Shown: positions 1 through 64,000 of the stretch, one piece after another | Layout of the letters: every line of letters starts with the position of its first letter | Numbering within the stretch: the stretch's first letter is position 1 | Assembly: GCA_007121455.1 (NCBI GenBank) | Contig: SKKN01000027.1 | Span: 1-64,000, forward strand | Source of the DNA: Gemmatimonadota bacterium | GTDB taxonomy: Bacteria; Gemmatimonadota; Gemmatimonadetes; Longimicrobiales; Gaopeijiaceae | DNA length: 64,000 nucleotides | Direction: 5' to 3' | Notes under the pieces: model-generated | The model's database searches: none | What the model was told of the DNA's origin: nothing | Seen by the model: the letters and a program-made list of their open reading frames with translations, nothing else | Program-made: the position numbers and the translations under genes

Positions 1-1558
1 CATCGAGGCGCAGAGCACGGGACGGGACGGCGACACCGTCACCCGCGGGCAGGAAGCCCAGATCTTCCTGGGCACGTTCCAGGCGATTCGGGACTACAGC
101 CTCGAAAGCATGGCGGATTCGATCCTCTGGGAAAAGGCGATCAAGGGCCTGATCCAAGAGCTCGACGACCCGTATGCGACCGTTCTCGATCCGGACGAGG
201 TGCGGGCTTTTCAGGAGGACAGCACCGGGGATTACGCCGGAATCGGCGTTCAGATCACGGAGCTGAACGACGCAGTAACGATCACGGCGGTTTTCCGGAA
301 TACACCGGCAGACCAGGCCGGCCTCCAGGTCGGTGACCGGATCGTCGGCGTGGATGGGGACTCCGCCCGGGGGTGGACTGTCGGCGAGACCTCGTCCCGA
401 ATCCGCGGGGAGATCGGAACGGAGGTCCGGGTCGCAATCGAACGCGAAGGCATTTCCGAACCTCTCGTGCATTCCATCGACCGGGACCAGGTGCATGTCT
501 CGGCCGTGACCGCCGATCGAATCTTCGATGACCTCGGGTACGTCTACGTGGACCGTATTGCGCGGAATGCCGCTGCGGAGGTGGATTCGGTCCTCGCGGA
601 GCTCAGCGACACCAGAGGGCTGATCGTCGACCTCCGACGGAACCCGGGAGGCTACCTCGACGAATCCCTCTCCCTCGCCGATCTCTTCCTCGACCGCGGG
701 TCCGTACTGGTCAATACTCGAAGCCGGACTCCGGGCTCGTCGGCCGGGACTCGTGAGGAGGCGGGGCACGCACGCGGGAACGCCCGCATCCCCGACATCC
801 CCATCGTGATCCTCGTCGACCGGTATACCGCATCAGCCGCGGAGATCATCGCGGGAGCGCTCCAGGACCACGACCGGGCGCTCGTCCTCGGGGAGCGCAC
901 CTTCGGAAAAGGTGTGGTGCAGACCGTCCTCCCCCTCCCCGGTGACCGCCTGCTCCGCCTCACCACCGGGGAATGGTACACCCCGCAGGGCCGCTCACTG
1001 AATCGCCTCCGAGACGAGGACGGGCGGGCCATCGACGACGACGAATCCGTGACGGAGTACCGTTCCAGCGGAGGCCGGGCGCTCCGAGGTGGAGGCGGGG
1101 TCTTCCCCGACCTGGACATCGCCACGGATTCGCTCTCGACCGGAGAACAGGCGTTCATGAGCGAGGTGGCTCGAGCCGAGATACCGTTCGCTCTCAGGGT
1201 GCAGGAGTTTGCGTTCGACGCGGCTCAGAAAGCCCGCACCGGGGAGGGGCCAGGAGAGATTTCTCCCGAGGTGATCGACGGGCTCGTCGCCAGGCTCTCC
1301 GAGGAGGGGGTCGAACAGGACCTGGTGGAGAGCGATGAGGTGAAGGACTACCTCCTGTGGAGGCTCCGGGTGGCCTTCTTCCAGCGGCTCGAGGACGAGG
1401 GGCGAGCGCTCGAGGTCCAGTCCGAGCGGGATTCCGCACTATCGGAAGCGATTCGCCTGCTCTCCGAGGCGGAGCGTCAAGCCGACCTCTTCGGCTCCGT
1501 GGAGCACGCTCAATCCAGGGGCCCGCAAGGCGAGGGCCCCGGCGCCCCACGCCCCTGA
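1..1558 (+). CDS. S41 family carboxy-terminal processing protease (5' end outside window)
   Basis: Serine protease of the C-terminal processing peptidase family (CtpA/Prc type), expected to act in the periplasm on C-termini of envelope proteins. The reading frame is already open at base 2, so the N-terminus lies upstream; 518 residues are visible. The order is a short helical N-terminal part, a PDZ domain starting at YAGIGVQI, and the protease core. The catalytic serine is in YTASAAEI and the catalytic lysine in RTFGKGVV. A long Glu/Arg-rich helical tail follows the core, and the protein ends in a Gly/Pro-rich stretch. It is the only plus-strand gene in the left 32 kb and converges on xerD. 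Family assignment is firm; the natural substrate is unknown. Confidence 0.93.
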   Translation, partial: IEAQSTGRDGDTVTRGQEAQIFLGTFQAIRDYSLESMADSILWEKAIKGLIQELDDPYATVLDPDEVRAFQEDSTGDYAGIGVQITELNDAVTITAVFRNTPADQAGLQVGDRIVGVDGDSARGWTVGETSSRIRGEIGTEVRVAIEREGISEPLVHSIDRDQVHVSAVTADRIFDDLGYVYVDRIARNAAAEVDSVLAELSDTRGLIVDLRRNPGGYLDESLSLADLFLDRGSVLVNTRSRTPGSSAGTREEAGHARGNARIPDIPIVILVDRYTASAAEIIAGALQDHDRALVLGERTFGKGVVQTVLPLPGDRLLRLTTGEWYTPQGRSLNRLRDEDGRAIDDDESVTEYRSSGGRALRGGGGVFPDLDIATDSLSTGEQAFMSEVARAEIPFALRVQEFAFDAAQKARTGEGPGEISPEVIDGLVARLSEEGVEQDLVESDEVKDYLLWRLRVAFFQRLEDEGRALEVQSERDSALSEAIRLLSEAERQADLFGSVEHAQSRGPQGEGPGAPRP

Positions 1559-1605
1559 GAGGCGCCCGCGCGAGGAGGAGAGATCGGCTGAGCAGCGCAC
1601 GCAGC

Positions 1606-2505
1606 TCAGGAGCGAGGGTGGAAGCGCCGGTGCACGCTGTGCAGGTACTCCCGGTCGACATGCGTGTAGATCTGAGTCGTCGAGATATCGGCATGACCCA
1701 ATAGCTCCTGCACCGCAGCGAGGTCCGCGCCACCTTCCAGGAGGTGCGTCGCGTACGTATGCCGAAGCGTGTGCGGGGAGACGTCCTTGTCCATGCCGGA
1801 GCGGATCGCGGCTGATCGCACGAGTTTCCAGAGACCCATCCTACTGAGCGGCCGCCCCCACCGGTTCAGGAAGACCTTCCCTTCGCTTTCCCCCTCGTCC
1901 AGCTCCGGCCTCACCTGCCGCAGGTATCGCTCGAGCGCCTCGCCCGCAGTGGCCCCGAACGGAACGACCCGCTCCTTTGAACCCTTCCCCCTTACGACGC
2001 ACAGCCCGCTTGCCAGATCGAGTTGACTCAGGGGTAGTGTGGCAAGCTCCGAGACACGAACGCCGGTGGCATAGAGGAGTTCCAGAATCGCTCGATCCCG
2101 CCAGTGGAACGGATGATCGCGCTCCGGAGACTCGAGGAGGGCCACGACCTCCTCCTTGCTCAGCACATCGGGAAGGGTCCGCCAGGTCTGCGGCGAATCC
2201 AGGCGCTCGGTCGGATCGCTCTCCAGGACACCCTCCTCCACGAGGAAACGAAAATAGCCTCGAACCGAAGAGAGCACCCGCCGGATGGTGGTCGCTGCGA
2301 GCTCCGCGTCCTTCAGATGGAAGAGGTAGTCCCGAAGATCCGTATGTTCGACGCTCTCCGGCGTGCTTCGGCCCCGCTCGCGGAGGAACTCCACCATGCG
2401 GATCACGTCACCACGGTAGGCGACGACCGTACGGTGGGCGAGGCCCCGTTCGAAGTGGAGGTAGTCCTCGAACTGTTCGAGGCGGAAGGTGGCGAACTCG
2501 GTCAT
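1606..2505 (-). CDS. xerD: Site-specific tyrosine recombinase, XerD-like
   Basis: Tyrosine recombinase of 299 residues, the normal size for XerC/XerD, which resolve chromosome dimers at dif with FtsK. It has an N-terminal SAM-like core-binding domain (about 1-95) and a catalytic domain. Catalytic residues are all visible: R150 in ATGVRVSEL, K174 in RGKGSKER, H245 and R248 in HTLRHTYATHLL, H271 in LLGHADI, and nucleophile Y280 in TTQIYTHV. The ATG has AAGGTGGAG just upstream. It is the last gene of the fatty-acid operon, about 110 nt after ispF, and converges on the S41 protease. No integron or phage genes flank it, so a housekeeping role is likely. XerC versus XerD cannot be settled without the second paralogue. 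Confidence 0.9.
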   Translation of the reverse strand: MTEFATFRLEQFEDYLHFERGLAHRTVVAYRGDVIRMVEFLRERGRSTPESVEHTDLRDYLFHLKDAELAATTIRRVLSSVRGYFRFLVEEGVLESDPTERLDSPQTWRTLPDVLSKEEVVALLESPERDHPFHWRDRAILELLYATGVRVSELATLPLSQLDLASGLCVVRGKGSKERVVPFGATAGEALERYLRQVRPELDEGESEGKVFLNRWGRPLSRMGLWKLVRSAAIRSGMDKDVSPHTLRHTYATHLLEGGADLAAVQELLGHADISTTQIYTHVDREYLHSVHRRFHPRS

Positions 2506-2613
2506 CGCTCCACCTTGCCTTCCGTGAGGGAGGAGGAGGGGATCAGGAGCCTTTCCGAGTGATGGGGTGCGGCCGCGCGAGTGGCGCTTGCGAACGGGTT
2601 CGCCCCATGACTC

Positions 2614-3093
2614 CTAAGAAGGGCGGCCCTCGAGGAGAGCCACGGCGTGAACCGCCAAGCCTTCATCCGCACCGATCCAGCCGAGCCCTTCGTTCGACTT
2701 TCCCTTGATGGAGACGGCGCTTCGGGCGACTCCCATCGCGGCAGCGAGTCGCTCGCGCATCCCGTCCGCCACCGGCGAAATTCGGATCCGCTCGGAAATG
2801 ACGACGGCATCCACATTCGATACGTGAAAACCCGAATCCTGAACCATCTCCACTGCACTTCGGAGCAGCTCGACCGAATCCGCGTCCCGCCACCGCTCGT
2901 CGCCAGGCGAGAAATGCCGACCGATGTCCCCATGACCCGCTGCGCCCAGCACCGCATCGGTCACCGCGTGGGCCAGTGCATCCCCGTCCGAGAATCCGGC
3001 CAGGCCGGGTTGCCCCGGAATGTGGATTCCGCCGAGAATCAGGCGCCGCTCCGGGTCGAAGCGGTGTGAATCATAGCCGACGCCGACTCTCAT
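2614..3093 (-). CDS. ispF: 2-C-methyl-D-erythritol 2,4-cyclodiphosphate synthase
   Basis: Fifth enzyme of the MEP isoprenoid pathway: converts CDP-ME 2-phosphate to MEcPP with release of CMP. The start is the ATG giving MRVGVGYDSHRF; this gives 159 residues, the family length, and leaves 19 nt after the fabF stop. Metal ligands D8 and H10 are in GYDSHRF and a third His is in HAVTDAVLGAAGHGDIG. The C-terminal IKGKSNEGLGWIG motif is typical. A longer reading frame upstream (MGGTMSV...) overlaps fabF and is not needed. IspD is encoded 51 kb away in the same window, so the two are not fused or adjacent here. Confidence 0.95.
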   Translation of the reverse strand: MRVGVGYDSHRFDPERRLILGGIHIPGQPGLAGFSDGDALAHAVTDAVLGAAGHGDIGRHFSPGDERWRDADSVELLRSAVEMVQDSGFHVSNVDAVVISERIRISPVADGMRERLAAAMGVARSAVSIKGKSNEGLGWIGADEGLAVHAVALLEGRPS

Positions 3094-3112
3094 CGAATGA
3101 CTCGCCCCCGAC

Positions 3113-4384
3113 TCAACCGGCCCGGCCAAGGGCGAGACAGACATTGTGCCCCCCAAAGCCGAAGGAGTTGGTGAGCGCGACGGCCACAGGTCGCTCCTCG
3201 CTGCCGTTCGGCGCGTAGTTGAGGTCGCAATCCGGATCCGGGTTCTCCAGATTGATCGTCGGAGCGATCTTCCCGTCGCGACAGGTGAGGACGCAGATTA
3301 CGGCCTCGACCGCCCCAGCGGCGCCGAGCAGGTGTCCCGTCATCGACTTGGTCGACCCGACGATGATCTCGTCCGCCCGGCTCCCGAGGACGGCGCGGAT
3401 CGCCGCAGATTCGGTCCGGTCGTTGTGAGGGGTCGACGTCCCATGTGCGTTCACGTAGTCCACTGCGGATGCATCGATCCCCCCATCCTCGAGCGCCATT
3501 CGCATTGCGTGCTGTGCCCCGGCGCCGTCCGGGTCCGGAGCGGTAATGTGATAGGCGTCCCCGGAAAGCCCGTATCCGAGCACCTCCCCGAGGATGTTCG
3601 CACCACGACCTTCCGCGGTCTCCAGTGCCTCGAGAACGAGAGCCCCTCCGCCTTCCCCCATGACGAACCCATCCCGGGTGGCATCGAACGGGCGGCTCGC
3701 CGTCTGCGGTTCGTCATTCCGCGTGGACATTGCGCGCATCGCGGAGAATCCAGCCATCGTGAGTTCGGTGATCGTCGCCTCACTGCCTCCCGTCAAGATC
3801 ACGTCCGCGTGACCTCGCTGGATCGACCGTGCCGCCTCACCGATCGCATGCGCGCTGGAGGCACATGCGGAGACTGTGGTGAAGTTCGGTCCCTTGGCCC
3901 CATACCGGATCGAAATCAGACCCGGCGCGATGTCGGGGATGAACATTGGCACGAAGAAGGGGCTTACACGCTTCGGTCCGCGTTCGAGCAGCAGCTTGCA
4001 TTGCTCCTCAAACGTGGCGATCCCCCCGATGCCGGACCCGAAAATGACACCGAAGCGCTCCGCCGCCACTCCGGCCGGCGGGCCGGAGAGGCCCGCGTGC
4101 TGCATCGCCTCATCCGCCGCCACCAGGGCGAACTGTGCGAACCGGTCGTACCGCCGGATCTCCTTGGCCTCGAGAACCCCAGAGGGGTCGAAGTCGGGCA
4201 CCTCGCATGCGATCCGGGTCGCCAACTCCTCGGTCGTCTCGAAGTGGGTGATCTTCCGTCCCCCGGAGGTACCCTGGAGAAGGGCTTCCCAGGAAGCCTC
4301 CACACCGCTCCCCACCGGTGTCACGAGCCCTACCCCGGTGATGACTACCCGGCGTCCGGATGTCTCAGCACGACTGTCGGCCAT
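3113..4384 (-). CDS. fabF: 3-oxoacyl-ACP synthase II
   Basis: Condensing enzyme of type II fatty-acid elongation in the cytosol: adds malonyl-ACP to acyl-ACP. 423 residues. The Cys-His-His triad is visible: C174 in VSACASSAHAIG, a His in NAHGTSTPHNDRTE, and a His in MTGHLLGAAGAVE. The start ATG is preceded by GGGAGGAG at good spacing. It follows acpP by about 54 nt and precedes ispF in the fab operon. The two active-site histidines place it in the FabF/FabB class, distinct from FabH, which is encoded in the same cluster. The synteny acpP-fabF supports FabF. Confidence 0.95.
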   Translation of the reverse strand: MADSRAETSGRRVVITGVGLVTPVGSGVEASWEALLQGTSGGRKITHFETTEELATRIACEVPDFDPSGVLEAKEIRRYDRFAQFALVAADEAMQHAGLSGPPAGVAAERFGVIFGSGIGGIATFEEQCKLLLERGPKRVSPFFVPMFIPDIAPGLISIRYGAKGPNFTTVSACASSAHAIGEAARSIQRGHADVILTGGSEATITELTMAGFSAMRAMSTRNDEPQTASRPFDATRDGFVMGEGGGALVLEALETAEGRGANILGEVLGYGLSGDAYHITAPDPDGAGAQHAMRMALEDGGIDASAVDYVNAHGTSTPHNDRTESAAIRAVLGSRADEIIVGSTKSMTGHLLGAAGAVEAVICVLTCRDGKIAPTINLENPDPDCDLNYAPNGSEERPVAVALTNSFGFGGHNVCLALGRAG

Positions 4385-4438
4385 CCATCTCCTCCCTGAC
4401 GTGAGCCTTCATCGCTCCGCGCCGCCCGAAGTCGGACC

Positions 4439-4681
4439 TCAGGAGTCGGCGCTCTTGCGAAGATATGCGACGGCCTCTCCGACGGTCCGCATCTGCTCCG
4501 CATCCTCGTCGGGGATGTCGATTCCGAACTCCTCCTCGAAGGCCATCACGAGCTCGACGGTATCCAGGGAGTCCGCCCCCAGATCCTCCACGAACGATGC
4601 ACCGGCAGTCACCTTCTCTGCTTCCACTCCCAGCTCGTTCACGATGATCTCCTTGACCCGCTCCTCGACGTTGTCCGCCAT
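4439..4681 (-). CDS. acpP: Acyl carrier protein
   Basis: Small acidic carrier of growing acyl chains, 80 residues. The phosphopantetheine attachment serine is S38 in [12 protein letters not shown], and the following helix [18 protein letters not shown] is typical. The start is the ATG giving [10 protein letters not shown], with AGAGGAA 6-8 nt upstream. An in-frame ATG further upstream overlaps the end of fabG and gives an untypical basic N-terminus, so it is rejected. It sits between fabG and fabF in the canonical order. Confidence 0.97.
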
Positions 4682-4746
4682 GCTGTTCCTCTTGGGTTGA
4701 GTGTATGGGTTCGGCGCCCCTACGGGCGACTCGAACGGACGGGACC

Positions 4747-5487
4747 TCACATCACCATGCCGCCGTCCACGGCGAGAGTCTGCCCGGTAATGTAGCGCGC
4801 CGAGGGGCCGGCGAGAAACCGGGCCACGCCCGCGACATCCTCCGGTTCACCGAGCCGTCCGAGTGGGATCCGCTCCTGCAGGCCGCGGACCTGATCCTCG
4901 CTCAGCTCCGTGGTCATATCCGTGTCGATGAACCCCGGTGCAAGGGCATTGCAACGCACGTTTCGAGTGGCGAGTTCACGGGCGACGCTCTTCGTGAAGC
5001 CGACGAGCCCCGCCTTGGACGCCGCGTAGTTGCTCTGTCCAGCGTTGCCCATGAGCCCCACCACCGAGGTGATGTTGAGGATGACGCCTTCGCGCCGCTT
5101 CATCATACCTCGCACCACAGCCCGCGTCATGTGGAATGCCGCCGTCAGGTTGACCGCGATGACGTCGTCCCAGTCCTCGTCCCGGAGGCGGAGGAGGATG
5201 TTGTCCCGCGTGATCCCCGCATTGTTGACGAGGGTGCTCACCGCTCCCACGGTTTCTTCCACCTCGGCCACCACCTCACGCACCCGGCCCGGGTCGCTTA
5301 CGTCGCAGGAGAACCCGGCATGCCCTTCGCCGGCCAGCTCATCAGCGGCACGGCGGCTCCGCTCCCCGTCCCGCGCCACGATTGCCACACGTGCCCCGCC
5401 TTCTGCGAGGGCGTTCGCAATCGCGAGTCCGATTCCACGGGATCCTCCGGTCACGAGGGCGACCTGGCCTTCGAGCTCCTTCCTCAC
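4747..5487 (-). CDS. fabG: 3-oxoacyl-ACP reductase
   Basis: NADPH-dependent short-chain dehydrogenase reducing 3-oxoacyl-ACP to 3-hydroxyacyl-ACP in fatty-acid elongation. The start is a GTG with a strong GGGAGGAGG 7 nt upstream; it gives 246 residues, the family length. The nucleotide motif GGSRGIG is at 14-20, NNAG at 88-91, and the catalytic residues are S141, Y154 and K158 (YAASK). The C-terminus ([14 protein letters not shown]) is typical of FabG. The 298-residue reading frame has an N-terminal stretch that overlaps fabD and does not resemble the family. Confidence 0.95.
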
Positions 5488-5560
5488 GATCGAACCTCCT
5501 CCCGGACGACTTCCGGCAGATCTTCCTTCGAGTTCACGGCCTTCATCCGACGTCGGGCCT

Positions 5561-6514
5561 TCATCCGGCCGACGTCCCCAAAAAATCCTCGAGTTCGGTC
5601 GGCTCTCCGATCGCACGGCAGCGGAAACCGGCTCCCTTTGCATTCCGGCGGTTGAGACCGCAGAGCACCTTCCCTGGTCCCAGTTCCAGGAAATCCCTCG
5701 CGCCGAGCCTCGTCATCGTTCTGACCGACTCCGCCCAGCAGACAGGGGACGTGAGCTGACGAACGAGAAGGGATCGCGCTTCATCGCCGCGACCGACCGG
5801 CTCCGCAGTCACATTGGAGATCACCGGGTAGGACGGATCCTTGAACGGCACACCCTCCAGGAACGCGCGGAGGCCGTCCTCGGCAGGCTTCATCAGGGGG
5901 GAGTGGAAGGCTCCCGACACGTTCAGAGGGATGACCCTCTTGGCACCGGCCTCATGCGCGAAACGTGAAAAGTGCTCGACAGCAGGCACATCCCCGCTGA
6001 CCACGACCTGGCCGGCCGAGTTGTAATTGGCCGGTACGCAGACGCCATTCCCATCGGAAGCGACGGCACAGAGTCGCTGGATTTCGTCATCGGCGAGCCC
6101 GAGCACCGCCGCCATCGTGCCGGGCCTTACCTCGCCGGCGCGGAACATCAACTCGCCGCGGAGGCGGACAGCGGCAAGGGCATCCGAAAACGCGAGGGTC
6201 CCGGCAGCCACATGTGCGGAGAACTCCCCGAGGGAGTGTCCCCCGGCGCACGATACGGGACCGATGCCATGCCCCAGGGCACGTACCACGGCAACGGAGT
6301 GGGCGAGGATCGCGGGTTGTGCGTTCTTCGTGCGAAGGAGTTCCTCTTCGGGACCTTCCCAGGAGAGCTTCGACAACGAGAAGCCCAGGAGATCATCCGC
6401 CTCCCGGTACGTTTCCCGAGCCGGACTCGATCGGGCTGCTAGCTCCCGCCCCATTCCGACGAACTGGGACCCCTGCCCCGGGAAGAGAAGCCCCCTGGTT
6501 TCCGCGACGGTCAA
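5561..6514 (-). CDS. fabD: Malonyl-CoA:ACP transacylase
   Basis: Loads malonate from CoA onto ACP for fatty-acid synthesis. The only acceptable start before the conserved LLFPGQGSQFVGMG motif is a TTG 8 nt after the fabH stop, preceded by a G-rich stretch (TAGGGGG); this gives 317 residues, near the usual 310. The nucleophile is S94 in GGHSLGEFSAH, and the catalytic His is in VSGAFHSPLM. It lies between fabH and fabG. A TTG start is unusual but better supported than the longer frame, which runs back into fabH. Confidence 0.92.
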   Translation of the reverse strand: MTVAETRGLLFPGQGSQFVGMGRELAARSSPARETYREADDLLGFSLSKLSWEGPEEELLRTKNAQPAILAHSVAVVRALGHGIGPVSCAGGHSLGEFSAHVAAGTLAFSDALAAVRLRGELMFRAGEVRPGTMAAVLGLADDEIQRLCAVASDGNGVCVPANYNSAGQVVVSGDVPAVEHFSRFAHEAGAKRVIPLNVSGAFHSPLMKPAEDGLRAFLEGVPFKDPSYPVISNVTAEPVGRGDEARSLLVRQLTSPVCWAESVRTMTRLGARDFLELGPGKVLCGLNRRNAKGAGFRCRAIGEPTELEDFLGTSAG

Positions 6515-6522
6515 GGCGCCCC

Positions 6523-7515
6523 CTAGAACTGGAACACCGTGGCGCCCCACGTGAGGCCCGCCCCGAACGCGGCCGACAGCACCACCGACCCGGGTTTGAT
6601 CAGGCCCTGCTCCAGGCACTCGTCGAGCGCCACCGGTATGGTGGCCGAGCTCATGTTCCCGTACCGATCGAGGTTTACATACACCTTCTCCATCGGGATC
6701 CCGGCGTAGCGGGCGGTCGCCTCGAGAATCCGGATGTTCGCCTGGTGTGGGACCATCAGATCCACGTCATCCGGGGTGAGCCCTGCCTTCTCGAGCGCTC
6801 GGGCCGATGAATCGGCCATCGCTCGGACCGCAGCCTTGAAGATCTCTCGCCCAGACATGTGGACGAGGTGGTCCTTTTGGATGAGTCGCTCCTTGTCGAG
6901 CGGCGCCTGAACCCCTCCCGCAGGTCGGCAGAGGAGGTCTGCAAGGGTGCCGTCGGAGCCGAAATCGTTCGCGAGAATCCCGCGACCGGTGTCCGAACGG
7001 CGAAGCACCGCCGCTCCGGCCCCATCCCCAAAAAGCACGCAGGTGGCGCGATCCTCCCAGTCGATGATCGAGCTCATGACCTCGGCGCCTATGACGAGAG
7101 CCACCTCCCCCCTTCCCATCGCGAGGTATGCCTCCGCGAGGGACAGGTTGTAGAGGAAGCCCGAACACGCAGCGTGGAGATCGGAAGCGAAAGCATTCGT
7201 CGCTCCGACCTTCGACTGGATGTCACACGAGGTGGAAGGAAGCCACCGGTCGGGTGTCGCGGTAGAAAGAAGGAGGATGTCCACCTCCTCGGGGGGCACT
7301 TCCGCCCGGGAGAGCGCAATCTCCGCAGCGGTGGCCCCGAGGTCGGCGGTGAGCGTCCCTTCCGCTGCGATGCGCCGTTCCCGGATCCCTGTCCGCTCCC
7401 GGATCCACTCATCGGATGTTTCGACCATCCCTTCCAGATCCTTGTTCGTCAGAACCCGATCGGGCAGGCTTCGACCGGTGGAGACCAACTCCACTGAGGG
7501 CCGGACGGAGGTCAT
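6523..7515 (-). CDS. fabH: 3-oxoacyl-ACP synthase III
   Basis: Initiating condensing enzyme: joins acetyl- (or branched acyl-) CoA with malonyl-ACP. 330 residues. The Cys-His-Asn triad is visible: C117 in HAACSGFLYNL, His in PHQANIRI and Asn in RYGNMSSATIP. The ATG overlaps the plsX stop by four bases (ATGA), and GGAGGCGGGGA in the end of plsX serves as ribosome binding site, so the two are translationally coupled. The order plsX-fabH-fabD-fabG-acpP-fabF is the classical bacterial cluster. Confidence 0.96.
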   Translation of the reverse strand: MTSVRPSVELVSTGRSLPDRVLTNKDLEGMVETSDEWIRERTGIRERRIAAEGTLTADLGATAAEIALSRAEVPPEEVDILLLSTATPDRWLPSTSCDIQSKVGATNAFASDLHAACSGFLYNLSLAEAYLAMGRGEVALVIGAEVMSSIIDWEDRATCVLFGDGAGAAVLRRSDTGRGILANDFGSDGTLADLLCRPAGGVQAPLDKERLIQKDHLVHMSGREIFKAAVRAMADSSARALEKAGLTPDDVDLMVPHQANIRILEATARYAGIPMEKVYVNLDRYGNMSSATIPVALDECLEQGLIKPGSVVLSAAFGAGLTWGATVFQF

Positions 7516-8495
7516 TCCCCGCCTCCGGGTCCCTCGCCCTCGGCCAACTCTCTCGCGATGTGCGTCACCATGGACGAACGCACTGCCTGCGCGGCCACCC
7601 CCAGCGCGTTTCTGATCGCTTTCGAGGGCGATTGCCCGTGACAGATGATCGTCACCCCGTTGACTCCGAGCAGCGGAGCTCCTCCGTACTCGGAGTAGTC
7701 GAGAACGCGAAACACACCTTCGAGGTCGAGCCCATGATCCTTCCCTTCCATCTGATGGTTCAGGAGGCCGATGATGAACTCGGCAACCGATTCATAGAAC
7801 TTGAGAAGCACATTTCCGACGAATCCGTCGCACACCACCACATCGGCACGTCCCCGAATCATGTCGCGACCTTCGATGTTGCCGACGAAGTTGAGGCCGC
7901 TTCGCGTGAGGAGCCGGTAGGTCTCCTGGGCGAGCTCGTTCCCCTTCTCCGGTTCCTCTCCGATGTTCAGAAGGCCCACCCGGGGCGTGGTCACACCCAT
8001 CAAATCCTGCGCGTAGATGTTTCCGAGGCGGGCGAACTGCAGAAGATGGCGGGGCTTTGAATCCACGTTCGCCCCCGCGTCCAACATGAGCGTGGGGCGC
8101 TCGGCGGTCGGTAGGATCGTTCCGACCGCCGGGCGGGCGACACCGGGGAGGGGACGGAGAAGGATGAGCGACGCCGCCATGACGGCGCCGGTGGAGCCGG
8201 CACTCACAAATGCGTCCGCGCCCCCCTCCTTCTGGAGACGGACCCCCTGGACGATCGAGGAACGCGGCTTCTTGCGCACGGCCTGCGCCGGTGCCTCCCC
8301 GGACCCGATGCGATCGGGCGAGTCCAGGATTTCGATCCGGTCCGTCGGGTATGCGCCAAGTTCCGCCTCGATTGCCTCACGGTCACCGACCAGGACGATC
8401 GAGACGTCCGGGTCGTCTTCCAGGGCTCCTACGGCTCCGGCGATCTCCGTTCCGGGAGCGCCGTCTGACCCCATGGCGTCGAGGGCGATGCGCAC
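7512..8495 (-). CDS. plsX: Phosphate acyltransferase PlsX
   Basis: Makes acyl-phosphate from acyl-ACP for phospholipid synthesis through PlsY/PlsC. 327 residues, starting at a GTG (MRIALDAMGSDGAPG, the typical N-terminus). It contains the Rossmann-like IVLVGD and the conserved TLMLDAGANVDSKP and CDGFVGNVLLKF segments. It lies 13 nt downstream of rpmF and overlaps fabH by four bases. The rpmF-plsX pairing is common in bacteria. Confidence 0.95.
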   Translation of the reverse strand: MRIALDAMGSDGAPGTEIAGAVGALEDDPDVSIVLVGDREAIEAELGAYPTDRIEILDSPDRIGSGEAPAQAVRKKPRSSIVQGVRLQKEGGADAFVSAGSTGAVMAASLILLRPLPGVARPAVGTILPTAERPTLMLDAGANVDSKPRHLLQFARLGNIYAQDLMGVTTPRVGLLNIGEEPEKGNELAQETYRLLTRSGLNFVGNIEGRDMIRGRADVVVCDGFVGNVLLKFYESVAEFIIGLLNHQMEGKDHGLDLEGVFRVLDYSEYGGAPLLGVNGVTIICHGQSPSKAIRNALGVAAQAVRSSMVTHIARELAEGEGPGGGE

Positions 8496-8508
8496 GGCGA
8501 TGGCCCGG

Positions 8509-8691
8509 TCAGTCGATCTCTACTTCGACGACCGCTTCGTTCCGGTAATAGCCACAACTCGAGCATACCCGATGGGGGAGCTTCGGGTCGCCGCATTGCT
8601 CACACGTCCGCAGCGCACGCGTTTCCGCCTTGTAGTGGGTCCGGCGCTTCCGCTTTCGCTGCTTGGAGATCCGCTTCTTGGGTACAGCCAT
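8509..8691 (-). CDS. rpmF: Large ribosomal subunit protein bL32
   Basis: Ribosomal protein of 60 residues. It begins MAVPKKRISKQRKRKRR, the hallmark bL32 N-terminus, and has a zinc ribbon with two CxxC pairs (C30/C33 and C43/C46). It is therefore the zinc-binding form. It is encoded 9 nt after yceD and just before plsX, the usual gene order. Confidence 0.97.
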   Translation of the reverse strand: MAVPKKRISKQRKRKRRTHYKAETRALRTCEQCGDPKLPHRVCSSCGYYRNEAVVEVEID

Positions 8692-8700
8692 CGGCCCGTA

Positions 8701-9213
8701 TCACTCCTCGTTCAACGCCCGGAGGGCATCCCAGCGGGGATCCGGCTCCTCGAGCGCACAGTCGCAGTCGTTTTCGTTCCAGTTCTGACCGCAGCGAGGG
8801 CAGAGCCCGCGGCAGCCTTCCCGACAGACCCCATACACGGGGGTCGTAAGCACCACTTCCTCCCGAACGGCCGAGGTGAGATCCAACTCTCGAGCGCGCG
8901 TCGGCAACTCGTAGACCTCATCCCCCGGCTCGACCTCGAGTTCATTCGACGGCGCGAACACGAAGTACACCTCTCGGTCCAGCTCGAGCGTGATACCCTC
9001 CAAACACCGACGACACTGTTGGAGGACGCGCCCCGCGAGGCGGCCCTGCACGAGGACCTGTCCGCTCGCCGTAGACCGTACCTGGAGCTCCACGATCAAC
9101 GGACCTTCGAACTTCGGCCCTGTCTCCCTCCAGAGTTCGGCTTCCGCCGGCACCCGCTCGTCCAGGGCGAGCGAGTCCTCCCGCCCCAGCTTCGCCAAAT
9201 CGACCTTCAACAT
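8701..9213 (-). CDS. YceD/DUF177 family protein
   Basis: Member of the DUF177/YceD family, which is almost always encoded just upstream of rpmF. Members are implicated in 23S rRNA processing or accumulation in E. coli and plants. 170 residues. It has CRRCLEGITLELDREVYF and a C-terminal Cys-rich part (CREGCRGLCPRCG) that could bind zinc. MLKVDLAKL is a typical family start. The start codon is only 8 nt downstream of a strong -10 element, so the transcript is probably leaderless. It is the first gene of the rpmF-fab operon. Confidence 0.85.
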   Translation of the reverse strand: MLKVDLAKLGREDSLALDERVPAEAELWRETGPKFEGPLIVELQVRSTASGQVLVQGRLAGRVLQQCRRCLEGITLELDREVYFVFAPSNELEVEPGDEVYELPTRARELDLTSAVREEVVLTTPVYGVCREGCRGLCPRCGQNWNENDCDCALEEPDPRWDALRALNEE

Positions 9214-9221
9214 AGACCTCT

Positions 9222-9251
9222 AAAGTATTCAGGCATCCCGGACTATGTCAA
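9222..9251 (-). promoter_or_regulatory. Promoter of the yceD-rpmF-plsX-fab operon
   Basis: A sigma70-like promoter reads on the minus strand as TTGACA (9246-9251), an 18-nt spacer, and TACTTT (9222-9227). Only 8 nt separate the -10 box from the yceD ATG, so transcription should begin 1-3 nt before, or at, the start codon. The AGAGG before the ATG would then lie upstream of the transcript start and could not act as a ribosome binding site. Confidence 0.75.
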
Positions 9252-9335
9252 CGACTGCCCCCTTCCTGGAGCGCCCGCACCGCCCGCGATTCCTCATCCG
9301 GCGTAGCGTCCGCGTTACGAGCGAACCGGGCGGAC

Positions 9336-9761
9336 TCAACCCGCGGTCGTAAGGAGGTCGGAACGGGAGAAGAAAAAACCGATCTCCTCCCGCGCGTTGT
9401 CCTGAGAATCGGATGCGTGGATGGCGTTCCTCTCCTTCGATTCTGCGTAGAGCTTTCGCACGGTCCCATCCGCGGCTTCTGCCGGGTCGGTCGCTCCAAT
9501 CGTCTCACGCAGTGATCGCACGGCATCCTCCCTTTCCAGCACCACCGGAATACACGGTCCCGAGGTCATGAACCGCACGAGAGATGAGAAGAAGGGTCTC
9601 TCTCGGTGAACTGCGTAGAAGGCTTCAGCCTGCTGCTGCGAGAGTCGCGTCATGCGAAGCGCTCGAGTCGTGAAGCCTGCCCCCTCCAAATGCCCGAGCA
9701 CCGCCCCGGCGCGGCCCGCTTGAACTGCATCCGGCTTGATGATCGCCAAAGTACGTTCCAT
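9336..9761 (-). CDS. ndk: Nucleoside diphosphate kinase
   Basis: Transfers the gamma-phosphate between nucleoside triphosphates and diphosphates through a phosphohistidine. 141 residues. It starts MERTLAIIKPDAV and carries the active His H115 in the signature NAIHASDS. AGGAGG lies about 11 nt before the ATG. It stands between the EIIA/CBS gene and the yceD operon, with about 115 nt on each side; no terminator with a T-tract is obvious. Confidence 0.96.
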   Translation of the reverse strand: MERTLAIIKPDAVQAGRAGAVLGHLEGAGFTTRALRMTRLSQQQAEAFYAVHRERPFFSSLVRFMTSGPCIPVVLEREDAVRSLRETIGATDPAEAADGTVRKLYAESKERNAIHASDSQDNAREEIGFFFSRSDLLTTAG

Positions 9762-9877
9762 CGTCTGCCAACCTCCTCGACTGGATCGTTCAAACTGAAA
9801 TCGCCTGACCCCGGTCCACCACTATCTTCCTGCAGGGAAGCCTCGGCCACTCGTCGAAGGGACTCCTTGCGGACCGC

Positions 9878-10768
9878 TCACCGGAAGAGCGTCCTCAGGA
9901 CCTTGTCCCGGGTCAGCAGACCGATGATCTCGCCCTCTCGGACCACCGGAAGCTCGGCGACGTCACGGTTCACCATCAGGTTCGCTGCGGCCAGCAACGT
10001 TTCGTCCTCGGATACGCACATCACCGAGCGACTCATCACATCGCGAGCGACGACGTCCCCCTCATCCTTTGCTCCCTTCTCCCCCTTCTCTTCCTTTACG
10101 ATCCGGTCGGGGAGCGAATGCCGGAGGGCCTCTGCGGCAGTAATGATGCCGAGAACCTCGTACTCCTCACCGACCACCGGCACAGCCTGAAGGTTTTTTC
10201 GGACCATCAGATCCACGACCTCGGTGAGGGGGGTGTCGGGGTAGATTCGGTAGGTCAGCGGCGTCAGGGCGTCCTCCACCCGGAGCCGCTCGAAGAGCTC
10301 CAAATCCATGAACTCCCTGAACGACCGCACCTCCGCCGTGGTCCGGCAAGCGAGAAGTCTCGCCGTTCGCTCCGGGTCCGCGAAGAATCGTTCAAGGACC
10401 GGGATGGCCTGAGCCCTCAGGGTGGACACATCACGAGGGGTGAGGAGGACCAGGAGCCCCTGCAGCGACTCGGACCCGGGCGCCCCGTCCGGGAACGGGG
10501 CGCCCGCGATGCCCAGGGCGACGCTCACGTCGGCCACGCCCCCGGAACGCGCACCCACGAGGAGCAAGCCCCCCGGGAGGATACGACGGTCGAGTCCCTC
10601 CCCCTCGCCGTTTTCGATGGCGATCCGCAGGTGATCCGCTTCCGCCATCCCTTCGAGAACCGCCGTGGCGGACAGGCGCTCGAGGACGGCGGCGGCAGCC
10701 TCACCCAAGGACCCGACGCGCAGAGACACGGCGATCCGGTCCGGCGTGAGCAGGTCGACGACTCTCAT
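9878..10768 (-). CDS. PTS EIIA-like domain fused to a CBS pair, phosphosite missing
   Basis: 296 residues. Residues about 1-145 (MRVVDLLTPDRIAVSL ... LLVLLTPRDVSTLRAQAIPVLERFF) have the pattern of fructose/Ntr-type phosphotransferase EIIA domains. Two CBS motifs follow (about 160-225 and 240-296), which usually bind adenine nucleotides. In true EIIA proteins the phosphorylated His lies in a GIAIPH-type motif; here the matching stretch reads GEGLDRRILPGG with no His, so phosphotransfer is unlikely. A Lys/Glu-rich linker separates the CBS motifs. GGGAGGTGG precedes the ATG. It lies 57 nt downstream of sucD and may be cotranscribed with sucCD. A nucleotide-sensing regulatory role is plausible but unproven. 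Confidence 0.75.
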   Translation of the reverse strand: MRVVDLLTPDRIAVSLRVGSLGEAAAAVLERLSATAVLEGMAEADHLRIAIENGEGEGLDRRILPGGLLLVGARSGGVADVSVALGIAGAPFPDGAPGSESLQGLLVLLTPRDVSTLRAQAIPVLERFFADPERTARLLACRTTAEVRSFREFMDLELFERLRVEDALTPLTYRIYPDTPLTEVVDLMVRKNLQAVPVVGEEYEVLGIITAAEALRHSLPDRIVKEEKGEKGAKDEGDVVARDVMSRSVMCVSEDETLLAAANLMVNRDVAELPVVREGEIIGLLTRDKVLRTLFR

Positions 10769-10825
10769 GGTCCACCTCCCAGATGAGGGAAGCCAATGTA
10801 GGAGGCCTCCCGGCAGGGCGGAGGA

Positions 10826-11713
10826 TCAGGTTCGCAGTCCGTTCTGAACGAGAGAGACGATGTCCACCGGCCGTTTCGCCACCGCAATCCCGTTTTCTTC
10901 GAACGTACGCATCTTCTCCTCGGCGGTCCCGGCGGAACCGCTGATGATCGCCCCAGCGTGACCCATCGTACGGCCCGGTGGCGCGGTCTGCCCTGCAATG
11001 AAGCCTACGACGGGAAGATCCAGGTTCTCACGGATCCACCGAGCGGCATCCTGCTCGTCCGTCCCTCCGATCTCACCGATCACGACGATGGCCTCGGTGT
11101 CGGGGTCTTCCTTGAAGGCGGCCAGACAGTCGATGAAGTTCGTGCCGATGATCGGGTCCCCACCGATTCCAACACAGGTCGTCTGCCCGATCCCGGCGGC
11201 CGTGAGCTGGGCTACGGCCTCATAGGTCAGCGTGCCCGAGCGGGAGATCACCCCCACAGGCCCGGGGGTCGTGATCTCGCCGGGGATGATCCCGATCTTT
11301 GCCTTCCCGGGGCTGATCGCGCCCGGGCAGTTCGGTCCGAGCAGCCGCGTGCCCCGATCCTGCACGAAGGCGTAGGCACGCGTCATGTCCTGCACTGCGA
11401 TGCCTTCGGTGATCGCGACCACCAGGTCGACGCCGGCATCAGCAGCCTCCATGATCGCACCCGAGGCGAAAGCGGGCGGCACGTAGATGACCGAGGCGTT
11501 CGCCCCCGTCTCCCGCACCGCCCGGTCGACGGTATTGAAAATCGGGACGAGGGTTCCGTCCTCCGCTTCGAAGGTCTGCCCTCCTTTCCCGGGGGTCACG
11601 CCGGCCACGACCTGCGTGCCGTATTCGATCATCTGGCTTGTATGGAAGGAACCGTCTCTCCCGGTGATCCCCTGCACCACCAGGCGCGTCGATGCATCAA
11701 TGAAGATGGACAT
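10826..11713 (-). CDS. sucD: Succinyl-CoA ligase alpha subunit
   Basis: Alpha subunit of succinyl-CoA synthetase of the TCA cycle, which couples succinyl-CoA cleavage to nucleoside triphosphate formation. 295 residues. The CoA-binding Rossmann domain carries [13 protein letters not shown] near the N-terminus. The phosphohistidine region is [17 protein letters not shown]. It follows sucC by 41 nt, the normal beta-alpha order. The length matches the family. Confidence 0.96.
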
Positions 11714-11754
11714 TCAGTGTCGTCCTTTGCGTCTTCGGTTTCAGTTCGTTCGCG

Positions 11755-12891
11755 TCAGGCGGAAGCTGCCAACTCCACCGCTCTCTCCACGACCCGGTCC
11801 ATGGAGGTATCCGCGGAGAACCCCGCAGCCTCCAGAATCTCCAGGGCCTCCTTGTCGTTCGTCCCCGTGAGGCGGATGACGATCGGCGGCTTGATGTCGA
11901 TGCGCTTCGTCGCCTCTACGATGCCGTTCGCCACGTCGTCGCACCGGGTGATCCCACCGAAGATATTGAACAGGATCGCCTTCACATTCGGGTCGCCGGT
12001 GATGATCTCGAGCGCCGCCACCACTTTGTCCGGATTCGAAGATCCTCCGATGTCGAGGAAGTTCGCGGGCTCGCCCCCGTAGTACTTCACGAGGTCCATC
12101 GTCGCCATCGCAAGCCCGGCGCCATTTACACAGCACCCGACGTCTCCCTCCAGCTTTACGAAGGAGAGGGACGCCTCTCGTGCGCGGGTTTCGGCCCACG
12201 GCTCCGCGTCGGTGTCGCGGTACGCCTCGACAGCTGGAAGTCGATGGAGTTCGTTCTCGTCGATGCTGACCTTCGCGTCGATCGCCTTCACTTCCCCGCC
12301 CGGTGTCACGATGAGCGGATTGATCTCCGCAAGCGAGCACCCGTTCGAGCGGAAGGCCTGGTAGAGCTGCGTCATCATCTTCGACGCCTGTTTCACCAGG
12401 GAAGGATCTTCATAGAGGAAGTCCGCCAGCCAGAGCGCCTGATGCGGCAGCAGCCCGTACCGGGGATCGACCCGTAGCTTCCGAATCGCCTCGGGGTTGG
12501 TTTCCGCGACCTCCTCGATGTCCACTCCTCCTTCGGGAGAGACCATGAACATCGGAGCCTGACTGGACCGATCGATCAGGACGCCCACGTAGGCCTCGTT
12601 CGCGATGTCCTCGGCGGGTGTGACGAGGACCTTCTGAACGGTCAGATCCTTGATCGTCATCCCGAGAATCCGGCTCGCGTGCTCCTTCGCCTCCGCCGGC
12701 GTGGAGGCAAGCTTCACACCACCGGCCTTCCCGCGGCCTCCCGTGTGGACCTGGGCCTTCACCACCACGGTGCCACCGAGCCTCCGGGCGATCGCCTCAG
12801 CCTCTTCGGCCGTGGTAGCCACTTCGTCCGGAGGAACGGGGAGCCCCGCCGCTCGAAAGAGTTCCTTCGCCTGATATTCGTGGATGTCCAT
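11755..12891 (-). CDS. sucC: Succinyl-CoA ligase beta subunit
   Basis: ATP-grasp beta subunit of succinyl-CoA synthetase. The start is the ATG giving MDIHEYQAKELF, the universal N-terminus of this family, and gives 378 residues. Visible motifs are VVVKAQVHTGGRGKAGGVK (nucleotide binding), SLAEINPLIV and INIFGGI-like NIFGGITRCDDVANG near the C-terminus. A reading frame extending further upstream covers the 5' untranslated region and is not coding. The first gene of the sucCD operon, it has its own promoter about 100 nt upstream. Confidence 0.96.
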   Translation of the reverse strand: MDIHEYQAKELFRAAGLPVPPDEVATTAEEAEAIARRLGGTVVVKAQVHTGGRGKAGGVKLASTPAEAKEHASRILGMTIKDLTVQKVLVTPAEDIANEAYVGVLIDRSSQAPMFMVSPEGGVDIEEVAETNPEAIRKLRVDPRYGLLPHQALWLADFLYEDPSLVKQASKMMTQLYQAFRSNGCSLAEINPLIVTPGGEVKAIDAKVSIDENELHRLPAVEAYRDTDAEPWAETRAREASLSFVKLEGDVGCCVNGAGLAMATMDLVKYYGGEPANFLDIGGSSNPDKVVAALEIITGDPNVKAILFNIFGGITRCDDVANGIVEATKRIDIKPPIVIRLTGTNDKEALEILEAAGFSADTSMDRVVERAVELAASA

Positions 12892-12950
12892 AAGCCGTCC
12901 GTTCCGTTCGTCAGCCGTCGGTTTCCGCCGCATTCGAGCGGCGTTCAGGA

Positions 12951-12973
12951 GGGTCCGGAACCGTACCGGACCC
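12951..12973 (-). repeat. 8-bp hairpin in the sucC 5' untranslated region
   Basis: GGGTCCGG and CCGGACCC flank a 7-nt loop, giving a perfect 8-bp stem about 10 nt after the predicted sucC transcription start. On the transcript it is preceded, not followed, by a T6 run, so it is not a standard terminator in either direction. It could stabilise the 5' end or act in regulation; function unknown. Confidence 0.5.
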
Positions 12974-12988
12974 GAAAAAAGCCTGTGG

Positions 12989-13017
12989 AAGGTACCGAGG
13001 TGGTCGGCAGCGATCAA
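12989..13017 (-). promoter_or_regulatory. Promoter of sucCD
   Basis: On the minus strand TTGATC (13012-13017), a 17-nt spacer and TACCTT (12989-12994). Transcription would start near 12982, giving a leader of about 90 nt before the sucC ATG that contains the hairpin at 12951-12973. Confidence 0.6.
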
Positions 13018-13069
13018 GGAAGCGCGTGAGAGCGAGCCGGCGGAGGCACGCCGCCGGTCGGCGTGTGGG

Positions 13070-15841
13070 TTACCCGCCCTCGGTCTCGGCGAGGCGGGAA
13101 AGGGCGGTGCGCAACTCGGCGAGCGCCCGGCCGAATCCTTCCCAGTCGCCGGCCCGCAGGCGCTGCTCGGCCTCCTCCAGCAACTCCAGAGCTTCCCTCG
13201 ATTGAGGTGAGGGATCGAGCGCCGACGCCGGTGCCGCGGGGGCTTCATCGTCCAGAACGGGCAGAGTTGCCAGGATGCCCGTGCTCGTCAACGCGTTCAC
13301 CGCGCCTTCGAGTGTCGTCGCCATCTCGACCCGGCGGCCGTCGCTCACGATGTAACGACGCACCTCGGGAATTGCGTCCTCGTCCGCCGCCAGGAAGACC
13401 GATTCCATGTACAGGAGAGTGGTCCCCACCGGGACGAGGTGGAGATGGCCGGTCCAGACCTGGCTACCTGCCTGCCGCCAGAGAGCGAACTGCTGTGAGA
13501 TTTCGGGGTCCTGCTCCGCGAGCGCCTCGACTTGCCGAGGGCCTGCGACCTGATCCGCGACCGGAACGTCGTACAGATAGGCTTCAGAGCCGGCTTCGGG
13601 CGACCACCGCGCGGCGAGAAACGCCGCCAGGTTGCGGCGGCCGGCTGGCACCAGGATCGTGGAGAGCAGGAAGCTTTCCTCCTCATCCCCGGGAAGCCGG
13701 AAGACCGCGTACTCGGGGCGGTAGGTGACCGTCTGCCCGCCCGCCCCCAGCTTGGTCGCCAGCTCCCAACGATCCTGCTGGCCGTGGAACACCGGTGGAA
13801 CGTCTTGATGATACCTCGTAAGCACCACACTCTGCAGAGTGAGCAGTTCCCGCGAATAGCGGAAGTGGTCGAGCACGGCGGCAGGCGCCTCGTCGAGCGC
13901 TCGGAAGAGGCCCGGGAAGGCACGATCGTAACCCCGCACGATCGGGTCTTCGGCGTCCGTGATGTAGAGGTTCGCCTCCCCCGTCACCGCATCCACGGTC
14001 GCCTTGACCGAGTTCCGGATGTAGTTGACCGGCCTCCCCGTGCCCGGGTCATGCGCTGCGGACAGGGGAAAGTGCCGGGAATGGGTGAAGCCCTCCACCA
14101 CCCAGACGATTCGTCCATCCATCACGACCGGGTAGGGCGCCTCGAGGTAGAGCAGAAATGGAGCGAGGGCCTGAAGGCGCTCGAGCACGTGCCTTCGGAA
14201 TACGAACCGGCTCGTCGACTGCACCTCTGAAGCGAACAGGATGTTCGCATCCTGGAACCGCCATGCGAGTGCCAGCGTCCGAGGGAGGGTGCGCAGCTCG
14301 ATTCCGGCCGGAAAATCCACGCCGGGCTCCCCGCGCGTCCCGTCCGGGGCCAGGAAATCCTCGTCCGTAGGGTTGAGGATCGCATGAAGCTGCGGCCGCG
14401 CTCCGACGAAGACCGAGTTGTGGTCCAGCCGGAGTGCGTCCGTGACCCCGTTGTTTCCGGAGGTGGTGGGTGGGATTCCGAACAGGAGCATGTCCAGGCG
14501 CCCGTCGGGCGTATGGCTTGTGGCATCCGCGGCGACCGCTCCCATCCCAGCCACGTATCGTTCCCTGAGATGGAGGTTCTGCCAGTTCGGATCAGGAATG
14601 CCGTTCGGATCGATCTCGCGCACGGAAATCGCCACCGGGAGCTCCCGGCCCCCGTCCGCGACATACCGGTCCACCGTGACCTCGGGGAAGTCGTAGTACC
14701 GGAACCGGGCTTCGACCTGCCGGAAGCTCGTGAGAAGGGTCTCCTGGGTCCAGATCGGGAACCCCGCCATCCGTTCGACGGCGACCTCCCAGTCCTCAGG
14801 CCCCGGAGGAGTGTAGGGGTACCGCTGTCGATCCAGTCCCTCGAGGCCGAATCCGTCCCTCGTATGCGCGATGTTCGCGTCGATGTAGGCCGTCTCGCGC
14901 GCGAGCTCGTTCGGCTGCACCCGGAAGCGCTGGACCACCTGTGGGTAGATCTCGCCCATCACGATGGCTCCGAGGGCAAACACCGCGATCCCCGCCACCG
15001 GAGGAAGCAGGTTCCGTCGCAGCCCTCCCCAGAAGATTCCGACGGCTCCCGCTACTCCAAGGACCGCGACGACGGAGTACCCGGGCATCCGGGCCATCGC
15101 ATCCGCATACCCGAAGATTCCCTGCACCCCGGAGTTCCCGTCGAGGAGAAGGAAGTGCCGTGCGAGGGCGTAGCGCACCGCGAGCAGAAGGAGGAAGAGG
15201 GAGGCGAGGGAGGCCAGGTGCGGCATCGAGAGACCGTCCATCTCGAGCCGGTTTCGACGCCACCGCACGGCCCCCGTCGCCAGATAGCCCCCTGCGGAGA
15301 CGACGAAGAGGAAGAACGCGAGGACGAGCCCAAACGTCACGAGCCCCGAAAGAACCGGAAGCTGGAAGACGTAGTGGGAGAAGTCCTGACCCATAAAGGG
15401 GTCCGCGCTCCCCCAGGAGGGTCCATGGAAGAGCAGAAGGGCACGATAGCCCGCTTCGCCGGGCACGGATGCCCCGAACCAGAAGCCGACGAAGACGGCG
15501 GCGGCGAGGACGGCGAGCCGGACGTAGTGGTCCGGAAGCTGCTCCTGGATCTCCAGATCGCCGAACTTGCGACGGATCTGGATTCCACCGAGCGTGTCCG
15601 CGACGATTCGGAGGTTCAGGTAGATCAGGGAACCGGCGATCAGCCCTGCGGCCACCCGGACCCCCCAGGTCCAGAAGGTCTGTCGCCAGAAAACGCCGCT
15701 GAAGCCCTCGGTGGAGAACCAGAGCAGTTCGACATACAGACCTGCGGCCCACCGGGTCAGGAGAAGGGTGAACCCGAGCCCGAGGACGAGGGCGACCAGG
15801 ATGCGCCCGCCCCGGAAGCCGCGAAGGGGGACCTCAGACAT
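13070..15841 (-). CDS. UPF0182 family multi-pass membrane protein
   Basis: Large protein of 923 residues of the UPF0182 (COG1615) family, whose function is not established. It has about seven predicted hydrophobic segments in the first 300 residues (for example ILVALVLGLGFTLLLT and AAGLIAGSLIYLNL), including the typical WFSTEGFSGVFWRQ. A large soluble extracytoplasmic part with many aromatic motifs follows, and a C-terminal helical tail predicted to be Glu/Arg/Ala-rich. The ATG overlaps the end of the upstream phosphohexomutase gene by 8 nt, so the two are probably cotranscribed. The family is widespread in actinobacteria and cyanobacteria. Confidence 0.88.
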   Translation of the reverse strand: MSEVPLRGFRGGRILVALVLGLGFTLLLTRWAAGLYVELLWFSTEGFSGVFWRQTFWTWGVRVAAGLIAGSLIYLNLRIVADTLGGIQIRRKFGDLEIQEQLPDHYVRLAVLAAAVFVGFWFGASVPGEAGYRALLLFHGPSWGSADPFMGQDFSHYVFQLPVLSGLVTFGLVLAFFLFVVSAGGYLATGAVRWRRNRLEMDGLSMPHLASLASLFLLLLAVRYALARHFLLLDGNSGVQGIFGYADAMARMPGYSVVAVLGVAGAVGIFWGGLRRNLLPPVAGIAVFALGAIVMGEIYPQVVQRFRVQPNELARETAYIDANIAHTRDGFGLEGLDRQRYPYTPPGPEDWEVAVERMAGFPIWTQETLLTSFRQVEARFRYYDFPEVTVDRYVADGGRELPVAISVREIDPNGIPDPNWQNLHLRERYVAGMGAVAADATSHTPDGRLDMLLFGIPPTTSGNNGVTDALRLDHNSVFVGARPQLHAILNPTDEDFLAPDGTRGEPGVDFPAGIELRTLPRTLALAWRFQDANILFASEVQSTSRFVFRRHVLERLQALAPFLLYLEAPYPVVMDGRIVWVVEGFTHSRHFPLSAAHDPGTGRPVNYIRNSVKATVDAVTGEANLYITDAEDPIVRGYDRAFPGLFRALDEAPAAVLDHFRYSRELLTLQSVVLTRYHQDVPPVFHGQQDRWELATKLGAGGQTVTYRPEYAVFRLPGDEEESFLLSTILVPAGRRNLAAFLAARWSPEAGSEAYLYDVPVADQVAGPRQVEALAEQDPEISQQFALWRQAGSQVWTGHLHLVPVGTTLLYMESVFLAADEDAIPEVRRYIVSDGRRVEMATTLEGAVNALTSTGILATLPVLDDEAPAAPASALDPSPQSREALELLEEAEQRLRAGDWEGFGRALAELRTALSRLAETEGG

Positions 15842-17204
15842 CGACCCCCTGTTCCCGGAGCCACCCTTCGATCTCGTTCCGGATCTCGCTGAGCCGCTCC
15901 TCGCTTCGCGCCTCGTATCGAGCCACGAGGACCGGCTGCGTGTTGGAGGAACGCAGGAGGCCCCAACCGTCGCCGAAGAGAATCCGCACTCCGTCTACGT
16001 CGATGACGTCGTAGCGGTCACTGAAAAACTCGAGCGCCGCCTCTACGATCCCCACCTTCGCTTCCTCGGGGACTTCGATCCGGATCTCCGGAGTGGAAAC
16101 GTACCGAGGCAGTGCATCCACCATCCGACCCAGCGATCGATCGTTCCGGCCCAGCATTTCGGCGAGGCGGCAGGCCGCGTACAGTGCGTCATCGATCCCG
16201 ATGTACTGGTCCGAAAAACAGATGTGGCCGGAAAGCTCGCCCGCGAGGGGAGCTCCCACCTCATGCATCTTCTCCTTGATCAGTGAATGGCCCGTCTTCC
16301 ACATGAGCGCTTCGCCGCCGTGATCCTCGTAGACCTCCGGAAGGACCTGAGAGCATTTCACGTCGAAGACGAGCTTCTGGCCCGGCCCCTTCTGCTCGAG
16401 GATGTCGAGGCCGAAGAGCAGCAGCAGCGTGTCGCCCCGGATCACTCGCCCCTGCTCGTCCACCACCCCGATTCGGTCCCCGTCACCATCGAATGCCACT
16501 CCGGCTTCGGCGCCCTCTTCCCGCACCCGGTCGATCAGGTCCGCCAGATTCGCGTCGACCGTCGGGTCGGGGTGGTGATTGGGGAAGGTGCCGTCCGATT
16601 CACAGTAGAGCGGGAGGACCTCCACACCCACCGCCTCGAGCAGACGCACGGCAACCACCGCGCTCACACCATTCCCGCAGTCGACGGCGAGACGGATCGG
16701 ACGCGCGAGCGATACCCTCCCTACGACATCCTCGACGAAGGCGTCGAGCACGTCCTGGACGGACCCCGAACCCTCACCCGAGAGAAGCTTTCCGTCGATG
16801 GCCCGTCGTCGGAGTTCCTGGACCGCGTCGCCGTAGAGGGCACGCCCCTCCATCGTCATCTTGATCCCGTTCCATTCGGAGGGGTTGTGGGAACCGGTGA
16901 CCATGATGCCACCCAGAGCCTCCAGGTGGTGCTCCGACCAATAGACGACGGGAGTCGGAACCGTGCCGATGTCGATCGTGCGAGCTCCCGCCGCCTCCAG
17001 TCCCTCGCGGAGACCGGCAGCGAGGTCGGGTGAGCTCGGGCGATTGTCCCTGCCCGTGACGACGAGAGGAGAGCGCTCACCCGTCCGCTCCCTGAGAACG
17101 GAGCCGTACGCGCGGCCGACCTGGCGCGCCACACCAGCGTCCAGGTCTTCTCCGACGATGCCCCGGATGTCGTATTCACGGAAGATGTGTGGCTGAAGCT
17201 CCAT
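15834..17204 (-). CDS. Phosphomannomutase/phosphoglucomutase
   Basis: Alpha-D-phosphohexomutase of 456 residues, interconverting hexose 6- and 1-phosphates for glycan precursors. It has the four usual domains: N-terminal HIFREYDIRGIVG, the phosphoserine loop VTGSHNPSEWNGIK (active Ser), the metal loop DGDGDRIGVVD, and sugar-binding GELSGHI. The C-terminal phosphate loop reads RSSNTQPVLVARYEA, which fits the PMM/PGM (AlgC-like) subgroup. It starts 44 nt after nuoN and overlaps the UPF0182 gene, so it may be read from the nuo operon. Substrate preference cannot be read from the sequence. Confidence 0.9.
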   Translation of the reverse strand: MELQPHIFREYDIRGIVGEDLDAGVARQVGRAYGSVLRERTGERSPLVVTGRDNRPSSPDLAAGLREGLEAAGARTIDIGTVPTPVVYWSEHHLEALGGIMVTGSHNPSEWNGIKMTMEGRALYGDAVQELRRRAIDGKLLSGEGSGSVQDVLDAFVEDVVGRVSLARPIRLAVDCGNGVSAVVAVRLLEAVGVEVLPLYCESDGTFPNHHPDPTVDANLADLIDRVREEGAEAGVAFDGDGDRIGVVDEQGRVIRGDTLLLLFGLDILEQKGPGQKLVFDVKCSQVLPEVYEDHGGEALMWKTGHSLIKEKMHEVGAPLAGELSGHICFSDQYIGIDDALYAACRLAEMLGRNDRSLGRMVDALPRYVSTPEIRIEVPEEAKVGIVEAALEFFSDRYDVIDVDGVRILFGDGWGLLRSSNTQPVLVARYEARSEERLSEIRNEIEGWLREQGVDV

Positions 17205-17248
17205 GACCTAACCAACTCCCCTCGGTCCCGAAGAACCGTTTCGCAGGG

Positions 17249-18769
17249 TCAGGGCCCTCCCCCGATGAGGCCCGATGCGGGTGGGAACAGGTCCTGTGCA
17301 CTCACGAATGCGAAGTCCAGGATGTTCCCGGGGAAGATCCCGAGAAAGAGAATGATCCCCGCGGTGGCCACGAGAGCGACCCTCATCGGAAGTGGAGCGA
17401 AGATCGCTGAATCTTCACCCGGCTCCCCCGCCCCGCCCTCCGCGGGCCGCATCCACATGTACCAGCTCACGCGAAGATAATAGAAATACGACACCACCGT
17501 GGTGAGAACCAGGATGACCGCGAGCGTCCAGAGGTGGGCCTCCGCCGCCCCCTGGAGCAGGTAGATCTTGCCCATGAAGCCGCCGGTCCCCGGAAATCCG
17601 GCCAGGGAGAGGAGGAAGATGGTAAAGAGGATCCCCAGATAGGGCTGTCGCCACCCCAGCCCCGAGTAGTCCTCGAGCTGAAGCCTCTCCTCCGACTGCG
17701 CCGATACGACCATCAGGATGCCAAAGGCTCCCACCGTCATGAAGGTGTACACCAGGAGGTAGAAGAGGAGCCCGGCCGTGGCCATTTGGTTCGCCGCGGC
17801 GATGGCCACGAGAAGGTACCCCCCGTGCGCCACGCTGGAGTACGCCAGCATCCTCTTCACATTCGCCTGGGTGAGCGCAACGAGGTTCGCGACGACCATC
17901 GTGAGCGCCGCAAGCCACCAGAGGATCGGAAACCAGCTCGTGTACACGCCCTCGAACGCCACCAGGAAGACGCGGACGAAGGCGATGAAGGAAGCCGCCT
18001 TCACAGCCGCCGCCATATAGGCAGTCGAGGGAGAGGGAGCTCCCTCGTAGACATCCGGCGTCCACATGTGAAACGGAACGGCGGCGACCTTGAAGCCGAA
18101 CCCGATCGCGAGCAGTCCCATGGCCGCCACGAGGAGCCCGCTCAGCCCCGCCCCGCCTTCGATGCTGACCGCCATCTCCGCGACGTTCGTGGTCCCTGTG
18201 GCACCGTAGGCGAGCGCAATGCCGTACAAGAGAAACCCAGTGGAGAAGGCACCGAGCAGGAAGTACTTCAGCCCGGCCTCTGCCGACCTCCGGTCACGAC
18301 GGTTGTATGCCGTGAGGACGTAGGCCGCGATGGACATCGTCTCCAGCCCCAGGAAGATCAGGATGAGATCACGGGTTCCACCCATGAACATCATTCCGAC
18401 GGTGGCCAGGAGGATCAGGGCATAGAACTCGCCCACCTGAAGGCGCTGACGTTCCACGTAGGTGAACGATACGACGATAGTCAGCGCCGCGCCGAGGAGG
18501 AAGAGCCAGTTGGCGAAGAGCCGGAACCCATCGAGTGCGATGATCCCGTCCCGGCCGACCTCCGAGAGTCCGTAGAGCCACCCATTCGCGACGGCCGCGA
18601 GAAGGAGCCCGGCAAGCGCGAGCCCACCGAGCCAATGGGCATCCTGAGGGCGCCCTTCCTCGTGCTTCCAGACCCCGGCCAGAAGGACCGCCATGGCTGA
18701 GATGGAAAGGACGATCTCCGGGAGGAGCGCCCAGATCAGATGCGACTGCCTAGCGAAGTCGAGTTCCAT
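17249..18769 (-). CDS. nuoN: NADH-quinone oxidoreductase subunit N
   Basis: Antiporter-like membrane subunit of respiratory complex I, 506 residues with about 14 hydrophobic helices. The Mrp-antiporter-type core is evident: LGLETMSIAAYVLTAY (with the key Glu), LKYFLLGAFSTGFLLYG (Lys), FKVAAVPFHMWTPDVYEGAP, and KRMLAYSSVAHGGYLL. It is last in the nuoA-N series, 33 nt after nuoM. Confidence 0.95.
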   Translation of the reverse strand: MELDFARQSHLIWALLPEIVLSISAMAVLLAGVWKHEEGRPQDAHWLGGLALAGLLLAAVANGWLYGLSEVGRDGIIALDGFRLFANWLFLLGAALTIVVSFTYVERQRLQVGEFYALILLATVGMMFMGGTRDLILIFLGLETMSIAAYVLTAYNRRDRRSAEAGLKYFLLGAFSTGFLLYGIALAYGATGTTNVAEMAVSIEGGAGLSGLLVAAMGLLAIGFGFKVAAVPFHMWTPDVYEGAPSPSTAYMAAAVKAASFIAFVRVFLVAFEGVYTSWFPILWWLAALTMVVANLVALTQANVKRMLAYSSVAHGGYLLVAIAAANQMATAGLLFYLLVYTFMTVGAFGILMVVSAQSEERLQLEDYSGLGWRQPYLGILFTIFLLSLAGFPGTGGFMGKIYLLQGAAEAHLWTLAVILVLTTVVSYFYYLRVSWYMWMRPAEGGAGEPGEDSAIFAPLPMRVALVATAGIILFLGIFPGNILDFAFVSAQDLFPPASGLIGGGP

Positions 18770-18802
18770 TACCGTCGAATCCCAGTGCCCGAGTGCGGCC
18801 GT

Positions 18803-20413
18803 CTATCGATCGGATCCGGCCGGCTCCGCGCCGACTGACCGGATCGGGTCGTATGCGATCTCCTCCTGGTCGGAGCCCAACACGCCCTGCCCCGCCCAGT
18901 CCACCGTACCGCCCTCCACGTGCTGCACCACGGCCTGCACTGCGGGCTCCATCCGCTCCAGGACCGGCTGGGGATACACGCCGAGCCCGATCATCAGAGC
19001 GACCAGCGGTGCAATCACGGCTACTTCACGCCTGTCCAGGTCCGGAAGCGTGCGGTTCTCCTCCCGCTCCAGCGAATTGAACAGGATCTTCTGGACCATC
19101 GGAAGCATGTAGTAGGCGGCGAAGATGACGCCGGTTGCCGCCAGCGCGGCCATCACCGGATGCCGCTCGAACGCCCCCAACAATGCGAGGAACTCGCCGA
19201 CGAACCCACTCGTCCCCGGCACGCCGATCGTCGCGAGGGCGGTGATCACGAAGGCGGTCGCGAGAAGCGGCGTCACCTGCGCCAACCCTCCGAAGTCCTC
19301 GATGAGGCGGGTGTGTCTCCGCTCGTACAGCATGCCGACGAGGAGGAAGAGGGCTCCCGTGGAGATCCCATGGGAGATCATGACGATCAGCGCCCCCTGA
19401 ATTCCGGTGGCGGTGAGGGCGAACACTCCAAGGACCACAAATCCCATGTGGGCCACGGACGTGTAGGCCACGAGCTTCTTCGCATCCGGCTGCACTGCGG
19501 CCACCCACGCGGCGTAGATGATTCCGACGACAGCCAACCCGAGCATGACGGCGATCACCGTCGCATGACCTGCAGCGAGTGGGAAGAACGGGAGGAGGAA
19601 CCGGATGAACCCGTACGTCCCGAGCTTGAGGAGGATCGCCGCGAGGACGACGGACCCGGGGGTCGGCGCTTCCACGTGCGCGTCCGGAAGCCACGTATGG
19701 AATGGGAATACGGGCACCTTGATCGAGAAGGCTACTCCGAAAGCCGCAAAGAGCCAGAGCTGTTCGACAAACGACAGCGGTGTCCCCACGAGGTCCAGGT
19801 AGTGGAACGATGGGGCCCCGGTCACGGACCAGGCCTGGAAGTAGAGGTAGAAGATGCCGACCAGCATCAGGAGAGAACCGGCGGCGGTATAGAGGAAGAA
19901 CTTGACTGCAGCGTAGATCCTCCGCTCACCGCCCCAGATCCCCACGATGAAGTACATCGGCACGAGAGTCAGTTCGAAGAAGACGTAGAACAGGAACAGG
20001 TCCATGGAGGCGAACACCCCCACGATTCCGGTCTGGAGCAGAAGGAGAAGCGCGTAGAACCCCTGCTCACGTTCCTTGATGTAGTTGTACGAGCCCAGCA
20101 CCGCGATCGGCATGATGAGCGTCGAAAGGAGGATCATGAAGAGGGAGATCCCGTCGATGCCCAGGGAGTACGACACACCCCACATCTCGATCCAGGTCGC
20201 CGTGCTCGTGAACTGGAAGAGCGCCCCTCCCGGGTCGAACTGTACCAAAAGACCGAGGCTGAGGAGGAAGATGCCCCCGGTCCACCCGAAGGCGAACTCC
20301 TTCGCCCGACTCTCGGGGAGGAGGAACAATCCGAGCGCCCCGACCAGCGGAAGCCAGATGAGGGCGTGCAGGATCCAGGCGTCGTAGGCGACGGCGTTCA
20401 GCACGGTGCTCAT
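18803..20413 (-). CDS. nuoM: NADH-quinone oxidoreductase subunit M
   Basis: Antiporter-like proton-pumping membrane subunit of complex I, 536 residues. Typical motifs are YVFFELTLVPMYFIVGIWGG (with the conserved Glu), VKFFLYTAAGSLLML, FPFHTWLPDAHVEAPTPGSV and KLVAYTSVAHMGFVVLG. It ends in a polar tail of about 40 residues. It lies 7 nt after nuoL and 33 nt before nuoN. Confidence 0.96.
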   Translation of the reverse strand: MSTVLNAVAYDAWILHALIWLPLVGALGLFLLPESRAKEFAFGWTGGIFLLSLGLLVQFDPGGALFQFTSTATWIEMWGVSYSLGIDGISLFMILLSTLIMPIAVLGSYNYIKEREQGFYALLLLLQTGIVGVFASMDLFLFYVFFELTLVPMYFIVGIWGGERRIYAAVKFFLYTAAGSLLMLVGIFYLYFQAWSVTGAPSFHYLDLVGTPLSFVEQLWLFAAFGVAFSIKVPVFPFHTWLPDAHVEAPTPGSVVLAAILLKLGTYGFIRFLLPFFPLAAGHATVIAVMLGLAVVGIIYAAWVAAVQPDAKKLVAYTSVAHMGFVVLGVFALTATGIQGALIVMISHGISTGALFLLVGMLYERRHTRLIEDFGGLAQVTPLLATAFVITALATIGVPGTSGFVGEFLALLGAFERHPVMAALAATGVIFAAYYMLPMVQKILFNSLEREENRTLPDLDRREVAVIAPLVALMIGLGVYPQPVLERMEPAVQAVVQHVEGGTVDWAGQGVLGSDQEEIAYDPIRSVGAEPAGSDR

Positions 20414-20420
20414 ACCTCGA

Positions 20421-22598
20421 TCACAGGATCAGGACGCCCAGAACCGCCAGGACGCCCAGGGTGAGGATGAAGGCGTAGGTATTGACCTGCCCCGTCTGGA
20501 AGAGGCTCCCGAACCAGCCCACTCCGCGAGTGACGTTCCCCACCGCGTTCACGGTGCCGTCGATCAAGAGCTGGTCCACGACCCGCCACGCCCAGCGGGA
20601 GACGCCGAGGGTGGGCCGGACGACGATTCGGTCGTACAGCTCGTCGACATACCATTTGTTGTAGAGGAGCTTCCGTATCCCCCCCTCGGGCAATCCCTCC
20701 TCGATGGCGGGGCGGGTACCTGCGCGCGCGATCGACCTCGCAGTCAGGATCACCACCGCCGTCGCGACCACGGTCGCGACGGCGCCCCAGAAGACGTGGC
20801 CTCCCCCCACCGGAGCCTGATCCGCCACCGGCCCCAGCTCCGCGAGGAGGACCGCCTGAGCGTCCGCGGTGATCGGAGCCAACCACCGGTCGAGCCAATC
20901 CGACATCGGGAGGAGTCCGAATCCTCCGAAGAAAGATTCGCGAATGGACCCGGGGACGTTCACCCACCCCCCGAAGACGGAGAGAACGGCCAGGGCGATC
21001 AGCGGCACTGTCATCGTCAGAGGCGCCCCGTGGAGATGCTTCTCCTCCTCCTCTCCTGCCCGCGATGGCCCGTGGAACGTCATGACCATCAGCCGCGTCA
21101 TGTAGATCGCGGTCAGGACGGCGGCGGCGAGCGCCACCACCCAGAGTCCGGTGTAGATGAACTCGAATCCGCCCCGCGCAGCGGCTCCGGAAGCCCAGAT
21201 GATCTCGTCCTTCGAGAAGAACCCTGCGAAGGGCCAGATCCCCGCGATCGCCAGGGTCGCCACCCACATCGTGATCCAGGTGACGGGCATGAAGCGGCGG
21301 AGGCCGCCCATGTTCCTCATGTCCTGCGCATCCCAGTCCTTGTGGGTTGCGTGAAATGCATGATGCATGGAGTGGATCACCGCCCCCGCGCCCAGGAAGA
21401 GCAGGGCCTTGAAAAAGGCATGCGTCATGAGGTGGAAGACGCCGGCGGCATACGCGCCGACACCGACGCCGAGGAACATGAACCCGAGCTGCGACACCGT
21501 GGAATAGGCGAGCACCCGCTTGATGTCGACCTGCTGCAGTGCGATCGTCGCCGCGAAGAGCGCGGTCAGCGCCCCGATCGTCGCCACGGCCACGGATCCG
21601 GCGGGAGCGAGGGCGAAGAGCACCGAGGAGCGAGCGACGAGGTACACGCCCGCTGTGACCATCGTCGCCGCATGGATCAGGGCCGAAACCGGCGTGGGCC
21701 CGGCCATCGCATCGGGAAGCCAGACGAAGAGCGGAATCTGCGCGCTCTTTCCGGTCGCCCCGAGGAGCAGGAAGAGCGTGATCGCGGTGACGATGCCCCC
21801 GCCGTAGACGAAGGCCTCCGGTGCGGCTTCGAAGACGCCGACGTAATCGAGGGTCCCGAGCGTGGCGAAGAGGATGAACATCGCGACCAGGAACCCGAAG
21901 TCCCCGATCCGGTTCACGATGAACGCCTTCTTCCCGGCGTCCGCCTTCGGACGATCGTGAAACCAGAATCCGATGAGGAGATAGGAGCAGAGCCCGACCC
22001 CTTCCCACCCGACGAACATCATCGGGAAGTTGGCGCCCATCACGAGCGTGAGCATGAAGAAGACGAAGAGGTTCAGGTACGCGAAGTAGCGCGCGTATCC
22101 CGGGTCCTCCTTCATGTAGCCGACGCTGAACACGTGGATCAGGAAGCCGACCCCCGTGATCACCATCATCATCACCATGGAGAGCGGGTCGAGCTGGATT
22201 GCCGCTTCCACGTTCAGGTTGCCCGTGCCCATCCAGGTCCAGTAGCTCCGGATCACGGGCTCGTTGAGCTCGACCCCGAGCATTCTCCCGAAGTTGATCA
22301 GCGTGAGCAGGAAGGCGACCCCCACCACGCCCGGCCCGATCCAGGTCGGAAGCATCCGGCCAGCCGGCTCGACGGATCCCTCGGCCGCGGCTCCGCCCGA
22401 GCGAATGCGGTCGGCGCTCCGGCGTCCCGCGGCCAGTGCGAGCGCCCCATTCAACAGAAAGCCGAGGAGCGGCAAAAGAAGGATGAGTCCCGGGAGGAAG
22501 GGCTCGTAGGCCGCTCCCTGCGCAGCTGGAGCCCAGCCGGCGCCGAGGAGGCTCACGGCGGGAGGCAGCACGAGGTGCTCGGTGAAGCCCATCGTCAT
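20421..22598 (-). CDS. nuoL: NADH-quinone oxidoreductase subunit L
   Basis: Largest antiporter-like subunit of complex I, 725 residues. It shows WEGVGLCSYLLIGFW (conserved Glu), AFIVNRIGDFGFL, LFVWLPDAMAGPTPVSALIHAATMV-type core segments (VSALIHAATMVTAGVYL) and KRVLAYSTVSQLGFMF. The C-terminal part holds the lateral helix HL and last TM helix. Start is the ATG directly after GGTAGGGGG; a second in-frame ATG follows two codons later. It begins 4 nt after the nuoK stop. A long open frame on the opposite strand is an artefact of GC content. Confidence 0.96.
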   Translation of the reverse strand: MTMGFTEHLVLPPAVSLLGAGWAPAAQGAAYEPFLPGLILLLPLLGFLLNGALALAAGRRSADRIRSGGAAAEGSVEPAGRMLPTWIGPGVVGVAFLLTLINFGRMLGVELNEPVIRSYWTWMGTGNLNVEAAIQLDPLSMVMMMVITGVGFLIHVFSVGYMKEDPGYARYFAYLNLFVFFMLTLVMGANFPMMFVGWEGVGLCSYLLIGFWFHDRPKADAGKKAFIVNRIGDFGFLVAMFILFATLGTLDYVGVFEAAPEAFVYGGGIVTAITLFLLLGATGKSAQIPLFVWLPDAMAGPTPVSALIHAATMVTAGVYLVARSSVLFALAPAGSVAVATIGALTALFAATIALQQVDIKRVLAYSTVSQLGFMFLGVGVGAYAAGVFHLMTHAFFKALLFLGAGAVIHSMHHAFHATHKDWDAQDMRNMGGLRRFMPVTWITMWVATLAIAGIWPFAGFFSKDEIIWASGAAARGGFEFIYTGLWVVALAAAVLTAIYMTRLMVMTFHGPSRAGEEEEKHLHGAPLTMTVPLIALAVLSVFGGWVNVPGSIRESFFGGFGLLPMSDWLDRWLAPITADAQAVLLAELGPVADQAPVGGGHVFWGAVATVVATAVVILTARSIARAGTRPAIEEGLPEGGIRKLLYNKWYVDELYDRIVVRPTLGVSRWAWRVVDQLLIDGTVNAVGNVTRGVGWFGSLFQTGQVNTYAFILTLGVLAVLGVLIL

Positions 22599-22602
22599 CC
22601 CC

Positions 22603-22896
22603 CTACCACTTCAACAGGTTGAAGTTGTCCACGTTCACGGTCTGATAGTGCCGGAAGATGGATATGATGATGGCGAGCCCGACGGCGGCCTCGGCAGCCG
22701 CCACGGTCATCACGAAGAAGACGAACACCTGCCCGTCGATTCCCAGATGCCGCGAGAGGGCCACGAAAGAGAGGTTGGCAGCGTTCAGCTGAAGCTCGAT
22801 GCAGAGGAACATGATGATCGCGTTCCTCCGAACGAGGACCCCGAACGTCCCGATCAGGAAGAGGAGCGCGCTTACGACGAGCGCTTCGGTCAGCAT
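22603..22896 (-). CDS. nuoK: NADH-quinone oxidoreductase subunit K
   Basis: Small membrane subunit of complex I with three transmembrane helices, 97 residues. The conserved glutamates of the proton path are visible in [14 protein letters not shown] and [11 protein letters not shown]. It lies 3 nt after nuoJ and 4 nt before nuoL. It ends [10 protein letters not shown], the typical nuoK terminus. Confidence 0.96.
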
Positions 22897-22899
22897 CTG

Positions 22900-23424
22900 C
22901 TATACCCTCCTCTTCGCCAGCACGATCGCGCCCACGAGCGCGACGAGAAGGAGAATCCCCGTCAACTCGAACGCGACGACATAGTCCGTGAAAAGAGGCC
23001 GAGCGATCACACCCACGACCCCCTGCTCGACGATGAGCGAGTCCAGCGCCGCGGGGCCCGGAAAGTGCTGATAGATGGGACTCTCTTCCGCGCCGCGGAA
23101 CTGGCGGGCCAACAGGCCGGCGAGTCCCCCTACGGTCGCGAATGCGAGCACGGACCAGAAGCCCAGCCGGAGGTCCGCCCTGTAATCATGCCCCAGATTG
23201 AGGAGCATGATCACGAAGAGGAAGAGGACCATGATCGCTCCCGCGTAGACGATCACCTGGATCGCCGCGAGAAAGTGCGCCTCGAACAGCACGAACAGCC
23301 CGGCGACGCTCCCCAGACTCACGACCATGAAGAGAAGGCTTCCGACCGGATTCTTCTGCAGCACGACGCCGAGCGCTCCGCCCACGGCGATCGCGGCGAA
23401 GACGTAGAAGAGGATTTCAGCCAT
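22900..23424 (-). CDS. nuoJ: NADH-quinone oxidoreductase subunit J
   Basis: Membrane subunit of complex I with five predicted helices, 174 residues. The conserved VQVIVYAGAIMVLFLFVIMLL-type helix is present (IQVIVYAGAIMVLFLFV), which contains the pi-bulge region. A variable polar loop (FRGAEESPIYQHFPG) separates the last two helices. It starts 12 nt after nuoI and ends 3 nt before nuoK. Confidence 0.95.
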   Translation of the reverse strand: MAEILFYVFAAIAVGGALGVVLQKNPVGSLLFMVVSLGSVAGLFVLFEAHFLAAIQVIVYAGAIMVLFLFVIMLLNLGHDYRADLRLGFWSVLAFATVGGLAGLLARQFRGAEESPIYQHFPGPAALDSLIVEQGVVGVIARPLFTDYVVAFELTGILLLVALVGAIVLAKRRV

Positions 23425-23436
23425 GGGTGAGGGTGC

Positions 23437-23937
23437 TCACTCGGAACGGGGGTCGGAGGGGTCCCACAGATGGGTCACGGCGTGGTCCTGTTCCATGAGG
23501 CGATCAAGGTCGTATACGAACCGGTCCCGGGTGTACTCCCCGTTTTCGAAATGGACGCCCACGTGGATCGCCTCCACCGGGCATACCTCCTGGCACATCC
23601 CGCAGAAGATGCACCGGAACTCGTCGATCTCGTAGACGATCGGGTATCGATTCCCGTTGTCGTCCTCGCCCCCCACGAGTCGGATGCAGTTCGCGGGGCA
23701 GACCGTGGGGCAGAGTCCGCACGCGACGCACTTCGGACGCCCGTCGGCATGAACCTCCATTCGGTGCGTTCCCCGCCACCTCGAGGAGAGGTCCGGCTGC
23801 TCCTCGGGGTACTGCAGTGTGACCTTTTCCGTGTTCACCATGTGTTTGAAGGTGAGCCCCATTCCCTTCAGGGCGGCACGAAGATAGGACGTTTTGCCCG
23901 GCTCCGGGCGTCGCATAACCTTCACTGTAGCTGCCAT
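23437..23937 (-). CDS. nuoI: NADH-quinone oxidoreductase subunit I
   Basis: Peripheral ferredoxin-like subunit of complex I that carries clusters N6a and N6b, 166 residues. Two 4Fe-4S motifs are complete: CVACGLCPTVCP and CIFCGMCQEVCP. The N-terminal helix (LRAALKGMGLTFKHM) is amphipathic. It follows nuoH by 56 nt and precedes nuoJ by 12 nt. Confidence 0.96.
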   Translation of the reverse strand: MAATVKVMRRPEPGKTSYLRAALKGMGLTFKHMVNTEKVTLQYPEEQPDLSSRWRGTHRMEVHADGRPKCVACGLCPTVCPANCIRLVGGEDDNGNRYPIVYEIDEFRCIFCGMCQEVCPVEAIHVGVHFENGEYTRDRFVYDLDRLMEQDHAVTHLWDPSDPRSE

Positions 23938-23993
23938 ATCAGCACTCCTCTCCTCGGTCGGCCGAGGAACGCGCGTGTCTCCAGAATCTCATC

Positions 23994-25304
23994 TCACTGC
24001 TCTCCCAGTGCGCGAGCAGCCATCTCGGGGGAAAGCGTCTCGCTCTCGGCTCTCGTCACTGGAGAAGGGGTGAGGCGATGAGGCGGAACGGAGGCACCGG
24101 AGATGATCCGGTCCCGATCCAGGAAGAAGACGAAGCCGAGGGTGCACAGGAGACTCACGACCGTCAGAACGAACCCGAAGAGGAACCCTTCCACCGCGAG
24201 CTGATCGAGCACGAGGATCGTGGCAGCGATCAGCATCAGATAGCCAAGCGCCGTCGGGAGCATCACCTTCCAACCCAGGTGCATCACCTGATCGTAGCGA
24301 AAACGCGGGAGTGTCCACCGCACCCAGACGAAGACGAGCACGAAGAAGCCGGTCTTCACCGCGAATGCAAGGAGCGTGAGGAGCGTCTTCCACCATGCGA
24401 GCTGGGCCGGAATCGGCTCCCCCGCCGCGGTGAAGCCCTGAATCCACGCCCCGTCGTGATAGTAGGCGTTCGCCCCGTTCCAGAACGGAATGCTCCAGCC
24501 ACCGAGGAAGAGGGTGGCCATCAGGGCCGACGCCATCAGGATGTGCGAGTACTCGGCGATGAAGAACATGGAGAACTTCATCGACGAGTACTCGGTGTGG
24601 TATCCCGTCACGAGCTCCGATTCGGCCTCGGGAAGATCGAATGGAAGCCGGTTCGTCTCCGCGAACGCGGAGATGACGAAGAGGATGAACGCGAGCGAGA
24701 GGGGGAAAACGAACCAGAACCCCATCAACTGCTGCTGCCAGACGATGTCCGTCAGGGTGACGTTTCCGGCCAGCATGAGCACCGGTATGAGGGAGAGCCC
24801 GAGTGCAACCTCGTAGCTCACCATCTGCGACGATGAGCGAACGGCCCCCAGGAACGCGTACTTGTTGTTCGAGGCCCACCCGCCGAGAAAGATGCCATAG
24901 ACCCCGAGCGACGCGAACGCGAGCACGTAGAGGATCCCGATCGGGATGTCCGCGACGATCATGTCCACGACGCCCCAAGGGGTGGGGAGCGGCGCTGCGA
25001 ACGGGATCACGGCGAAAGTGACCAGGGCCGGGATGAGCGAGAGCATCGGCCCCAGAATGAAGAACGTCCGATTCGCCGTGGCGGGAAGGGTCTCCTCCTT
25101 GAGGATGTTCTTGAGACCGTCCGCGATCGGCTGCAGCAAACCGAACGGACCCACCCGATTGGGTCCGAGGCGGTCCTGGATGAACGCCGAGACTCTCCGT
25201 TCCAGCAAGGTCATGTACGCCACGATGAGCATGGCGGCGGAAAAGACGGCGAAGACCTTGATGGAGGAGGAGATCAAAAATGCCGTGGGAGAGAGCTCCT
25301 CCAT
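23994..25304 (-). CDS. nuoH: NADH-quinone oxidoreductase subunit H
   Basis: Membrane subunit that forms the quinone-binding junction with the peripheral arm, 436 residues with eight or more helices. It has LLERRVSAFIQDRLGPNRVGPFG, FAETNRLPFDLPEAESELVTGYHTEYS-type signature (split here) and RVRWTLPRFRYDQVM-like VRWTLPRFRYDQVMHLGWK. The start ATG overlaps the nuoG stop by one base (TGATG). The C-terminus extends about 60 residues past the last conserved helix with one more hydrophobic stretch and a polar tail. A longer upstream frame lies in nuoG and is rejected. Confidence 0.95.
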   Translation of the reverse strand: MEELSPTAFLISSSIKVFAVFSAAMLIVAYMTLLERRVSAFIQDRLGPNRVGPFGLLQPIADGLKNILKEETLPATANRTFFILGPMLSLIPALVTFAVIPFAAPLPTPWGVVDMIVADIPIGILYVLAFASLGVYGIFLGGWASNNKYAFLGAVRSSSQMVSYEVALGLSLIPVLMLAGNVTLTDIVWQQQLMGFWFVFPLSLAFILFVISAFAETNRLPFDLPEAESELVTGYHTEYSSMKFSMFFIAEYSHILMASALMATLFLGGWSIPFWNGANAYYHDGAWIQGFTAAGEPIPAQLAWWKTLLTLLAFAVKTGFFVLVFVWVRWTLPRFRYDQVMHLGWKVMLPTALGYLMLIAATILVLDQLAVEGFLFGFVLTVVSLLCTLGFVFFLDRDRIISGASVPPHRLTPSPVTRAESETLSPEMAARALGEQ

Positions 25305-26917
25305 CACCGATCCCCCGCGATCCGAAGGGGTTCGTTCACGAGAGCCCCGCGCGTACCCAGCGTCTCGTAGGCGAGGCCCTGAAATTCCGCCGCGAGACTT
25401 CCGAGCCTCCCGAAGGCCTCCGCCGGGCGGGTTTCCGGGGCACGCCCCTCCAGGCGGGCCAGGAGGGCTCCGAGCACGAGCCACGCCGGACGTGCGGCAC
25501 CGGGAGCGCGCACACCCGGCCAGAACCGCTGGACTCGTCCCTCGAAGTTCGTGAAGGTTCCTTCCTGCTCGGCAAAGGTCGTGATCGGGAGCACGAAATC
25601 CGCGGCCTGGGCGGCTGCGGATGGGTAGGAGCCGAGATGGACGTAGAGCTCTGCGCGTGCTCCGAACTCCCCGTCCTGGTCCGGAAGCTCGTCCCCGAGG
25701 ACGATGAGAACCCCTTCGTGATCACGCGCTTCGGTGAGGCCTCCCGAGCCGTCGTCCTCGCCGACCCGCTCCATGCCCAGGAGTTCAGCGCCGGTTCGAT
25801 TCGGCACCAGGTCGCGGCGGCGCTTCAGCTTGGGAAACCCGGGAAGCGCCACCTCATCGGCCGCTCGTGGAGAGCGAAAGACCGCCCCCTCCCCGTTCAG
25901 GGCGTGCGTCAGAGCAGCGAGCGTACCGAGGTCCTCGTTGGAGGCGGAAGCGGAGGCGACGACCCGGACCGGGCCGGCCGCACCCTCGAGTCCGGCGAGG
26001 AGGACCTCGAGCGCGTCCTGCCATCCGGTGGCCCGGCGCCCTCCACCCCTCCCTACGAGGGGCGCTTCGATCCGGTCTCCGCGGTTCATCCACTCGTACC
26101 GATGGCGCCCGTAGTCACAGATCCAGTGCGCGTTCACATCCTGGTTTTCGCGCGGCTTCAGCCGTTGCACGAGATCATCCCGTGTGTGGAGCTCGATGTT
26201 GCAGCCTTGTGAGCAGTTGGGACAGATCGATGGCGTGTGGTCGAGGTCCCACGCCCGCGCCTTGTGCAGGAAGTCCTTCGAAACGAGGGCTCCGACCGGG
26301 CAGATGTCGACGACGTTCCCTGCGAAGGAAGCGTCTGCGAGGCCCCTGTCGAAGAAGGTGTCGATGACCGAGCGCGAACCCCTCTCGACCACGGTGAGGA
26401 GGGGCTCCTGCTCCATTTCGTCCATGAAACGGACGCACCGGGTGCACATCACGCACCGATCCCCGTAGAAGAGCACGTCCCCGCCGAAGTCGTCCCGGCC
26501 GAAGACCCGCTTCGGCTCCCGACTGCGGCCATGCTTTCGCCCTTCCGCGAAGACGTAGTCCTGGAGCTTGCACTCGCCCGACTGGTCGCAGATGGGGCAG
26601 TCCAACGGATGGTTCAGCAGGTAGAACTCGAGCACACCCTGCCGCATCTGCAGGGCCTTTTCGCTCTCCGTGTGCACGACCTGACCGTCCCGGACCGGCG
26701 TGACGCATGATGGCTGGAGCTTCGGAGCCCCTTCCACCTCCACGAGGCAGAGTCGGCACTGCGCCGGCGCCGAAAGACCGGGATGATAGCAGTAGTGTGG
26801 GACCCGCGTGCCGATCCCCTCGGCGGCTTCCAGGATCGTGGCCCCCTTGGGAACCTCGACCTCTCGGCCGTCGATGGTGACGGTTACGGTCTCCTGGGTC
26901 TGTCCGTTTTCAGCCAT
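25304..26917 (-). CDS. nuoG: NADH-quinone oxidoreductase subunit G (short form)
   Basis: Iron-sulfur subunit of the NADH-oxidising arm. At 537 residues it is shorter than the 700-900 typical of many bacteria. The N-terminal 2Fe-2S domain (N1b: CYHPGLSAPAQCRLC...C), the H-x3-C type 4Fe-4S (HPLDCPICDQSGECKLQDY, N5) and the second 4Fe-4S (CVMCTRCVRF, N4) are present. A further CX2CX3CX27C motif starts at CPNCSQGC and ends at the Cys of ICDYGR, exactly the spacing of the extra N7 cluster. The remaining molybdopterin-oxidoreductase-like domain is cut down to about 230 residues. It lies between nuoF and nuoH. Confidence 0.93.
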   Translation of the reverse strand: MAENGQTQETVTVTIDGREVEVPKGATILEAAEGIGTRVPHYCYHPGLSAPAQCRLCLVEVEGAPKLQPSCVTPVRDGQVVHTESEKALQMRQGVLEFYLLNHPLDCPICDQSGECKLQDYVFAEGRKHGRSREPKRVFGRDDFGGDVLFYGDRCVMCTRCVRFMDEMEQEPLLTVVERGSRSVIDTFFDRGLADASFAGNVVDICPVGALVSKDFLHKARAWDLDHTPSICPNCSQGCNIELHTRDDLVQRLKPRENQDVNAHWICDYGRHRYEWMNRGDRIEAPLVGRGGGRRATGWQDALEVLLAGLEGAAGPVRVVASASASNEDLGTLAALTHALNGEGAVFRSPRAADEVALPGFPKLKRRRDLVPNRTGAELLGMERVGEDDGSGGLTEARDHEGVLIVLGDELPDQDGEFGARAELYVHLGSYPSAAAQAADFVLPITTFAEQEGTFTNFEGRVQRFWPGVRAPGAARPAWLVLGALLARLEGRAPETRPAEAFGRLGSLAAEFQGLAYETLGTRGALVNEPLRIAGDR

Positions 26918-26944
26918 GAGCGAGAAAATCGTCCTTTGGTTCGG

Positions 26945-28237
26945 TCATGCCGCCCCGACCCGTTCACCGCGACGGATCAGAGCGAGATACTCATCCCGGA
27001 ACTTCTGGATCGAGGAGGCGACCGGTGCAGCGGCCGAATCCGAGAGGACGCAGATCGTGGTCCCCGTCATCTGCTCCCCGAGGTCCAGGAGGGTGTCGAG
27101 GTCCTGTTCGGTCCCGCGGCCATCCTCGATCCGGCTCAGGATCCGGGTCAGCCACGTCGTTCCTTCTCGGCACGGCGTGCACTGCCCACAGGACTCGTGG
27201 GAGAAGAACTGAACGAGTCGGCGCACCTGCTTCACGATGTCCGTCGTTTCGTCCATGACGATCACGGACGCGCACCCCAGCATCGAACCCGCCTTCGCCA
27301 CGCCTTCGTAGTCGAGACTGCACTCGAGGCAGTCGCTCACATTCATGATCGGGACGGAAGCCCCACCGGGAATCACCGCCTTCAACTCGTTCCCGTCACG
27401 GATGCCGCCGCAGACGTCCTCGATGAGCTCCATCATCGGAAAGCCCAGGGGCAGCTCGTAATTTCCCGGCTTCCGGACATGACCGCTCACACAGAAGAGC
27501 TTGGTTCCGGGACTCTTCTCGGTTCCCCACTGACGGTACCATTCCCCTCCGTTCGTGAGGAGGTGGGGCACGACGGAGAGAGTCTCCACATTGTTGATCG
27601 TGGTGGGACTCTTGAAAAAGCCGGCAGCCGCCGGAAAGGGAGGCTTCACACGCGGGAGGCCACGTCGCCCCTCGAGCGAGTTCATGAGCCCCGTCTCCTC
27701 ACCGCAGATGTACGCGCCGGCGCCGACGTGCAGCGTAATGTCGATCGTGACACCCGAGCCGAGGATGTTCTCACCCACGTAACCCGCGGCATACGCCTCC
27801 TCCAGCGCCCGCGCGAGCACCTGCGTCGTCTCGAAGAACTCGCCGCGCAGGTAGATGTAGCAGTGCTCCGCCCCGATCGCGTAGCTCCCGATCAGGCACC
27901 CTTCGATGAGCTGATGGGGAAGCCACCGAATCAGCTCGCGGTCCTTGAAGGTGCCGGGCTCCGATTCATCTGCATTGCAGAGGAGGTAATGGGGCCGCTC
28001 GCCCTTCTCCGGCATGAACGACCACTTCACTCCCGCCGGGAACCCCGCACCTCCTCGTCCGCGCAGCCCGGATGCCTTGACCTCGTCGATCACTCCGGAT
28101 GGGCCGACCTCGAGCGCCTTCTCGAGGCCCTCGTACCCGCCCATCGCCTTCCACCCGTCGAGGGTGCGCGCGGCAGGATCGCCGAAGCCTCGGCTGATGA
28201 GGCGAACCTCTTTCTCGTGCGAATAGGGGTATCCCAT
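26945..28237 (-). CDS. nuoF: NADH-quinone oxidoreductase subunit F
   Basis: NADH-binding flavoprotein subunit of complex I, 430 residues. The glycine-rich NADH/FMN region GLRGRGGAGFPAGVKW and NADESEPGTFKDR are clear. The N3 4Fe-4S ligands are in ESCGQCTPCREGT plus a later Cys (TTICVLSD). It starts 1 nt after the nuoE stop. Length and order are normal. Confidence 0.97.
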   Translation of the reverse strand: MGYPYSHEKEVRLISRGFGDPAARTLDGWKAMGGYEGLEKALEVGPSGVIDEVKASGLRGRGGAGFPAGVKWSFMPEKGERPHYLLCNADESEPGTFKDRELIRWLPHQLIEGCLIGSYAIGAEHCYIYLRGEFFETTQVLARALEEAYAAGYVGENILGSGVTIDITLHVGAGAYICGEETGLMNSLEGRRGLPRVKPPFPAAAGFFKSPTTINNVETLSVVPHLLTNGGEWYRQWGTEKSPGTKLFCVSGHVRKPGNYELPLGFPMMELIEDVCGGIRDGNELKAVIPGGASVPIMNVSDCLECSLDYEGVAKAGSMLGCASVIVMDETTDIVKQVRRLVQFFSHESCGQCTPCREGTTWLTRILSRIEDGRGTEQDLDTLLDLGEQMTGTTICVLSDSAAAPVASSIQKFRDEYLALIRRGERVGAA

Positions 28238-28924
28238 CTAACTTCCCGAATCGGAGGATGCCGCGACCTCGGCCTTGAGTCGCTCGAGAATAGGCGGAAC
28301 GTCCTGCGGTGTCACGTTCTCGAAGTACCGTGAGTTGATCTGCACCGCTGTCGGAAACCCACATGCGGCAAGACACTCCACTTCGATGACCGTGAAGTTT
28401 CCGTCCTCCGAGATCTCCCCCGGCTCGGTGCCCGTATGTTCCAGGAAGGCGGCAAGGACTTCGTCGCCCCCGCACAGGTTGCAGCTCACGTTCGTGCAGA
28501 CCTGGATGAGGTGCCGGCCGACGGACTGCCGATTGTACATGGTGTAGAAGGTGACGACCCCTCGGACGTACGCGTCCGGAAGATCGAGCAGCTTGGCCAC
28601 CTCGTCCATCGTGCCGGCGGAGACGTGCCCCCGGAGCTCCTCGGCCAGATTCAGGACCGGGAGCAATGCAGCTTGCCGATCGGGATACCGACTCAGGATC
28701 TTCTCGAACCGCTGCTGATACGCCCCTTCGAAGAGCGGCGCGTCCGGCTCCTTCTCGACCTTCATGTAGGGATAGGAGGTCGAGACCGACGGATGACCTC
28801 CATCAGGTGGGCGGGTGCCGACGAAATCATCGCCTCGCACCTGCTCCTCAGTGAGCTCGAACTCCCCCGTATTTCCCGCCCATCCCGGGTTCCGGAATGG
28901 AACGGACTGCTTCGAATCACTCAC
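28238..28924 (-). CDS. nuoE: NADH-quinone oxidoreductase subunit E
   Basis: Thioredoxin-fold 2Fe-2S subunit (cluster N1a) of complex I. Ligands are in CTNVSC and CLAACG. The chosen start is a GTG that overlaps the nuoD stop (GTGA) and has GGGGAG 8 nt upstream; it gives 228 residues. An N-terminal polar extension of about 55 residues precedes the family core, which begins near MKVEKEPDAPLFEG. That internal ATG lacks a ribosome binding site, so I prefer the GTG, but the shorter form cannot be excluded. Confidence 0.93.
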   Translation of the reverse strand: MSDSKQSVPFRNPGWAGNTGEFELTEEQVRGDDFVGTRPPDGGHPSVSTSYPYMKVEKEPDAPLFEGAYQQRFEKILSRYPDRQAALLPVLNLAEELRGHVSAGTMDEVAKLLDLPDAYVRGVVTFYTMYNRQSVGRHLIQVCTNVSCNLCGGDEVLAAFLEHTGTEPGEISEDGNFTVIEVECLAACGFPTAVQINSRYFENVTPQDVPPILERLKAEVAASSDSGS

Positions 28925-30198
28925 CGATCGATCTCCCCGAGCACGATGTCCAGGCTCGCATTCACCATGATCACGTCTGCGAGAAGTCCACCCTCCACCA
29001 GCTTCGAGATCACTGAGAGGTTCACGAAGGACGGCGGTCGAATCCGCCACCGCACCGGCTTCGAGCCACCGTCGCTCACGATGTACATTCCCAGTTCGCC
29101 CTTGGAGCCCTCGACCGGGAAGTAGCAATCTCCCTCGGGGATCTTCACCCCCTCCATCACCAGCTTGAAGTGATGGATCATCGACTCCATGTCATTCATG
29201 CAGTCCGTCTTGGAGGGAAGGATGACGCGAGGGTCGTCCACGTTGATCGGACCGCCCGGCAACCGGTCGAGCGCCTGGTGCAGGATCCGGCTGCTCTGAC
29301 GCATCTCCTCCATCCGCACGAGATATCGATCGTAACAGTCGCCGTACTCGCCGATCGGCACCTCGAAGTCGTACGTCTCGTAGTCGTAGTACGGGTTGTC
29401 CTTCCGCACGTCGTAGGGGACACCACTCGCGCGAAGGTTGGGGCCGGTGAACCCGGAATTGATCGCGTCCTCCGCGCCGATCACACCGACGTTCTGCGTC
29501 CGGCCCACATGGATTCCGTTCGTGGTGAGCAGCGCGTCGACCTCGTCGAGCGTCTTCTGGAGCCCGTTCACGAATTCCCGGACCCCTTCCGCCCAACCTT
29601 CGGGAAGGTCGGCCAGCATCCCGCCGACCCTGGTGGCCGAGGTGGTGATTCGTGCGCCGGTGTACGACTCGTGGAGCTGGTAGATCTTCTCCCTCTGCTG
29701 GAAGGCGTAGAGGAAGGGGGTGAACGCACCCACGTCGATCGCCCACGTGCCGAGCCAGAGGAGGTGCCCGAAGATCCGGTCCAACTCCATGCAGATCACA
29801 CGAACCACCTTGCACCGCTCCGTCACCTCGATTCCGCCGAGCTTCTCGACAGCCATCACATAGGCGCAGTTGTAGATCAGCGGTGCCAGATAGTCCATTC
29901 GATCCGTCAGGGGGACGATCTGGTTCCAGTCGCGGTACTCTCCCAGCTTCTCGAAGGAGGAGTGGAGATATCCGATGTGGGGCGTGCACCGGGTGACGGT
30001 CTCGCCGTCCAACTCCAACAGGAGGCGGAGCACGCCGTGGGTTGCCGGGTGCTGCGGACCCACGTTGATGAGCATGGAATCGGCGTCGAATGCCGGCTCT
30101 TCCAGCTCTACCGGAGCGATCGGTCCCTGTGCGGGCCGGGCGTCCATCCCCATCTCGCCCGTGCGGCCAACCGTGTACTCGATCTTCGTCTTAGCCAT
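28921..30198 (-). CDS. nuoD: NADH-quinone oxidoreductase subunit D
   Basis: The 49-kDa subunit that with NuoB forms the quinone site, 425 residues. It carries INVGPQHPATHGVLRL with the quinone-site His, HIGYLHSSFEKLGEYRDW-type (HIGYLHSSFEKL) and the C-terminal ADVIMVNASLDIVLGEIDR. A non-conserved N-terminal segment of about 40 residues precedes the core. nuoC and nuoD are separate genes here, not fused as in E. coli. It overlaps nuoE by four bases. Confidence 0.96.
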   Translation of the reverse strand: MAKTKIEYTVGRTGEMGMDARPAQGPIAPVELEEPAFDADSMLINVGPQHPATHGVLRLLLELDGETVTRCTPHIGYLHSSFEKLGEYRDWNQIVPLTDRMDYLAPLIYNCAYVMAVEKLGGIEVTERCKVVRVICMELDRIFGHLLWLGTWAIDVGAFTPFLYAFQQREKIYQLHESYTGARITTSATRVGGMLADLPEGWAEGVREFVNGLQKTLDEVDALLTTNGIHVGRTQNVGVIGAEDAINSGFTGPNLRASGVPYDVRKDNPYYDYETYDFEVPIGEYGDCYDRYLVRMEEMRQSSRILHQALDRLPGGPINVDDPRVILPSKTDCMNDMESMIHHFKLVMEGVKIPEGDCYFPVEGSKGELGMYIVSDGGSKPVRWRIRPPSFVNLSVISKLVEGGLLADVIMVNASLDIVLGEIDR

Positions 30199-30240
30199 GG
30201 TTCCAGCCCCTCCCGGGGGCGCGTGTCTCGAAGGAGGAGA

Positions 30241-31008
30241 TCACTTCTCCGCCCCGCCGCGCTCGTCTTCGGGGGCCGTTTCGGTTCGTTCCTCGTTCGT
30301 CGGAAGCTCCCGGTCGGGACGTTGTTCGAGGAGGCTTCCCGCCTGTTCTCGCGCGACCTGCGGGCTCCGACCGGGACCGAAGTCCGTGGGAGGATAGTAA
30401 TCCTCCGGGTCCTGGGTCAGTGCCCGTCGCGTCTGCTCTGCTCGGGAGAAACGACCGCGCAGGGGAAAGTCCTTCCGGAGAGGGTGGCCTTCCGCATAGA
30501 ACTCGGGCATCAAGATGCGGCGAGGGTCCGGATGGCCTCGGAACTGGACACCGAAGAGATCGTAGACCTCCCGCTCGAGCCAGTTCGCCGTGTCCCAGAG
30601 CGGCACCACGGAGTCGATCTCGAGCTTCGAGAGAGGGAGCTCGCACTTCAACCTCAGTCCCATCCGGTTCGGGATCGACCAGAGCTGGTAGACGAGCTGG
30701 ATCGGCCGACTACCACCGTAGTCGACGGCGGTCACGTCCACGAGGAGATTGTAGCGGTGGTCGGGCTCGTCCCTCAGCCACTTCAGAACCTCGACGTTGC
30801 GGTCCGGCTCGATGAAGACCACATGCTGATCTCCCGCCTGGACTTCGCTTCGCAGAAGCGCACCCGGGAATCGTTCCCGAAGTGCGTCGACGGACGGGTG
30901 ACGCTCGTCTGCACCCGGAACCCTCGCGGCCCCGCTCGCGGACGACTCCACCGCCCCCTCGGGGCCACGCTCCACCGCATCGAAGCTCTCGTCGGCTCGA
31001 TCGGTCAT
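30241..31008 (-). CDS. nuoC: NADH-quinone oxidoreductase subunit C
   Basis: The 30-kDa hydrophilic subunit of complex I, 255 residues. The family signature ERE-VYDLFGV is present (LEREVYDLFGVQFRGHPDPRRIL, split) together with HPLRKDFPLRG. The N-terminal 45 residues and the Asp/Glu-rich C-terminal 70 residues (ending EDERGGAEK) are low-complexity extensions. It lies between nuoB and nuoD with short gaps. Confidence 0.94.
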   Translation of the reverse strand: MTDRADESFDAVERGPEGAVESSASGAARVPGADERHPSVDALRERFPGALLRSEVQAGDQHVVFIEPDRNVEVLKWLRDEPDHRYNLLVDVTAVDYGGSRPIQLVYQLWSIPNRMGLRLKCELPLSKLEIDSVVPLWDTANWLEREVYDLFGVQFRGHPDPRRILMPEFYAEGHPLRKDFPLRGRFSRAEQTRRALTQDPEDYYPPTDFGPGRSPQVAREQAGSLLEQRPDRELPTNEERTETAPEDERGGAEK

Positions 31009-31069
31009 GCGGCGACCCCTCGGCGGTTCCTACCCTCGGCCAGGAGCGACCATCTCGACCACGAATGCG

Positions 31070-31753
31070 TCACGGGGTGCGATCCTCCGGCCGCCCTTGA
31101 GCGTCCGTGTGGACGAATCCGCTCACGCGGTTCTGGTTCGTGGAATTTCCGAACGGGCCGGTGAGACCCTCCACGATCTCCTCCGTGGCGATCGGCCGGC
31201 CGGCCAGATCCGGATCCTCATGACGGAGCTGACCATGCTCGGCCAGACGCTCACCCCGGATCTTCTCCTGCACCATCATCAGGCCGTAGATGAGCGCCTC
31301 GGGCCGGGGAGGACAACCGGGAATGTACACATCCACCGGGACGATCGTGTCGATCCCCTGCACCATCGAGTAGGCGTCGAAGACCCCGCCGGAGCTCGCG
31401 CACGCTCCCATCGAGATGCACCACTTGGGTTGGGGCATCTGATCCCAGATCCTCCGAAGCACCGGCGCGAGCTTGTACGGGACCCGTCCCGCGCAGATGA
31501 GCACGTCCGCCTGTCTCGGGCTGAAGGACATCCGTTCCATCCCGAACCGAGCCATGTCGAAGTTGCTCGCAGCCGACGCCATCATCTCGATCGCGCAGCA
31601 TGCCGTTCCGAAGGGCATGGGCCAGAGGGAGTTCCGGCGGGACCAGTTCACGACGAAGTCGAGCTTCGTGGTGAGAAAGGTCGGGCTACCCGAGCCCAGC
31701 ATTCCAGGAAGCCCCTCATTGGCTCCCGCAGCCTTTCTATCTGTCAGTCCCAT
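31070..31753 (-). CDS. nuoB: NADH-quinone oxidoreductase subunit B
   Basis: Subunit carrying the terminal 4Fe-4S cluster N2 next to the quinone site. Ligands are the adjacent Cys pair in [10 protein letters not shown], the Cys in MGACASSGG and that in [11 protein letters not shown]. The start is the ATG giving [10 protein letters not shown], because a perfect AAAGGAGGT lies 6 nt upstream; it overlaps the nuoA stop by 10 nt and gives 227 residues. Seven codons of the longer frame are dropped. Confidence 0.96.
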
Positions 31754-32100
31754 TCGAGACCTCCTTTCTTCCACTCGTAGATCAGCCCCACGACCAGGAC
31801 CGCGACGAAGATCGAAACGGCGATGAAGCCTTCCCAGCCCAGGTACCTCATTTCCACGGCCCAGGGGATCAGGAAGATCGCCTCGAGGTCGAAGATGATG
31901 AAGCTGATCGCCACCATGTAGAACTTGACCGAGAACCGAGCCCGCGTGTCCCCGAGCGGGATCATGCCCGACTCGTACGGCATGTCCTTCTGGGGCGTGG
32001 ACCTGCGCGGGTTCAGGATGTGGGTCGCCACCATCATCCCCACGGCATTCAAAACCGAAACGCCGAAGAGAAGCAGAACCGGAATGTAGGTCTCGGACAT
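31744..32100 (-). CDS. nuoA: NADH-quinone oxidoreductase subunit A
   Basis: Small membrane subunit of complex I with three transmembrane helices, 118 residues. The conserved [22 protein letters not shown] and [12 protein letters not shown] segments are clear. It is the first gene of the 14-gene nuo operon, about 45 nt downstream of a consensus-like promoter. Confidence 0.96.
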
Positions 32101-32147
32101 GGCCGTGGCCTGGAGCTTGTGAAATCGTTCACGTACTCGAGCCCTGA

Positions 32148-32177
32148 AATGTACCGGCCGTACTCGAAGGGTGTCAA
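32148..32177 (-). promoter_or_regulatory. Promoter of the nuo operon
   Basis: On the minus strand a perfect TTGACA (32172-32177), 18-nt spacer and TACATT (32148-32153). The predicted leader before nuoA is about 40 nt. It is the strongest-looking promoter of the window and sits in the divergent region with dcd. Confidence 0.75.
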
Positions 32178-32216
32178 CCCAAATTCAGGGCGGTTCCCGG
32201 TCGGAAAACGGATCGT

Positions 32217-32245
32217 TTGCGGGGCGGCGCCTATCCCCCCATACT
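32217..32245 (+). promoter_or_regulatory. Possible dcd promoter
   Basis: TTGCGG (32217-32222), 17-nt spacer, CATACT (32240-32245) on the plus strand, about 75 nt before the dcd ATG. The -35 matches only at TTG, so this is a weak candidate in the nuoA-dcd divergent region. Confidence 0.35.
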
Positions 32246-32321
32246 GCCGACGGGTAACCCGAAATCGACCCGGCGTTCCGCCCGGCCGGCAGCGTCTCCA
32301 CACCTTCGGAAGGCACCCCGC

Positions 32322-32876
32322 ATGACGATCAAGAGCGACCGCTGGATCACACGGATGTCGAAGGAGCACGGAATGATCGAGCCGTTCGAATCGGGTCAGG
32401 TCCGGGGGGAGACGATCTCGTACGGGCTCTCATCCTACGGCTACGACATTCGGGTCGCCCCGGAATTCAAGGTCTTCACGAACGTCCACAACGTGATCGT
32501 CGACCCGAAGCACTTCGACGACCGCTCCTTCGTCGACGTGACCGGCCCCGAGTGCGTAATCCCTCCCAATTCCTTCGCGCTCGCGCGGACTCTCGAGCAC
32601 TTCCGCATCCCCAGGGACATCCTCGTCCTCTGCGTCGGCAAGAGTACGTACGCCCGATGCGGAATCATCGTCAATGTGACGCCGCTGGAGCCCACCTGGT
32701 GCGGTTACCTCACGCTCGAGATCTCGAACACGACGCCTCTGCCGGCGAAGATCTACGGGGGCGAAGGGATCGCCCAGCTCCTCTTCTTCCAGAGCGACGA
32801 GGAGCCAGAGACGGCGTACGCGGATCGGAAGGGGAAGTATCAGAACCAGGTCGGGGTCACGCTCCCGAAGCTCTGA
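32322..32876 (+). CDS. dcd: dCTP deaminase
   Basis: Converts dCTP to dUTP for thymidylate synthesis. 184 residues from the ATG giving [16 protein letters not shown] is about 8 nt upstream. Visible family motifs are [18 protein letters not shown], the active-site [21 protein letters not shown] with Arg and Glu nearby, [14 protein letters not shown] and the C-terminal [15 protein letters not shown] longer in-frame upstream extension lies in the promoter region and is rejected. It is isolated on the plus strand, between nuoA and an FKBP gene. Confidence 0.95.
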
Positions 32877-32902
32877 GCTCGTGGGGTCCTCCGCCGGGGA
32901 GT

Positions 32903-32919
32903 CCCGTGCGCGACACGGG
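32903..32919. terminator. Small hairpin between convergent dcd and FKBP genes
   Basis: CCCGTG and CACGGG flank a 5-nt loop between two convergent stop codons. There is no T-tract on either strand, so at best this is a weak bidirectional terminator. Confidence 0.3.
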
Positions 32920-32952
32920 TGAGCCGCGCACGACGGGGGAGCCCGCCCCGGG

Positions 32953-33504
32953 TCAACCGGAAGCTCCCTCCTCCTCCTCGTCATCGACGAACACTTCCAC
33001 GAGCTGGACCCAGAAAACAAGGATCGAGTTCGGCGGGATCGGCCCTGTCGGTTGGGAACCGTAGCCCAGATCGGGAGGCACGACGAGGAGACGGAGTCCT
33101 CCTTCCCGCATCCCGACCAGGCCTTCGTCCCAACCGGGAATCACGTGACCGACCCCGAGCGTGAACTCGAACGGCTGCCCATCCGTGCTGTGGTCGAAGG
33201 GGTGCCCACTCGGGAGCCGCCCCTGGTAATGAACGGCGATCGGGTCGCCCGCAGCCGCCTCCCTGCCTTCGCCAACATGCTGATCCTGCAGATAGAGCCC
33301 CGAGCTCGTCCGGGTCATCTCCTCCAGATTCACCCCGAGGTCGGGGTGGAAGAACGCCTCTGCCGGATCCGTGGGCTGCGTCGGTGACAGGTCGCCCCCA
33401 CACGCCGGAAGGAGCACGAGGACCAGCAAAAACCCCCACGACCTCGCACGGGCGCCGCCCTCGCCGGCCCTCGTCACCACCCCCCGCACCCGCCGGGTCG
33501 TCAC
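32953..33504 (-). CDS. FKBP-type peptidyl-prolyl isomerase, probable lipoprotein
   Basis: 183 residues. A basic N-terminus and a hydrophobic stretch (FLLVLVLLPAC) end in a lipobox (LPAC), so the protein should be lipid-anchored in the envelope. The C-terminal 110 residues are an FKBP domain: VHYQGRLPSGHPFDHS, FTLGVGHVIPGWDEGL, LLVVPPDLGYG, PPNSILVFWVQLVEV. An acidic tail (DDEEEEG) follows. The start is a GTG overlapping the stop of the decayed amidohydrolase upstream (GTGA) with GAGGTG nearby, so it was once translationally coupled to that gene. It is the last gene of the operon led by the Cys-rich ORF. Confidence 0.88.
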   Translation of the reverse strand: MTTRRVRGVVTRAGEGGARARSWGFLLVLVLLPACGGDLSPTQPTDPAEAFFHPDLGVNLEEMTRTSSGLYLQDQHVGEGREAAAGDPIAVHYQGRLPSGHPFDHSTDGQPFEFTLGVGHVIPGWDEGLVGMREGGLRLLVVPPDLGYGSQPTGPIPPNSILVFWVQLVEVFVDDEEEEGASG

Positions 33505-33806
33505 CGATCACCTCGCTCGTATACGACGCGTCCGTCCACGATCGTCACCTCCACCTGGATGTCCTTGGGTTCCGAAAGGATACTATGAAGCCTGCGTACC
33601 CGGCCAGTCGCTTCCGAACGAGAGGAGCACCCCAGCGTCATGCATCGTCCGAAAGGCATACGTCCATCGGATCCGCTCGCCGATTCGCTCCTCCATCCAC
33701 CTCATGTCGTCGATCGCGTGGTACGGCTGCACTTCCGCGATGCCCCCCAGCCGCGGGACGGCGGCACCCGCCGGGAAGAGGCTCTTCAGCACCGTGATTC
33801 GCACTC
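33501..33806 (-). pseudogene. Remnant of a YtcJ-type amidohydrolase (family 3)
   Basis: Two fragments on the minus strand match the C-terminal part of YtcJ-like metal-dependent amidohydrolases. The first (about 33806-33583) reads [12 protein letters not shown]-like ([13 protein letters not shown]), [16 protein letters not shown] and [10 protein letters not shown], the strongly conserved metal-site region. It then runs to a TAG. In the +1 frame from about 33580 a second fragment reads ILSEPKDIQVEVTIVDGRVVYERGDR in two pieces (DIQVEVTIVDGRVVYERG) to a TGA at 33501-33503, the typical family C-terminus. Roughly 80-90 residues that normally lie between are missing, as is all the N-terminal two-thirds. 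It is therefore a deleted and frameshifted relic between the LLM gene and the FKBP gene. Confidence 0.75.
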
Positions 33807-33815
33807 CGGTCCCTG

Positions 33816-34907
33816 TCAGGAGCCCGCCGCAATTTCGGCTGGTGAATCGCCGCCGACGAGCGTCCCCTCCCGCTCCCGCACTCTGGGAATCACCTCCTCG
33901 GCAAACCGCTCCATCTCCTCGAGCTGAGGGGAGAACTGCAGGAGCAGGAGATCCACCCCCACTGCTTCGAGCTCGAGGATCCGATCGGCAATCTGATCGG
34001 GAGTTCCTACGAGCCCCGTTCGGAGCCCTCGGTTCGAGACGGAGTAGTCTTCGAGGGAGACCTTCCGCTCGAGCTTCGTGTTCGATACCCAATCCTGGTA
34101 GTTCGTATAGCTCGAAGCACTCTGCCGCACGTCGGTGATGCGCGAGACCTCGGCCTGGGCTTCCTCTTCGGTGGGCCGGCACACCACGAACCCCGCGACG
34201 CCGAAGCGAAGGGGTCGACCGCCGACCTCCTCGCGACGCCCCCGCATATCCTGGATCTTGGCGGCGATGGGCTCCGGCGGGTCGCCGTGCGTGAGAAATG
34301 CATCGGCCTTATCGGAAATGAGACGCTTGCCCGCCTCGGACTCGCCCCCTGCGTAGAGCACCGGCCAGGGCTTCTGAACGGGCTTCGGTTCCAGCATCGT
34401 CTCCGAGACCGTGTAGTACTTTCCTTCGTGGGAGAAGGGCGTCTCCGTCCAGAGCCCCTTGACCACGTCCAGCCACTCGCCGGTCCGGTCGTACCTTTCG
34501 TCGTGGCGATCGAAGAAGGCGCCGTACTGCCGCGCCTCCTCGGCCCACCACGAGGACACGACGTTGAGCGAAAGGCGTCCCCCGCTGATCCGGTCGATGT
34601 TCGCCGCCCGCTTCGCGAGGAGAGCGGGATTGTGAAAGTTGGGCCGGACGGCGACCATGAGCTCCAGGTGCTCCGTCACGGCCGCGAGGGCGGCGGCCGT
34701 GCTCCAGGCATCCAGGGAGGGCGCGTCGGGGCCCTTGATGTCGTTGAGGTTGAGCTCCGCCAGGAGGGTGACGTCGAACCCGATCTCCTCACTCCGTAGC
34801 GCGAGCTTTCGAACGTACTCCCAACTGGCCTCCATGCCTTCGTCCGGGACGTTCCGGAGCCATCCTCCGAATACGGGAAGCCAGAACCCGAAGCGCATCC
34901 CCGTCAT
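33816..34907 (-). CDS. LLM-class flavin-dependent monooxygenase, SfnG/SsuD-like
   Basis: 363 residues, luciferase-like TIM barrel. It is closest by eye to FMNH2-dependent sulfur-scavenging enzymes: dimethylsulfone monooxygenase SfnG and alkanesulfonate monooxygenase SsuD. Shared features are [13 protein letters not shown] at the N-terminus, [47 protein letters not shown], and the C-terminal [19 protein letters not shown] followed by [10 protein letters not shown]. These would release sulfite or sulfinate from an organosulfur substrate. The ATG overlaps the ATP-grasp stop (ATGA). No dedicated flavin reductase is nearby. The exact substrate is unknown; other LLM enzymes of this branch act on different C-S or C-N compounds. 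Confidence 0.82.
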
Positions 34908-35962
34908 CGTGAACCTCCGTTCTCTGCCACCACACCCTCCAGGTAATCGCCGAGGACCGGAACCGGATCGAATCCCACCACCTTGACCGGATCGGCAACG
35001 AAGTTGGACAACGCGTTCACGTCGTAATACACCCGTTCACCGGACACATCGTCGATGAGGTACTCCACACCTCCCACCTCGATGCCGGCGCGAGCCATGA
35101 GCGTCTCGACCTCCCGAATGATCTCCGGGGACGGCTCGAAGCCCTCCACCTTCAGACCGGTCTTCGGAGCATCCAGAGGGCAGGCGCTTCGCTCGAGCTC
35201 GGCGCCGTTCACTCCCTGGCAGACGTCGGCGGGGCAAAGGTTGAAGGTCTCCCCCGTCAAGTGGATCCGGATCGCGTAGAGGAAGACTCCTCCCACGACC
35301 TCGACCCGAACGATCGTCTGGTCCCGGGGCGGCACGAACTCCTGCACGAGCACCGTTCCATCGACCCCGCGCTCCAATGTCCCGGCGGAGAGGATCTCTT
35401 CGAGCAGCTCTTCCGTGTCCACCCGCACGACGCCCGCCCCGCTCCCGCCCACGTTGGGCTTCAGGATGAGGGGAAAGCCGAGTTCCTGCGCTGCGTTTCG
35501 AATCCCATTGTCGCTATGTGCGGCCAGGGTGGAGGGGTGCGGCAGACCGAGGTCGGCCAGAATTCGGATCTGGCGAAGCTTCGAAGTCTCGGTTCGGTAC
35601 GCCGCCAGTCCATTCACCACGCGTGTCCCGCGAGCTTCGAGCTCCTCCAGAAGCTGTTCCGTGAAGAAGATTCCCGACGCTCCCTCCCGGAGGTAGGCCG
35701 ACGGGCTCATGCGATTGAACAGCACGCTGAACGGGAGCGACTCTCCCTGAACGCTGAAGTGAACGTCTCCGGCATGCAGCGCCTGGAAGGGCAGCTTTCG
35801 CGCCTCGAGTTCGTCGAAGAGTGGCCCGAACCAGGTGGGGTGCTCGTGAAGGATCCCGAGGCTCGGCTGAGGGAACTCGGCTCGCTGGCTTCCGGCGGCG
35901 TCCGGCACGACGTCCGTGGTGGGGCCGCCGGAACCGTTCGTGGTCGTGGTATGGATCGACAT
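34904..35962 (-). CDS. ATP-grasp ligase, RimK-like
   Basis: 352 residues from the ATG giving MSIHTTTTNG; GGGAG lies 8 nt upstream. An in-frame ATG 24 nt earlier follows the T-tract directly and has no ribosome binding site. The N-terminal part has PSLGILHEHPTWFGPL. The ATP-grasp fold follows: FPLILKPNVGGSGAGVVRV (nucleotide binding), VLVQEFVPP, and the metal-binding YYDVNALSNFVADPV. Such enzymes join a carboxylate to an amine, often amino acids or peptides. The acceptor is unknown. It heads an operon with the SfnG-like oxygenase and is separated from the Cys-rich ORF by a strong terminator hairpin. Confidence 0.85.
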   Translation of the reverse strand: MSIHTTTTNGSGGPTTDVVPDAAGSQRAEFPQPSLGILHEHPTWFGPLFDELEARKLPFQALHAGDVHFSVQGESLPFSVLFNRMSPSAYLREGASGIFFTEQLLEELEARGTRVVNGLAAYRTETSKLRQIRILADLGLPHPSTLAAHSDNGIRNAAQELGFPLILKPNVGGSGAGVVRVDTEELLEEILSAGTLERGVDGTVLVQEFVPPRDQTIVRVEVVGGVFLYAIRIHLTGETFNLCPADVCQGVNGAELERSACPLDAPKTGLKVEGFEPSPEIIREVETLMARAGIEVGGVEYLIDDVSGERVYYDVNALSNFVADPVKVVGFDPVPVLGDYLEGVVAENGGSR

Positions 35963-35993
35963 TCGTGTCTCCCTGATGTCGCTCATTCGTTTG

Positions 35994-36033
35994 AAAAAGA
36001 AAAAGGCCGCGACTCCGGGAAGGAGCCGCAGCC
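35994..36033 (-). terminator. Intrinsic terminator, probable attenuator of the ATP-grasp/LLM operon
   Basis: On the minus strand GGCTGCGGCTCC (36033-36022) pairs fully with GGAGTCGCGGCC (36016-36005; two G-U pairs) across a 5-nt loop, and is followed by TTTTTCTTTTT (36004-35994). It lies 42 nt after the Cys-rich ORF stop and 31 nt before the ATP-grasp start. Its position between leader ORF and first gene is that of an attenuator. Competing pairing is possible: 36038-36045 can form 7 pairs with 36024-36031, using the same 5' arm. Confidence 0.85.
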
Positions 36034-36059
36034 TGTTCTGCCGCCGGCGAGACCGTCAG

Positions 36060-36095
36060 GTCCCGGGGATCGGGCTTATCCGAGCTTCCCCGGAC
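36060..36095 (-). promoter_or_regulatory. Leader RNA stem-loop spanning the Cys-ORF stop codon
   Basis: On the transcript GTCC-GGGGA ... TCGG ... CCGA-TCCCC-GGGAC can fold into an extended hairpin with one bulge. It encloses the leader stop codon. A ribosome reaching the stop would disrupt it, whereas one stalled at the Cys codons (36133-36153) would leave it free. It is a candidate switching element, judged by eye only. Confidence 0.4.
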
Positions 36096-36186
36096 ATATC
36101 CCGACACCCTCCTTCCCCGAACTTCGGGTCAGGCACAAACAGCGACACATGCAGGTCGCCCGGGGAGGGTATGCGGATTCGATCAT
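36076..36186 (-). CDS. Cys-rich leader peptide (CMCRCLC), 36 codons
   Basis: Short ORF from an ATG to TAA encoding 36 residues with the run C12-M-C-R-C-L-C18 and a further Cys at 31. It is too short for automatic ORF calling. It has no ribosome binding site, and its ATG is 9 nt from the -10 box of a good promoter, so it is probably leaderless or almost so. A strong terminator hairpin follows 42 nt after the stop. The downstream operon encodes an SfnG-like sulfur-scavenging oxygenase. This is the pattern of a leader peptide in which ribosome stalling at Cys codons relieves termination. The peptide itself need not have a function. It is not recognisable as any known protein. Confidence 0.7.
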   Translation of the reverse strand: MIESAYPPRATCMCRCLCLTRSSGKEGVGICPGKLG

Positions 36187-36195
36187 GACGACTTC

Positions 36196-36225
36196 ACGTT
36201 AACCGAACCCCTACGGACGGGTCAA
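36196..36225 (-). promoter_or_regulatory. Promoter of the Cys-leader/ATP-grasp operon
   Basis: On the minus strand TTGACC (36220-36225), 18-nt spacer, TAACGT (36196-36201), which keeps the three most conserved -10 positions. The leader ATG is 9 nt downstream, so transcription should begin within 0-4 nt of it. The promoter lies in the short region after sdhB, which makes the operon independent of mdh-sdhCAB. Confidence 0.6.
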
Positions 36226-36258
36226 GCTCGGACCGAGCGGACCGCGATCGGGCATCCT

Positions 36259-37026
36259 TCATTCCGCGGTCCCCTTCTCCGGCCGAAAGGAGAGCGTGGC
36301 TCGCACAAGATCCCGGTTCAGCTGGGCGATGTAGTCCACGCTGATCCCCTTCGGGCACGCTACTTCACACGCGCCGTGGTTCGTGCAGTTGCCGAAGCCT
36401 TCCTCGTCGTGCACGTCCACCATCTTCAGCACGCGGTCGTAGCGTTCGGGCTGCCCCTGCGGCAGGAGTGCCAGATGTGCGACCTTCGACGCCGTGAAGA
36501 GCATGGCCGAGGCGTTGGGGCAAGCGGCGACGCACGCGCCGCAACCGATGCAGACGGCCGCGTCCATGGCGGTTTCCACCGCGCCCTTGGAGATCGGGGT
36601 CGTGTTCGCGTCGGGAACGCTCCCGGTTCGAACGGAGATGTACCCTCCCGCCTCGATGATCCGATCGAACGGGGAACGATCGACGACGAGGTCCCGGATC
36701 ACCGGGAAGGACGTGGCCCTCCACGGCTCTACCCAGATCTCGTCTCCGTCCTTGAAGCTCCTCATGTGGACCTGGCACGCGGTGGTCATCGACTTGGGGC
36801 CGTGGGGAACCCCGTCGATCATCACGCCGCATGAACCGCAGATCCCCTCTCGACAGTCGTGGTCGAAGGCGATCGGCTCCTTCCCCTCCTGCGCGAGCTC
36901 CTCGTTCACGAGGTCGAGCATGTCCAGAAAGGACATGCTCTCCGAGATTCCGTCGGCCTGATACGTCTCGAAGCTACCGGTGTCGTCCCGACCGGCCTGC
37001 CTCCAGACGTGAAGGGTCAGCCTCAT
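36259..37026 (-). CDS. sdhB: Succinate dehydrogenase iron-sulfur subunit
   Basis: Iron-sulfur subunit of complex II, 255 residues from the ATG giving [10 protein letters not shown], one base after the sdhA stop. The 2Fe-2S ligands are in [15 protein letters not shown] and a later Cys (TTACQVHM). The 4Fe-4S and 3Fe-4S ligands are in [13 protein letters not shown] and [15 protein letters not shown]. The upstream part of the longer frame lies in sdhA. It is the last gene of mdh-sdhC-sdhA-sdhB. Confidence 0.95.
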
Positions 37027-37027
37027 C

Positions 37028-38941
37028 TTATTTATAGCTCCTCTGGGACAGCGGAACGTGCTCGAACTCGAGCTCCTCACGGTGCTCGACCGGCACCTCC
37101 CCCTCCCCCCGATATTCCCAGACGGAGACGTGGGCGAACTCGTCGTCGTTCCTCTTCGCCTCACCCTCCTCCGTGGTGTGCTCCCTTCTGTAGTGAGCGC
37201 CGCTCGACTCGTCCCGCTCCAGTGCATCGCGGCACATGAGCTCACCGAACTCCAGAAAGTCCGCCAGGCGACCGGCCTTCTCGAGAGACTGGTTCAGGGT
37301 CTCCCCGCTTCCCGGCACCGTGACATCGTTCCAGAATGCTTCCCGGAGCTTCGGGATCTTTTCGAGCGCCTCTTCCAGCCCCTCCGCATTCCGCTCCATT
37401 CCGCAGAGATCCCACATCAGGCGCCCCAGCTCCATGTGGAACGAGTCCACCGTCCGGGTGCCTTTCGCAGAGAGCAGTCGGTCCGTCCTCGCCTTCGCAT
37501 CCCGCTCGACGTCCCGGAAGGCGGCGTCGCCCGACCCTCCGGTCCAAGGGGGAGTTCCGCTCAGGTAGTCCCCGATCGTGATCGGGACCACGAAGTATCC
37601 ATCCGCGAGCCCCTGCATCAGGGCACTTGCTCCGAGCCGGTTCGCCCCATGGTCGGAGAAGTTCGCTTCGCCGATGACGAAGAGACCCGGCACGTTGCTC
37701 ATGAGGTTGTAGTCCACCCAGAGCCCACCCATCGTGTAATGCGGGGCGGGATAGATCCTCATCGGCTCCCGGTACGGATCTTCTCCGGTGATCTTCTCGT
37801 ACATCGCGAAGAGGTTTCCATACCGGTCGGATACCGCCTGCTTCCCGAGCCGATCGATCGCATCCCGGAAATCAAGGTAGACACCATTCTTCAGCGGGCC
37901 GACCCCCTGCCCCGCATCCACCATCTCCTTCGCCCGGCGAGAAGCAATGTCTCTCGGGGTCAGGTTTCCGAACGCGGGGTAGAGCCGCTCCAGGTAGTAA
38001 TCCCGCTCGCCCTCCGGGATCCGCTCCGGAGACCGGTCGTCCCCTTTCTTCCTGGGTACCCAGATCCGGCCGTCATTCCGAAGCGACTCGCTCATCAGCG
38101 TGAGCTTGGACTGATAGTCGCCGCTCTGCGGGATGCATGTGGGATGGATCTGCGTGTAGCATGGATTTGCGAAACCGGCACCTCGCCGGTGTGCGCGCCA
38201 CGTGGCGGTGACGTTCGAGAGCTTCGCGTTCGTCGAGAGGAAGAAGACGTTGGAGTAGCCCCCCGTCGCGAGAATGACCGCGTCCGCCGAGTGGGACTCC
38301 ACCTTCCCGGAGAGCAGGTCGCGGGTCACGATGCCCCTCGCCCGGCCCTCCACCACGACGAGATCCAGCATCTCGTGACGCGTGTGCATGGTCACGGTTC
38401 CCGCGTTGACCTGCCGTTCGAGCGCCTGGTACGCTCCCAGGAGGAGCTGTTGGCCCGTCTGCCCCCGCGCGTAGAACGTTCTGGAGACCTGAGCCCCTCC
38501 GAATGACCGGTTCGCCAGCAAGCCGCCGTACTCCCGGGCGAACGGCACTCCCTGCGCCACCGCCTGGTCGATGATGTTCAGCGAAAGCTGGGCGAGGCGG
38601 TAGACGTTCGCCTCCCGGGAGCGGAAATCCCCTCCCTTCACCGTGTCGTGGAAGAGCCTGTAGATCGAGTCGCCGTCGCTCTGGTAATTCTTCGCCGCAT
38701 TGATCCCACCCTGAGCGGCGATGGAGTGCGCCCGCCGAGGAGAATCGTGGTAGGTGAAGGCCTGGACGTTGTAGCCGAGCTCTCCCATGGTGGCTGCCGC
38801 GGATGCGCCCGCAAGGCCGGTCCCCACGATGATGACGTTGTATTTCCGCTTGTTCGCCGGGTTCACCAGCTTCATGTCGAAGCGGTGCCGATCCCACTTC
38901 TGCTCGATGGGCCCGGCCGGGATCCTGGCGTTCAGTTCCAC
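37028..38941 (-). CDS. sdhA: Succinate dehydrogenase flavoprotein subunit
   Basis: Flavoprotein of complex II, oxidising succinate to fumarate, 637 residues. The FAD motif is [14 protein letters not shown]; the covalent FAD-binding His is H72 in [11 protein letters not shown]. Substrate-site segments [30 protein letters not shown] and [12 protein letters not shown] are present. The size and motifs fit the group paired with a single cytochrome b558-type anchor. The start is a GTG with AGGAGGT 9 nt upstream. Confidence 0.95.
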
Positions 38942-38981
38942 GTGTACATGACCTCCTGGGAGAACGCGTTCGCGCCCACCC

Positions 38982-39659
38982 TCAGGAAAGAAGTCCGAGG
39001 AGTACGGCGACGGGTGGAATCACGAAGCCGACGACGACCACGATAGCAAGGGCTCCGGAGGTGCTGCGCCTCCAACGATCGTACTTCGGATGGCTCGCAC
39101 CCAGCGTCTGGGTCATGCTCCACACTCCATGGTAGAGGTGAAGCCCGAGTGCGACCTGCGCCACCACGTAGAACCCCACGACCAGTGGGTTCGAGAAGCC
39201 CACGATGAAGTTCCGGTAGACGTCGCCGGGCACGAAATCCGGGTGAGCTTGCCCCGTGGTTAGGTGCAGGATGTGGTAGACCACGAAAAGGAGGATCAGA
39301 ACGCCGCCCCAGCGCATCGTCCTGGAGGCGTAGCTGAATGAGAGATCCTTCACCTTCCGGTATCCCTCAGCGCGCGCGAGTCGGCTTCGTACCCAGAGCT
39401 GCCACGCCGAGTAGACGTGAACGCCCACGGCAGCGAGGAGAAAGATCCGTCCCACCCAGATGAGCCCGTACCGCGGAATGAGCGGGTAGCCCATGGTCCG
39501 GAGGAACTCGGCGTACTGGTTGAAGGACTCCGGACCCTCGAAGACCTTGAGGTTCCCGAGCATGTGCCCGATGACGAAGAGGAAGAGGATCAGGCCGGTC
39601 ACGGCCATCAGAACCTTCTTCCCCACCGTGGAATGATACAAGCTCGCCGTGCGGCTCAT
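38982..39659 (-). CDS. sdhC: Succinate dehydrogenase cytochrome b558-type membrane anchor
   Basis: Single membrane anchor of complex II, 225 residues with five predicted helices. Histidines placed as haem ligands lie in [31 protein letters not shown] and [12 protein letters not shown]. This is the type B (di-haem cytochrome b558) anchor found with menaquinone-using enzymes, replacing separate SdhC and SdhD. It lies between mdh and sdhA. Confidence 0.93.
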
Positions 39660-39698
39660 CCTCGCCTTGCTCCCCTGGTCGCGAGTTCGGGAGCGACG

Positions 39699-40634
39699 TC
39701 AGTCATCCAGGGTCGCCAGGGTCGCCAGGGTGGACCGGACGTGTTCGGCGCTCTTCGCGAGCTCCGCCCGCTCTCCCTCTGTGAGCTCCACTTCGAGCAC
39801 TTCGTGCAATCCGCGCTCTCCGAGCTTACAGGGGACACCGAGGTAGATGTCCGTTTCCCCGTACTCACCGTCCAGGTACGCGGCGCACGGGAGAATCCGG
39901 CGCTTGTTCCGGGCGATCGACTCCACCATCTGGACGGCTGCGGAGGAGGGTGCGTAATAGGCACTCCCCGTCTTGAGGAAGCCGACGATTTCCGCCCCAC
40001 CCTTCCGGGTCCGATCAATGAGGGCGTCGATCCGGTCCTGGGAGAGAAGTTGCGTGAGCGGAATCCCACTCACTGTGGTGTAGCTGACGAGCGGAACCAT
40101 CGTGTCGCCGTGTCCGCCCAGCACGAGAGCCTGGATGTCCTCCACGCTCACATCCAGCTCCATCGCGATGAAGGAGCGGTAGCGTGCGGTGTCCAGCACG
40201 CCGGCCATTCCGACGACGCGTTCTCTGGGGAATCCCGTCGTCTCCTTCGCAACGTAGGTCATCACGTCGAGCGGGTTCGAGACCACCACGACGATGGAAT
40301 CGGGAGCGACGCGAACGATCTCGCGAGAGACGGACCGGACGATGTTCGCGTTCGTCTTCAGGAGGTCATCCCGGCTCATCCCGGGCTTCCGCGCGATCCC
40401 TGCGGTCACCACGAAGAGGTCGGACCCCTCCGCGAGATCGTAGCTCGTCCCGCCCACGACGCGCGCGTCGAAGCCCTCGATCGGTGCACTCTCCCACTGG
40501 TCGAGCGCCTTGCCCTCCGGGATTCCTTCCTGGACGTCGATCATCACGACTTCCTGGGCGAGCTCCCGCTCGGCGAGCCTCTGGGCGCACGTGGCTCCGA
40601 CGTTCCCGGCCCCTACTACCGTAATCTTCCGCAT
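39699..40634 (-). CDS. mdh: Malate dehydrogenase
   Basis: NAD-dependent malate dehydrogenase of the lactate/malate dehydrogenase family, 311 residues from the ATG giving MRKITVVGAGNVG. The Rossmann loop GAGNVGA is followed by an acidic residue (VMIDVQEG) typical of NAD specificity. Catalytic parts are PRKPGMSRDDLL-like (ARKPGMSRDDLLKTN), VSNPLDVMTY and GGHGDTMVPL. The Arg in the RKPGMSRDD loop indicates malate rather than lactate. It heads the sdh operon. The extra N-terminal stretch of the longer frame overlaps the promoter. Confidence 0.94.
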   Translation of the reverse strand: MRKITVVGAGNVGATCAQRLAERELAQEVVMIDVQEGIPEGKALDQWESAPIEGFDARVVGGTSYDLAEGSDLFVVTAGIARKPGMSRDDLLKTNANIVRSVSREIVRVAPDSIVVVVSNPLDVMTYVAKETTGFPRERVVGMAGVLDTARYRSFIAMELDVSVEDIQALVLGGHGDTMVPLVSYTTVSGIPLTQLLSQDRIDALIDRTRKGGAEIVGFLKTGSAYYAPSSAAVQMVESIARNKRRILPCAAYLDGEYGETDIYLGVPCKLGERGLHEVLEVELTEGERAELAKSAEHVRSTLATLATLDD

Positions 40635-40701
40635 CGTCCTCGCTCGTCGTTTCGCGAAACCGCGCTCGAGCACACCCTTCACGGGGCTCGAATCCGGCGA
40701 G

Positions 40702-40730
40702 AACCTACCCGGCCCGGAGGGGTGTGTCAA
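40702..40730 (-). promoter_or_regulatory. Promoter of mdh-sdhCAB
   Basis: On the minus strand TTGACA (40725-40730), 17-nt spacer and TAGGTT (40702-40707), giving a leader of about 60 nt before the mdh ATG. Confidence 0.65.
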
Positions 40731-40779
40731 CGACTGGAAATGGGGAATCCGCGGGAGGGGAGGGGCAGATGCCCCGTCG

Positions 40780-41769
40780 TCATCCCCCGGTCTGGGAAAG
40801 GGCGACGAGTCCTCCGGAGCCCGAAGCGCTTCCCTGCACCAGGTCGTGGCGTTCGGGCTTGATTCGGAGGGTCTCCTCGATGAGAGGACGAAGATCCTCT
40901 CCAGCCCTCAGGGGCTCTCGCAGGTTCGTCTGGATGTCCCCGAAGAGGCAGGGCCGGAGGTGTCCGTCCGCCGTGAGCCGCATCCGGTTGCATCGGTCGC
41001 AGAAGTTGTGGCTCATCGGAGTGATCACCCCGATGCTCCCCGCCGCGCCCGGGAAGCGGTAGTACGCCGCGGGGCCGTTTCCGGTCGGCCCCCCGACCGG
41101 CTCGAGCGCATCGACCTCACGGACCCGTTCGAGCGCCTCCGTACACGAGAGGTAGGCATCACGGGAGAGGTCGAGGTTCGACCCGGTCGGCATGAGTTCG
41201 ATGAACCGCACGTGCCACGGACGCTCGCGGGTGATCCGGGCGAGCTCATGGATCTCGTCGTCGTTCTGACCGCGGATGAGGACGACATTGATCTTGATCG
41301 GGTCGAACCCCACCCGTTCCGCAGCGTCCAGCCCTGCCATGATCTTCTGGAACGAGTCCGGTCGGCGCGCGATCGCGTCCACGCGCTCCGGCTGGAGGGA
41401 GTCGAGCGATATGTTCACACGATTCACTCCGGCTTCCCGAAGTTCGTCCGCCTGCGCCTCGAGGAGGACGGCGTTCGTCGAAAGGGAGATATCTTCGATT
41501 CCGTCGACCGCCGCCGTCATTCGCACCAACTCGGCGAGGTCGCGCCGCACCAGGGGCTCGCCGCCGGTGAACCTCACCTTCCGGAGGCCCAGCGGAGCCA
41601 TCACGGAGACGACCCCCGCGATCTCCTCGTAGGTGAGGATCTCGTCACGGCGGAGCCAATCCAGACCTTCGAGCGGCATGCAGTAGACGCACCGGAGATT
41701 GCACTTGTCCGTCACGGACACCCGGAGGTACTCGATCCTCCTTCCGAAGCCATCCGTCATCGCCGTCAT
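40780..41769 (-). CDS. moaA: GTP 3',8-cyclase
   Basis: Radical-SAM enzyme of the first step of molybdenum cofactor synthesis. 329 residues from the ATG that overlaps the moaE stop (ATGA). The SAM cluster is C23-x3-C27-x2-C30 (CNLRCVYC), and the C-terminal second cluster is in FCDRCNRMRLTADGHLRPC. The chain ends with a Gly-Gly (SQTGG), typical of MoaA. Other moa genes except moaD and moaE are not in this window. Confidence 0.95.
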   Translation of the reverse strand: MTAMTDGFGRRIEYLRVSVTDKCNLRCVYCMPLEGLDWLRRDEILTYEEIAGVVSVMAPLGLRKVRFTGGEPLVRRDLAELVRMTAAVDGIEDISLSTNAVLLEAQADELREAGVNRVNISLDSLQPERVDAIARRPDSFQKIMAGLDAAERVGFDPIKINVVLIRGQNDDEIHELARITRERPWHVRFIELMPTGSNLDLSRDAYLSCTEALERVREVDALEPVGGPTGNGPAAYYRFPGAAGSIGVITPMSHNFCDRCNRMRLTADGHLRPCLFGDIQTNLREPLRAGEDLRPLIEETLRIKPERHDLVQGSASGSGGLVALSQTGG

Positions 41770-42215
41770 GGACTCTCCCCCCCCGGTGGAGGAGCTGGGG
41801 AGATACCGGCCACCCAATCCCGATTCCCGTCCGCGTACTCTTCCTCCTTCCAGACCGGGAGGCGCTTCTTGATCTCCTCGATCACATGCCGCGACGCTTC
41901 GAAAGCTTCCGCGCGGTGCGGGCTGGACACGGCGATGCCGACGCTCACGTCTCCGATCTCGAGAACACCCACCCGGTGCAGCACCACGAGGCGATCGGTG
42001 CCGAGGCGTCCGGCTGCCTCGTCCGCGATCGCCCGTAGCACCTCCGTCGCCATTTCGACGTATGCTTCATAGCGGAGCCCGCGTACCGGCCGGCCGTCGT
42101 TATGGTCACGTACTACGCCGAGGAAGAGCAGGACGGCTCCGTCCTCGTCCTCGCCGACGAGACCCAGGAGAACCGACGGATCGATCGGATCCTCTACGAC
42201 CTCCGCCCGGATCAC
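41766..42215 (-). CDS. moaE: Molybdopterin synthase catalytic subunit
   Basis: Large subunit of molybdopterin synthase, which with thiocarboxylated MoaD adds the dithiolene sulfurs. The start is a GTG with GGAGG 8 nt upstream, 4 nt after the moaD stop; this gives 149 residues. Family motifs include GAVLLFLGVVRDHNDG, YEAYVEMA, VVLHRVGVLEIGDVSVGIAVSSPHR and VPVWKEE-like LPVWKEEEYADG with the active Lys. Confidence 0.93.
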   Translation of the reverse strand: MIRAEVVEDPIDPSVLLGLVGEDEDGAVLLFLGVVRDHNDGRPVRGLRYEAYVEMATEVLRAIADEAAGRLGTDRLVVLHRVGVLEIGDVSVGIAVSSPHRAEAFEASRHVIEEIKKRLPVWKEEEYADGNRDWVAGISPAPPPGGESP

Positions 42216-42219
42216 AACA

Positions 42220-42465
42220 TCATCCTCCGGCCACCGGCGGAAGGAGAGCCAGCTCGTCTCCCTCCTCGAGCCCCCGGTCAGGAGTCGCATACTCGCGGTT
42301 CACGGCCACGGCCACGGAAGTGGGAAGTCGCCCGAACCCACCGTCACGAGCCCTGAGCCGGGAAAGGGCTTCCGCCACCGTCGCGCCAGGTGGGACCTCG
42401 AACTCCAGTTCGGAAGCACCCACCAACTCCCGGTAGGAGGCGAAGAAACGAGCTCGAACGTGCAC
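42220..42465 (-). CDS. moaD: Molybdopterin synthase sulfur carrier subunit
   Basis: Ubiquitin-like sulfur carrier, 81 residues from a GTG giving MHVRARFFASYREL. The C-terminal Gly-Gly (PPVAGG) is the thiocarboxylation site, and AVNREYA is typical. The longer reading frame upstream runs back into the HU gene and is not family-like. The ribosome binding site of this GTG is weak, so the start is less certain than the gene. Confidence 0.9.
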   Translation of the reverse strand: MHVRARFFASYRELVGASELEFEVPPGATVAEALSRLRARDGGFGRLPTSVAVAVNREYATPDRGLEEGDELALLPPVAGG

Positions 42466-42541
42466 GACCTGGAGATCCTGGTTCAGGTTCAGCGGTGGAG
42501 ATGGAATCTCTACATACCCCGAGATGGAGAAGGGGTCCCTG

Positions 42542-42835
42542 CTACAGGGGCTCCACGTCCTCGACCTTCGAGCGGAGCTGCTTCGAGGGCTTGAATACGG
42601 GTACGGTGCGGGCAGGAACCTCGACGGCGTCACCGGTTCGTGGATTTCGAGCCATGCGGGTCCTCCGTCGCCGAACCTTGAAGGTGCCGAACCCACGGAT
42701 CTCGATGTTCTCCCCTTCGGCGAGCGCCTCCTTCACGGCGTTCAGGAAGCCATCGACCACCAGGGCGCAGTCCTTTTTCGTGATCCCGGGTCCGATCGCC
42801 TCGGCGACCTGCTCAACGAGCTCTGCTTTCGTCAT
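42542..42835 (-). CDS. HU-family DNA-binding protein
   Basis: Histone-like protein of the HU/IHF family, 97 residues. It starts MTKAELVEQVAEAIG and has the arm with RNPRTGDAVEVPARTVPVFKPSK. The GFGTFKVRRRR signature is normal. It lies 76 nt upstream of moaD and has its own promoter. HU versus IHF cannot be settled by sequence alone, though the single gene points to an HU-like homodimer. Confidence 0.93.
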   Translation of the reverse strand: MTKAELVEQVAEAIGPGITKKDCALVVDGFLNAVKEALAEGENIEIRGFGTFKVRRRRTRMARNPRTGDAVEVPARTVPVFKPSKQLRSKVEDVEPL

Positions 42836-42945
42836 CCGTGCGTCTCCACCGAGGGTTCCGCTCTCCGTCCGCTCCGGAAGTGTCCGGCCTCAGGAAACGA
42901 TGCCATCTCCTCGACCCCAGCTGGGGCGGGAGGGCCTGGGCCGGC

Positions 42946-42975
42946 ACGGTAACTCGCGCCGGAGCGGGGCGTCAA
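42946..42975 (-). promoter_or_regulatory. Promoter of the HU gene
   Basis: On the minus strand TTGACG (42970-42975), 18-nt spacer and TACCGT (42946-42951). The leader before the HU start would be about 105 nt. Confidence 0.55.
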
Positions 42976-42995
42976 GAAAACGGCGGGCTTCGAAT

Positions 42996-44129
42996 CTACG
43001 AACGGCCGCTCTTCCTCTCCGTCATCTTCTCGAGAAACTCGTCGAAGAGGTAGCGGCTGTCGTGCGGCCCCGGCGCGGCCTCCGGGTGGTATTGCACCGC
43101 GAAGACCGGCAACGTCTCGTGCGACACCCCCTCTGCGGTTCCGTCGTAGAGGTTTCGATGGGTGACACGGAGATCGGGCGCTCCCGGAATCGAGCCGTCC
43201 GCTCCGGCCTGCACGGCGAATCCATGGTTCTGGGCGGTGATTTCCACCGTGTTCCGACGGAGATTCGTCACCGGATGGTTCCCGCCGTGGTGCCCGAAGG
43301 GAAGCTTGTACGTCGATCCACCGAACGCCCGGGCGATGAGCTGGTGGCCCAGGCAGATGCCGAAGACCGGAACACCGGATTCCGCGACGCTCCGGATTGC
43401 CTCCTCCGCGAGCTCCACCGCCGCAGGATCGCCCGGCCCATTCGAAATGAAGACTCCGTCCGGATTTCGCGCGAGGATTTCCCCGGTCAACTCCGCCGGA
43501 GGGAGAACCGTGACCCTGCAGCCCCGTTCTGAAAGGAGCCTTGGTGAATGGGACTTCACACCGAAATCGAAAGCGATCACATGGAAGCGCGGCTCGCCCG
43601 ATGCCGGCACCTCGTACGGAGCACCCGTCGAGACATCGCCGGTGAGGTCGAGACCCGCCATGGCCGGGTGAGCCCGAACCCTGGAGAGGACTTCATCCTC
43701 GGGGAGCGCACCCGGAGCGATCGCGCCACGCAATGCGCCGGCCGCTCGGATGTGGCGCGTAAGGGCGCGCGTGTCGACATCCTGGATCCCCACGATCCCA
43801 TGGCGTGAGAGATACTCGGGGAGCGAGCCCGTGGCTCGCCAGGACGAAGGTCGACGGGAGACCTCGCGCACGACGAAGCCGGCGATGTGGGGGGCGTCGG
43901 ATTCCTCGTCTTCGGGAGTCACGCCGTAGTTTCCGAGGAGCGGATACGTCATCACGACGATCTGTCCCGTATAGGACGGGTCGGTGATGATCTCCTGGTA
44001 TCCCGTCATCGAGGTGTTGAAGACCACCTCACCCAAGGTCTCTCCGTCGGCCCCGAGGGCATATCCGTCGAAGCGGCGTCCGTCCTCGAGGAGGAGGTAC
44101 GCGGCACGATCGAGGTCGATGGGGGTCAC
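42996..44129 (-). CDS. carA: Carbamoyl-phosphate synthase small subunit
   Basis: Glutamine amidotransferase subunit supplying ammonia for carbamoyl phosphate (arginine and pyrimidine synthesis). 377 residues from a GTG giving MTPIDLDRAAYLLLEDG. N-terminal FNTSMTGYQEIITDPSY is the CarA signature. The class I amidotransferase triad is Cys in FGICLGHQL, with His and Glu in YHPEAAPG. The long frame upstream overlaps the promoter and RNase H region. carB is not in the window. Confidence 0.94.
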   Translation of the reverse strand: MTPIDLDRAAYLLLEDGRRFDGYALGADGETLGEVVFNTSMTGYQEIITDPSYTGQIVVMTYPLLGNYGVTPEDEESDAPHIAGFVVREVSRRPSSWRATGSLPEYLSRHGIVGIQDVDTRALTRHIRAAGALRGAIAPGALPEDEVLSRVRAHPAMAGLDLTGDVSTGAPYEVPASGEPRFHVIAFDFGVKSHSPRLLSERGCRVTVLPPAELTGEILARNPDGVFISNGPGDPAAVELAEEAIRSVAESGVPVFGICLGHQLIARAFGGSTYKLPFGHHGGNHPVTNLRRNTVEITAQNHGFAVQAGADGSIPGAPDLRVTHRNLYDGTAEGVSHETLPVFAVQYHPEAAPGPHDSRYLFDEFLEKMTERKSGRS

Positions 44130-44209
44130 GTGGGCCTCGGGTTCATCGGGAAGATGGGCATCTGGGCTTCCGCATCGTCCATCGGACAGGTTCGTCGGAA
44201 GCCACCGGA

Positions 44210-44237
44210 ATGATAGGTCGAGGCGAAGCGCCGTCAA
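44210..44237 (-). promoter_or_regulatory. Promoter of carA
   Basis: On the minus strand TTGACG (44232-44237), 16-nt spacer and TATCAT (44210-44215), in the divergent region with the RNase H gene. The predicted leader is about 75 nt. No arginine or pyrimidine control element is evident by eye. Confidence 0.6.
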
Positions 44238-44321
44238 GCCGACTGGTTCCGGAGCCCCCGTCTCCCCGGTACCTTTGACCCGATCTTCGATGCCCCGAGA
44301 CCAGTGGTGAGGATACATAGA

Positions 44322-44906
44322 ATGACCGATGCCCCGCGCATGTGGGTGTATGCCGATGAGTCCTGCCTCGGGAACCAGTTCCAGGCACGAGCGAACCCGG
44401 GAGGTGCGGCCGGGCTCATGGAGTACTGGACCGGAGACGCATGGGTCCGGCGGGACTACTGGATTTCGGAGCCGGACACGACGAACAACCGGATGGCGAT
44501 CCGGAGTGCCATCGAAGGGCTGAGGGCCATTCGCCGGCCTGTCGGGGTGCATTTCGTCTCGGACAGTCAGTATCTGGTCCGAGGGATGACGGAGTGGCTC
44601 CCACGGTGGAAGGCCCGAGGGTGGAAGCGAAAGGGGGGTGCCATCGAAAACCTGGAACTCTGGAAGGCTCTCGATATCGAGGCAGGCCGTCACGAAGTAG
44701 AATGGCAGTGGGTGCGGGGTCACGCCGGCCATCCGCAAAACGAATATGCCAACGACCTGGCCGTCCAGGCCGCAAAGGAACAGACGGACTCCAATGGTGC
44801 CGTCCCTTCCAGGTTCGAGGAATGGCTTCAGGAGGAAAGGGAGAAGAAGGGGAGGTATATGGACTTCCACGAATTCGCCTCCCCCGAGGAACGCGATGAG
44901 GGGTGA
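44322..44906 (+). CDS. Ribonuclease HI-like protein, divergent active site
   Basis: 194 residues from an ATG with GAGG 9 nt upstream. The RNase HI fold is indicated by YADESCLGN (D12), TTNNRMAIRSAIEGL, VSDSQYLVRGM (D81), WVRGHAGHPQNEYANDLA (His and D145). At the position of the essential glutamate (E48 in E. coli, TTNNRME) this protein has Ala59. The first strand loop carries an insertion (QFQARAN) before PGGAAG, and D-E-S replaces D-G-S. A 45-residue charged tail follows the core. It may be catalytically altered or use another acidic residue such as E65. It would act on RNA-DNA hybrids if active. Confidence 0.82.
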   Translation: MTDAPRMWVYADESCLGNQFQARANPGGAAGLMEYWTGDAWVRRDYWISEPDTTNNRMAIRSAIEGLRAIRRPVGVHFVSDSQYLVRGMTEWLPRWKARGWKRKGGAIENLELWKALDIEAGRHEVEWQWVRGHAGHPQNEYANDLAVQAAKEQTDSNGAVPSRFEEWLQEEREKKGRYMDFHEFASPEERDEG

Positions 44907-44935
44907 GGGCGCGGCTACAGCCGCCCTCACCCCTC
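44898..44935. terminator. Perfect 14-bp inverted repeat between convergent genes
   Basis: GAGGGGTGAGGGCG (44898-44911) and its exact complement (44922-44935) enclose a 10-nt loop. The repeat includes the RNase H stop codon and lies before the end of the convergent E2 gene. There is no T-tract, but the position and strength suggest a bidirectional terminator or transcript-end stabiliser. Confidence 0.55.
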
Positions 44936-44964
44936 GTCTCCGACCCCCGAACGGTCGGTTCCCG

Positions 44965-46335
44965 TCAGGCGTCTTCCGGAAAGCCTTCCAGCAGCTCCTT
45001 CAAGCGGGACATGAAGCGTGCTGCATCGGCCCCATCGACGATCCGATGGTCGTAGCCGACCGAGAAGATCGACCGCTTTCGAATCGCGATCGCATCGACC
45101 CCGGTCTCCGGGTCCTCGACCACGACCGGCCGCTTCTCGATCGCTCCGGTCCCGAGGATGGCGGCGGTTCCCTTCGGAATGACCGGCAGGCCCACCATCG
45201 TTCCCATCACACCCGGATTCGTGATCGAGAAGGTCGCTCCCTGGATCTCTCCGGGGCTGAGCTTCCTCGATCGTGCCCGCTCAGCGAGATCGACAATCTT
45301 CTTTCCGATTCCGACGAGGCTCAAGTGATCCGCATCGTGGATCACGGGGACGATGAGACCGGGGTCGAGATCGACCGCCATCCCGATGTTCACATTGCCC
45401 CGGAAGAGGAGATTGTTTCCGGACACGGTCCCGTTGACCTGAGGGAATTCACGGAGCACCCGTGAGCACGCCCATACGACGAAGGCGGTGAAGCTCACCC
45501 GAGCACCCTGTTCCTCCCACCGCTTCCGGTTTTCCCGGCGGATCCGGTCGATCCGTGAGAAGTCGATCTCGATGAACGAGTGGACATGCGGCGCGACCCG
45601 TTTCGCGAGAACCATGTGCTCGGCGGTGAGCCGACGGATCTTGTCCATCGGCTCCACACGGTCGTTCTCGCCGACCGGGAACTCGGGATGCTGGACCTCT
45701 CCGTAGAACCGCTTCCAGAGATCGGAGGGAGCACCGGCCGCAGCGGGTGCCTCCGGTGCAGGAGCGGCCGCTGGGGCTGCCGGCTTCGCCTTGTCCGCCG
45801 CCGGGGCCTTCTTGCCCTCCTCCAGGTAGGTGAGCACGTCGTCCTTCGTGACCCGACCTGCGTGCCCGGAACCCGAAATCTCCTCGAGGTTCAGGCCGTG
45901 CTCCTCCGCCATCTTCCGCACCACGGGAGTGGACCGGGTTCGAAGCCGTTCCTCTGCCGTCGCGGACTCACCGTCGTGGGACGCGGGCGCTGCGGAGGCT
46001 ACCGGCTCGGCCGCCACCTCCTCCTCCACCTCCTCCTCGGCAGCGGCGGGAGCGGCGGACGCTTCCTCTCCTTCCCCTGCGCCGGAGGGGCTCCCGTCCG
46101 TATCGATGTACGCGACGATGGTCCCGACTTCCACCGTTTCGCCTTCCGCCACGGCGACCTCGGCGAGCATGCCGGCCGACGGAGCCGGAATCTCGGCATC
46201 CACCTTGTCGGTCGAGATTTCCAGGATGGGCTCGTCCCGTTCCACGAACTCGCCCACCTGCTTCAACCACTTGGAAACGGTGCCCTCGGCGATGGATTCA
46301 CCCATCTGGGGCATCGGGACCTCGATTCGCGACAC
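44965..46335 (-). CDS. 2-oxoacid dehydrogenase E2 (dihydrolipoamide acyltransferase)
   Basis: 456 residues. One N-terminal lipoyl domain with the lipoylated Lys in EISTDKVDAEIPAP, an Ala/Glu/Pro-rich linker, a peripheral subunit-binding domain (STPVVRKMAEEHGL ... GHAGRVTKDDVL), a second Ala/Pro linker and the catalytic domain ending in GYDHRIVDGADAARF, with the His and Asp of the HxxxDG motif. It starts at a GTG with GGAG 7 nt upstream, 64 nt after the E1-beta stop. The substrate could be pyruvate, branched-chain 2-oxoacids or 2-oxoglutarate; an E1-beta partner argues against the usual one-chain 2-oxoglutarate E1. Confidence 0.92.
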   Translation of the reverse strand: MSRIEVPMPQMGESIAEGTVSKWLKQVGEFVERDEPILEISTDKVDAEIPAPSAGMLAEVAVAEGETVEVGTIVAYIDTDGSPSGAGEGEEASAAPAAAEEEVEEEVAAEPVASAAPASHDGESATAEERLRTRSTPVVRKMAEEHGLNLEEISGSGHAGRVTKDDVLTYLEEGKKAPAADKAKPAAPAAAPAPEAPAAAGAPSDLWKRFYGEVQHPEFPVGENDRVEPMDKIRRLTAEHMVLAKRVAPHVHSFIEIDFSRIDRIRRENRKRWEEQGARVSFTAFVVWACSRVLREFPQVNGTVSGNNLLFRGNVNIGMAVDLDPGLIVPVIHDADHLSLVGIGKKIVDLAERARSRKLSPGEIQGATFSITNPGVMGTMVGLPVIPKGTAAILGTGAIEKRPVVVEDPETGVDAIAIRKRSIFSVGYDHRIVDGADAARFMSRLKELLEGFPEDA

Positions 46336-46367
46336 GTTCGTTCTCCAGCTTCCAGTTTCAGGATGGC

Positions 46368-46384
46368 AGGACCGTTACGGTCCT
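46368..46384 (-). repeat. Hairpin between E1-beta and E2 genes
   Basis: AGGACCG and CGGTCCT flank a 3-nt loop between the two cistrons. There is no T-tract, so it may affect mRNA processing or relative expression rather than terminate. Confidence 0.4.
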
Positions 46385-46399
46385 GAGTTTAAGTCCCAC

Positions 46400-47431
46400 T
46401 CAGTACTTGGCAAGGTACTCGATCGCCTTCATGATATCCGAGACCTTCGGGAGGAAGTAGTCTTCGAGGGGCGCCGAGTACGGGACGGGAGCGTCGATCG
46501 CGGTCACCCGCAGGATCGGTCCATCGAGCCATTCGAACGCCCGCTCGTTGACCCGCATCGCGATCTCGCCTGCAATCCCACCGGTCCGTGTATCCTCGTG
46601 GACGATCAGGAGCTTGCCGGTCCTCTTCACACTCTCGACCACGGCATCGTCGTCGAGGGGGAGAAGCGTCCGGAGGTCCAGAACCTCGACCTCGATTCCG
46701 CGTTCCGCCGAGAGCCCCTCAGCCGCCTCCATGCTCCGGTGCACCATCATCCCGTAGGTCACCACCGTGACGTCCCCTCCTTCCCGAACCGTGCGCGCCT
46801 TCCCCAGCGGAACGACGTATTCCTCGTCCGGGAGGACCTCACGGAGGAACGGAGCGCGGTAGAGCCCCTTGTGTTCTTCGAAGATGACGGGATGGTCGTC
46901 TCGAATGGCTGCCCGAAGCAAGCCCTTCGCATCGTAGGCCGTGCTGGGATAGACGATCTTCAGGCCGGGCGTGTGGAAGAACGCCATCTCGACGTTCTGG
47001 GAATGGAAGGGCCCGCCACGATTGCCTCCACCCACGGGACCGCGAATCACTACGGGCTGGATTCCGCTCCCCCTGTACGCCGAGGTCGCAAGGTAGTTCG
47101 TGATCACATCGTAGGCGGGAGCCACGAAGTCCATGAACTGCATCTCCACGATGGGCCGGAGGCCCATGTGTGCAGCGCCCGCCGCCGCGCCCGCGAATCC
47201 GGCCTCGGAGATCGGCGTATCGATCACGCGGCCCTCCCCGAAGTGCTCCAGAAAACCGCGTGTGACCTTGAACGCCCCACCGTACACCCCGATGTCTTCT
47301 CCCATCAGGAATACGGCCTCGTCACGGACCATCTCTTCGAAGAGCGCCTCGGCGATCGCTTCGAGAAAGGTCACTGGCTCCCCGCGCTCGCTGCGGATCA
47401 CGTGCTCGGGCCGCTCTCTCGTCAGGGTCAC
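46400..47431 (-). CDS. 2-oxoacid dehydrogenase E1 beta subunit
   Basis: Thiamine diphosphate-dependent E1-beta (transketolase-like) subunit, 343 residues. Conserved parts include VFLMGEDIGVYGG, RVIDTPISEAGFAGAAAGAA, VEMQFMDFVAPAYD, GGGNRGGPFHSQ and LDLRTLLPLDDDAV. The start is a GTG without a good ribosome binding site; internal GTG codons before VTFLEAIAEAL are alternatives. No E1-alpha gene is adjacent: the 243 bp upstream to secG contain no ORF that I can support. E1-alpha must be encoded elsewhere. Confidence 0.92.
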   Translation of the reverse strand: MTLTRERPEHVIRSERGEPVTFLEAIAEALFEEMVRDEAVFLMGEDIGVYGGAFKVTRGFLEHFGEGRVIDTPISEAGFAGAAAGAAHMGLRPIVEMQFMDFVAPAYDVITNYLATSAYRGSGIQPVVIRGPVGGGNRGGPFHSQNVEMAFFHTPGLKIVYPSTAYDAKGLLRAAIRDDHPVIFEEHKGLYRAPFLREVLPDEEYVVPLGKARTVREGGDVTVVTYGMMVHRSMEAAEGLSAERGIEVEVLDLRTLLPLDDDAVVESVKRTGKLLIVHEDTRTGGIAGEIAMRVNERAFEWLDGPILRVTAIDAPVPYSAPLEDYFLPKVSDIMKAIEYLAKY

Positions 47432-47674
47432 GTCAGTCGGGCCGCTGCAGGGATGCGAGGGGGAGGAACGACTCGGGTGGTAGGACGATCGACGGACCAG
47501 GGGGTCCCTCCAAAGAGCAGCCGGGTCGGCAAGGTCACCGGGATCATCCCGCTTTCGCGGAAAGCCTCCGGAAGACGAAGGAGTCGATGCGTCGACCGAA
47601 TCGGATGCGGAGCGTTTCGGGGCTCGAGGCTCGCCTTGGCTGGCAGCTCACGGTTTCCACCGGCTCCGCTGGTC

Positions 47675-48064
47675 TCACAACTCTTCGGGAGGTGGCCCGG
47701 CCGGGGGCGCCTCGCCGGGAGGGGCGGCTTCCGCAGGAGGACCTTCGGTGCCGGGAAGCACCGGAGCAGGCTGCGTCGGAGCGCCGAAGTCGTCCAACAG
47801 GATGGAATCCGGCTGGCCCGTCCTCGAGGAGAGAACAGAGAGGACCAGCGAGATGAACATGAACGCCGCTCCCGCGACCCATGTCGCTCGGGTCAGGAAC
47901 GTCGTCGCCTGACGACCACCCAGTACGCCTTCTGTGGCCGTCGCACCCCCACCCATGGCGGCAAGGCCCCCACCCTTCCCTGCCTGCAGAAGGATGATGA
48001 CGCAGAGAAAGATCCCGATAAGGACCAGTAGCGTGAGGAGAAAAGCAAACATCCCGCGTCGCAT
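47675..48064 (-). CDS. secG: Protein translocase subunit SecG
   Basis: Small membrane subunit of the SecYEG channel, about 129 residues. Two hydrophobic helices (FAFLLTLLVLIGIFLCVIILLQ, split, and VAGAAFMFISLVLSVL) flank the typical GKGGGLAAMGGG and FLTRATW segments. A Pro/Glu/Ala-rich tail of about 45 residues extends beyond the usual end. Either of two ATGs four codons apart may be the start. It lies 72 nt after tpiA with a possible own promoter; gap-pgk-tpiA-secG is a common order. Confidence 0.9.
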   Translation of the reverse strand: MRRGMFAFLLTLLVLIGIFLCVIILLQAGKGGGLAAMGGGATATEGVLGGRQATTFLTRATWVAGAAFMFISLVLSVLSSRTGQPDSILLDDFGAPTQPAPVLPGTEGPPAEAAPPGEAPPAGPPPEEL

Positions 48065-48080
48065 CGATTCTGGAGATCGA

Positions 48081-48097
48081 CCCCCGCGAACCGGGGG
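48081..48097 (-). repeat. 6-bp hairpin before secG
   Basis: CCCCCG and CGGGGG flank a 5-nt loop between tpiA and secG. There is no T-tract. It would lie in the secG leader if the adjacent promoter is real. Confidence 0.35.
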
Positions 48098-48110
48098 CTG
48101 TGAGACGATA

Positions 48111-48139
48111 AACGTGGTCGCCGCGACGGGGCGTGTCAA
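48111..48139 (-). promoter_or_regulatory. Possible secG promoter
   Basis: On the minus strand TTGACA (48134-48139) overlapping the tpiA stop, 17-nt spacer and CACGTT (48111-48116). The -35 is perfect but the -10 is poor. Confidence 0.4.
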
Positions 48140-48924
48140 CCCGCTGCGGAGGCCGATCCCGCCGCTTCGACGATCTTTCGGAAGGAGTCCGGATCCAAGC
48201 TCGCCCCACCGACGAGAACCCCGTCCACATCGGAAGCCGCGAGAAGCTCTTCAGCATTGCTCGGCTTCACGCTCCCGCCGTACAGGATCGGGATCTCCAT
48301 CGCCGTCTTCTCCCCGAGTTCCTCCACGAGGCGCGCTCGCAGGAAACCGTGAGCGTGCGCGGCGTCATCCGGCGTGGCGGTCCGACCCGTACCGATCGCC
48401 CATACCGGCTCGTAAGCGATCACGAGCTGCCTGCTCCAGCGATCGGAAGGGCCTGAATCGGCCAACCCCCTGAGCACCGCATCGAGCTGCCTCAACAGCA
48501 CATCATCGAGCTCTCCGCCTTCGCGCTGCTCCAGGGTCTCGCCCACGCACGCCATCGCGTGGAGCCCCGCGTTCCATACGGACTTCACCTTCCGCCCGAC
48601 CATTGCGTCGGTCTCGCCGAAGAGGTGGCGGCGCTCCGAGTGGCCCACGAGCGCGTACCGCACGTCGCAGTCCATCGCCATGACGGCGGACACCTCTCCG
48701 GTGAACGCACCCTCTTCCTCCCAGTGCACGTTCTGGATCCCCAGCTCGATGCCGGATCCGGAACCGAGAGCATCCCGGGCCATGGGAAGGGAGATGGTCG
48801 GGGGGAAGACCACGACCTCCGGGTGGCCGTTCCCCGCATCGATCCGAAAGTCGCGGAAGAACGCCTTCGTACCCTGCGGACCACGATGCATCTTCCAGTT
48901 CCCGGCGATGATGGTTCGGGTCAT
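48136..48924 (-). CDS. tpiA: Triosephosphate isomerase
   Basis: Interconverts dihydroxyacetone phosphate and glyceraldehyde 3-phosphate. 262 residues from the ATG overlapping the pgk stop (ATGA). Catalytic K11 is in GNWKMH, the His in VGHSERRHLFGE and the Glu in AYEPVWAIGTG. Phosphate loop GGSVKPSN and GVLVGGASLD are present. A longer frame upstream lies within pgk. Confidence 0.96.
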   Translation of the reverse strand: MTRTIIAGNWKMHRGPQGTKAFFRDFRIDAGNGHPEVVVFPPTISLPMARDALGSGSGIELGIQNVHWEEEGAFTGEVSAVMAMDCDVRYALVGHSERRHLFGETDAMVGRKVKSVWNAGLHAMACVGETLEQREGGELDDVLLRQLDAVLRGLADSGPSDRWSRQLVIAYEPVWAIGTGRTATPDDAAHAHGFLRARLVEELGEKTAMEIPILYGGSVKPSNAEELLAASDVDGVLVGGASLDPDSFRKIVEAAGSASAAG

Positions 48925-50147
48925 CTTTCCCCCTCTGCTTTCGGCTCCAGGACCTCCACACCGGGGAGCCTTTTTCCTGCCAGGAGTTCCAGCGAGGCTC
49001 CCCCACCGGTGGAGATGTGGGTTATTCGGTCCGCAACTCCCGCCGCCTCCGCAGCGGCCGCGGAATCTCCCCCGCCCACGATGCTGACGGTTCCCGCATC
49101 GGTCGCATGCGCCAGAGCAAGTGCGACTTCCCTCGTGCCTCGGTCGAAAGGCGGAACCTCGAACACCCCCATGGGCCCATTCCATACCACCGTCCCAGCG
49201 GCGTGCACCTCTTCCGTGAACATCCGTAACGTCTCCGGGCCCACGTCACCGACCCGGTCGTTCGGACCGATCTCGTCCCGCCGCCGGGTCCGCGTCTCGG
49301 TGTCCCGGACGATCTCGTATCCCACTACGCAATCGACGGGCAGCACGATCTTTTCCCCCGCTCGCTCCAGGAGGTCCCGCGCAAAGTCGACACGGTCCTC
49401 CTCGACGAGCGAGCGCCCCACTTCGAGACCGAGGGCCCTGAAAAAGGTGTTCGCCATCGCTCCGCCAACGAGGAGACGGTCGACCTGACCGAGGATCGCA
49501 TCGACCACCTCGATCTTCCCCGAGATCTTCGCCCCGCCCATCACCGCGACGAATGGAGGCTCGGGAGACCGCAGGGCCTCATCCAGGAAGTGGAGCTCCC
49601 TTGCCATCAGGAGACCCGCTACGGCCCGTCCTCCCCGCTGCTTCACGACCTCGGCGGCCCCGACCGTCGATGCGTGTGCACGGTGCGCCGCGCCGAACGC
49701 ATCGGAGACGTAGTGGTCCCCGAGGTCAGCCAACGCGCGCGCAAAGGTGGGATCGTTCTTCGTTTCGCCTGGAGCGAAGCGCACGTTCTCGAGAAGGGCC
49801 ACGCCGCCGTCCTCGAGAGCTGACACGGCTTCCCGAGTGCGCTCCCCCTCGACCCCTCCTTCGATGAAGGTCACGGACTGTTCCAGACGCCGTTCGAGGT
49901 CCTCGGCGACGGGACGGAGGGAATAGGCGGGGTCCGGAGCACCATCCGGCCGCCCGAGATGGGAGGCGAGGACGAGCCGGGCCCCTCGGCGACGGAGGTG
50001 TTCGAGAGTGGGGAGGACGGCGACGATCCGACCGGCGTCGGCAATCCGGCCATCCTCCCCGAGCGGCACGTTCAGGTCCACCCGGACGAAGACCCTTCGT
50101 CCGTGCACCTCGCGATCAGTCAGATCCTCCACCGTTGCGCGCACCAT
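48921..50147 (-). CDS. pgk: Phosphoglycerate kinase
   Basis: Glycolytic kinase making ATP from 1,3-bisphosphoglycerate, 408 residues from the ATG giving MVRATVEDLT, with AGAGG upstream, 40 nt after gap. It has VFVRVDLNVPLGEDG, LASHLGRPDG, ENVRFAPGETKNDP, AVMGGAKISGK, TVVWNGPMGVFE and the C-terminal STGGGASLELLAGKRLPG. The longer frame overlaps gap. Confidence 0.97.
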   Translation of the reverse strand: MVRATVEDLTDREVHGRRVFVRVDLNVPLGEDGRIADAGRIVAVLPTLEHLRRRGARLVLASHLGRPDGAPDPAYSLRPVAEDLERRLEQSVTFIEGGVEGERTREAVSALEDGGVALLENVRFAPGETKNDPTFARALADLGDHYVSDAFGAAHRAHASTVGAAEVVKQRGGRAVAGLLMARELHFLDEALRSPEPPFVAVMGGAKISGKIEVVDAILGQVDRLLVGGAMANTFFRALGLEVGRSLVEEDRVDFARDLLERAGEKIVLPVDCVVGYEIVRDTETRTRRRDEIGPNDRVGDVGPETLRMFTEEVHAAGTVVWNGPMGVFEVPPFDRGTREVALALAHATDAGTVSIVGGGDSAAAAEAAGVADRITHISTGGGASLELLAGKRLPGVEVLEPKAEGER

Positions 50148-50187
50148 CCGGACCTCTTCCTGCTTCAGGAGATGGGTGGGAGCCTCG

Positions 50188-51216
50188 TCAGCCCGCGCGC
50201 TCTGCCGGCAGTCTCTCCCCGACATACCGGACGAGATCCACCACCCGGCTCGCGTATCCCCACTCGTTGTCGTACCAGGAGAGCACCTTCACCAGCCGTC
50301 CGTCAATCACGTTCGTGCTGAGGAGATCCACGATCGAGCTGTACGGATTGCCGACGTAATCGATCGAAACGAGCGGCTCGTCCGAGACGGCGAGAATTCC
50401 CTCGAGGTCACCCTGGGCCTGGTCGCGGAAGAGGTCGTTCACCTCGTCCTTCGTCGTCTCCCGGTCGACCTCGACCACCAGGTCGACCAGCGATACGTCG
50501 GGAGTGGGCACACGAATGGCCATGCCGTCCAGACGCCCCTTCAACTCGGGGATCACGAGGGCGGTCGCGCGGGCGGCACCTGTGGTGGTGGGGATCATCG
50601 AAGTCGCCGCGGCACGGGCGCGTCGAAGGTCCTTGTGGGGCCGGTCCAGAATCGCCTGATCGTTCGTGTATGCGTGGGTCGTCGTCATCAGGCCTCGCCG
50701 GATCCCGAGCGCGTCGAGCAGCACCTTTGCGACCGGAGCGAGACAGTTCGTCGTGCAGCTCGCGTTGGATATGATGTGATGGGAGTCGGGGTCGTACATC
50801 TCTTCGTTCACACCCATGACGACGGTGACATCGTCTCCCGTCGCGGGAGCGCTGATGATCACCTTCTTCGCTCCGGCCTCGAGGTGCTTGGCGGCTCCAT
50901 CCCGCTTCGTGAAGAAGCCGGTGGATTCCACCACGACATCGATGTCGAGGTCCTTCCAGGGCAGAGCCGATGGGTCCCGTTCACTGAAGACCGGGACCTC
51001 CTTACCATCGATGACGAGGTGGTCGCCCGATGAATCCACCTGCCCGGAGTAGCGTCCATGGACGGAATCGTACTGAAGAAGATGGGCCAGCGTCGCGCTG
51101 TCCGTGAGATCGTTCACCGCCACAAACTCCAGGTCGCCCGGAGACTCCGTCTTGGCAGCTCGCAGAACGAGCCGTCCGATCCGACCGAATCCATTCACCG
51201 CCACCCTCGTCGCCAT
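50188..51216 (-). CDS. gap: Glyceraldehyde-3-phosphate dehydrogenase
   Basis: Glycolytic NAD-dependent dehydrogenase, 342 residues. NAD motif NGFGRIGR, with an acidic residue after the second strand (AVNDLTD), points to NAD rather than NADP. The nucleophile is C154 in [12 protein letters not shown]; the catalytic His is in [24 protein letters not shown] closes the protein. First gene of gap-pgk-tpiA; AAGGAG precedes the ATG. No clear -10/-35 is visible in the 71 bp back to comF. Confidence 0.97.
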
Positions 51217-51287
51217 CTCTCGTCACTCCTTGTGGCTCTCGTTCGAGTTCAGATCCTCCCGTCGGTCCGGGAAGTCTGTCCCATCGT

Positions 51288-52055
51288 TCATGTGGATCGA
51301 GGAAGCGCCCGGCCGAATGCCAGTAGCGTCACGCGCCCCGCACCGGCTTCACTCAGTGTTTCCGCTACGGCTCCCGCCGTCGCGCCGGTGGTGAGCACAT
51401 CATCCACGAGAAGCACGTCGCGTGCCAGAAGATCGACCGCTTCCCGCACCGCAAAGGCTCTGCTGACGTTAGCCCGGCGTTCTGAAGGGTGCAAGGAGAC
51501 CTGGGTGCGGCCCCCTTCCTTCCGATCGACTCCCGTCCAGAAGGGAAGATGGCGCGCATCCGCGAGAGCGCGCCCGAGGAGCTCCGCTTGATTGTATCCC
51601 CGAGCACGACGCCGAGCGCTCGTCGTGGGCACCGGGACGACGAGCGGAGGCCGAGCGGCGTTCCTCCCGGAGATGACCGGGAGCTCCAGAGCCGCGAGTC
51701 GCGCAGCCATGTATGGAGCGAGTCGGGACCAGCCCTCGTACTTGAGCCCGTGGACCAGAGCATCGGCCGGGGGCTCGAGCGTGACGGCGCACCGCGCTGC
51801 CGAAAGCTCAGGAGGCCAGTCTCTGCATTCCGGACACGGCGAATCCACCGGCCGTCCGGTGCCCCGAGGGAAGTCGCAGCGTGGACACCGCGGATGGGAA
51901 GGGGCCTTCAACCTGGAGCGACAGCGGGCACACACCGGCGGCCCGCTCGACCCCGAAGAGAGCGCCTCGCGACACCCGACGCATGCCGGGGGAAGAAGCA
52001 CGTCCACGAGCCCGGCGACGCCAGGGAGGAAGAGGAGTCGCTTCGCCTCAACCAA
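51288..52055 (-). CDS. ComF family phosphoribosyltransferase-like protein
   Basis: ComF/GntX-like protein, in some bacteria needed for DNA uptake, in others of unclear role. The chosen start is a TTG a few bases before the aroE stop, giving 255 residues; this start is tentative. An N-terminal zinc-ribbon region has four CxxC pairs (CVGC, CARC, CPRC, CPEC). The C-terminal PRTase fold has VPVPTTSARRRARGYNQAELL and the PRPP motif VLLVDDVLTTGATAG. It is the last gene of the yicC-aroE operon. No other competence genes are in the window. Confidence 0.87.
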   Translation of the reverse strand: MVEAKRLLFLPGVAGLVDVLLPPACVGCREALSSGSSGPPVCARCRSRLKAPSHPRCPRCDFPRGTGRPVDSPCPECRDWPPELSAARCAVTLEPPADALVHGLKYEGWSRLAPYMAARLAALELPVISGRNAARPPLVVPVPTTSARRRARGYNQAELLGRALADARHLPFWTGVDRKEGGRTQVSLHPSERRANVSRAFAVREAVDLLARDVLLVDDVLTTGATAGAVAETLSEAGAGRVTLLAFGRALPRST

Positions 52056-52890
52056 CGGACTCGAGCGTTCCGAGAGCCTCCTGCATGACCTCGAGCGGCG
52101 CGGGAATCCCCCACCACCGCTCGAAGGATGCGGCCCCCTGCCGCACGAGCATCTCCCTGCCGTCGACGGCAGGGTACCCGAGGGAGTGCGCATGCCGGAC
52201 GAATGGAGTCTCTCCCTGACTGTACACGAGGTCCATCACGCCTCCGACCTCGCCCAGCGTCCCGAGATCGAAAGGCAGCGGATCGTTCTCCGACAAGCCG
52301 AGTCGCGTCGCGTTGACCACGAGAGAGAACTTCTCCCCAGCGATTTCGTCCCGGTTTTCCGCGACCCGCACCCGGGAACCGCCGATTCTCCGGGAGACGA
52401 TCCGCGCCCTCTCGATGCTCCGGTTCAATAGCACCACCTCGGACGCATCGTCGTCCAGCAGGGCCACCAGAGCAGCCCTGGCCGCCCCTCCCGCCCCGAG
52501 AAGGAGAACCCGGGAACCTTCCGAGGTGCGATCGCGAAAGACCCGGATCGCCTGCCGGAGCCCCTCCACATCGGTGTTGTCGCCCCACACCTTTCCGTCC
52601 TGCCACCAGAAGGTGTTGCACGCCCCCGTGCGTCGCACAGCATCGGTCGGTTCGTCCACCACGGCCGCAGCACGTTCCTTGTGCGGGAGCGTGACATTTC
52701 CGCCGCCTCCTGCCCGGCCCAGGGCGCGGAGGAAAACCGGAAGGTCGTCCGCGGAACAGCGGAGCGACACATAGACGCCGTCCACAGCGGCCGCTTGAAA
52801 TGCTGCGTTCTGGATCACCGGCGACAGGGAGTGGTGGACCGGATCTCCGAGCAGGGCGAGCAGGCGAGTGCCTGCCGTCACTCCGGTCAC
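52048..52890 (-). CDS. aroE: Shikimate dehydrogenase
   Basis: NADPH-dependent reduction of 3-dehydroshikimate in the aromatic amino-acid pathway, 280 residues. It has LLGDPVHHSLSPVIQNAAF, catalytic Lys in NVTLPHKE, catalytic Asp in GDNTDVEGL, nucleotide loop LLGAGGAARAAL and LVVNATRLGL. The start is a GTG overlapping the phosphatase stop (GTGA). The last line of the active-site helix (MLVRQGAASFERWWG) is typical. Confidence 0.95.
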   Translation of the reverse strand: MTGVTAGTRLLALLGDPVHHSLSPVIQNAAFQAAAVDGVYVSLRCSADDLPVFLRALGRAGGGGNVTLPHKERAAAVVDEPTDAVRRTGACNTFWWQDGKVWGDNTDVEGLRQAIRVFRDRTSEGSRVLLLGAGGAARAALVALLDDDASEVVLLNRSIERARIVSRRIGGSRVRVAENRDEIAGEKFSLVVNATRLGLSENDPLPFDLGTLGEVGGVMDLVYSQGETPFVRHAHSLGYPAVDGREMLVRQGAASFERWWGIPAPLEVMQEALGTLESVG

Positions 52891-53402
52891 GGGCTGATCA
52901 CCGGCTCGAGCCTGCTCAGCACCTCCTCGACAAGATCCTCGAGCTCACTGCACACGCGCTCGTACACCTCGTCGTCTCCGCCGACCGGATCCGACACGCC
53001 GGGGAGCTCAGCCTCCATCCCTTCCCGCCCCCTGGCGAATGCCGTGATCAGTGCCCCTTTCGCCTCACCTCCGAGCTCCTGAATCACTTCGAGGTGTCTT
53101 CTCGACATCGCAAGCACGACGTCCGCCTCCTCCACGTGGCCGTGGAGGAGCGGTCGGCTCGCATGGCCCTCGAGCGTAAGGCCACGCCTCTCGAGAGCGC
53201 GAACCGCCCCCTCGCTGGGCGGCATCCCCGGGAATGCGCCCACTCCGGCGGAGCTCACTTCGACCTCCTTCCATCCCCGTTGCTCCAACGACGAGCGGGT
53301 GAGCACCGCCGCCATGGGGCTCCGGCAGGTGTTCCCGGTGCAGACGAAGAGAATCCGGAATGGATCTCCGTCACCGCTCGTTTCGGCTTTCGGTTCGGTC
53401 AT
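52887..53402 (-). CDS. Low-molecular-weight protein-tyrosine-phosphatase family protein
   Basis: 171 residues from an ATG with GGTGAG upstream, overlapping the end of the tsaC-type gene. The CX5R loop is VCTGNTCRSPMA, and the general acid Asp is in VSDPVGGDDEVY. This family contains protein tyrosine and arginine phosphatases and arsenate reductases; the VCTGNTCRSPMAA form is common in YwlE-like (arginine phosphatase) members encoded next to Sua5/YwlC genes, as here. Substrate is not proven. Confidence 0.88.
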   Translation of the reverse strand: MTEPKAETSGDGDPFRILFVCTGNTCRSPMAAVLTRSSLEQRGWKEVEVSSAGVGAFPGMPPSEGAVRALERRGLTLEGHASRPLLHGHVEEADVVLAMSRRHLEVIQELGGEAKGALITAFARGREGMEAELPGVSDPVGGDDEVYERVCSELEDLVEEVLSRLEPVISP

Positions 53403-54048
53403 CGGTATCACTCACCACGGTGCTCAGGATCGACGGGGGGATCGCTCCCGAGCGAATCACCGCAGGGAGCTCTCCCGTACAATCTACGATCGTAGAAGGC
53501 GGACCGGGAACAAAGCCCGCGCCCTCGACGAGCAGCCAGCCATCCAACCCCTCCGGGTCCTGTTCGAGTAGGGCTGCGACCTCCTCGGACCGCGCGCAGG
53601 CCTGCTCTCCCGCGCGGTTCGCGCTCGTGGAGGTGAGCGGCTCGTCGAGTCTGGAGAAGAGTTGCGTCAATTCGCGTCGGGGGCTGACTCGAACGGCGAC
53701 GCCGCTCCCGGGTCCGCGTACCTGCCTCGGATAGGCCCCGACCTCATCCTGGAGCACGAGGGTCAGGGGACCGGGCCAGAATGCATCGGCCAGCGCCCGT
53801 GCGGAATCGGTCCATCGGAGCCCACGGAGCGACATGCGGTCGCCGACGAGCAGGAGAAACGGCTTGTGGAGCTCCCTTCCCTTGAATCGCGCGAGCCGGG
53901 CGAGCGCCTCGTCCTGGAGCAAGCACCCGAGGCCATAGAGGGTCTCCGTGGGGTACGCGAGAAGCCCGCCCGTTCGGAGATGATCCACCACCACCTCGAT
54001 CGCCCCCTCCCGTGCGAGATCGACCCGGCGCACTCCCGGACTATCCAC
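53371..54048 (-). CDS. L-threonylcarbamoyladenylate synthase
   Basis: Sua5/YciO/YrdC-type enzyme (TsaC) making threonylcarbamoyl-AMP for tRNA t6A modification. 225 residues from a GTG preceded by GGAGGGAGG. It has GGLLAYPTETLYGLGC, KGRELHKPFLLLV, FWPGPLTLVL, VAVRVSP and TSTSANRAGEQ. The longer frame begins inside ispD and is less likely. It overlaps the phosphatase gene by 32 nt. Confidence 0.9.
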   Translation of the reverse strand: MDSPGVRRVDLAREGAIEVVVDHLRTGGLLAYPTETLYGLGCLLQDEALARLARFKGRELHKPFLLLVGDRMSLRGLRWTDSARALADAFWPGPLTLVLQDEVGAYPRQVRGPGSGVAVRVSPRRELTQLFSRLDEPLTSTSANRAGEQACARSEEVAALLEQDPEGLDGWLLVEGAGFVPGPPSTIVDCTGELPAVIRSGAIPPSILSTVVSDTDDRTESRNER

Positions 54049-54805
54049 CCTCCCTCCGGTCGGGACTCGCACCGACACCATCCTCGGAGGCTCGTCGTCG
54101 CAGCCGCAGGAGGTGCTCCGCGATCCACACGTCTTCGGAATGGGTGACCTTCAGGTTCCACGCTCCCCCCTCCACCATTCTGACCCGCACCCCGAACCTC
54201 TCGGCGAACCCCGCATCGTCCGTCGCCTGCATGGCAGCTTCGTCTGCTCGGTCGTAAGCGTTCAGGAGGTCGAGGAAAGGGAAGACTTGCGGGGTCTGGG
54301 CGCGCCAGAAGCGACGTCGGTCCGGCGTCCCCGTGACCCGTCCGCCCTCATCCACCTCCTTCAACGTATCCACCACGGGCCAACCTGCTACGGCGGCATC
54401 CCCCATGCGTACCACCTCGAGGCACCGGTCCAGGATACCCCGATCGACCAGGGGGCGAGCCGCATCGTGCACGGCCACGAACGGAGGAGGGGGATCGAAC
54501 GCCCGCAGGGCGGCCCGCACGGACTCCGCGCGGGTGCGGCCGCCCTGGACAACTTCGACCCGATCATCCAGCTCCACGAGCCACTTCGGTGGGTACACCG
54601 CTTCATCCGGAGCGAGCGCCACGACGATCGAGACCACGGCGGGGTGCTCGAGGAACGGACGGATCGCATGAAGCAGAAGGGGCTCACCGAGCACCTCGAG
54701 GTGAGCCTTCCTCACCCCTCCCATGCGTCGTCCCGACCCGGCCGCGGGAATCGCCACTCCCAGATCCCTTCCCGGCACCGCGTCCGTCCGCTGTGGGTCG
54801 CTCAC
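54041..54805 (-). CDS. ispD: 2-C-methyl-D-erythritol 4-phosphate cytidylyltransferase
   Basis: Third enzyme of the MEP isoprenoid pathway, joining MEP with CTP. 254 residues from a GTG with an ideal GGGAGGT upstream. Motifs: VAIPAAGSGRRMGGVRKAHLEVLGEP (nucleotide loop, here with few lysines), VVQGGRTRAESV, VHDAARPLV, TLKEVDEGG, RRRFWRAQTPQVF and ATDDAGFAERFG. It lies between dnaB and the tsaC-type gene; ispF is far away at 2.6 kb. Confidence 0.93.
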   Translation of the reverse strand: MSDPQRTDAVPGRDLGVAIPAAGSGRRMGGVRKAHLEVLGEPLLLHAIRPFLEHPAVVSIVVALAPDEAVYPPKWLVELDDRVEVVQGGRTRAESVRAALRAFDPPPPFVAVHDAARPLVDRGILDRCLEVVRMGDAAVAGWPVVDTLKEVDEGGRVTGTPDRRRFWRAQTPQVFPFLDLLNAYDRADEAAMQATDDAGFAERFGVRVRMVEGGAWNLKVTHSEDVWIAEHLLRLRRRASEDGVGASPDRREGG

Positions 54806-54839
54806 CCGTACCTCCCGGAAACGCCTCTCGGAGAGGGCC

Positions 54840-56345
54840 TCAGAAGGGGTCTTCCCCTCTTCCATTCTGGCCGGGGGGCCCTTCCTGTGGCTCCTCCGCC
54901 AACTCGTCGAAGCGCGTGTAGGACTTGTGAAAGTATAGCTTCACCACCCCGGTTGGTCCGTTCCTCTGCTTCCCGATGATCAACTCCGCCTGCCCCTCGA
55001 TCGAATTCCCGTCCCGATCCGTCGGTCCATGGTAATACTCTCCGCGGTACAGAAACATGACCAGATCGGCATCCTGCTCGATCGATCCCGAGTCGCGGAG
55101 GTCGGACAGCTGAGGTCGGTGGTCCGTCCTCTGCTCGGGACCCCTGGAAAGCTGACTCAGCGCGATGACCGGAACCTCGAGCTCCCGGGCCAGCGCCTTG
55201 AGGCCCCGGGAGATCTCGCTCACCTCCTGCTGTCGGTTTTCGCTCCGCCGGTTTCCGGCCATGAGCTGCAGGTAGTCGATGACGAGAAGCTGCACGTCCG
55301 CTTCCGCCTTCAAGCGGCGGGCCTTCGCCCGCATCTCCAGCACCGTGCTCCCGGGCGAATCGTCGATCCAGATCGGCGCGGTATTGAGCTTCCCCGCTGC
55401 CGCGGCAAGGCGTTGGTACTCGGCGGGGGACAGGCGGCCTGTTCGCAGCTTCTGGGCGTCCACGCGGCCCTCGCTGCAGAGGAGGCGCTGAACGAGCTGT
55501 TCCTTCGACATCTCCAATGAAAATATCGCGACGGCTTTGTTGTGATCGATCGCCGCGTTCTGCGCGACGTTCAGAACCCACGAGGTCTTTCCCATCGCGG
55601 GACGGGCCGCGACGATCGTGAGGTCTCCCTTCTGGAACCCGGTGGTCATGCGGTCGAGGTGCGGAAAACCGGTCGCCACGCCGGTGAGGCCACCGGACGT
55701 CTCCTGAAGCCGCTCGATGTGTTCGAAGGTCGGCCACAAAATCTCCTTGATCCAGACGAAACCGCCCCGGTCGTGACTCTGAGCGACCTGGAACACGCGC
55801 TGCTCGGCGAGGTCGACCACTTCCTCGACCGAGCGGTCCCCCTGCTCGTATACGTCCCGGATCGTGTGGGTCGAGGCCTCTACCAGCCGACGGAGCACCG
55901 CCTTTTCGCGAACGATTCGAGCGTGATACTCGATGTTCGCCGCCGTGGGGACGGCGTCGAGGAGGTCCCCGATATACTCGAAGCCGCCAACCTCATCCAG
56001 CTCTCCGGTCTTCCTGAGGTGATCGCCGAGCGTTACCACATCGACCGCCGTATCGCGCTCGAAGAGGTGAATCATCCCGCGGAAGAGTCGTCGGTGGCTC
56101 TCCCGGTGGAACATGGAGTCGTTCACGGTCTCGATGACGCGGGCGATCGAATCGGGATCGATCAACATCCCGCCCAGCACGGAAATTTCCGCCTGGAGCG
56201 AGTACGGAGGGTCGCGGTCGAAAGGACCCCGGGCCGCCACTCCCGCCGGCACCCGGTCGGGCCCTCTCACCTGGGCCGGTTCTTCGCCCTTCGCGTCAGC
56301 GGTCGTTTCATCCTGCACCGTGCCCGAGCCGCTCCCCTCAGGCAT
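54840..56345 (-). CDS. dnaB: Replicative DNA helicase DnaB
   Basis: Hexameric replicative helicase, 501 residues. The N-terminal collar domain starts at YSLQAEISVLGGMLIDPDS after a 50-residue polar region. The RecA-like domain has Walker A in ARPAMGKTSWVL, Walker B VQLLVIDYLQLM and IALSQLSRGPEQRTDHRPQLSDLRDSG-type helicase signature (split). There is no intein. The ATG overlaps the UDG stop by 8 nt. The C-terminus ends in a Glu/Gly-rich tail. Confidence 0.95.
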   Translation of the reverse strand: MPEGSGSGTVQDETTADAKGEEPAQVRGPDRVPAGVAARGPFDRDPPYSLQAEISVLGGMLIDPDSIARVIETVNDSMFHRESHRRLFRGMIHLFERDTAVDVVTLGDHLRKTGELDEVGGFEYIGDLLDAVPTAANIEYHARIVREKAVLRRLVEASTHTIRDVYEQGDRSVEEVVDLAEQRVFQVAQSHDRGGFVWIKEILWPTFEHIERLQETSGGLTGVATGFPHLDRMTTGFQKGDLTIVAARPAMGKTSWVLNVAQNAAIDHNKAVAIFSLEMSKEQLVQRLLCSEGRVDAQKLRTGRLSPAEYQRLAAAAGKLNTAPIWIDDSPGSTVLEMRAKARRLKAEADVQLLVIDYLQLMAGNRRSENRQQEVSEISRGLKALARELEVPVIALSQLSRGPEQRTDHRPQLSDLRDSGSIEQDADLVMFLYRGEYYHGPTDRDGNSIEGQAELIIGKQRNGPTGVVKLYFHKSYTRFDELAEEPQEGPPGQNGRGEDPF

Positions 56346-57156
56346 CGAGCACCTGCCGGACGAGCTGCAGGTCCTTCCAGGCGGCACGGGTCCACCCCGA
56401 ATTCCGCAGCAGGGCGGCAGGATGGTACGTCACGACGAGCGGGGTTCCTCCATAGCTGTGCATCTCTCCCCTCAAGTGTCCCAGAGGCTTCTCCAGGCCG
56501 GTCAGGAGCCGGCCGGCGAAAGTCCCGACTGCGAGAATCACCTTGGGCTTCACGAATTCGACCTGGCGGAGGAGGAACGGAGCGCAGCTCTCGATCTCCT
56601 CCTTCCTGGGGTCCCGGTTCCCGGGCGGCCGACACTTCAACACGTTGCAAATGTAGACGGACTCCTCCCTCGAGAGCGAAACCGAAGCGAGGAGGAGGTC
56701 GAGGAGTCGACCCGCCCGGCCTACGAACGGCAACCCCGTCCGGTCTTCGTGGACGCCCGGCGCCTCCCCGACGACCATGACCTCCGCTTCGGGAGTACCG
56801 TCGGAGAACACGACCTCCGTCCGCCCCTCGGAGAGCGGGCAGCGGGTGCAGGCGAGGGCCGCTGCCTCGAGTTCGCCGTAAGAGGGGAAAGAGGCCGATG
56901 CAACCTCCCTCCCCTCCGCACGAGGAGGCCCTGCCGCGGCCTGCCCGGAACTCGTCGTGGATCGCCCGGGACCAGGGAGACTCCCCCGGTGCGCCTCCTC
57001 TCGGTCCGCTACGGCCGCCCCCTCTCTCTCTCGTTTTGCCGCGGCACCGGCGAGCTGCAGAGCCTCCGTGCGACCAAGGACGTCGAGCGTCACTTCGCGC
57101 ACGCCGAGCTCTCTCCACTGACGAAGCAAGCGCCCCAGATCCTCCGCGTGCGTCAC
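56338..57156 (-). CDS. Type 4 uracil-DNA glycosylase (4Fe-4S)
   Basis: Removes uracil from DNA. 272 residues. The cluster cysteines are C103 and C106 (CTRCPL), C175 and C191, with the family spacing C-x15-C between the last two. Catalytic motifs GEAPG at 130-134 and TYHPAALLR near the C-terminus are present. The first 90 residues are a poorly conserved extension with a helical start ([14 protein letters not shown]) and low-complexity linker. Its GTG overlaps the coaBC stop (GTGA). Similar N-terminal extensions occur in UDGs related to phage DNA polymerase fusions. Confidence 0.92.
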
Positions 57157-58409
57157 GAGCGACCCGTCCAGCGTTCGCTCGCCATGTCGGAGAGGTGGTC
57201 CAAGATCTCCTCCGCCACTTCGTCCTTGCCGAGCAGGGGGAGCTCTCTTGCCTCCCCGGAGGGAGTCATGAACGTGACACGGTTCGTCTCTACGTCGAAA
57301 CCTGCCCCCTCCTCGGCTGCGTCGTTCGCCACGATCATGTCGAAGCCCTTCTCCTCCAGCTTACGGCGAGCCTCGTCCAGCAGGTTTTCCGTCTCCAGGG
57401 CGAAGCCTACACTCACCGCATCATCCCTCCGAAAAGGCCGCGACTCCGTCGCCACGTCGGGGTTCGGAGTCAGCTCCACCTCGATGCCTCGCGATACACT
57501 CCTCCGCTTGACCTTCGACTCCCGCGAGAGGGAGGGGCGAAAATCGGCCACGGCCGCCGCGAAGATGAGGAGATGTGCCTCACCCGCCCGCTCGCAGACC
57601 GCGTCCCGCATCTCCCGCGCCGTCTCCACGGACACCAGCTCCGGTCCGACCGGCGGGGGCGCCGTGCCCGGGCCGGACACGAGGAGGACCTCCGCGCCTC
57701 GCCTCCAGGCCGCCGCGGCGAGCGCGTAACCCATTCGGCCGGAAGAGCGATTTCCAAGGTAGCGCACCGGGTCCAGCCGCTCCCGGGTAGGCCCGGCGGT
57801 CACGAGCACGGTCTTCCCCTCGAACAGCGGGTCCTCTCCCAGCACGCGGCCCACCCGCTCGACAAGCTCGTCGGGCTCCACCATACGGCCTGGACCCTCT
57901 CCTTCGCCATGAGCCAGGGGTCCGGTGGCCGGCCCTGCGATCCGGTGGCCGAGCACGTGCTCCAGATGATCGAGGTTCCGGGACGTCTGAGGATGGCTGA
58001 ACATCGCGTCGTTCATCGCCGGCGCGAGGAGGACCGGGGCTCGTGTGGCCAGGAGCAGGGTGGTCAGCAGGTCGTCCGCACGGCCGTGGGCGGCACGAGC
58101 GAGGAAGTCCGCGGTGGCCGGGGCGACCACGACGGCATCCGCCTCGCGGGCAAGGTGAATGTGAAGTGCCGCTCCTCGCGAGGAGAAGAGGTCCATCAGG
58201 GGAGGGCTTCCGGTCACGCCTTCGAAAGAGAGCGGGGCCACGAACCGAGTCGCCGCGTCCGTGAGTACCACGTCCACCCGAGCTCCGAGACGGGTCAGGT
58301 CCCGCGCGAGCTGAACGCACTTGTACGCGGCGATCCCCCCGGTGACCCCCAACACGATCCTGCGGTCCTTCCACGGGCGCCGCGCGGAGAGAACCCGGGG
58401 GGCGCTCAT
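57153..58409 (-). CDS. coaBC: Bifunctional phosphopantothenoylcysteine decarboxylase/phosphopantothenate-cysteine ligase
   Basis: Two consecutive steps of coenzyme A synthesis, 418 residues. The N-terminal flavodoxin-like CoaC part has LGVTGGIAAYKCVQLAR, the catalytic His in HIHLAREAD and PAMNDAMFSHP. The C-terminal CoaB part has VLVTAGPTRERLDPVRYLGNRSSGRMGYALA (split), AAAVADFRP and NDAAEEGAGF. It lies 1 nt after rpoZ. CoaB consumes cysteine, a minor link to the sulfur theme elsewhere in the window. Confidence 0.95.
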   Translation of the reverse strand: MSAPRVLSARRPWKDRRIVLGVTGGIAAYKCVQLARDLTRLGARVDVVLTDAATRFVAPLSFEGVTGSPPLMDLFSSRGAALHIHLAREADAVVVAPATADFLARAAHGRADDLLTTLLLATRAPVLLAPAMNDAMFSHPQTSRNLDHLEHVLGHRIAGPATGPLAHGEGEGPGRMVEPDELVERVGRVLGEDPLFEGKTVLVTAGPTRERLDPVRYLGNRSSGRMGYALAAAAWRRGAEVLLVSGPGTAPPPVGPELVSVETAREMRDAVCERAGEAHLLIFAAAVADFRPSLSRESKVKRRSVSRGIEVELTPNPDVATESRPFRRDDAVSVGFALETENLLDEARRKLEEKGFDMIVANDAAEEGAGFDVETNRVTFMTPSGEARELPLLGKDEVAEEILDHLSDMASERWTGRS

Positions 58410-58410
58410 C

Positions 58411-58629
58411 CTACTCCTCGCGGCGGCGCCTGCCCACGAGCCTGAACTCGATCTGTCCCGAGGTCAGCGCCTCGAGCGCACGGGTGGTGAGCTTCTTCTC
58501 CTCCCCGATGGGGAGCGTCTCCCTCGGAAGTGCATTCAACTCACGGGTGTACTTTGCCGCCACCAGGACGCCGAGGTACTTGCTGTCCGTATGCTTCGCG
58601 ACCTCATGCGGGGTGAAAACCCTCATCAT
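58411..58629 (-). CDS. rpoZ: RNA polymerase omega subunit
   Basis: Small RNA polymerase subunit that helps assembly of the beta' chain, 72 residues. Sequence is divergent, but KYLGVLVAAKYTRELNALP and KLTTRALEALTSGQIEF match the omega core, and the gene lies in the conserved order yicC-gmk-rpoZ-coaBC. Two adjacent ATGs are possible starts. Confidence 0.88.
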   Translation of the reverse strand: MMRVFTPHEVAKHTDSKYLGVLVAAKYTRELNALPRETLPIGEEKKLTTRALEALTSGQIEFRLVGRRRREE

Positions 58630-58714
58630 CCATCTCCTTGTCGTGCGTTACGTGGGAAGCCAGCTCAACGCCGGCCGCACCCTCGATCTTCTGATCACCC
58701 TCCCGCTCGGACCT

Positions 58715-59380
58715 TCATTCGGACGGTGCCTCTCCCTCCGCAAGGACTTCGTCGATCTCCGTTCGAAGCCGCCTCACCTCTTCTTCCAGATTGCTGGCTC
58801 TCGAGGGCCTCTGGCTCTCGGCCTCCACCACGGATTTGACCCGTGCCACAGCATGCTCCAGCGCATCGTTCACCACGATGTAGTCGAAGTCCGCCGCCCG
58901 CTCCATCTCCTGGCGTGCATTTCGGAGGCGGCGCGCCACTTCCACGTCAGCCTCGGTTGACCGGCCACCGAGACGCTCGAGGAGCGTTTTTCCGGAAGGC
59001 GGAAAGATGAAGATCAGGACGGCGTCCGGAATCGCGGTCCGAATCTGCATCGCACCCTGCACATCGATGTCGAGCACTACGTGCTGCCCTCGGTCCTGAG
59101 CCGCCTCGACGTGCTGCCTCGGGGTACCGTAGAGGTTTCCGTGCACACGTGCCCATTCGACGAGGGACATGTCCCGGATCATCTCCTGGAACGCCTCCTC
59201 CGAGACGAACTCGTAGTCCACTCCATGCTGCTCCCCGGCTCGGGCCGGCCGGGTGGTCGCCGAGACGGAGAAGGTGAACCGCTCGTTCCGTTCCACCAGT
59301 TCCCGTGCGATCGTGGTCTTTCCGGTGCCGCTCGGCGCGGCCAGCACCACGGGGCACCGCCGGAAGGAAAGCCCGGTCAC
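58715..59380 (-). CDS. gmk: Guanylate kinase
   Basis: Phosphorylates GMP to GDP. 221 residues from a GTG overlapping the yicC stop (GTGA). P-loop APSGTGKTTIA, GMP-binding SVSATTRPARAGEQHGVDYEFVS (split), and VLDIDVQGAMQIR are clear. The end has an unusual acidic helical tail (LEEEVRRLRTEIDEVLAEGEAPSE in part). Codons before the GTG in the longer frame overlap yicC. Confidence 0.95.
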   Translation of the reverse strand: MTGLSFRRCPVVLAAPSGTGKTTIARELVERNERFTFSVSATTRPARAGEQHGVDYEFVSEEAFQEMIRDMSLVEWARVHGNLYGTPRQHVEAAQDRGQHVVLDIDVQGAMQIRTAIPDAVLIFIFPPSGKTLLERLGGRSTEADVEVARRLRNARQEMERAADFDYIVVNDALEHAVARVKSVVEAESQRPSRASNLEEEVRRLRTEIDEVLAEGEAPSE

Positions 59381-60270
59381 TCCACGTTCTCCACCTGCTC
59401 CCGCACCCGCTCGATCTCTTCTTTCAGCGACACGGCAGCGTGCGCGATCGCGGCGTCGTTCGCCTTCGACGCGATCGTGTTCGCCTCGCGGAGGAGCTCC
59501 TGGACGAGGAAGGCGAGCCGCTTGCCCACGGCTTTCGCTGCATCGGCCTCCATCGCGTCGCTGAACGCTTCGAGGTGCGCTTCGAAGCGGACGATCTCTT
59601 CGCTCAAGTCCCAACGCTCCGCCATGTGGGCCACTTCGCGCGCAAGCCGGTCCTCGTCCACACCGACTCCGCCCGCGAGCTCCGCGACGGCCTCACGGAG
59701 ACGGTCGCGCTCCTGGACCAGACGCTCCGGCGCGCGCTGCCGGATGCCCTCGAGCAGGTCGCGCATCGCCTCGATACGGGAGGAGAGGTCCTGATGTAAG
59801 CGGGCCCCCTCTTCCTCCCTCATTTTCACGGCAGCCCGCGAGGCCTCCTCCGTGGCGATCCGAAGAACCTCCGGGTCGATTCCCGGATCCTGCCGGGACT
59901 CCTCCGGGACACGAAAGAGCTCCCTGCTGAACTGGGAGAGGAGCCGGAGGTCGATCTCTCCCGGCACCCCCAATTCGTCCTGAAGCCGATCCAACGCATC
60001 CCTGTACCCACGCGCCCGATCCAGATCGATATCGATCGGCGGCTGCCCCTCTTCCTCACCCCGACTCAACGTCATCGTGAGCTGCACATGCCCCCGGGAC
60101 AACTGCTCCCGCAGCCACCGCTCCACGGTCGGCACGAGGCGATCGAAGCCCGAGGGGCCCCGCGCATTCAAGTGGAAGAACCGGTGGTTCACCGTTCGGA
60201 TCTCCACACGCAGACGCCCCGATGGCGCGTCGCGTTCGGCCTCCCCGTACCCTGTCATGCTTCGGATCAT
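59377..60270 (-). CDS. YicC family endoribonuclease
   Basis: 297 residues with the N-terminal YicC_N and C-terminal DUF1732 domains. It starts MIRSMTGYGEAERD, the family hallmark, and contains RTVNHRFFHLNAR and the C-terminal GKRLAFLVQELLREANTIASKANDA. YicC proteins are endoribonucleases in E. coli and B. subtilis. It is the first gene of the yicC-gmk-rpoZ-coaBC-udg-dnaB-ispD-tsaC-phosphatase-aroE-comF series. Confidence 0.93.
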   Translation of the reverse strand: MIRSMTGYGEAERDAPSGRLRVEIRTVNHRFFHLNARGPSGFDRLVPTVERWLREQLSRGHVQLTMTLSRGEEEGQPPIDIDLDRARGYRDALDRLQDELGVPGEIDLRLLSQFSRELFRVPEESRQDPGIDPEVLRIATEEASRAAVKMREEEGARLHQDLSSRIEAMRDLLEGIRQRAPERLVQERDRLREAVAELAGGVGVDEDRLAREVAHMAERWDLSEEIVRFEAHLEAFSDAMEADAAKAVGKRLAFLVQELLREANTIASKANDAAIAHAAVSLKEEIERVREQVENVE

Positions 60271-60306
60271 ACCACCCGCTCCGGACCCCTCATCGTCGAG
60301 CCCTTA

Positions 60307-60336
60307 ACTATACAGTGAATGTCCAGCCCCCCTCAA
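60307..60336 (-). promoter_or_regulatory. Promoter of the yicC operon
   Basis: On the minus strand TTGAGG (60331-60336), 18-nt spacer and TATAGT (60307-60312), with about 30 nt before the yicC ATG. A GC hairpin (AGCCCC...GGGGCT) overlaps the -35 region and follows the upstream gene, but has no T-tract. Confidence 0.6.
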
Positions 60337-60367
60337 GCGGGGCTCGGGGCGGCGAGCTCCGCAGGGG

Positions 60368-62365
60368 CTAATTCCACATCGTCCAGCGGATCCCCCAGAT
60401 CGTCCTCATTCCCGGCAGAAGCCGCCCCTCGAAGTCCTGGTTCTCGGTGCGATTCGTGACGTTTTCCCAGTTGAGGAAGACGCGCAGCGTAGTGACTCGG
60501 ATCTGAAGGCGAAAGAACCAGTGCGGCTGGAAGGGTACCGGTTGAACTGCCGGGGATGATTCCCCGGGCTCGGTCATCGGCACGCGCGAGATCATTCGAG
60601 CCCGCCCACGCACCCCGGCATCCGCCCAGACTTCCAGGTTTCCGGTCGGTAGGAAGACGTCGTGGAAGGAGAGGCGTCCCTCCCAGGAGTTCCTGGGAAT
60701 GTACCGCGGGGTCTCTTCCGGCGCCCAGTGAAGGATGGATCCCTCCAGCGCCAGACCGTCGAGAAGGGGAAGCGGAACGCTCCCCGCGAGCTCGAGGCCC
60801 CCGAGGTCACCACCCGGTACAACCGGTCCCTCACGGTCCATGGGGAGACCAAGGGGAGGAAGGGAATCAGCGGAAAGCCACACCCACGCGCCGGAAAGCA
60901 CGAATCGTTCGCGCCTGTATTCGGCTCCGGCCCGCACTGCAGTACGCTCGTCGATTCGGAGGACGGGGGCATCCTCCTCGACGGTGGAAGGAGCGACGTC
61001 CGATCCATCGGGATCGGGGTCGGCCTCCTCGTCGTCAAATGCCGGCAGGAAGGGCACGCCGCGTCGCCCACTCTCCCCCTGGGCGAAGAGGGAGACCCCG
61101 AGGAAGGGTCGACTCCAGAGGCTTCCCCTCACCGTGGAACCGCTCCACTCCGGCCAGCCTTCCCGCTCCCACACCGCCTCCGCCCCGCCGAGCCAGTCAC
61201 GCCCAGCGCCGACCCGAAGCTCGGTTCTCGTTCCCGGCCAACCCTCGCCACCGTGCACCCGCTGATCCGCCGAAGCCCAGACGGAAGCGGTCTGGTAGCG
61301 CACCCGCGCACCGAGCTGCGAGCGTGGTCCGGGATCGAACGTTCCGCGTTCCGCAGCGGGGAGGTCGTCGAGATCCAGGTCTCCTCCCGGCGCGAGCGAC
61401 GATCGGCCAGCCCATGCCTCGGCGACGATGTTCTCCACGGCACGCCAACGGGTACGGACGAGCCAATCGGTTCGGATCAACTCACCGGGTGCGAATGCTT
61501 CCGCCGGCCGCCTCGTGTTGAAGCGCCGGAACTCGAAGCCCACACCTCCGGCGTCCCCGCGATGAAGTGAGTACCGCAGGTGGGCACCGAATACCGAACC
61601 TGGATTGCGCCTGGCCGTCCCATCCGTGTCGAGGCGGTCGAGGGATACGGCCACGTTGCCGCCGAGAGCATCCGGGTGGGAGAACGCCCCGCGAAAGAAG
61701 TTCGTGCTCAGGTCTCCGGTCCCCGCCTGAATGAGCGTGTACGGCTCCGGGTCCTCGATCCTGAGCCCGCGCAGGTCGATTCGGAGCTCCCCCATCCTTC
61801 GCTTCACGCGAACCCGATCGAGCCCCCCGAGCGAGATCCGCGACAGGTCCGGCATCCCCCCGTCGAGCGGAGCGAGCTCGAAGCCATCCATGAGGACCCG
61901 GACCCGCCCAGCCGCGACACCGAAGGCCGTCGCGGCCGCAGGGTGACCGAAGTCCCCGCTCCGGAGCCCGGTCACTCCGGGGATCTCCTCGAGCAGCTCC
62001 AGCAGTGTGAAGGCCCGGGTGGCGAGAAGACCCTCCCGGTCCCACTCCCAGGTTCCCGTCGCCCAGCCGGGGGCGGGCGTAGCGGGATAGTTGGGGAAGT
62101 CGACCGGCTCGACGACCTCCTCCACTTCCTCGAACTCGACCCCTTCTACTTCGGGAAGCCCTTCGGGCTCGGGGATGGTGTCCGCCGGGGGAAGCTCGAC
62201 TTCCGGGACCGTATCCGGGGCCGAGGAGTGGAGGGACCAGGAATCACCGAACCGCTCGGCCGGGAAGGCATGGGGATCCGGCGACCGTTCGCTCGCATCC
62301 GCCCCGGAAGCGGCTCCCAGGACGGCGAGCAGCGCCATCCCGACAAGCCAGGGGGAGGAGGTCAC
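60368..62365 (-). CDS. TonB-plug-domain outer-membrane beta-barrel protein
   Basis: 665 residues from a GTG overlapping the leucyl aminopeptidase stop (GTGA). A signal peptide (LVGMALLAVLGAASGADA) is followed by a Pro/Glu-rich region (about 50-95) and a plug-like segment: FTLLELLEEIPGVTGLRSG, VRVLMDGFELAPLDGG and LSRISLGGLDRVRVKR. The rest has alternating beta-strands with many aromatic residues and ends in RTIWGIRWTMWN, a beta-barrel terminus. No clear TonB box is visible. The substrate is unknown; it resembles the reduced TonB-dependent receptor-like proteins common in Gemmatimonadota and Bacteroidota. Confidence 0.75.
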   Translation of the reverse strand: MTSSPWLVGMALLAVLGAASGADASERSPDPHAFPAERFGDSWSLHSSAPDTVPEVELPPADTIPEPEGLPEVEGVEFEEVEEVVEPVDFPNYPATPAPGWATGTWEWDREGLLATRAFTLLELLEEIPGVTGLRSGDFGHPAAATAFGVAAGRVRVLMDGFELAPLDGGMPDLSRISLGGLDRVRVKRRMGELRIDLRGLRIEDPEPYTLIQAGTGDLSTNFFRGAFSHPDALGGNVAVSLDRLDTDGTARRNPGSVFGAHLRYSLHRGDAGGVGFEFRRFNTRRPAEAFAPGELIRTDWLVRTRWRAVENIVAEAWAGRSSLAPGGDLDLDDLPAAERGTFDPGPRSQLGARVRYQTASVWASADQRVHGGEGWPGTRTELRVGAGRDWLGGAEAVWEREGWPEWSGSTVRGSLWSRPFLGVSLFAQGESGRRGVPFLPAFDDEEADPDPDGSDVAPSTVEEDAPVLRIDERTAVRAGAEYRRERFVLSGAWVWLSADSLPPLGLPMDREGPVVPGGDLGGLELAGSVPLPLLDGLALEGSILHWAPEETPRYIPRNSWEGRLSFHDVFLPTGNLEVWADAGVRGRARMISRVPMTEPGESSPAVQPVPFQPHWFFRLQIRVTTLRVFLNWENVTNRTENQDFEGRLLPGMRTIWGIRWTMWN

Positions 62366-63858
62366 CGGGCACGGCTCCGTACCCACTCGAGCAGAAGACG
62401 CGTGGGAACGCCGAAGCCACCGTCTCGGCGGTACGGCAGCTTTCCCTTCCCATACGCGGTCCCGGCGATGTCGAGGTGGGCCCATGGGACGTCACCCACG
62501 AACTCCCGGAGGAAATGCGCCGCGGTGATCGTACCCGCGGGACGTCCCCCGACATTCTTGAAGTCCGCAAACTCGCTGTCGAGCTGGCTCCGATACTCCT
62601 CCCAGAGGGGGAGCGGCCAGCACCGCTCTCCCGAACGTTCACCGGCGTCCCTCAACGCCTCCAGCAGCTCCTCGTCCGTCCCGAGCAGCGCTGCCGCCTG
62701 ATCGCCGAGGGCCACCACGCACGACCCCGTGAGGGTGGCGCAGTCGACGATCGCGGCCGGCTCGTGGTCCAGGACGTAGGCGAGAGCATCGGCGAGGATC
62801 AGTCGGCCTTCAGCATCCGTATTGATCACCTCGACCGTCTTTCCGGCACGGGTCCGGATCACGTCCCCCGGCTTGAGTGCCGTGCCCGAAGGAAGATTCT
62901 CGGATGCCGGGACCACCCCGATCACGTTCAACGGAAGGTCCAGCTCCGCGATCCCACGCATCGCGGCGATGACGGCTGCACCCCCGGACATGTCGTACTT
63001 CATTTCCTCCATCCCCGAGGAGGGCTTGATCGAGATCCCCCCGGCGTCGAAGGTGAGGCCCTTCCCCACGAGGGCCACGGGCGCATCCCCCTCCTGTCCC
63101 CCCCGATGCTCGAGAACGATGAGGCGGGGCTCCTCGAAGGATCCGCGTGAGACGGCGAGGAGGGCATGCATCCTCTCACTCTCGAGCTCCTCCGGGCCGA
63201 GAATCGCGACCTCGAGACCCACTTCAGCCGCCATCGATGCGGCGACCTCCGCGAGATGAGTCGGCGTGGCGACGTTCCCCGGCCGGTTCTGAAGCGTGCG
63301 GGCAAGGTTCTCGGCCTCACCCAGGACCCGGCCGACCTGCATGCCCTGTTCGGCCGCATCTCGTTCGGATCGAGCGAAGAGCTCGAAGGTCTCCACCGGT
63401 CGGTGCGGCCGATCCTCACGTTCGGCCTGGAGCTCTGCGAACTTCCATCCGGCGAGCACGCCTCCCTCGGACGCCGCCTGCGCCAGCAGCTCCACCTTCA
63501 GACCCGGGACCTCGGGCAGGACGAAGGCAGCCCCGGTGCAGGAGAGCGCCTCGCATCGGCGGACTGCACGTGCGGCCAATCGACGCACCGTCTCCGCGGT
63601 CGCCTTCGACTTCTTGCCGGCGCCGAGAAGCAGGGTCCGGCGCGGCCCCGCCTCGCCATCTCGAGCGTGGAGAAGAAGGTCACCATCCTTCTCACCTCGG
63701 AATTCGCGGGATTCTCGTGCCCTCTCGACGATACCGAGGTCCCCGGCCGAGAGGATGTCCTCGAGGTGAGGATTCGCATCCTCCTCCTCGAAGACGGAAA
63801 GGACCAGGAGGGGAGTGTCGTGTGTGGACGGATCGTCCACCAGGAGCCGTATCTTCAT
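62362..63858 (-). CDS. Leucyl aminopeptidase (M17 family)
   Basis: Cytosolic di-zinc aminopeptidase releasing N-terminal residues, 498 residues. The C-terminal catalytic domain has VGKGLTFDAGGISIKPS (metal and catalytic Lys), MKYDMSGGAAVI, and the signature NTDAEGRLILADAL. The N-terminal domain (1-170) is the usual variable macro-like domain. GTGA overlap joins it to the TonB-plug gene. Icd lies 80 nt upstream on the same strand. Confidence 0.95.
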   Translation of the reverse strand: MKIRLLVDDPSTHDTPLLVLSVFEEEDANPHLEDILSAGDLGIVERARESREFRGEKDGDLLLHARDGEAGPRRTLLLGAGKKSKATAETVRRLAARAVRRCEALSCTGAAFVLPEVPGLKVELLAQAASEGGVLAGWKFAELQAEREDRPHRPVETFELFARSERDAAEQGMQVGRVLGEAENLARTLQNRPGNVATPTHLAEVAASMAAEVGLEVAILGPEELESERMHALLAVSRGSFEEPRLIVLEHRGGQEGDAPVALVGKGLTFDAGGISIKPSSGMEEMKYDMSGGAAVIAAMRGIAELDLPLNVIGVVPASENLPSGTALKPGDVIRTRAGKTVEVINTDAEGRLILADALAYVLDHEPAAIVDCATLTGSCVVALGDQAAALLGTDEELLEALRDAGERSGERCWPLPLWEEYRSQLDSEFADFKNVGGRPAGTITAAHFLREFVGDVPWAHLDIAGTAYGKGKLPYRRDGGFGVPTRLLLEWVRSRAR

Positions 63859-63938
63859 ATGAATGCACCGCTCGCCTTCTGGCGTGTCGGTTGTATGAGA
63901 ATTCGAGAGTGGCCGCGCTGCCGGGTGCAGACGCTGCC

Positions 63939-64000
63939 TCAGCCCATATGCTGGATGATCGCTTCGCCGAAACCGGAGGTCGAAACCTTGGTCGCTCCTT
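63939..64000 (-). CDS. icd: Isocitrate dehydrogenase (NADP), C-terminal end only
   Basis: The last 19 codons of a gene entering from the right. They read GATKVSTSGFGEAIIQHMG and then TGA. This aligns with the C-terminus of E. coli-type isocitrate dehydrogenase (GAKLLKCSEFGDAIIENM). It would complete the TCA-cycle set with sucCD, sdh and mdh in this window. The call rests on a short stretch only. Confidence 0.7.
   Translation of the reverse strand, partial: GATKVSTSGFGEAIIQHMG

Follow-up and report, generated by a model that had tools for sequence, protein, structure and literature searches.

Enterobacterial trp, his and leu attenuators are built around a leader ORF with single-codon runs and a mutually exclusive antiterminator and terminator, and the same design can be recognised at the locus considered here, with the differences that the amino acid would be cysteine, that the start is probably leaderless, and that the target is salvage-like rather than biosynthetic. 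Attenuation by cysteine has, in the papers we found, been described only from Actinobacteria and Rhodobacterales. Poly-Cys leaderless short ORFs were first noted in mycobacteria (PMC4633059) and are the subject of Canestrari et al. (2020, Mol Microbiol 114:93), taken here from the accounts in PMC9031893, PMC9094748 and PMC13236596; according to these accounts they attenuate with cysteine supply, and we infer the same response here. The likeness extends to a Cys-rich short ORF upstream of sulfur-related operons, but the phylum and the target genes are others. Cys leader peptides proposed for the cys operons and cbs of Actinobacteria share Cys codon runs, a short ORF and sulfur genes with our locus, but terminators were not found there and the runs lie near the stop codon (PMC1262725); the cys-operon leaders of mycobacteria have this placement and no conserved terminator, and the leader described here shows neither trait. 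Finally, uORFC-8-2, the cysS leader of Rhodobacterales, carries Cys codons as well as an intrinsic terminator and is predicted to attenuate transcription through the ribosome, but has only two tandem Cys codons, stands only before cysS and belongs to one alphaproteobacterial order (PMC8632094).

The locus lies within 64,000 nucleotides from a Gemmatimonadota bacterium (GCA_007121455.1, contig SKKN01000027.1, positions 1 to 64,000), the whole of which we call the window. Unlike uORFC-8-2, its leader precedes not cysS but an ATP-grasp gene and a luciferase-like FMN-dependent monooxygenase (LLM) gene, and very likely acts as a cysteine-responsive, ribosome-mediated transcription attenuator of this operon, a reading that conservation and a candidate antiterminator path both support. 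What is new relative to the known Cys leaders is the terminator plus antiterminator, the probably leaderless start, the phyla concerned and the target operon. A complete and conserved attenuator would offer a ready handle on sulfur control in phyla where little is known of gene regulation, and would tie an unstudied pair of ATP-grasp and SfnG/SsuD-like enzymes to cysteine supply, which gives that pair a testable function.

Layout of the leader and its operon

The elements all lie on the minus strand; the promoter boxes, Cys codons, small hairpin and U-tract were read directly from the DNA.

36220-36225, minus strand: -35 box, TTGACC
36196-36201, minus strand: -10 box, TAACGT, with an 18-nt spacer to the -35 box and the ATG 9 nt downstream
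36076-36186, minus strand: leader ORF, MIESAYPPRATCMCRCLCLTRSSGKEGVGICPGKLG, 36 codons plus stop (ATG at 36186, stop 36078-36076)
36133-36153, minus strand: putative regulatory Cys codons, TGC ATG TGT CGC TGT TTG TGC (CMCRCLC)
36116-36128, minus strand: candidate 1:2 hairpin, CCCGA-AGT-TCGGG
36109-36117, minus strand: candidate antiterminator strand 2, GGGAAGGAG, a 9-nt perfect complement of strand 3
36017-36025, minus strand: candidate antiterminator strand 3, CTCCTTCCC, comprising the terminator loop and the top of its 5' arm
36005-36033, minus strand: intrinsic terminator hairpin, GGCTGCGGCTCC-TTCCC-GGAGTCGCGGCC, 12 bp including two G-U, 5-nt loop
35994-36004, minus strand: terminator U-tract, TTTTTCTTTTT (T5-C-T5)
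34904-35986, minus strand: RimK/LysX-like ATP-grasp ligase, encoded by the leading operon gene (Pfam RimK 2.5e-8; TIGR00768 6.5e-20, below cut-off)
33816-34907, minus strand: LLM of the SfnG/SsuD group (Bac_luciferase 1.1e-64)

On re-reading, the promoter, the 36-codon Cys ORF, the hairpin with its T5-C-T5 tract and the 42-nt gap between leader stop and hairpin proved exact to the base as given in an earlier, sequence-only reading of the same DNA. The Cys codons of the run start at 36153, 36147, 36141 and 36135, the last of them 54 nt before the leader stop, and a fifth Cys codon follows at 36096-36094. With its flanks, the terminator folds at -26.8 kcal/mol. The leader gave only sub-threshold matches in Rfam, none at gathering score, and its peptide had no match in NCBIfam.

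About ten related Gemmatimonadota leaders share the order TTGAC[N], 17-18 nt, TA[N]NNT, and then the ATG after 5-9 nt. With the -10 box ending so close to the ATG, transcription probably begins on this codon or beside it, which would make the leader leaderless. This promoter motif near the ATG is missing from a second ATP-grasp group and from most Acidobacteriota leaders.

As for the downstream genes, the predicted model of the ATP-grasp protein is closest to ArgX/LysX/RimK. Its start is probably the second ATG, at 35962, rather than the first, at 35986, since an AGGGAG-like ribosome site precedes the second and the first stands only 7 nt past the U-tract. The monooxygenase gene overlaps the ATP-grasp stop; its product scores 1.3e-77 against the SfnG model, below that model's cut-off, and has 3rao, 8vw6 and 8t0u as its nearest solved structures.

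Conservation of the Cys codons

We searched for the ATP-grasp protein in the Gemmatimonadota family of the window (121 genomes) and read the upstream regions in gene orientation, taking 450 nt upstream of each homologous gene; 39 family loci have a readable upstream region, and these are related rather than independent. An upstream ORF with at least three Cys in eight residues occurs in 39/39 of them (this genome included) as against 10/336 random windows, and one with at least four Cys in eight residues in 30/39, as against 0/336 random windows and 1/39 on the opposite strand. The clusters take such forms as MCGCMCCCPC, MCMCCCM, MCCCMC, CMCMCMCAC, MCCCIC and CCCCPMC, and leaders of a related ATP-grasp group (~30-35% identity) carry TCTCSCSCPC, TCACMC and KCICRCSCSCS. 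By its own terms the sequence-only reading would have been refuted had relatives lacked the Cys codons or the ORF; they instead keep the Cys run in frame together with the terminator, and the rest of the leader peptide varies widely. It is this position and conservation that make the leader significant, not the rarity of a Cys pattern in the genome, where TGYNNNTGYNNNTGYNNNTGY alone is not rare (7 matches, 22 for the reversed control) and TGYTGYTGY has many matches, fewer than its reversed control, and is uninformative. Among 78 homologous loci in other genomes, the leader with its terminator recurs in Acidobacteriota and in a MAG labelled Cyanobacteria, and the leader is absent from many Planctomycetota and other loci.

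Might the ORF be a chance occurrence, with a hairpin that merely terminates mdh-sdhCAB, as the sequence-only reading had allowed? The hairpin does lie downstream of sdhB, which is the upstream neighbour of the leader on the same strand, and it could also stop read-through from that gene. However, the Cys run, frame and terminator are conserved with the ATP-grasp gene at loci without sdhB: no sdhB is found near the ATP-grasp gene at any of the 39 other family loci, and only one of the 78 loci outside the family has it, on the opposite strand there (1/117 other homologous loci in total). We thus regard this explanation as extremely unlikely; on the evidence of gene order, the leader goes with the ATP-grasp gene and not with sdhB, and the arrangement is not chance. 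Judged by these comparisons the element is real and conserved, and its role is almost certainly a regulatory one.

That role could in principle belong to the leader peptide, sensing a metal, redox state or an arrest signal instead of Cys-tRNA; arrest peptides are known, and pairs of the CxC kind are possible metal ligands. Yet only the presence of Cys is kept, as its order, spacing and length and the flanking residues vary (MCCCMC, CMCMCMCAC, TCTCSCSCPC, CCCCPMC), and the choice of codon is strongly biased: TGT makes up 66/105 (63%) of the Cys codons in leader runs as against 12/87 (14%) in the regulated ATP-grasp genes (p = 1.7e-12), which implies selection at the level of the codon and is what one would expect if the codons mattered and not the peptide. 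Similar leaders, complete with terminators, stand before cysteine synthase in 2/30 loci examined (G055 and G064, of the same family; loci L249 and L220), where they read ACMLCACCCCCA and GGCCCACS and start ~360-390 nt upstream of the match. A peptide sensor is very unlikely in view of these observations, and the genomic context speaks strongly for cysteine as the signal.

Terminator, antiterminator and the proposed switch

In most family homologues the leader stop is soon followed by an intrinsic terminator. Across the non-redundant set the distance from the stop to the terminator start is 17-45 nt, with a median of 30, and the stop itself comes 27-72 nt after the last Cys, so that these leaders, in contrast to the mycobacterial ones, combine interspersed Cys codons well ahead of the stop with a strong intrinsic terminator and a matching antiterminator strand. 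Our scan recognised no terminator in four relatives with a Cys ORF (G046, G055, G061 and G105), whose leaders may use another mode of control. Terminator sequences vary by lineage (CCTCTCC, GGCCGCTC, CCGGGTC and GCGACTCC types), and the segment after the Cys codons varies in step with them.

This parallel variation was quantified across 25 non-redundant leaders by pairing the 45 nt after the Cys run with terminator 5' arms permuted among leaders. Each segment pairs with its own arm at a mean of -21.8 kcal/mol, as against -17.9 kcal/mol for permuted arms (z = -5.8; 0/20000 permutations as good), and the 45 nt before the Cys run, taken as control, gave z = -0.8 (p = 0.2). Perfect complements are likewise longer across leaders than in shuffles (Wilcoxon p = 0.0003). 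In the window, GGGAAGGAG (36117-36109) pairs perfectly over 9 nt with CTCCTTCCC (36025-36017; p = 0.007 vs shuffles), which takes up no more of the terminator than its loop and uppermost 4 bp; in several relatives the antiterminator covers most of the terminator 5' arm. The duplex energy in the window is no better than in shuffles (z = -0.1), and the high GC content of the sequences leaves most leaders without a significant energy against shuffles when each is taken singly. Counting covariation would be of little use in a MAFFT alignment of 11 leaders, where the columns of the antiterminator hardly vary. Taken across leaders, the comparison supports as antiterminator the segment just after the Cys codons, pairing with the terminator 5' arm, and it favours 36117-36109 with 36025-36017 over the two candidates first proposed by eye, a stem-loop at 36060-36095 and a pairing of 36038-36045 with 36024-36031.

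The matching of each terminator to its own leader bears on a further explanation, in which the Cys ORF acts on translation or via Rho and the hairpin is an ordinary terminator. Mycobacterial leaders have been described as affecting the translation of downstream genes (PMC9031893), their lack of conserved terminators (PMC1262725) points the same way, and our scan gave no convincing terminator for the poly-Cys ORFs of Bacteroidota described below. On the other hand, in Gemmatimonadota and Acidobacteriota the ORF stop and the terminator are separated by a short stretch that varies little in length, and the terminator 5' arm complements the post-Cys segment of its own leader far better than those of others; we consider a translational or Rho-dependent action unlikely here.

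Transcription attenuation, our preferred reading, would then work as follows. RNA polymerase would start at or next to the leader ATG, and a ribosome would translate the Cys-rich leader as it emerges. With Cys-tRNA charged, the ribosome would clear the Cys codons, leaving the post-Cys segment covered or in a local hairpin of its own, and the terminator (36033-35994) would halt transcription ahead of the ATP-grasp gene. With charged Cys-tRNA scarce, the ribosome would stall on the CMCRCLC codons and leave the post-Cys segment (36117-36109) free to pair with the terminator 5' arm and loop (36025-36017), allowing read-through into the operon. A ribosome halted on the last Cys codon would cover the 5' half of the candidate 1:2 hairpin, a structure with similar post-Cys counterparts in relatives. 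Both the Cys-tRNA signal and the direction of the switch are what we infer from a set of features familiar from trp- and his-type attenuators: a conserved run of codons for a single amino acid, a terminator between the ORF and the first gene, and, seen mainly across leaders, a terminator-excluding antiterminator whose 5' strand lies past the regulatory codons.

Folding with a ribosome footprint was another check that the sequence-only reading had suggested. Three states were compared: a ribosome on the last Cys, a ribosome on the stop, and no ribosome. Antiterminator pairing was higher in the first state than in the second for 18/25 leaders, which is the expected direction but a weak effect (p = 0.037), and the terminator itself did not change significantly with ribosome position (p = 0.12). 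The effect is small in the window as well (antiterminator 0.51 vs 0.42; terminator 0.88 vs 0.89). As this is equilibrium folding, which ignores the order of synthesis, it neither proves nor refutes the switch.

Sulfur context and Cys leaders elsewhere

What might the operon do? The ATP-grasp gene followed by the LLM gene is kept as a pair in nearly all close homologues. In some Gemmatimonadota a gene for an SsuE-like NADPH-dependent FMN reductase (TIGR03567, E 1.9e-39, below the model cut-off) lies between leader and ATP-grasp gene, within 620 nt upstream of the ATP-grasp match (L082, L093, L095, L127 and L149; scanned as well as read in L095, recognised visually in L082 and L149), and the same ATP-grasp/LLM pair stands behind SAM-I riboswitches in some Bacteroidota. 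The retained LLM partner, the SsuE-like gene and the SAM-I riboswitches support a sulfur-related target, in keeping with the sulfur scavenging that the sequence-only reading had proposed, and the operon probably releases sulfur from an organosulfur compound. At one locus (L146:1819-1894) a SAM_alpha (SAM-II) riboswitch match, at 38.9 bits over a gathering score of 36, lies ~250 nt before the ATP-grasp match, and no Cys leader was found at that locus. A search for SAM riboswitches in the genome of the window gave none.

The Bacteroidota loci show a different arrangement. In Pontibacter, Rufibacter, Salegentibacter and Nafulsella the SAM-I riboswitch is followed after ~5-15 nt by a short ORF whose last residues are CCC to CCCCCCC, 260-310 nt from the ATP-grasp match. 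Across seven Bacteroidota genomes an ORF with a Cys cluster follows 16/26 SAM-I riboswitches, and the genes behind the combination include OAH/OSH sulfhydrylases, CysH, NirA/sulfite-reductase-like, SusC, an NhaC-like antiporter and ATP-grasp; in the same genomes no Cys-cluster ORF was found at SAM-I riboswitches before metH, metE or cysteine desulfurase. These data point to combined control by a SAM riboswitch and Cys codons, an arrangement for which we found no description in open-licence papers, and the mechanism may differ there, given the lack of a convincing terminator in the scan. We think it fairly likely that sensing cysteine by Cys-codon leaders is widespread and that the wiring varies: Gemmatimonadota and Acidobacteriota would use a terminator with an antiterminator, and Bacteroidota a position directly behind SAM-I, such that sulfur-assimilation genes would read both SAM and charged Cys-tRNA, and methionine-synthase genes SAM alone.

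The genome of the window provides an independent context: a second poly-Cys leader, MSEYGRTFVCCMCSCLCCGCREMPGTAELCTCRRRKMV (L189:2005-2121), which has a TTGACA-TATTTA promoter and an intrinsic terminator, precedes genes for a TonB-dependent receptor and a SusD/RagB-like protein. In G086 (L191) a receptor 62% identical to this one is likewise preceded by a leader with Cys and by a terminator, and the other TonB homologues are mostly without a leader.

The individual Bacteroidota loci at which a SAM-I riboswitch leads straight into a short ORF that closes with a run of Cys codons are L253, L264, L259, L255 and L267, and further L252, L260, L262, L268, L269, L273, L274, L275, L266, L256 and L261.
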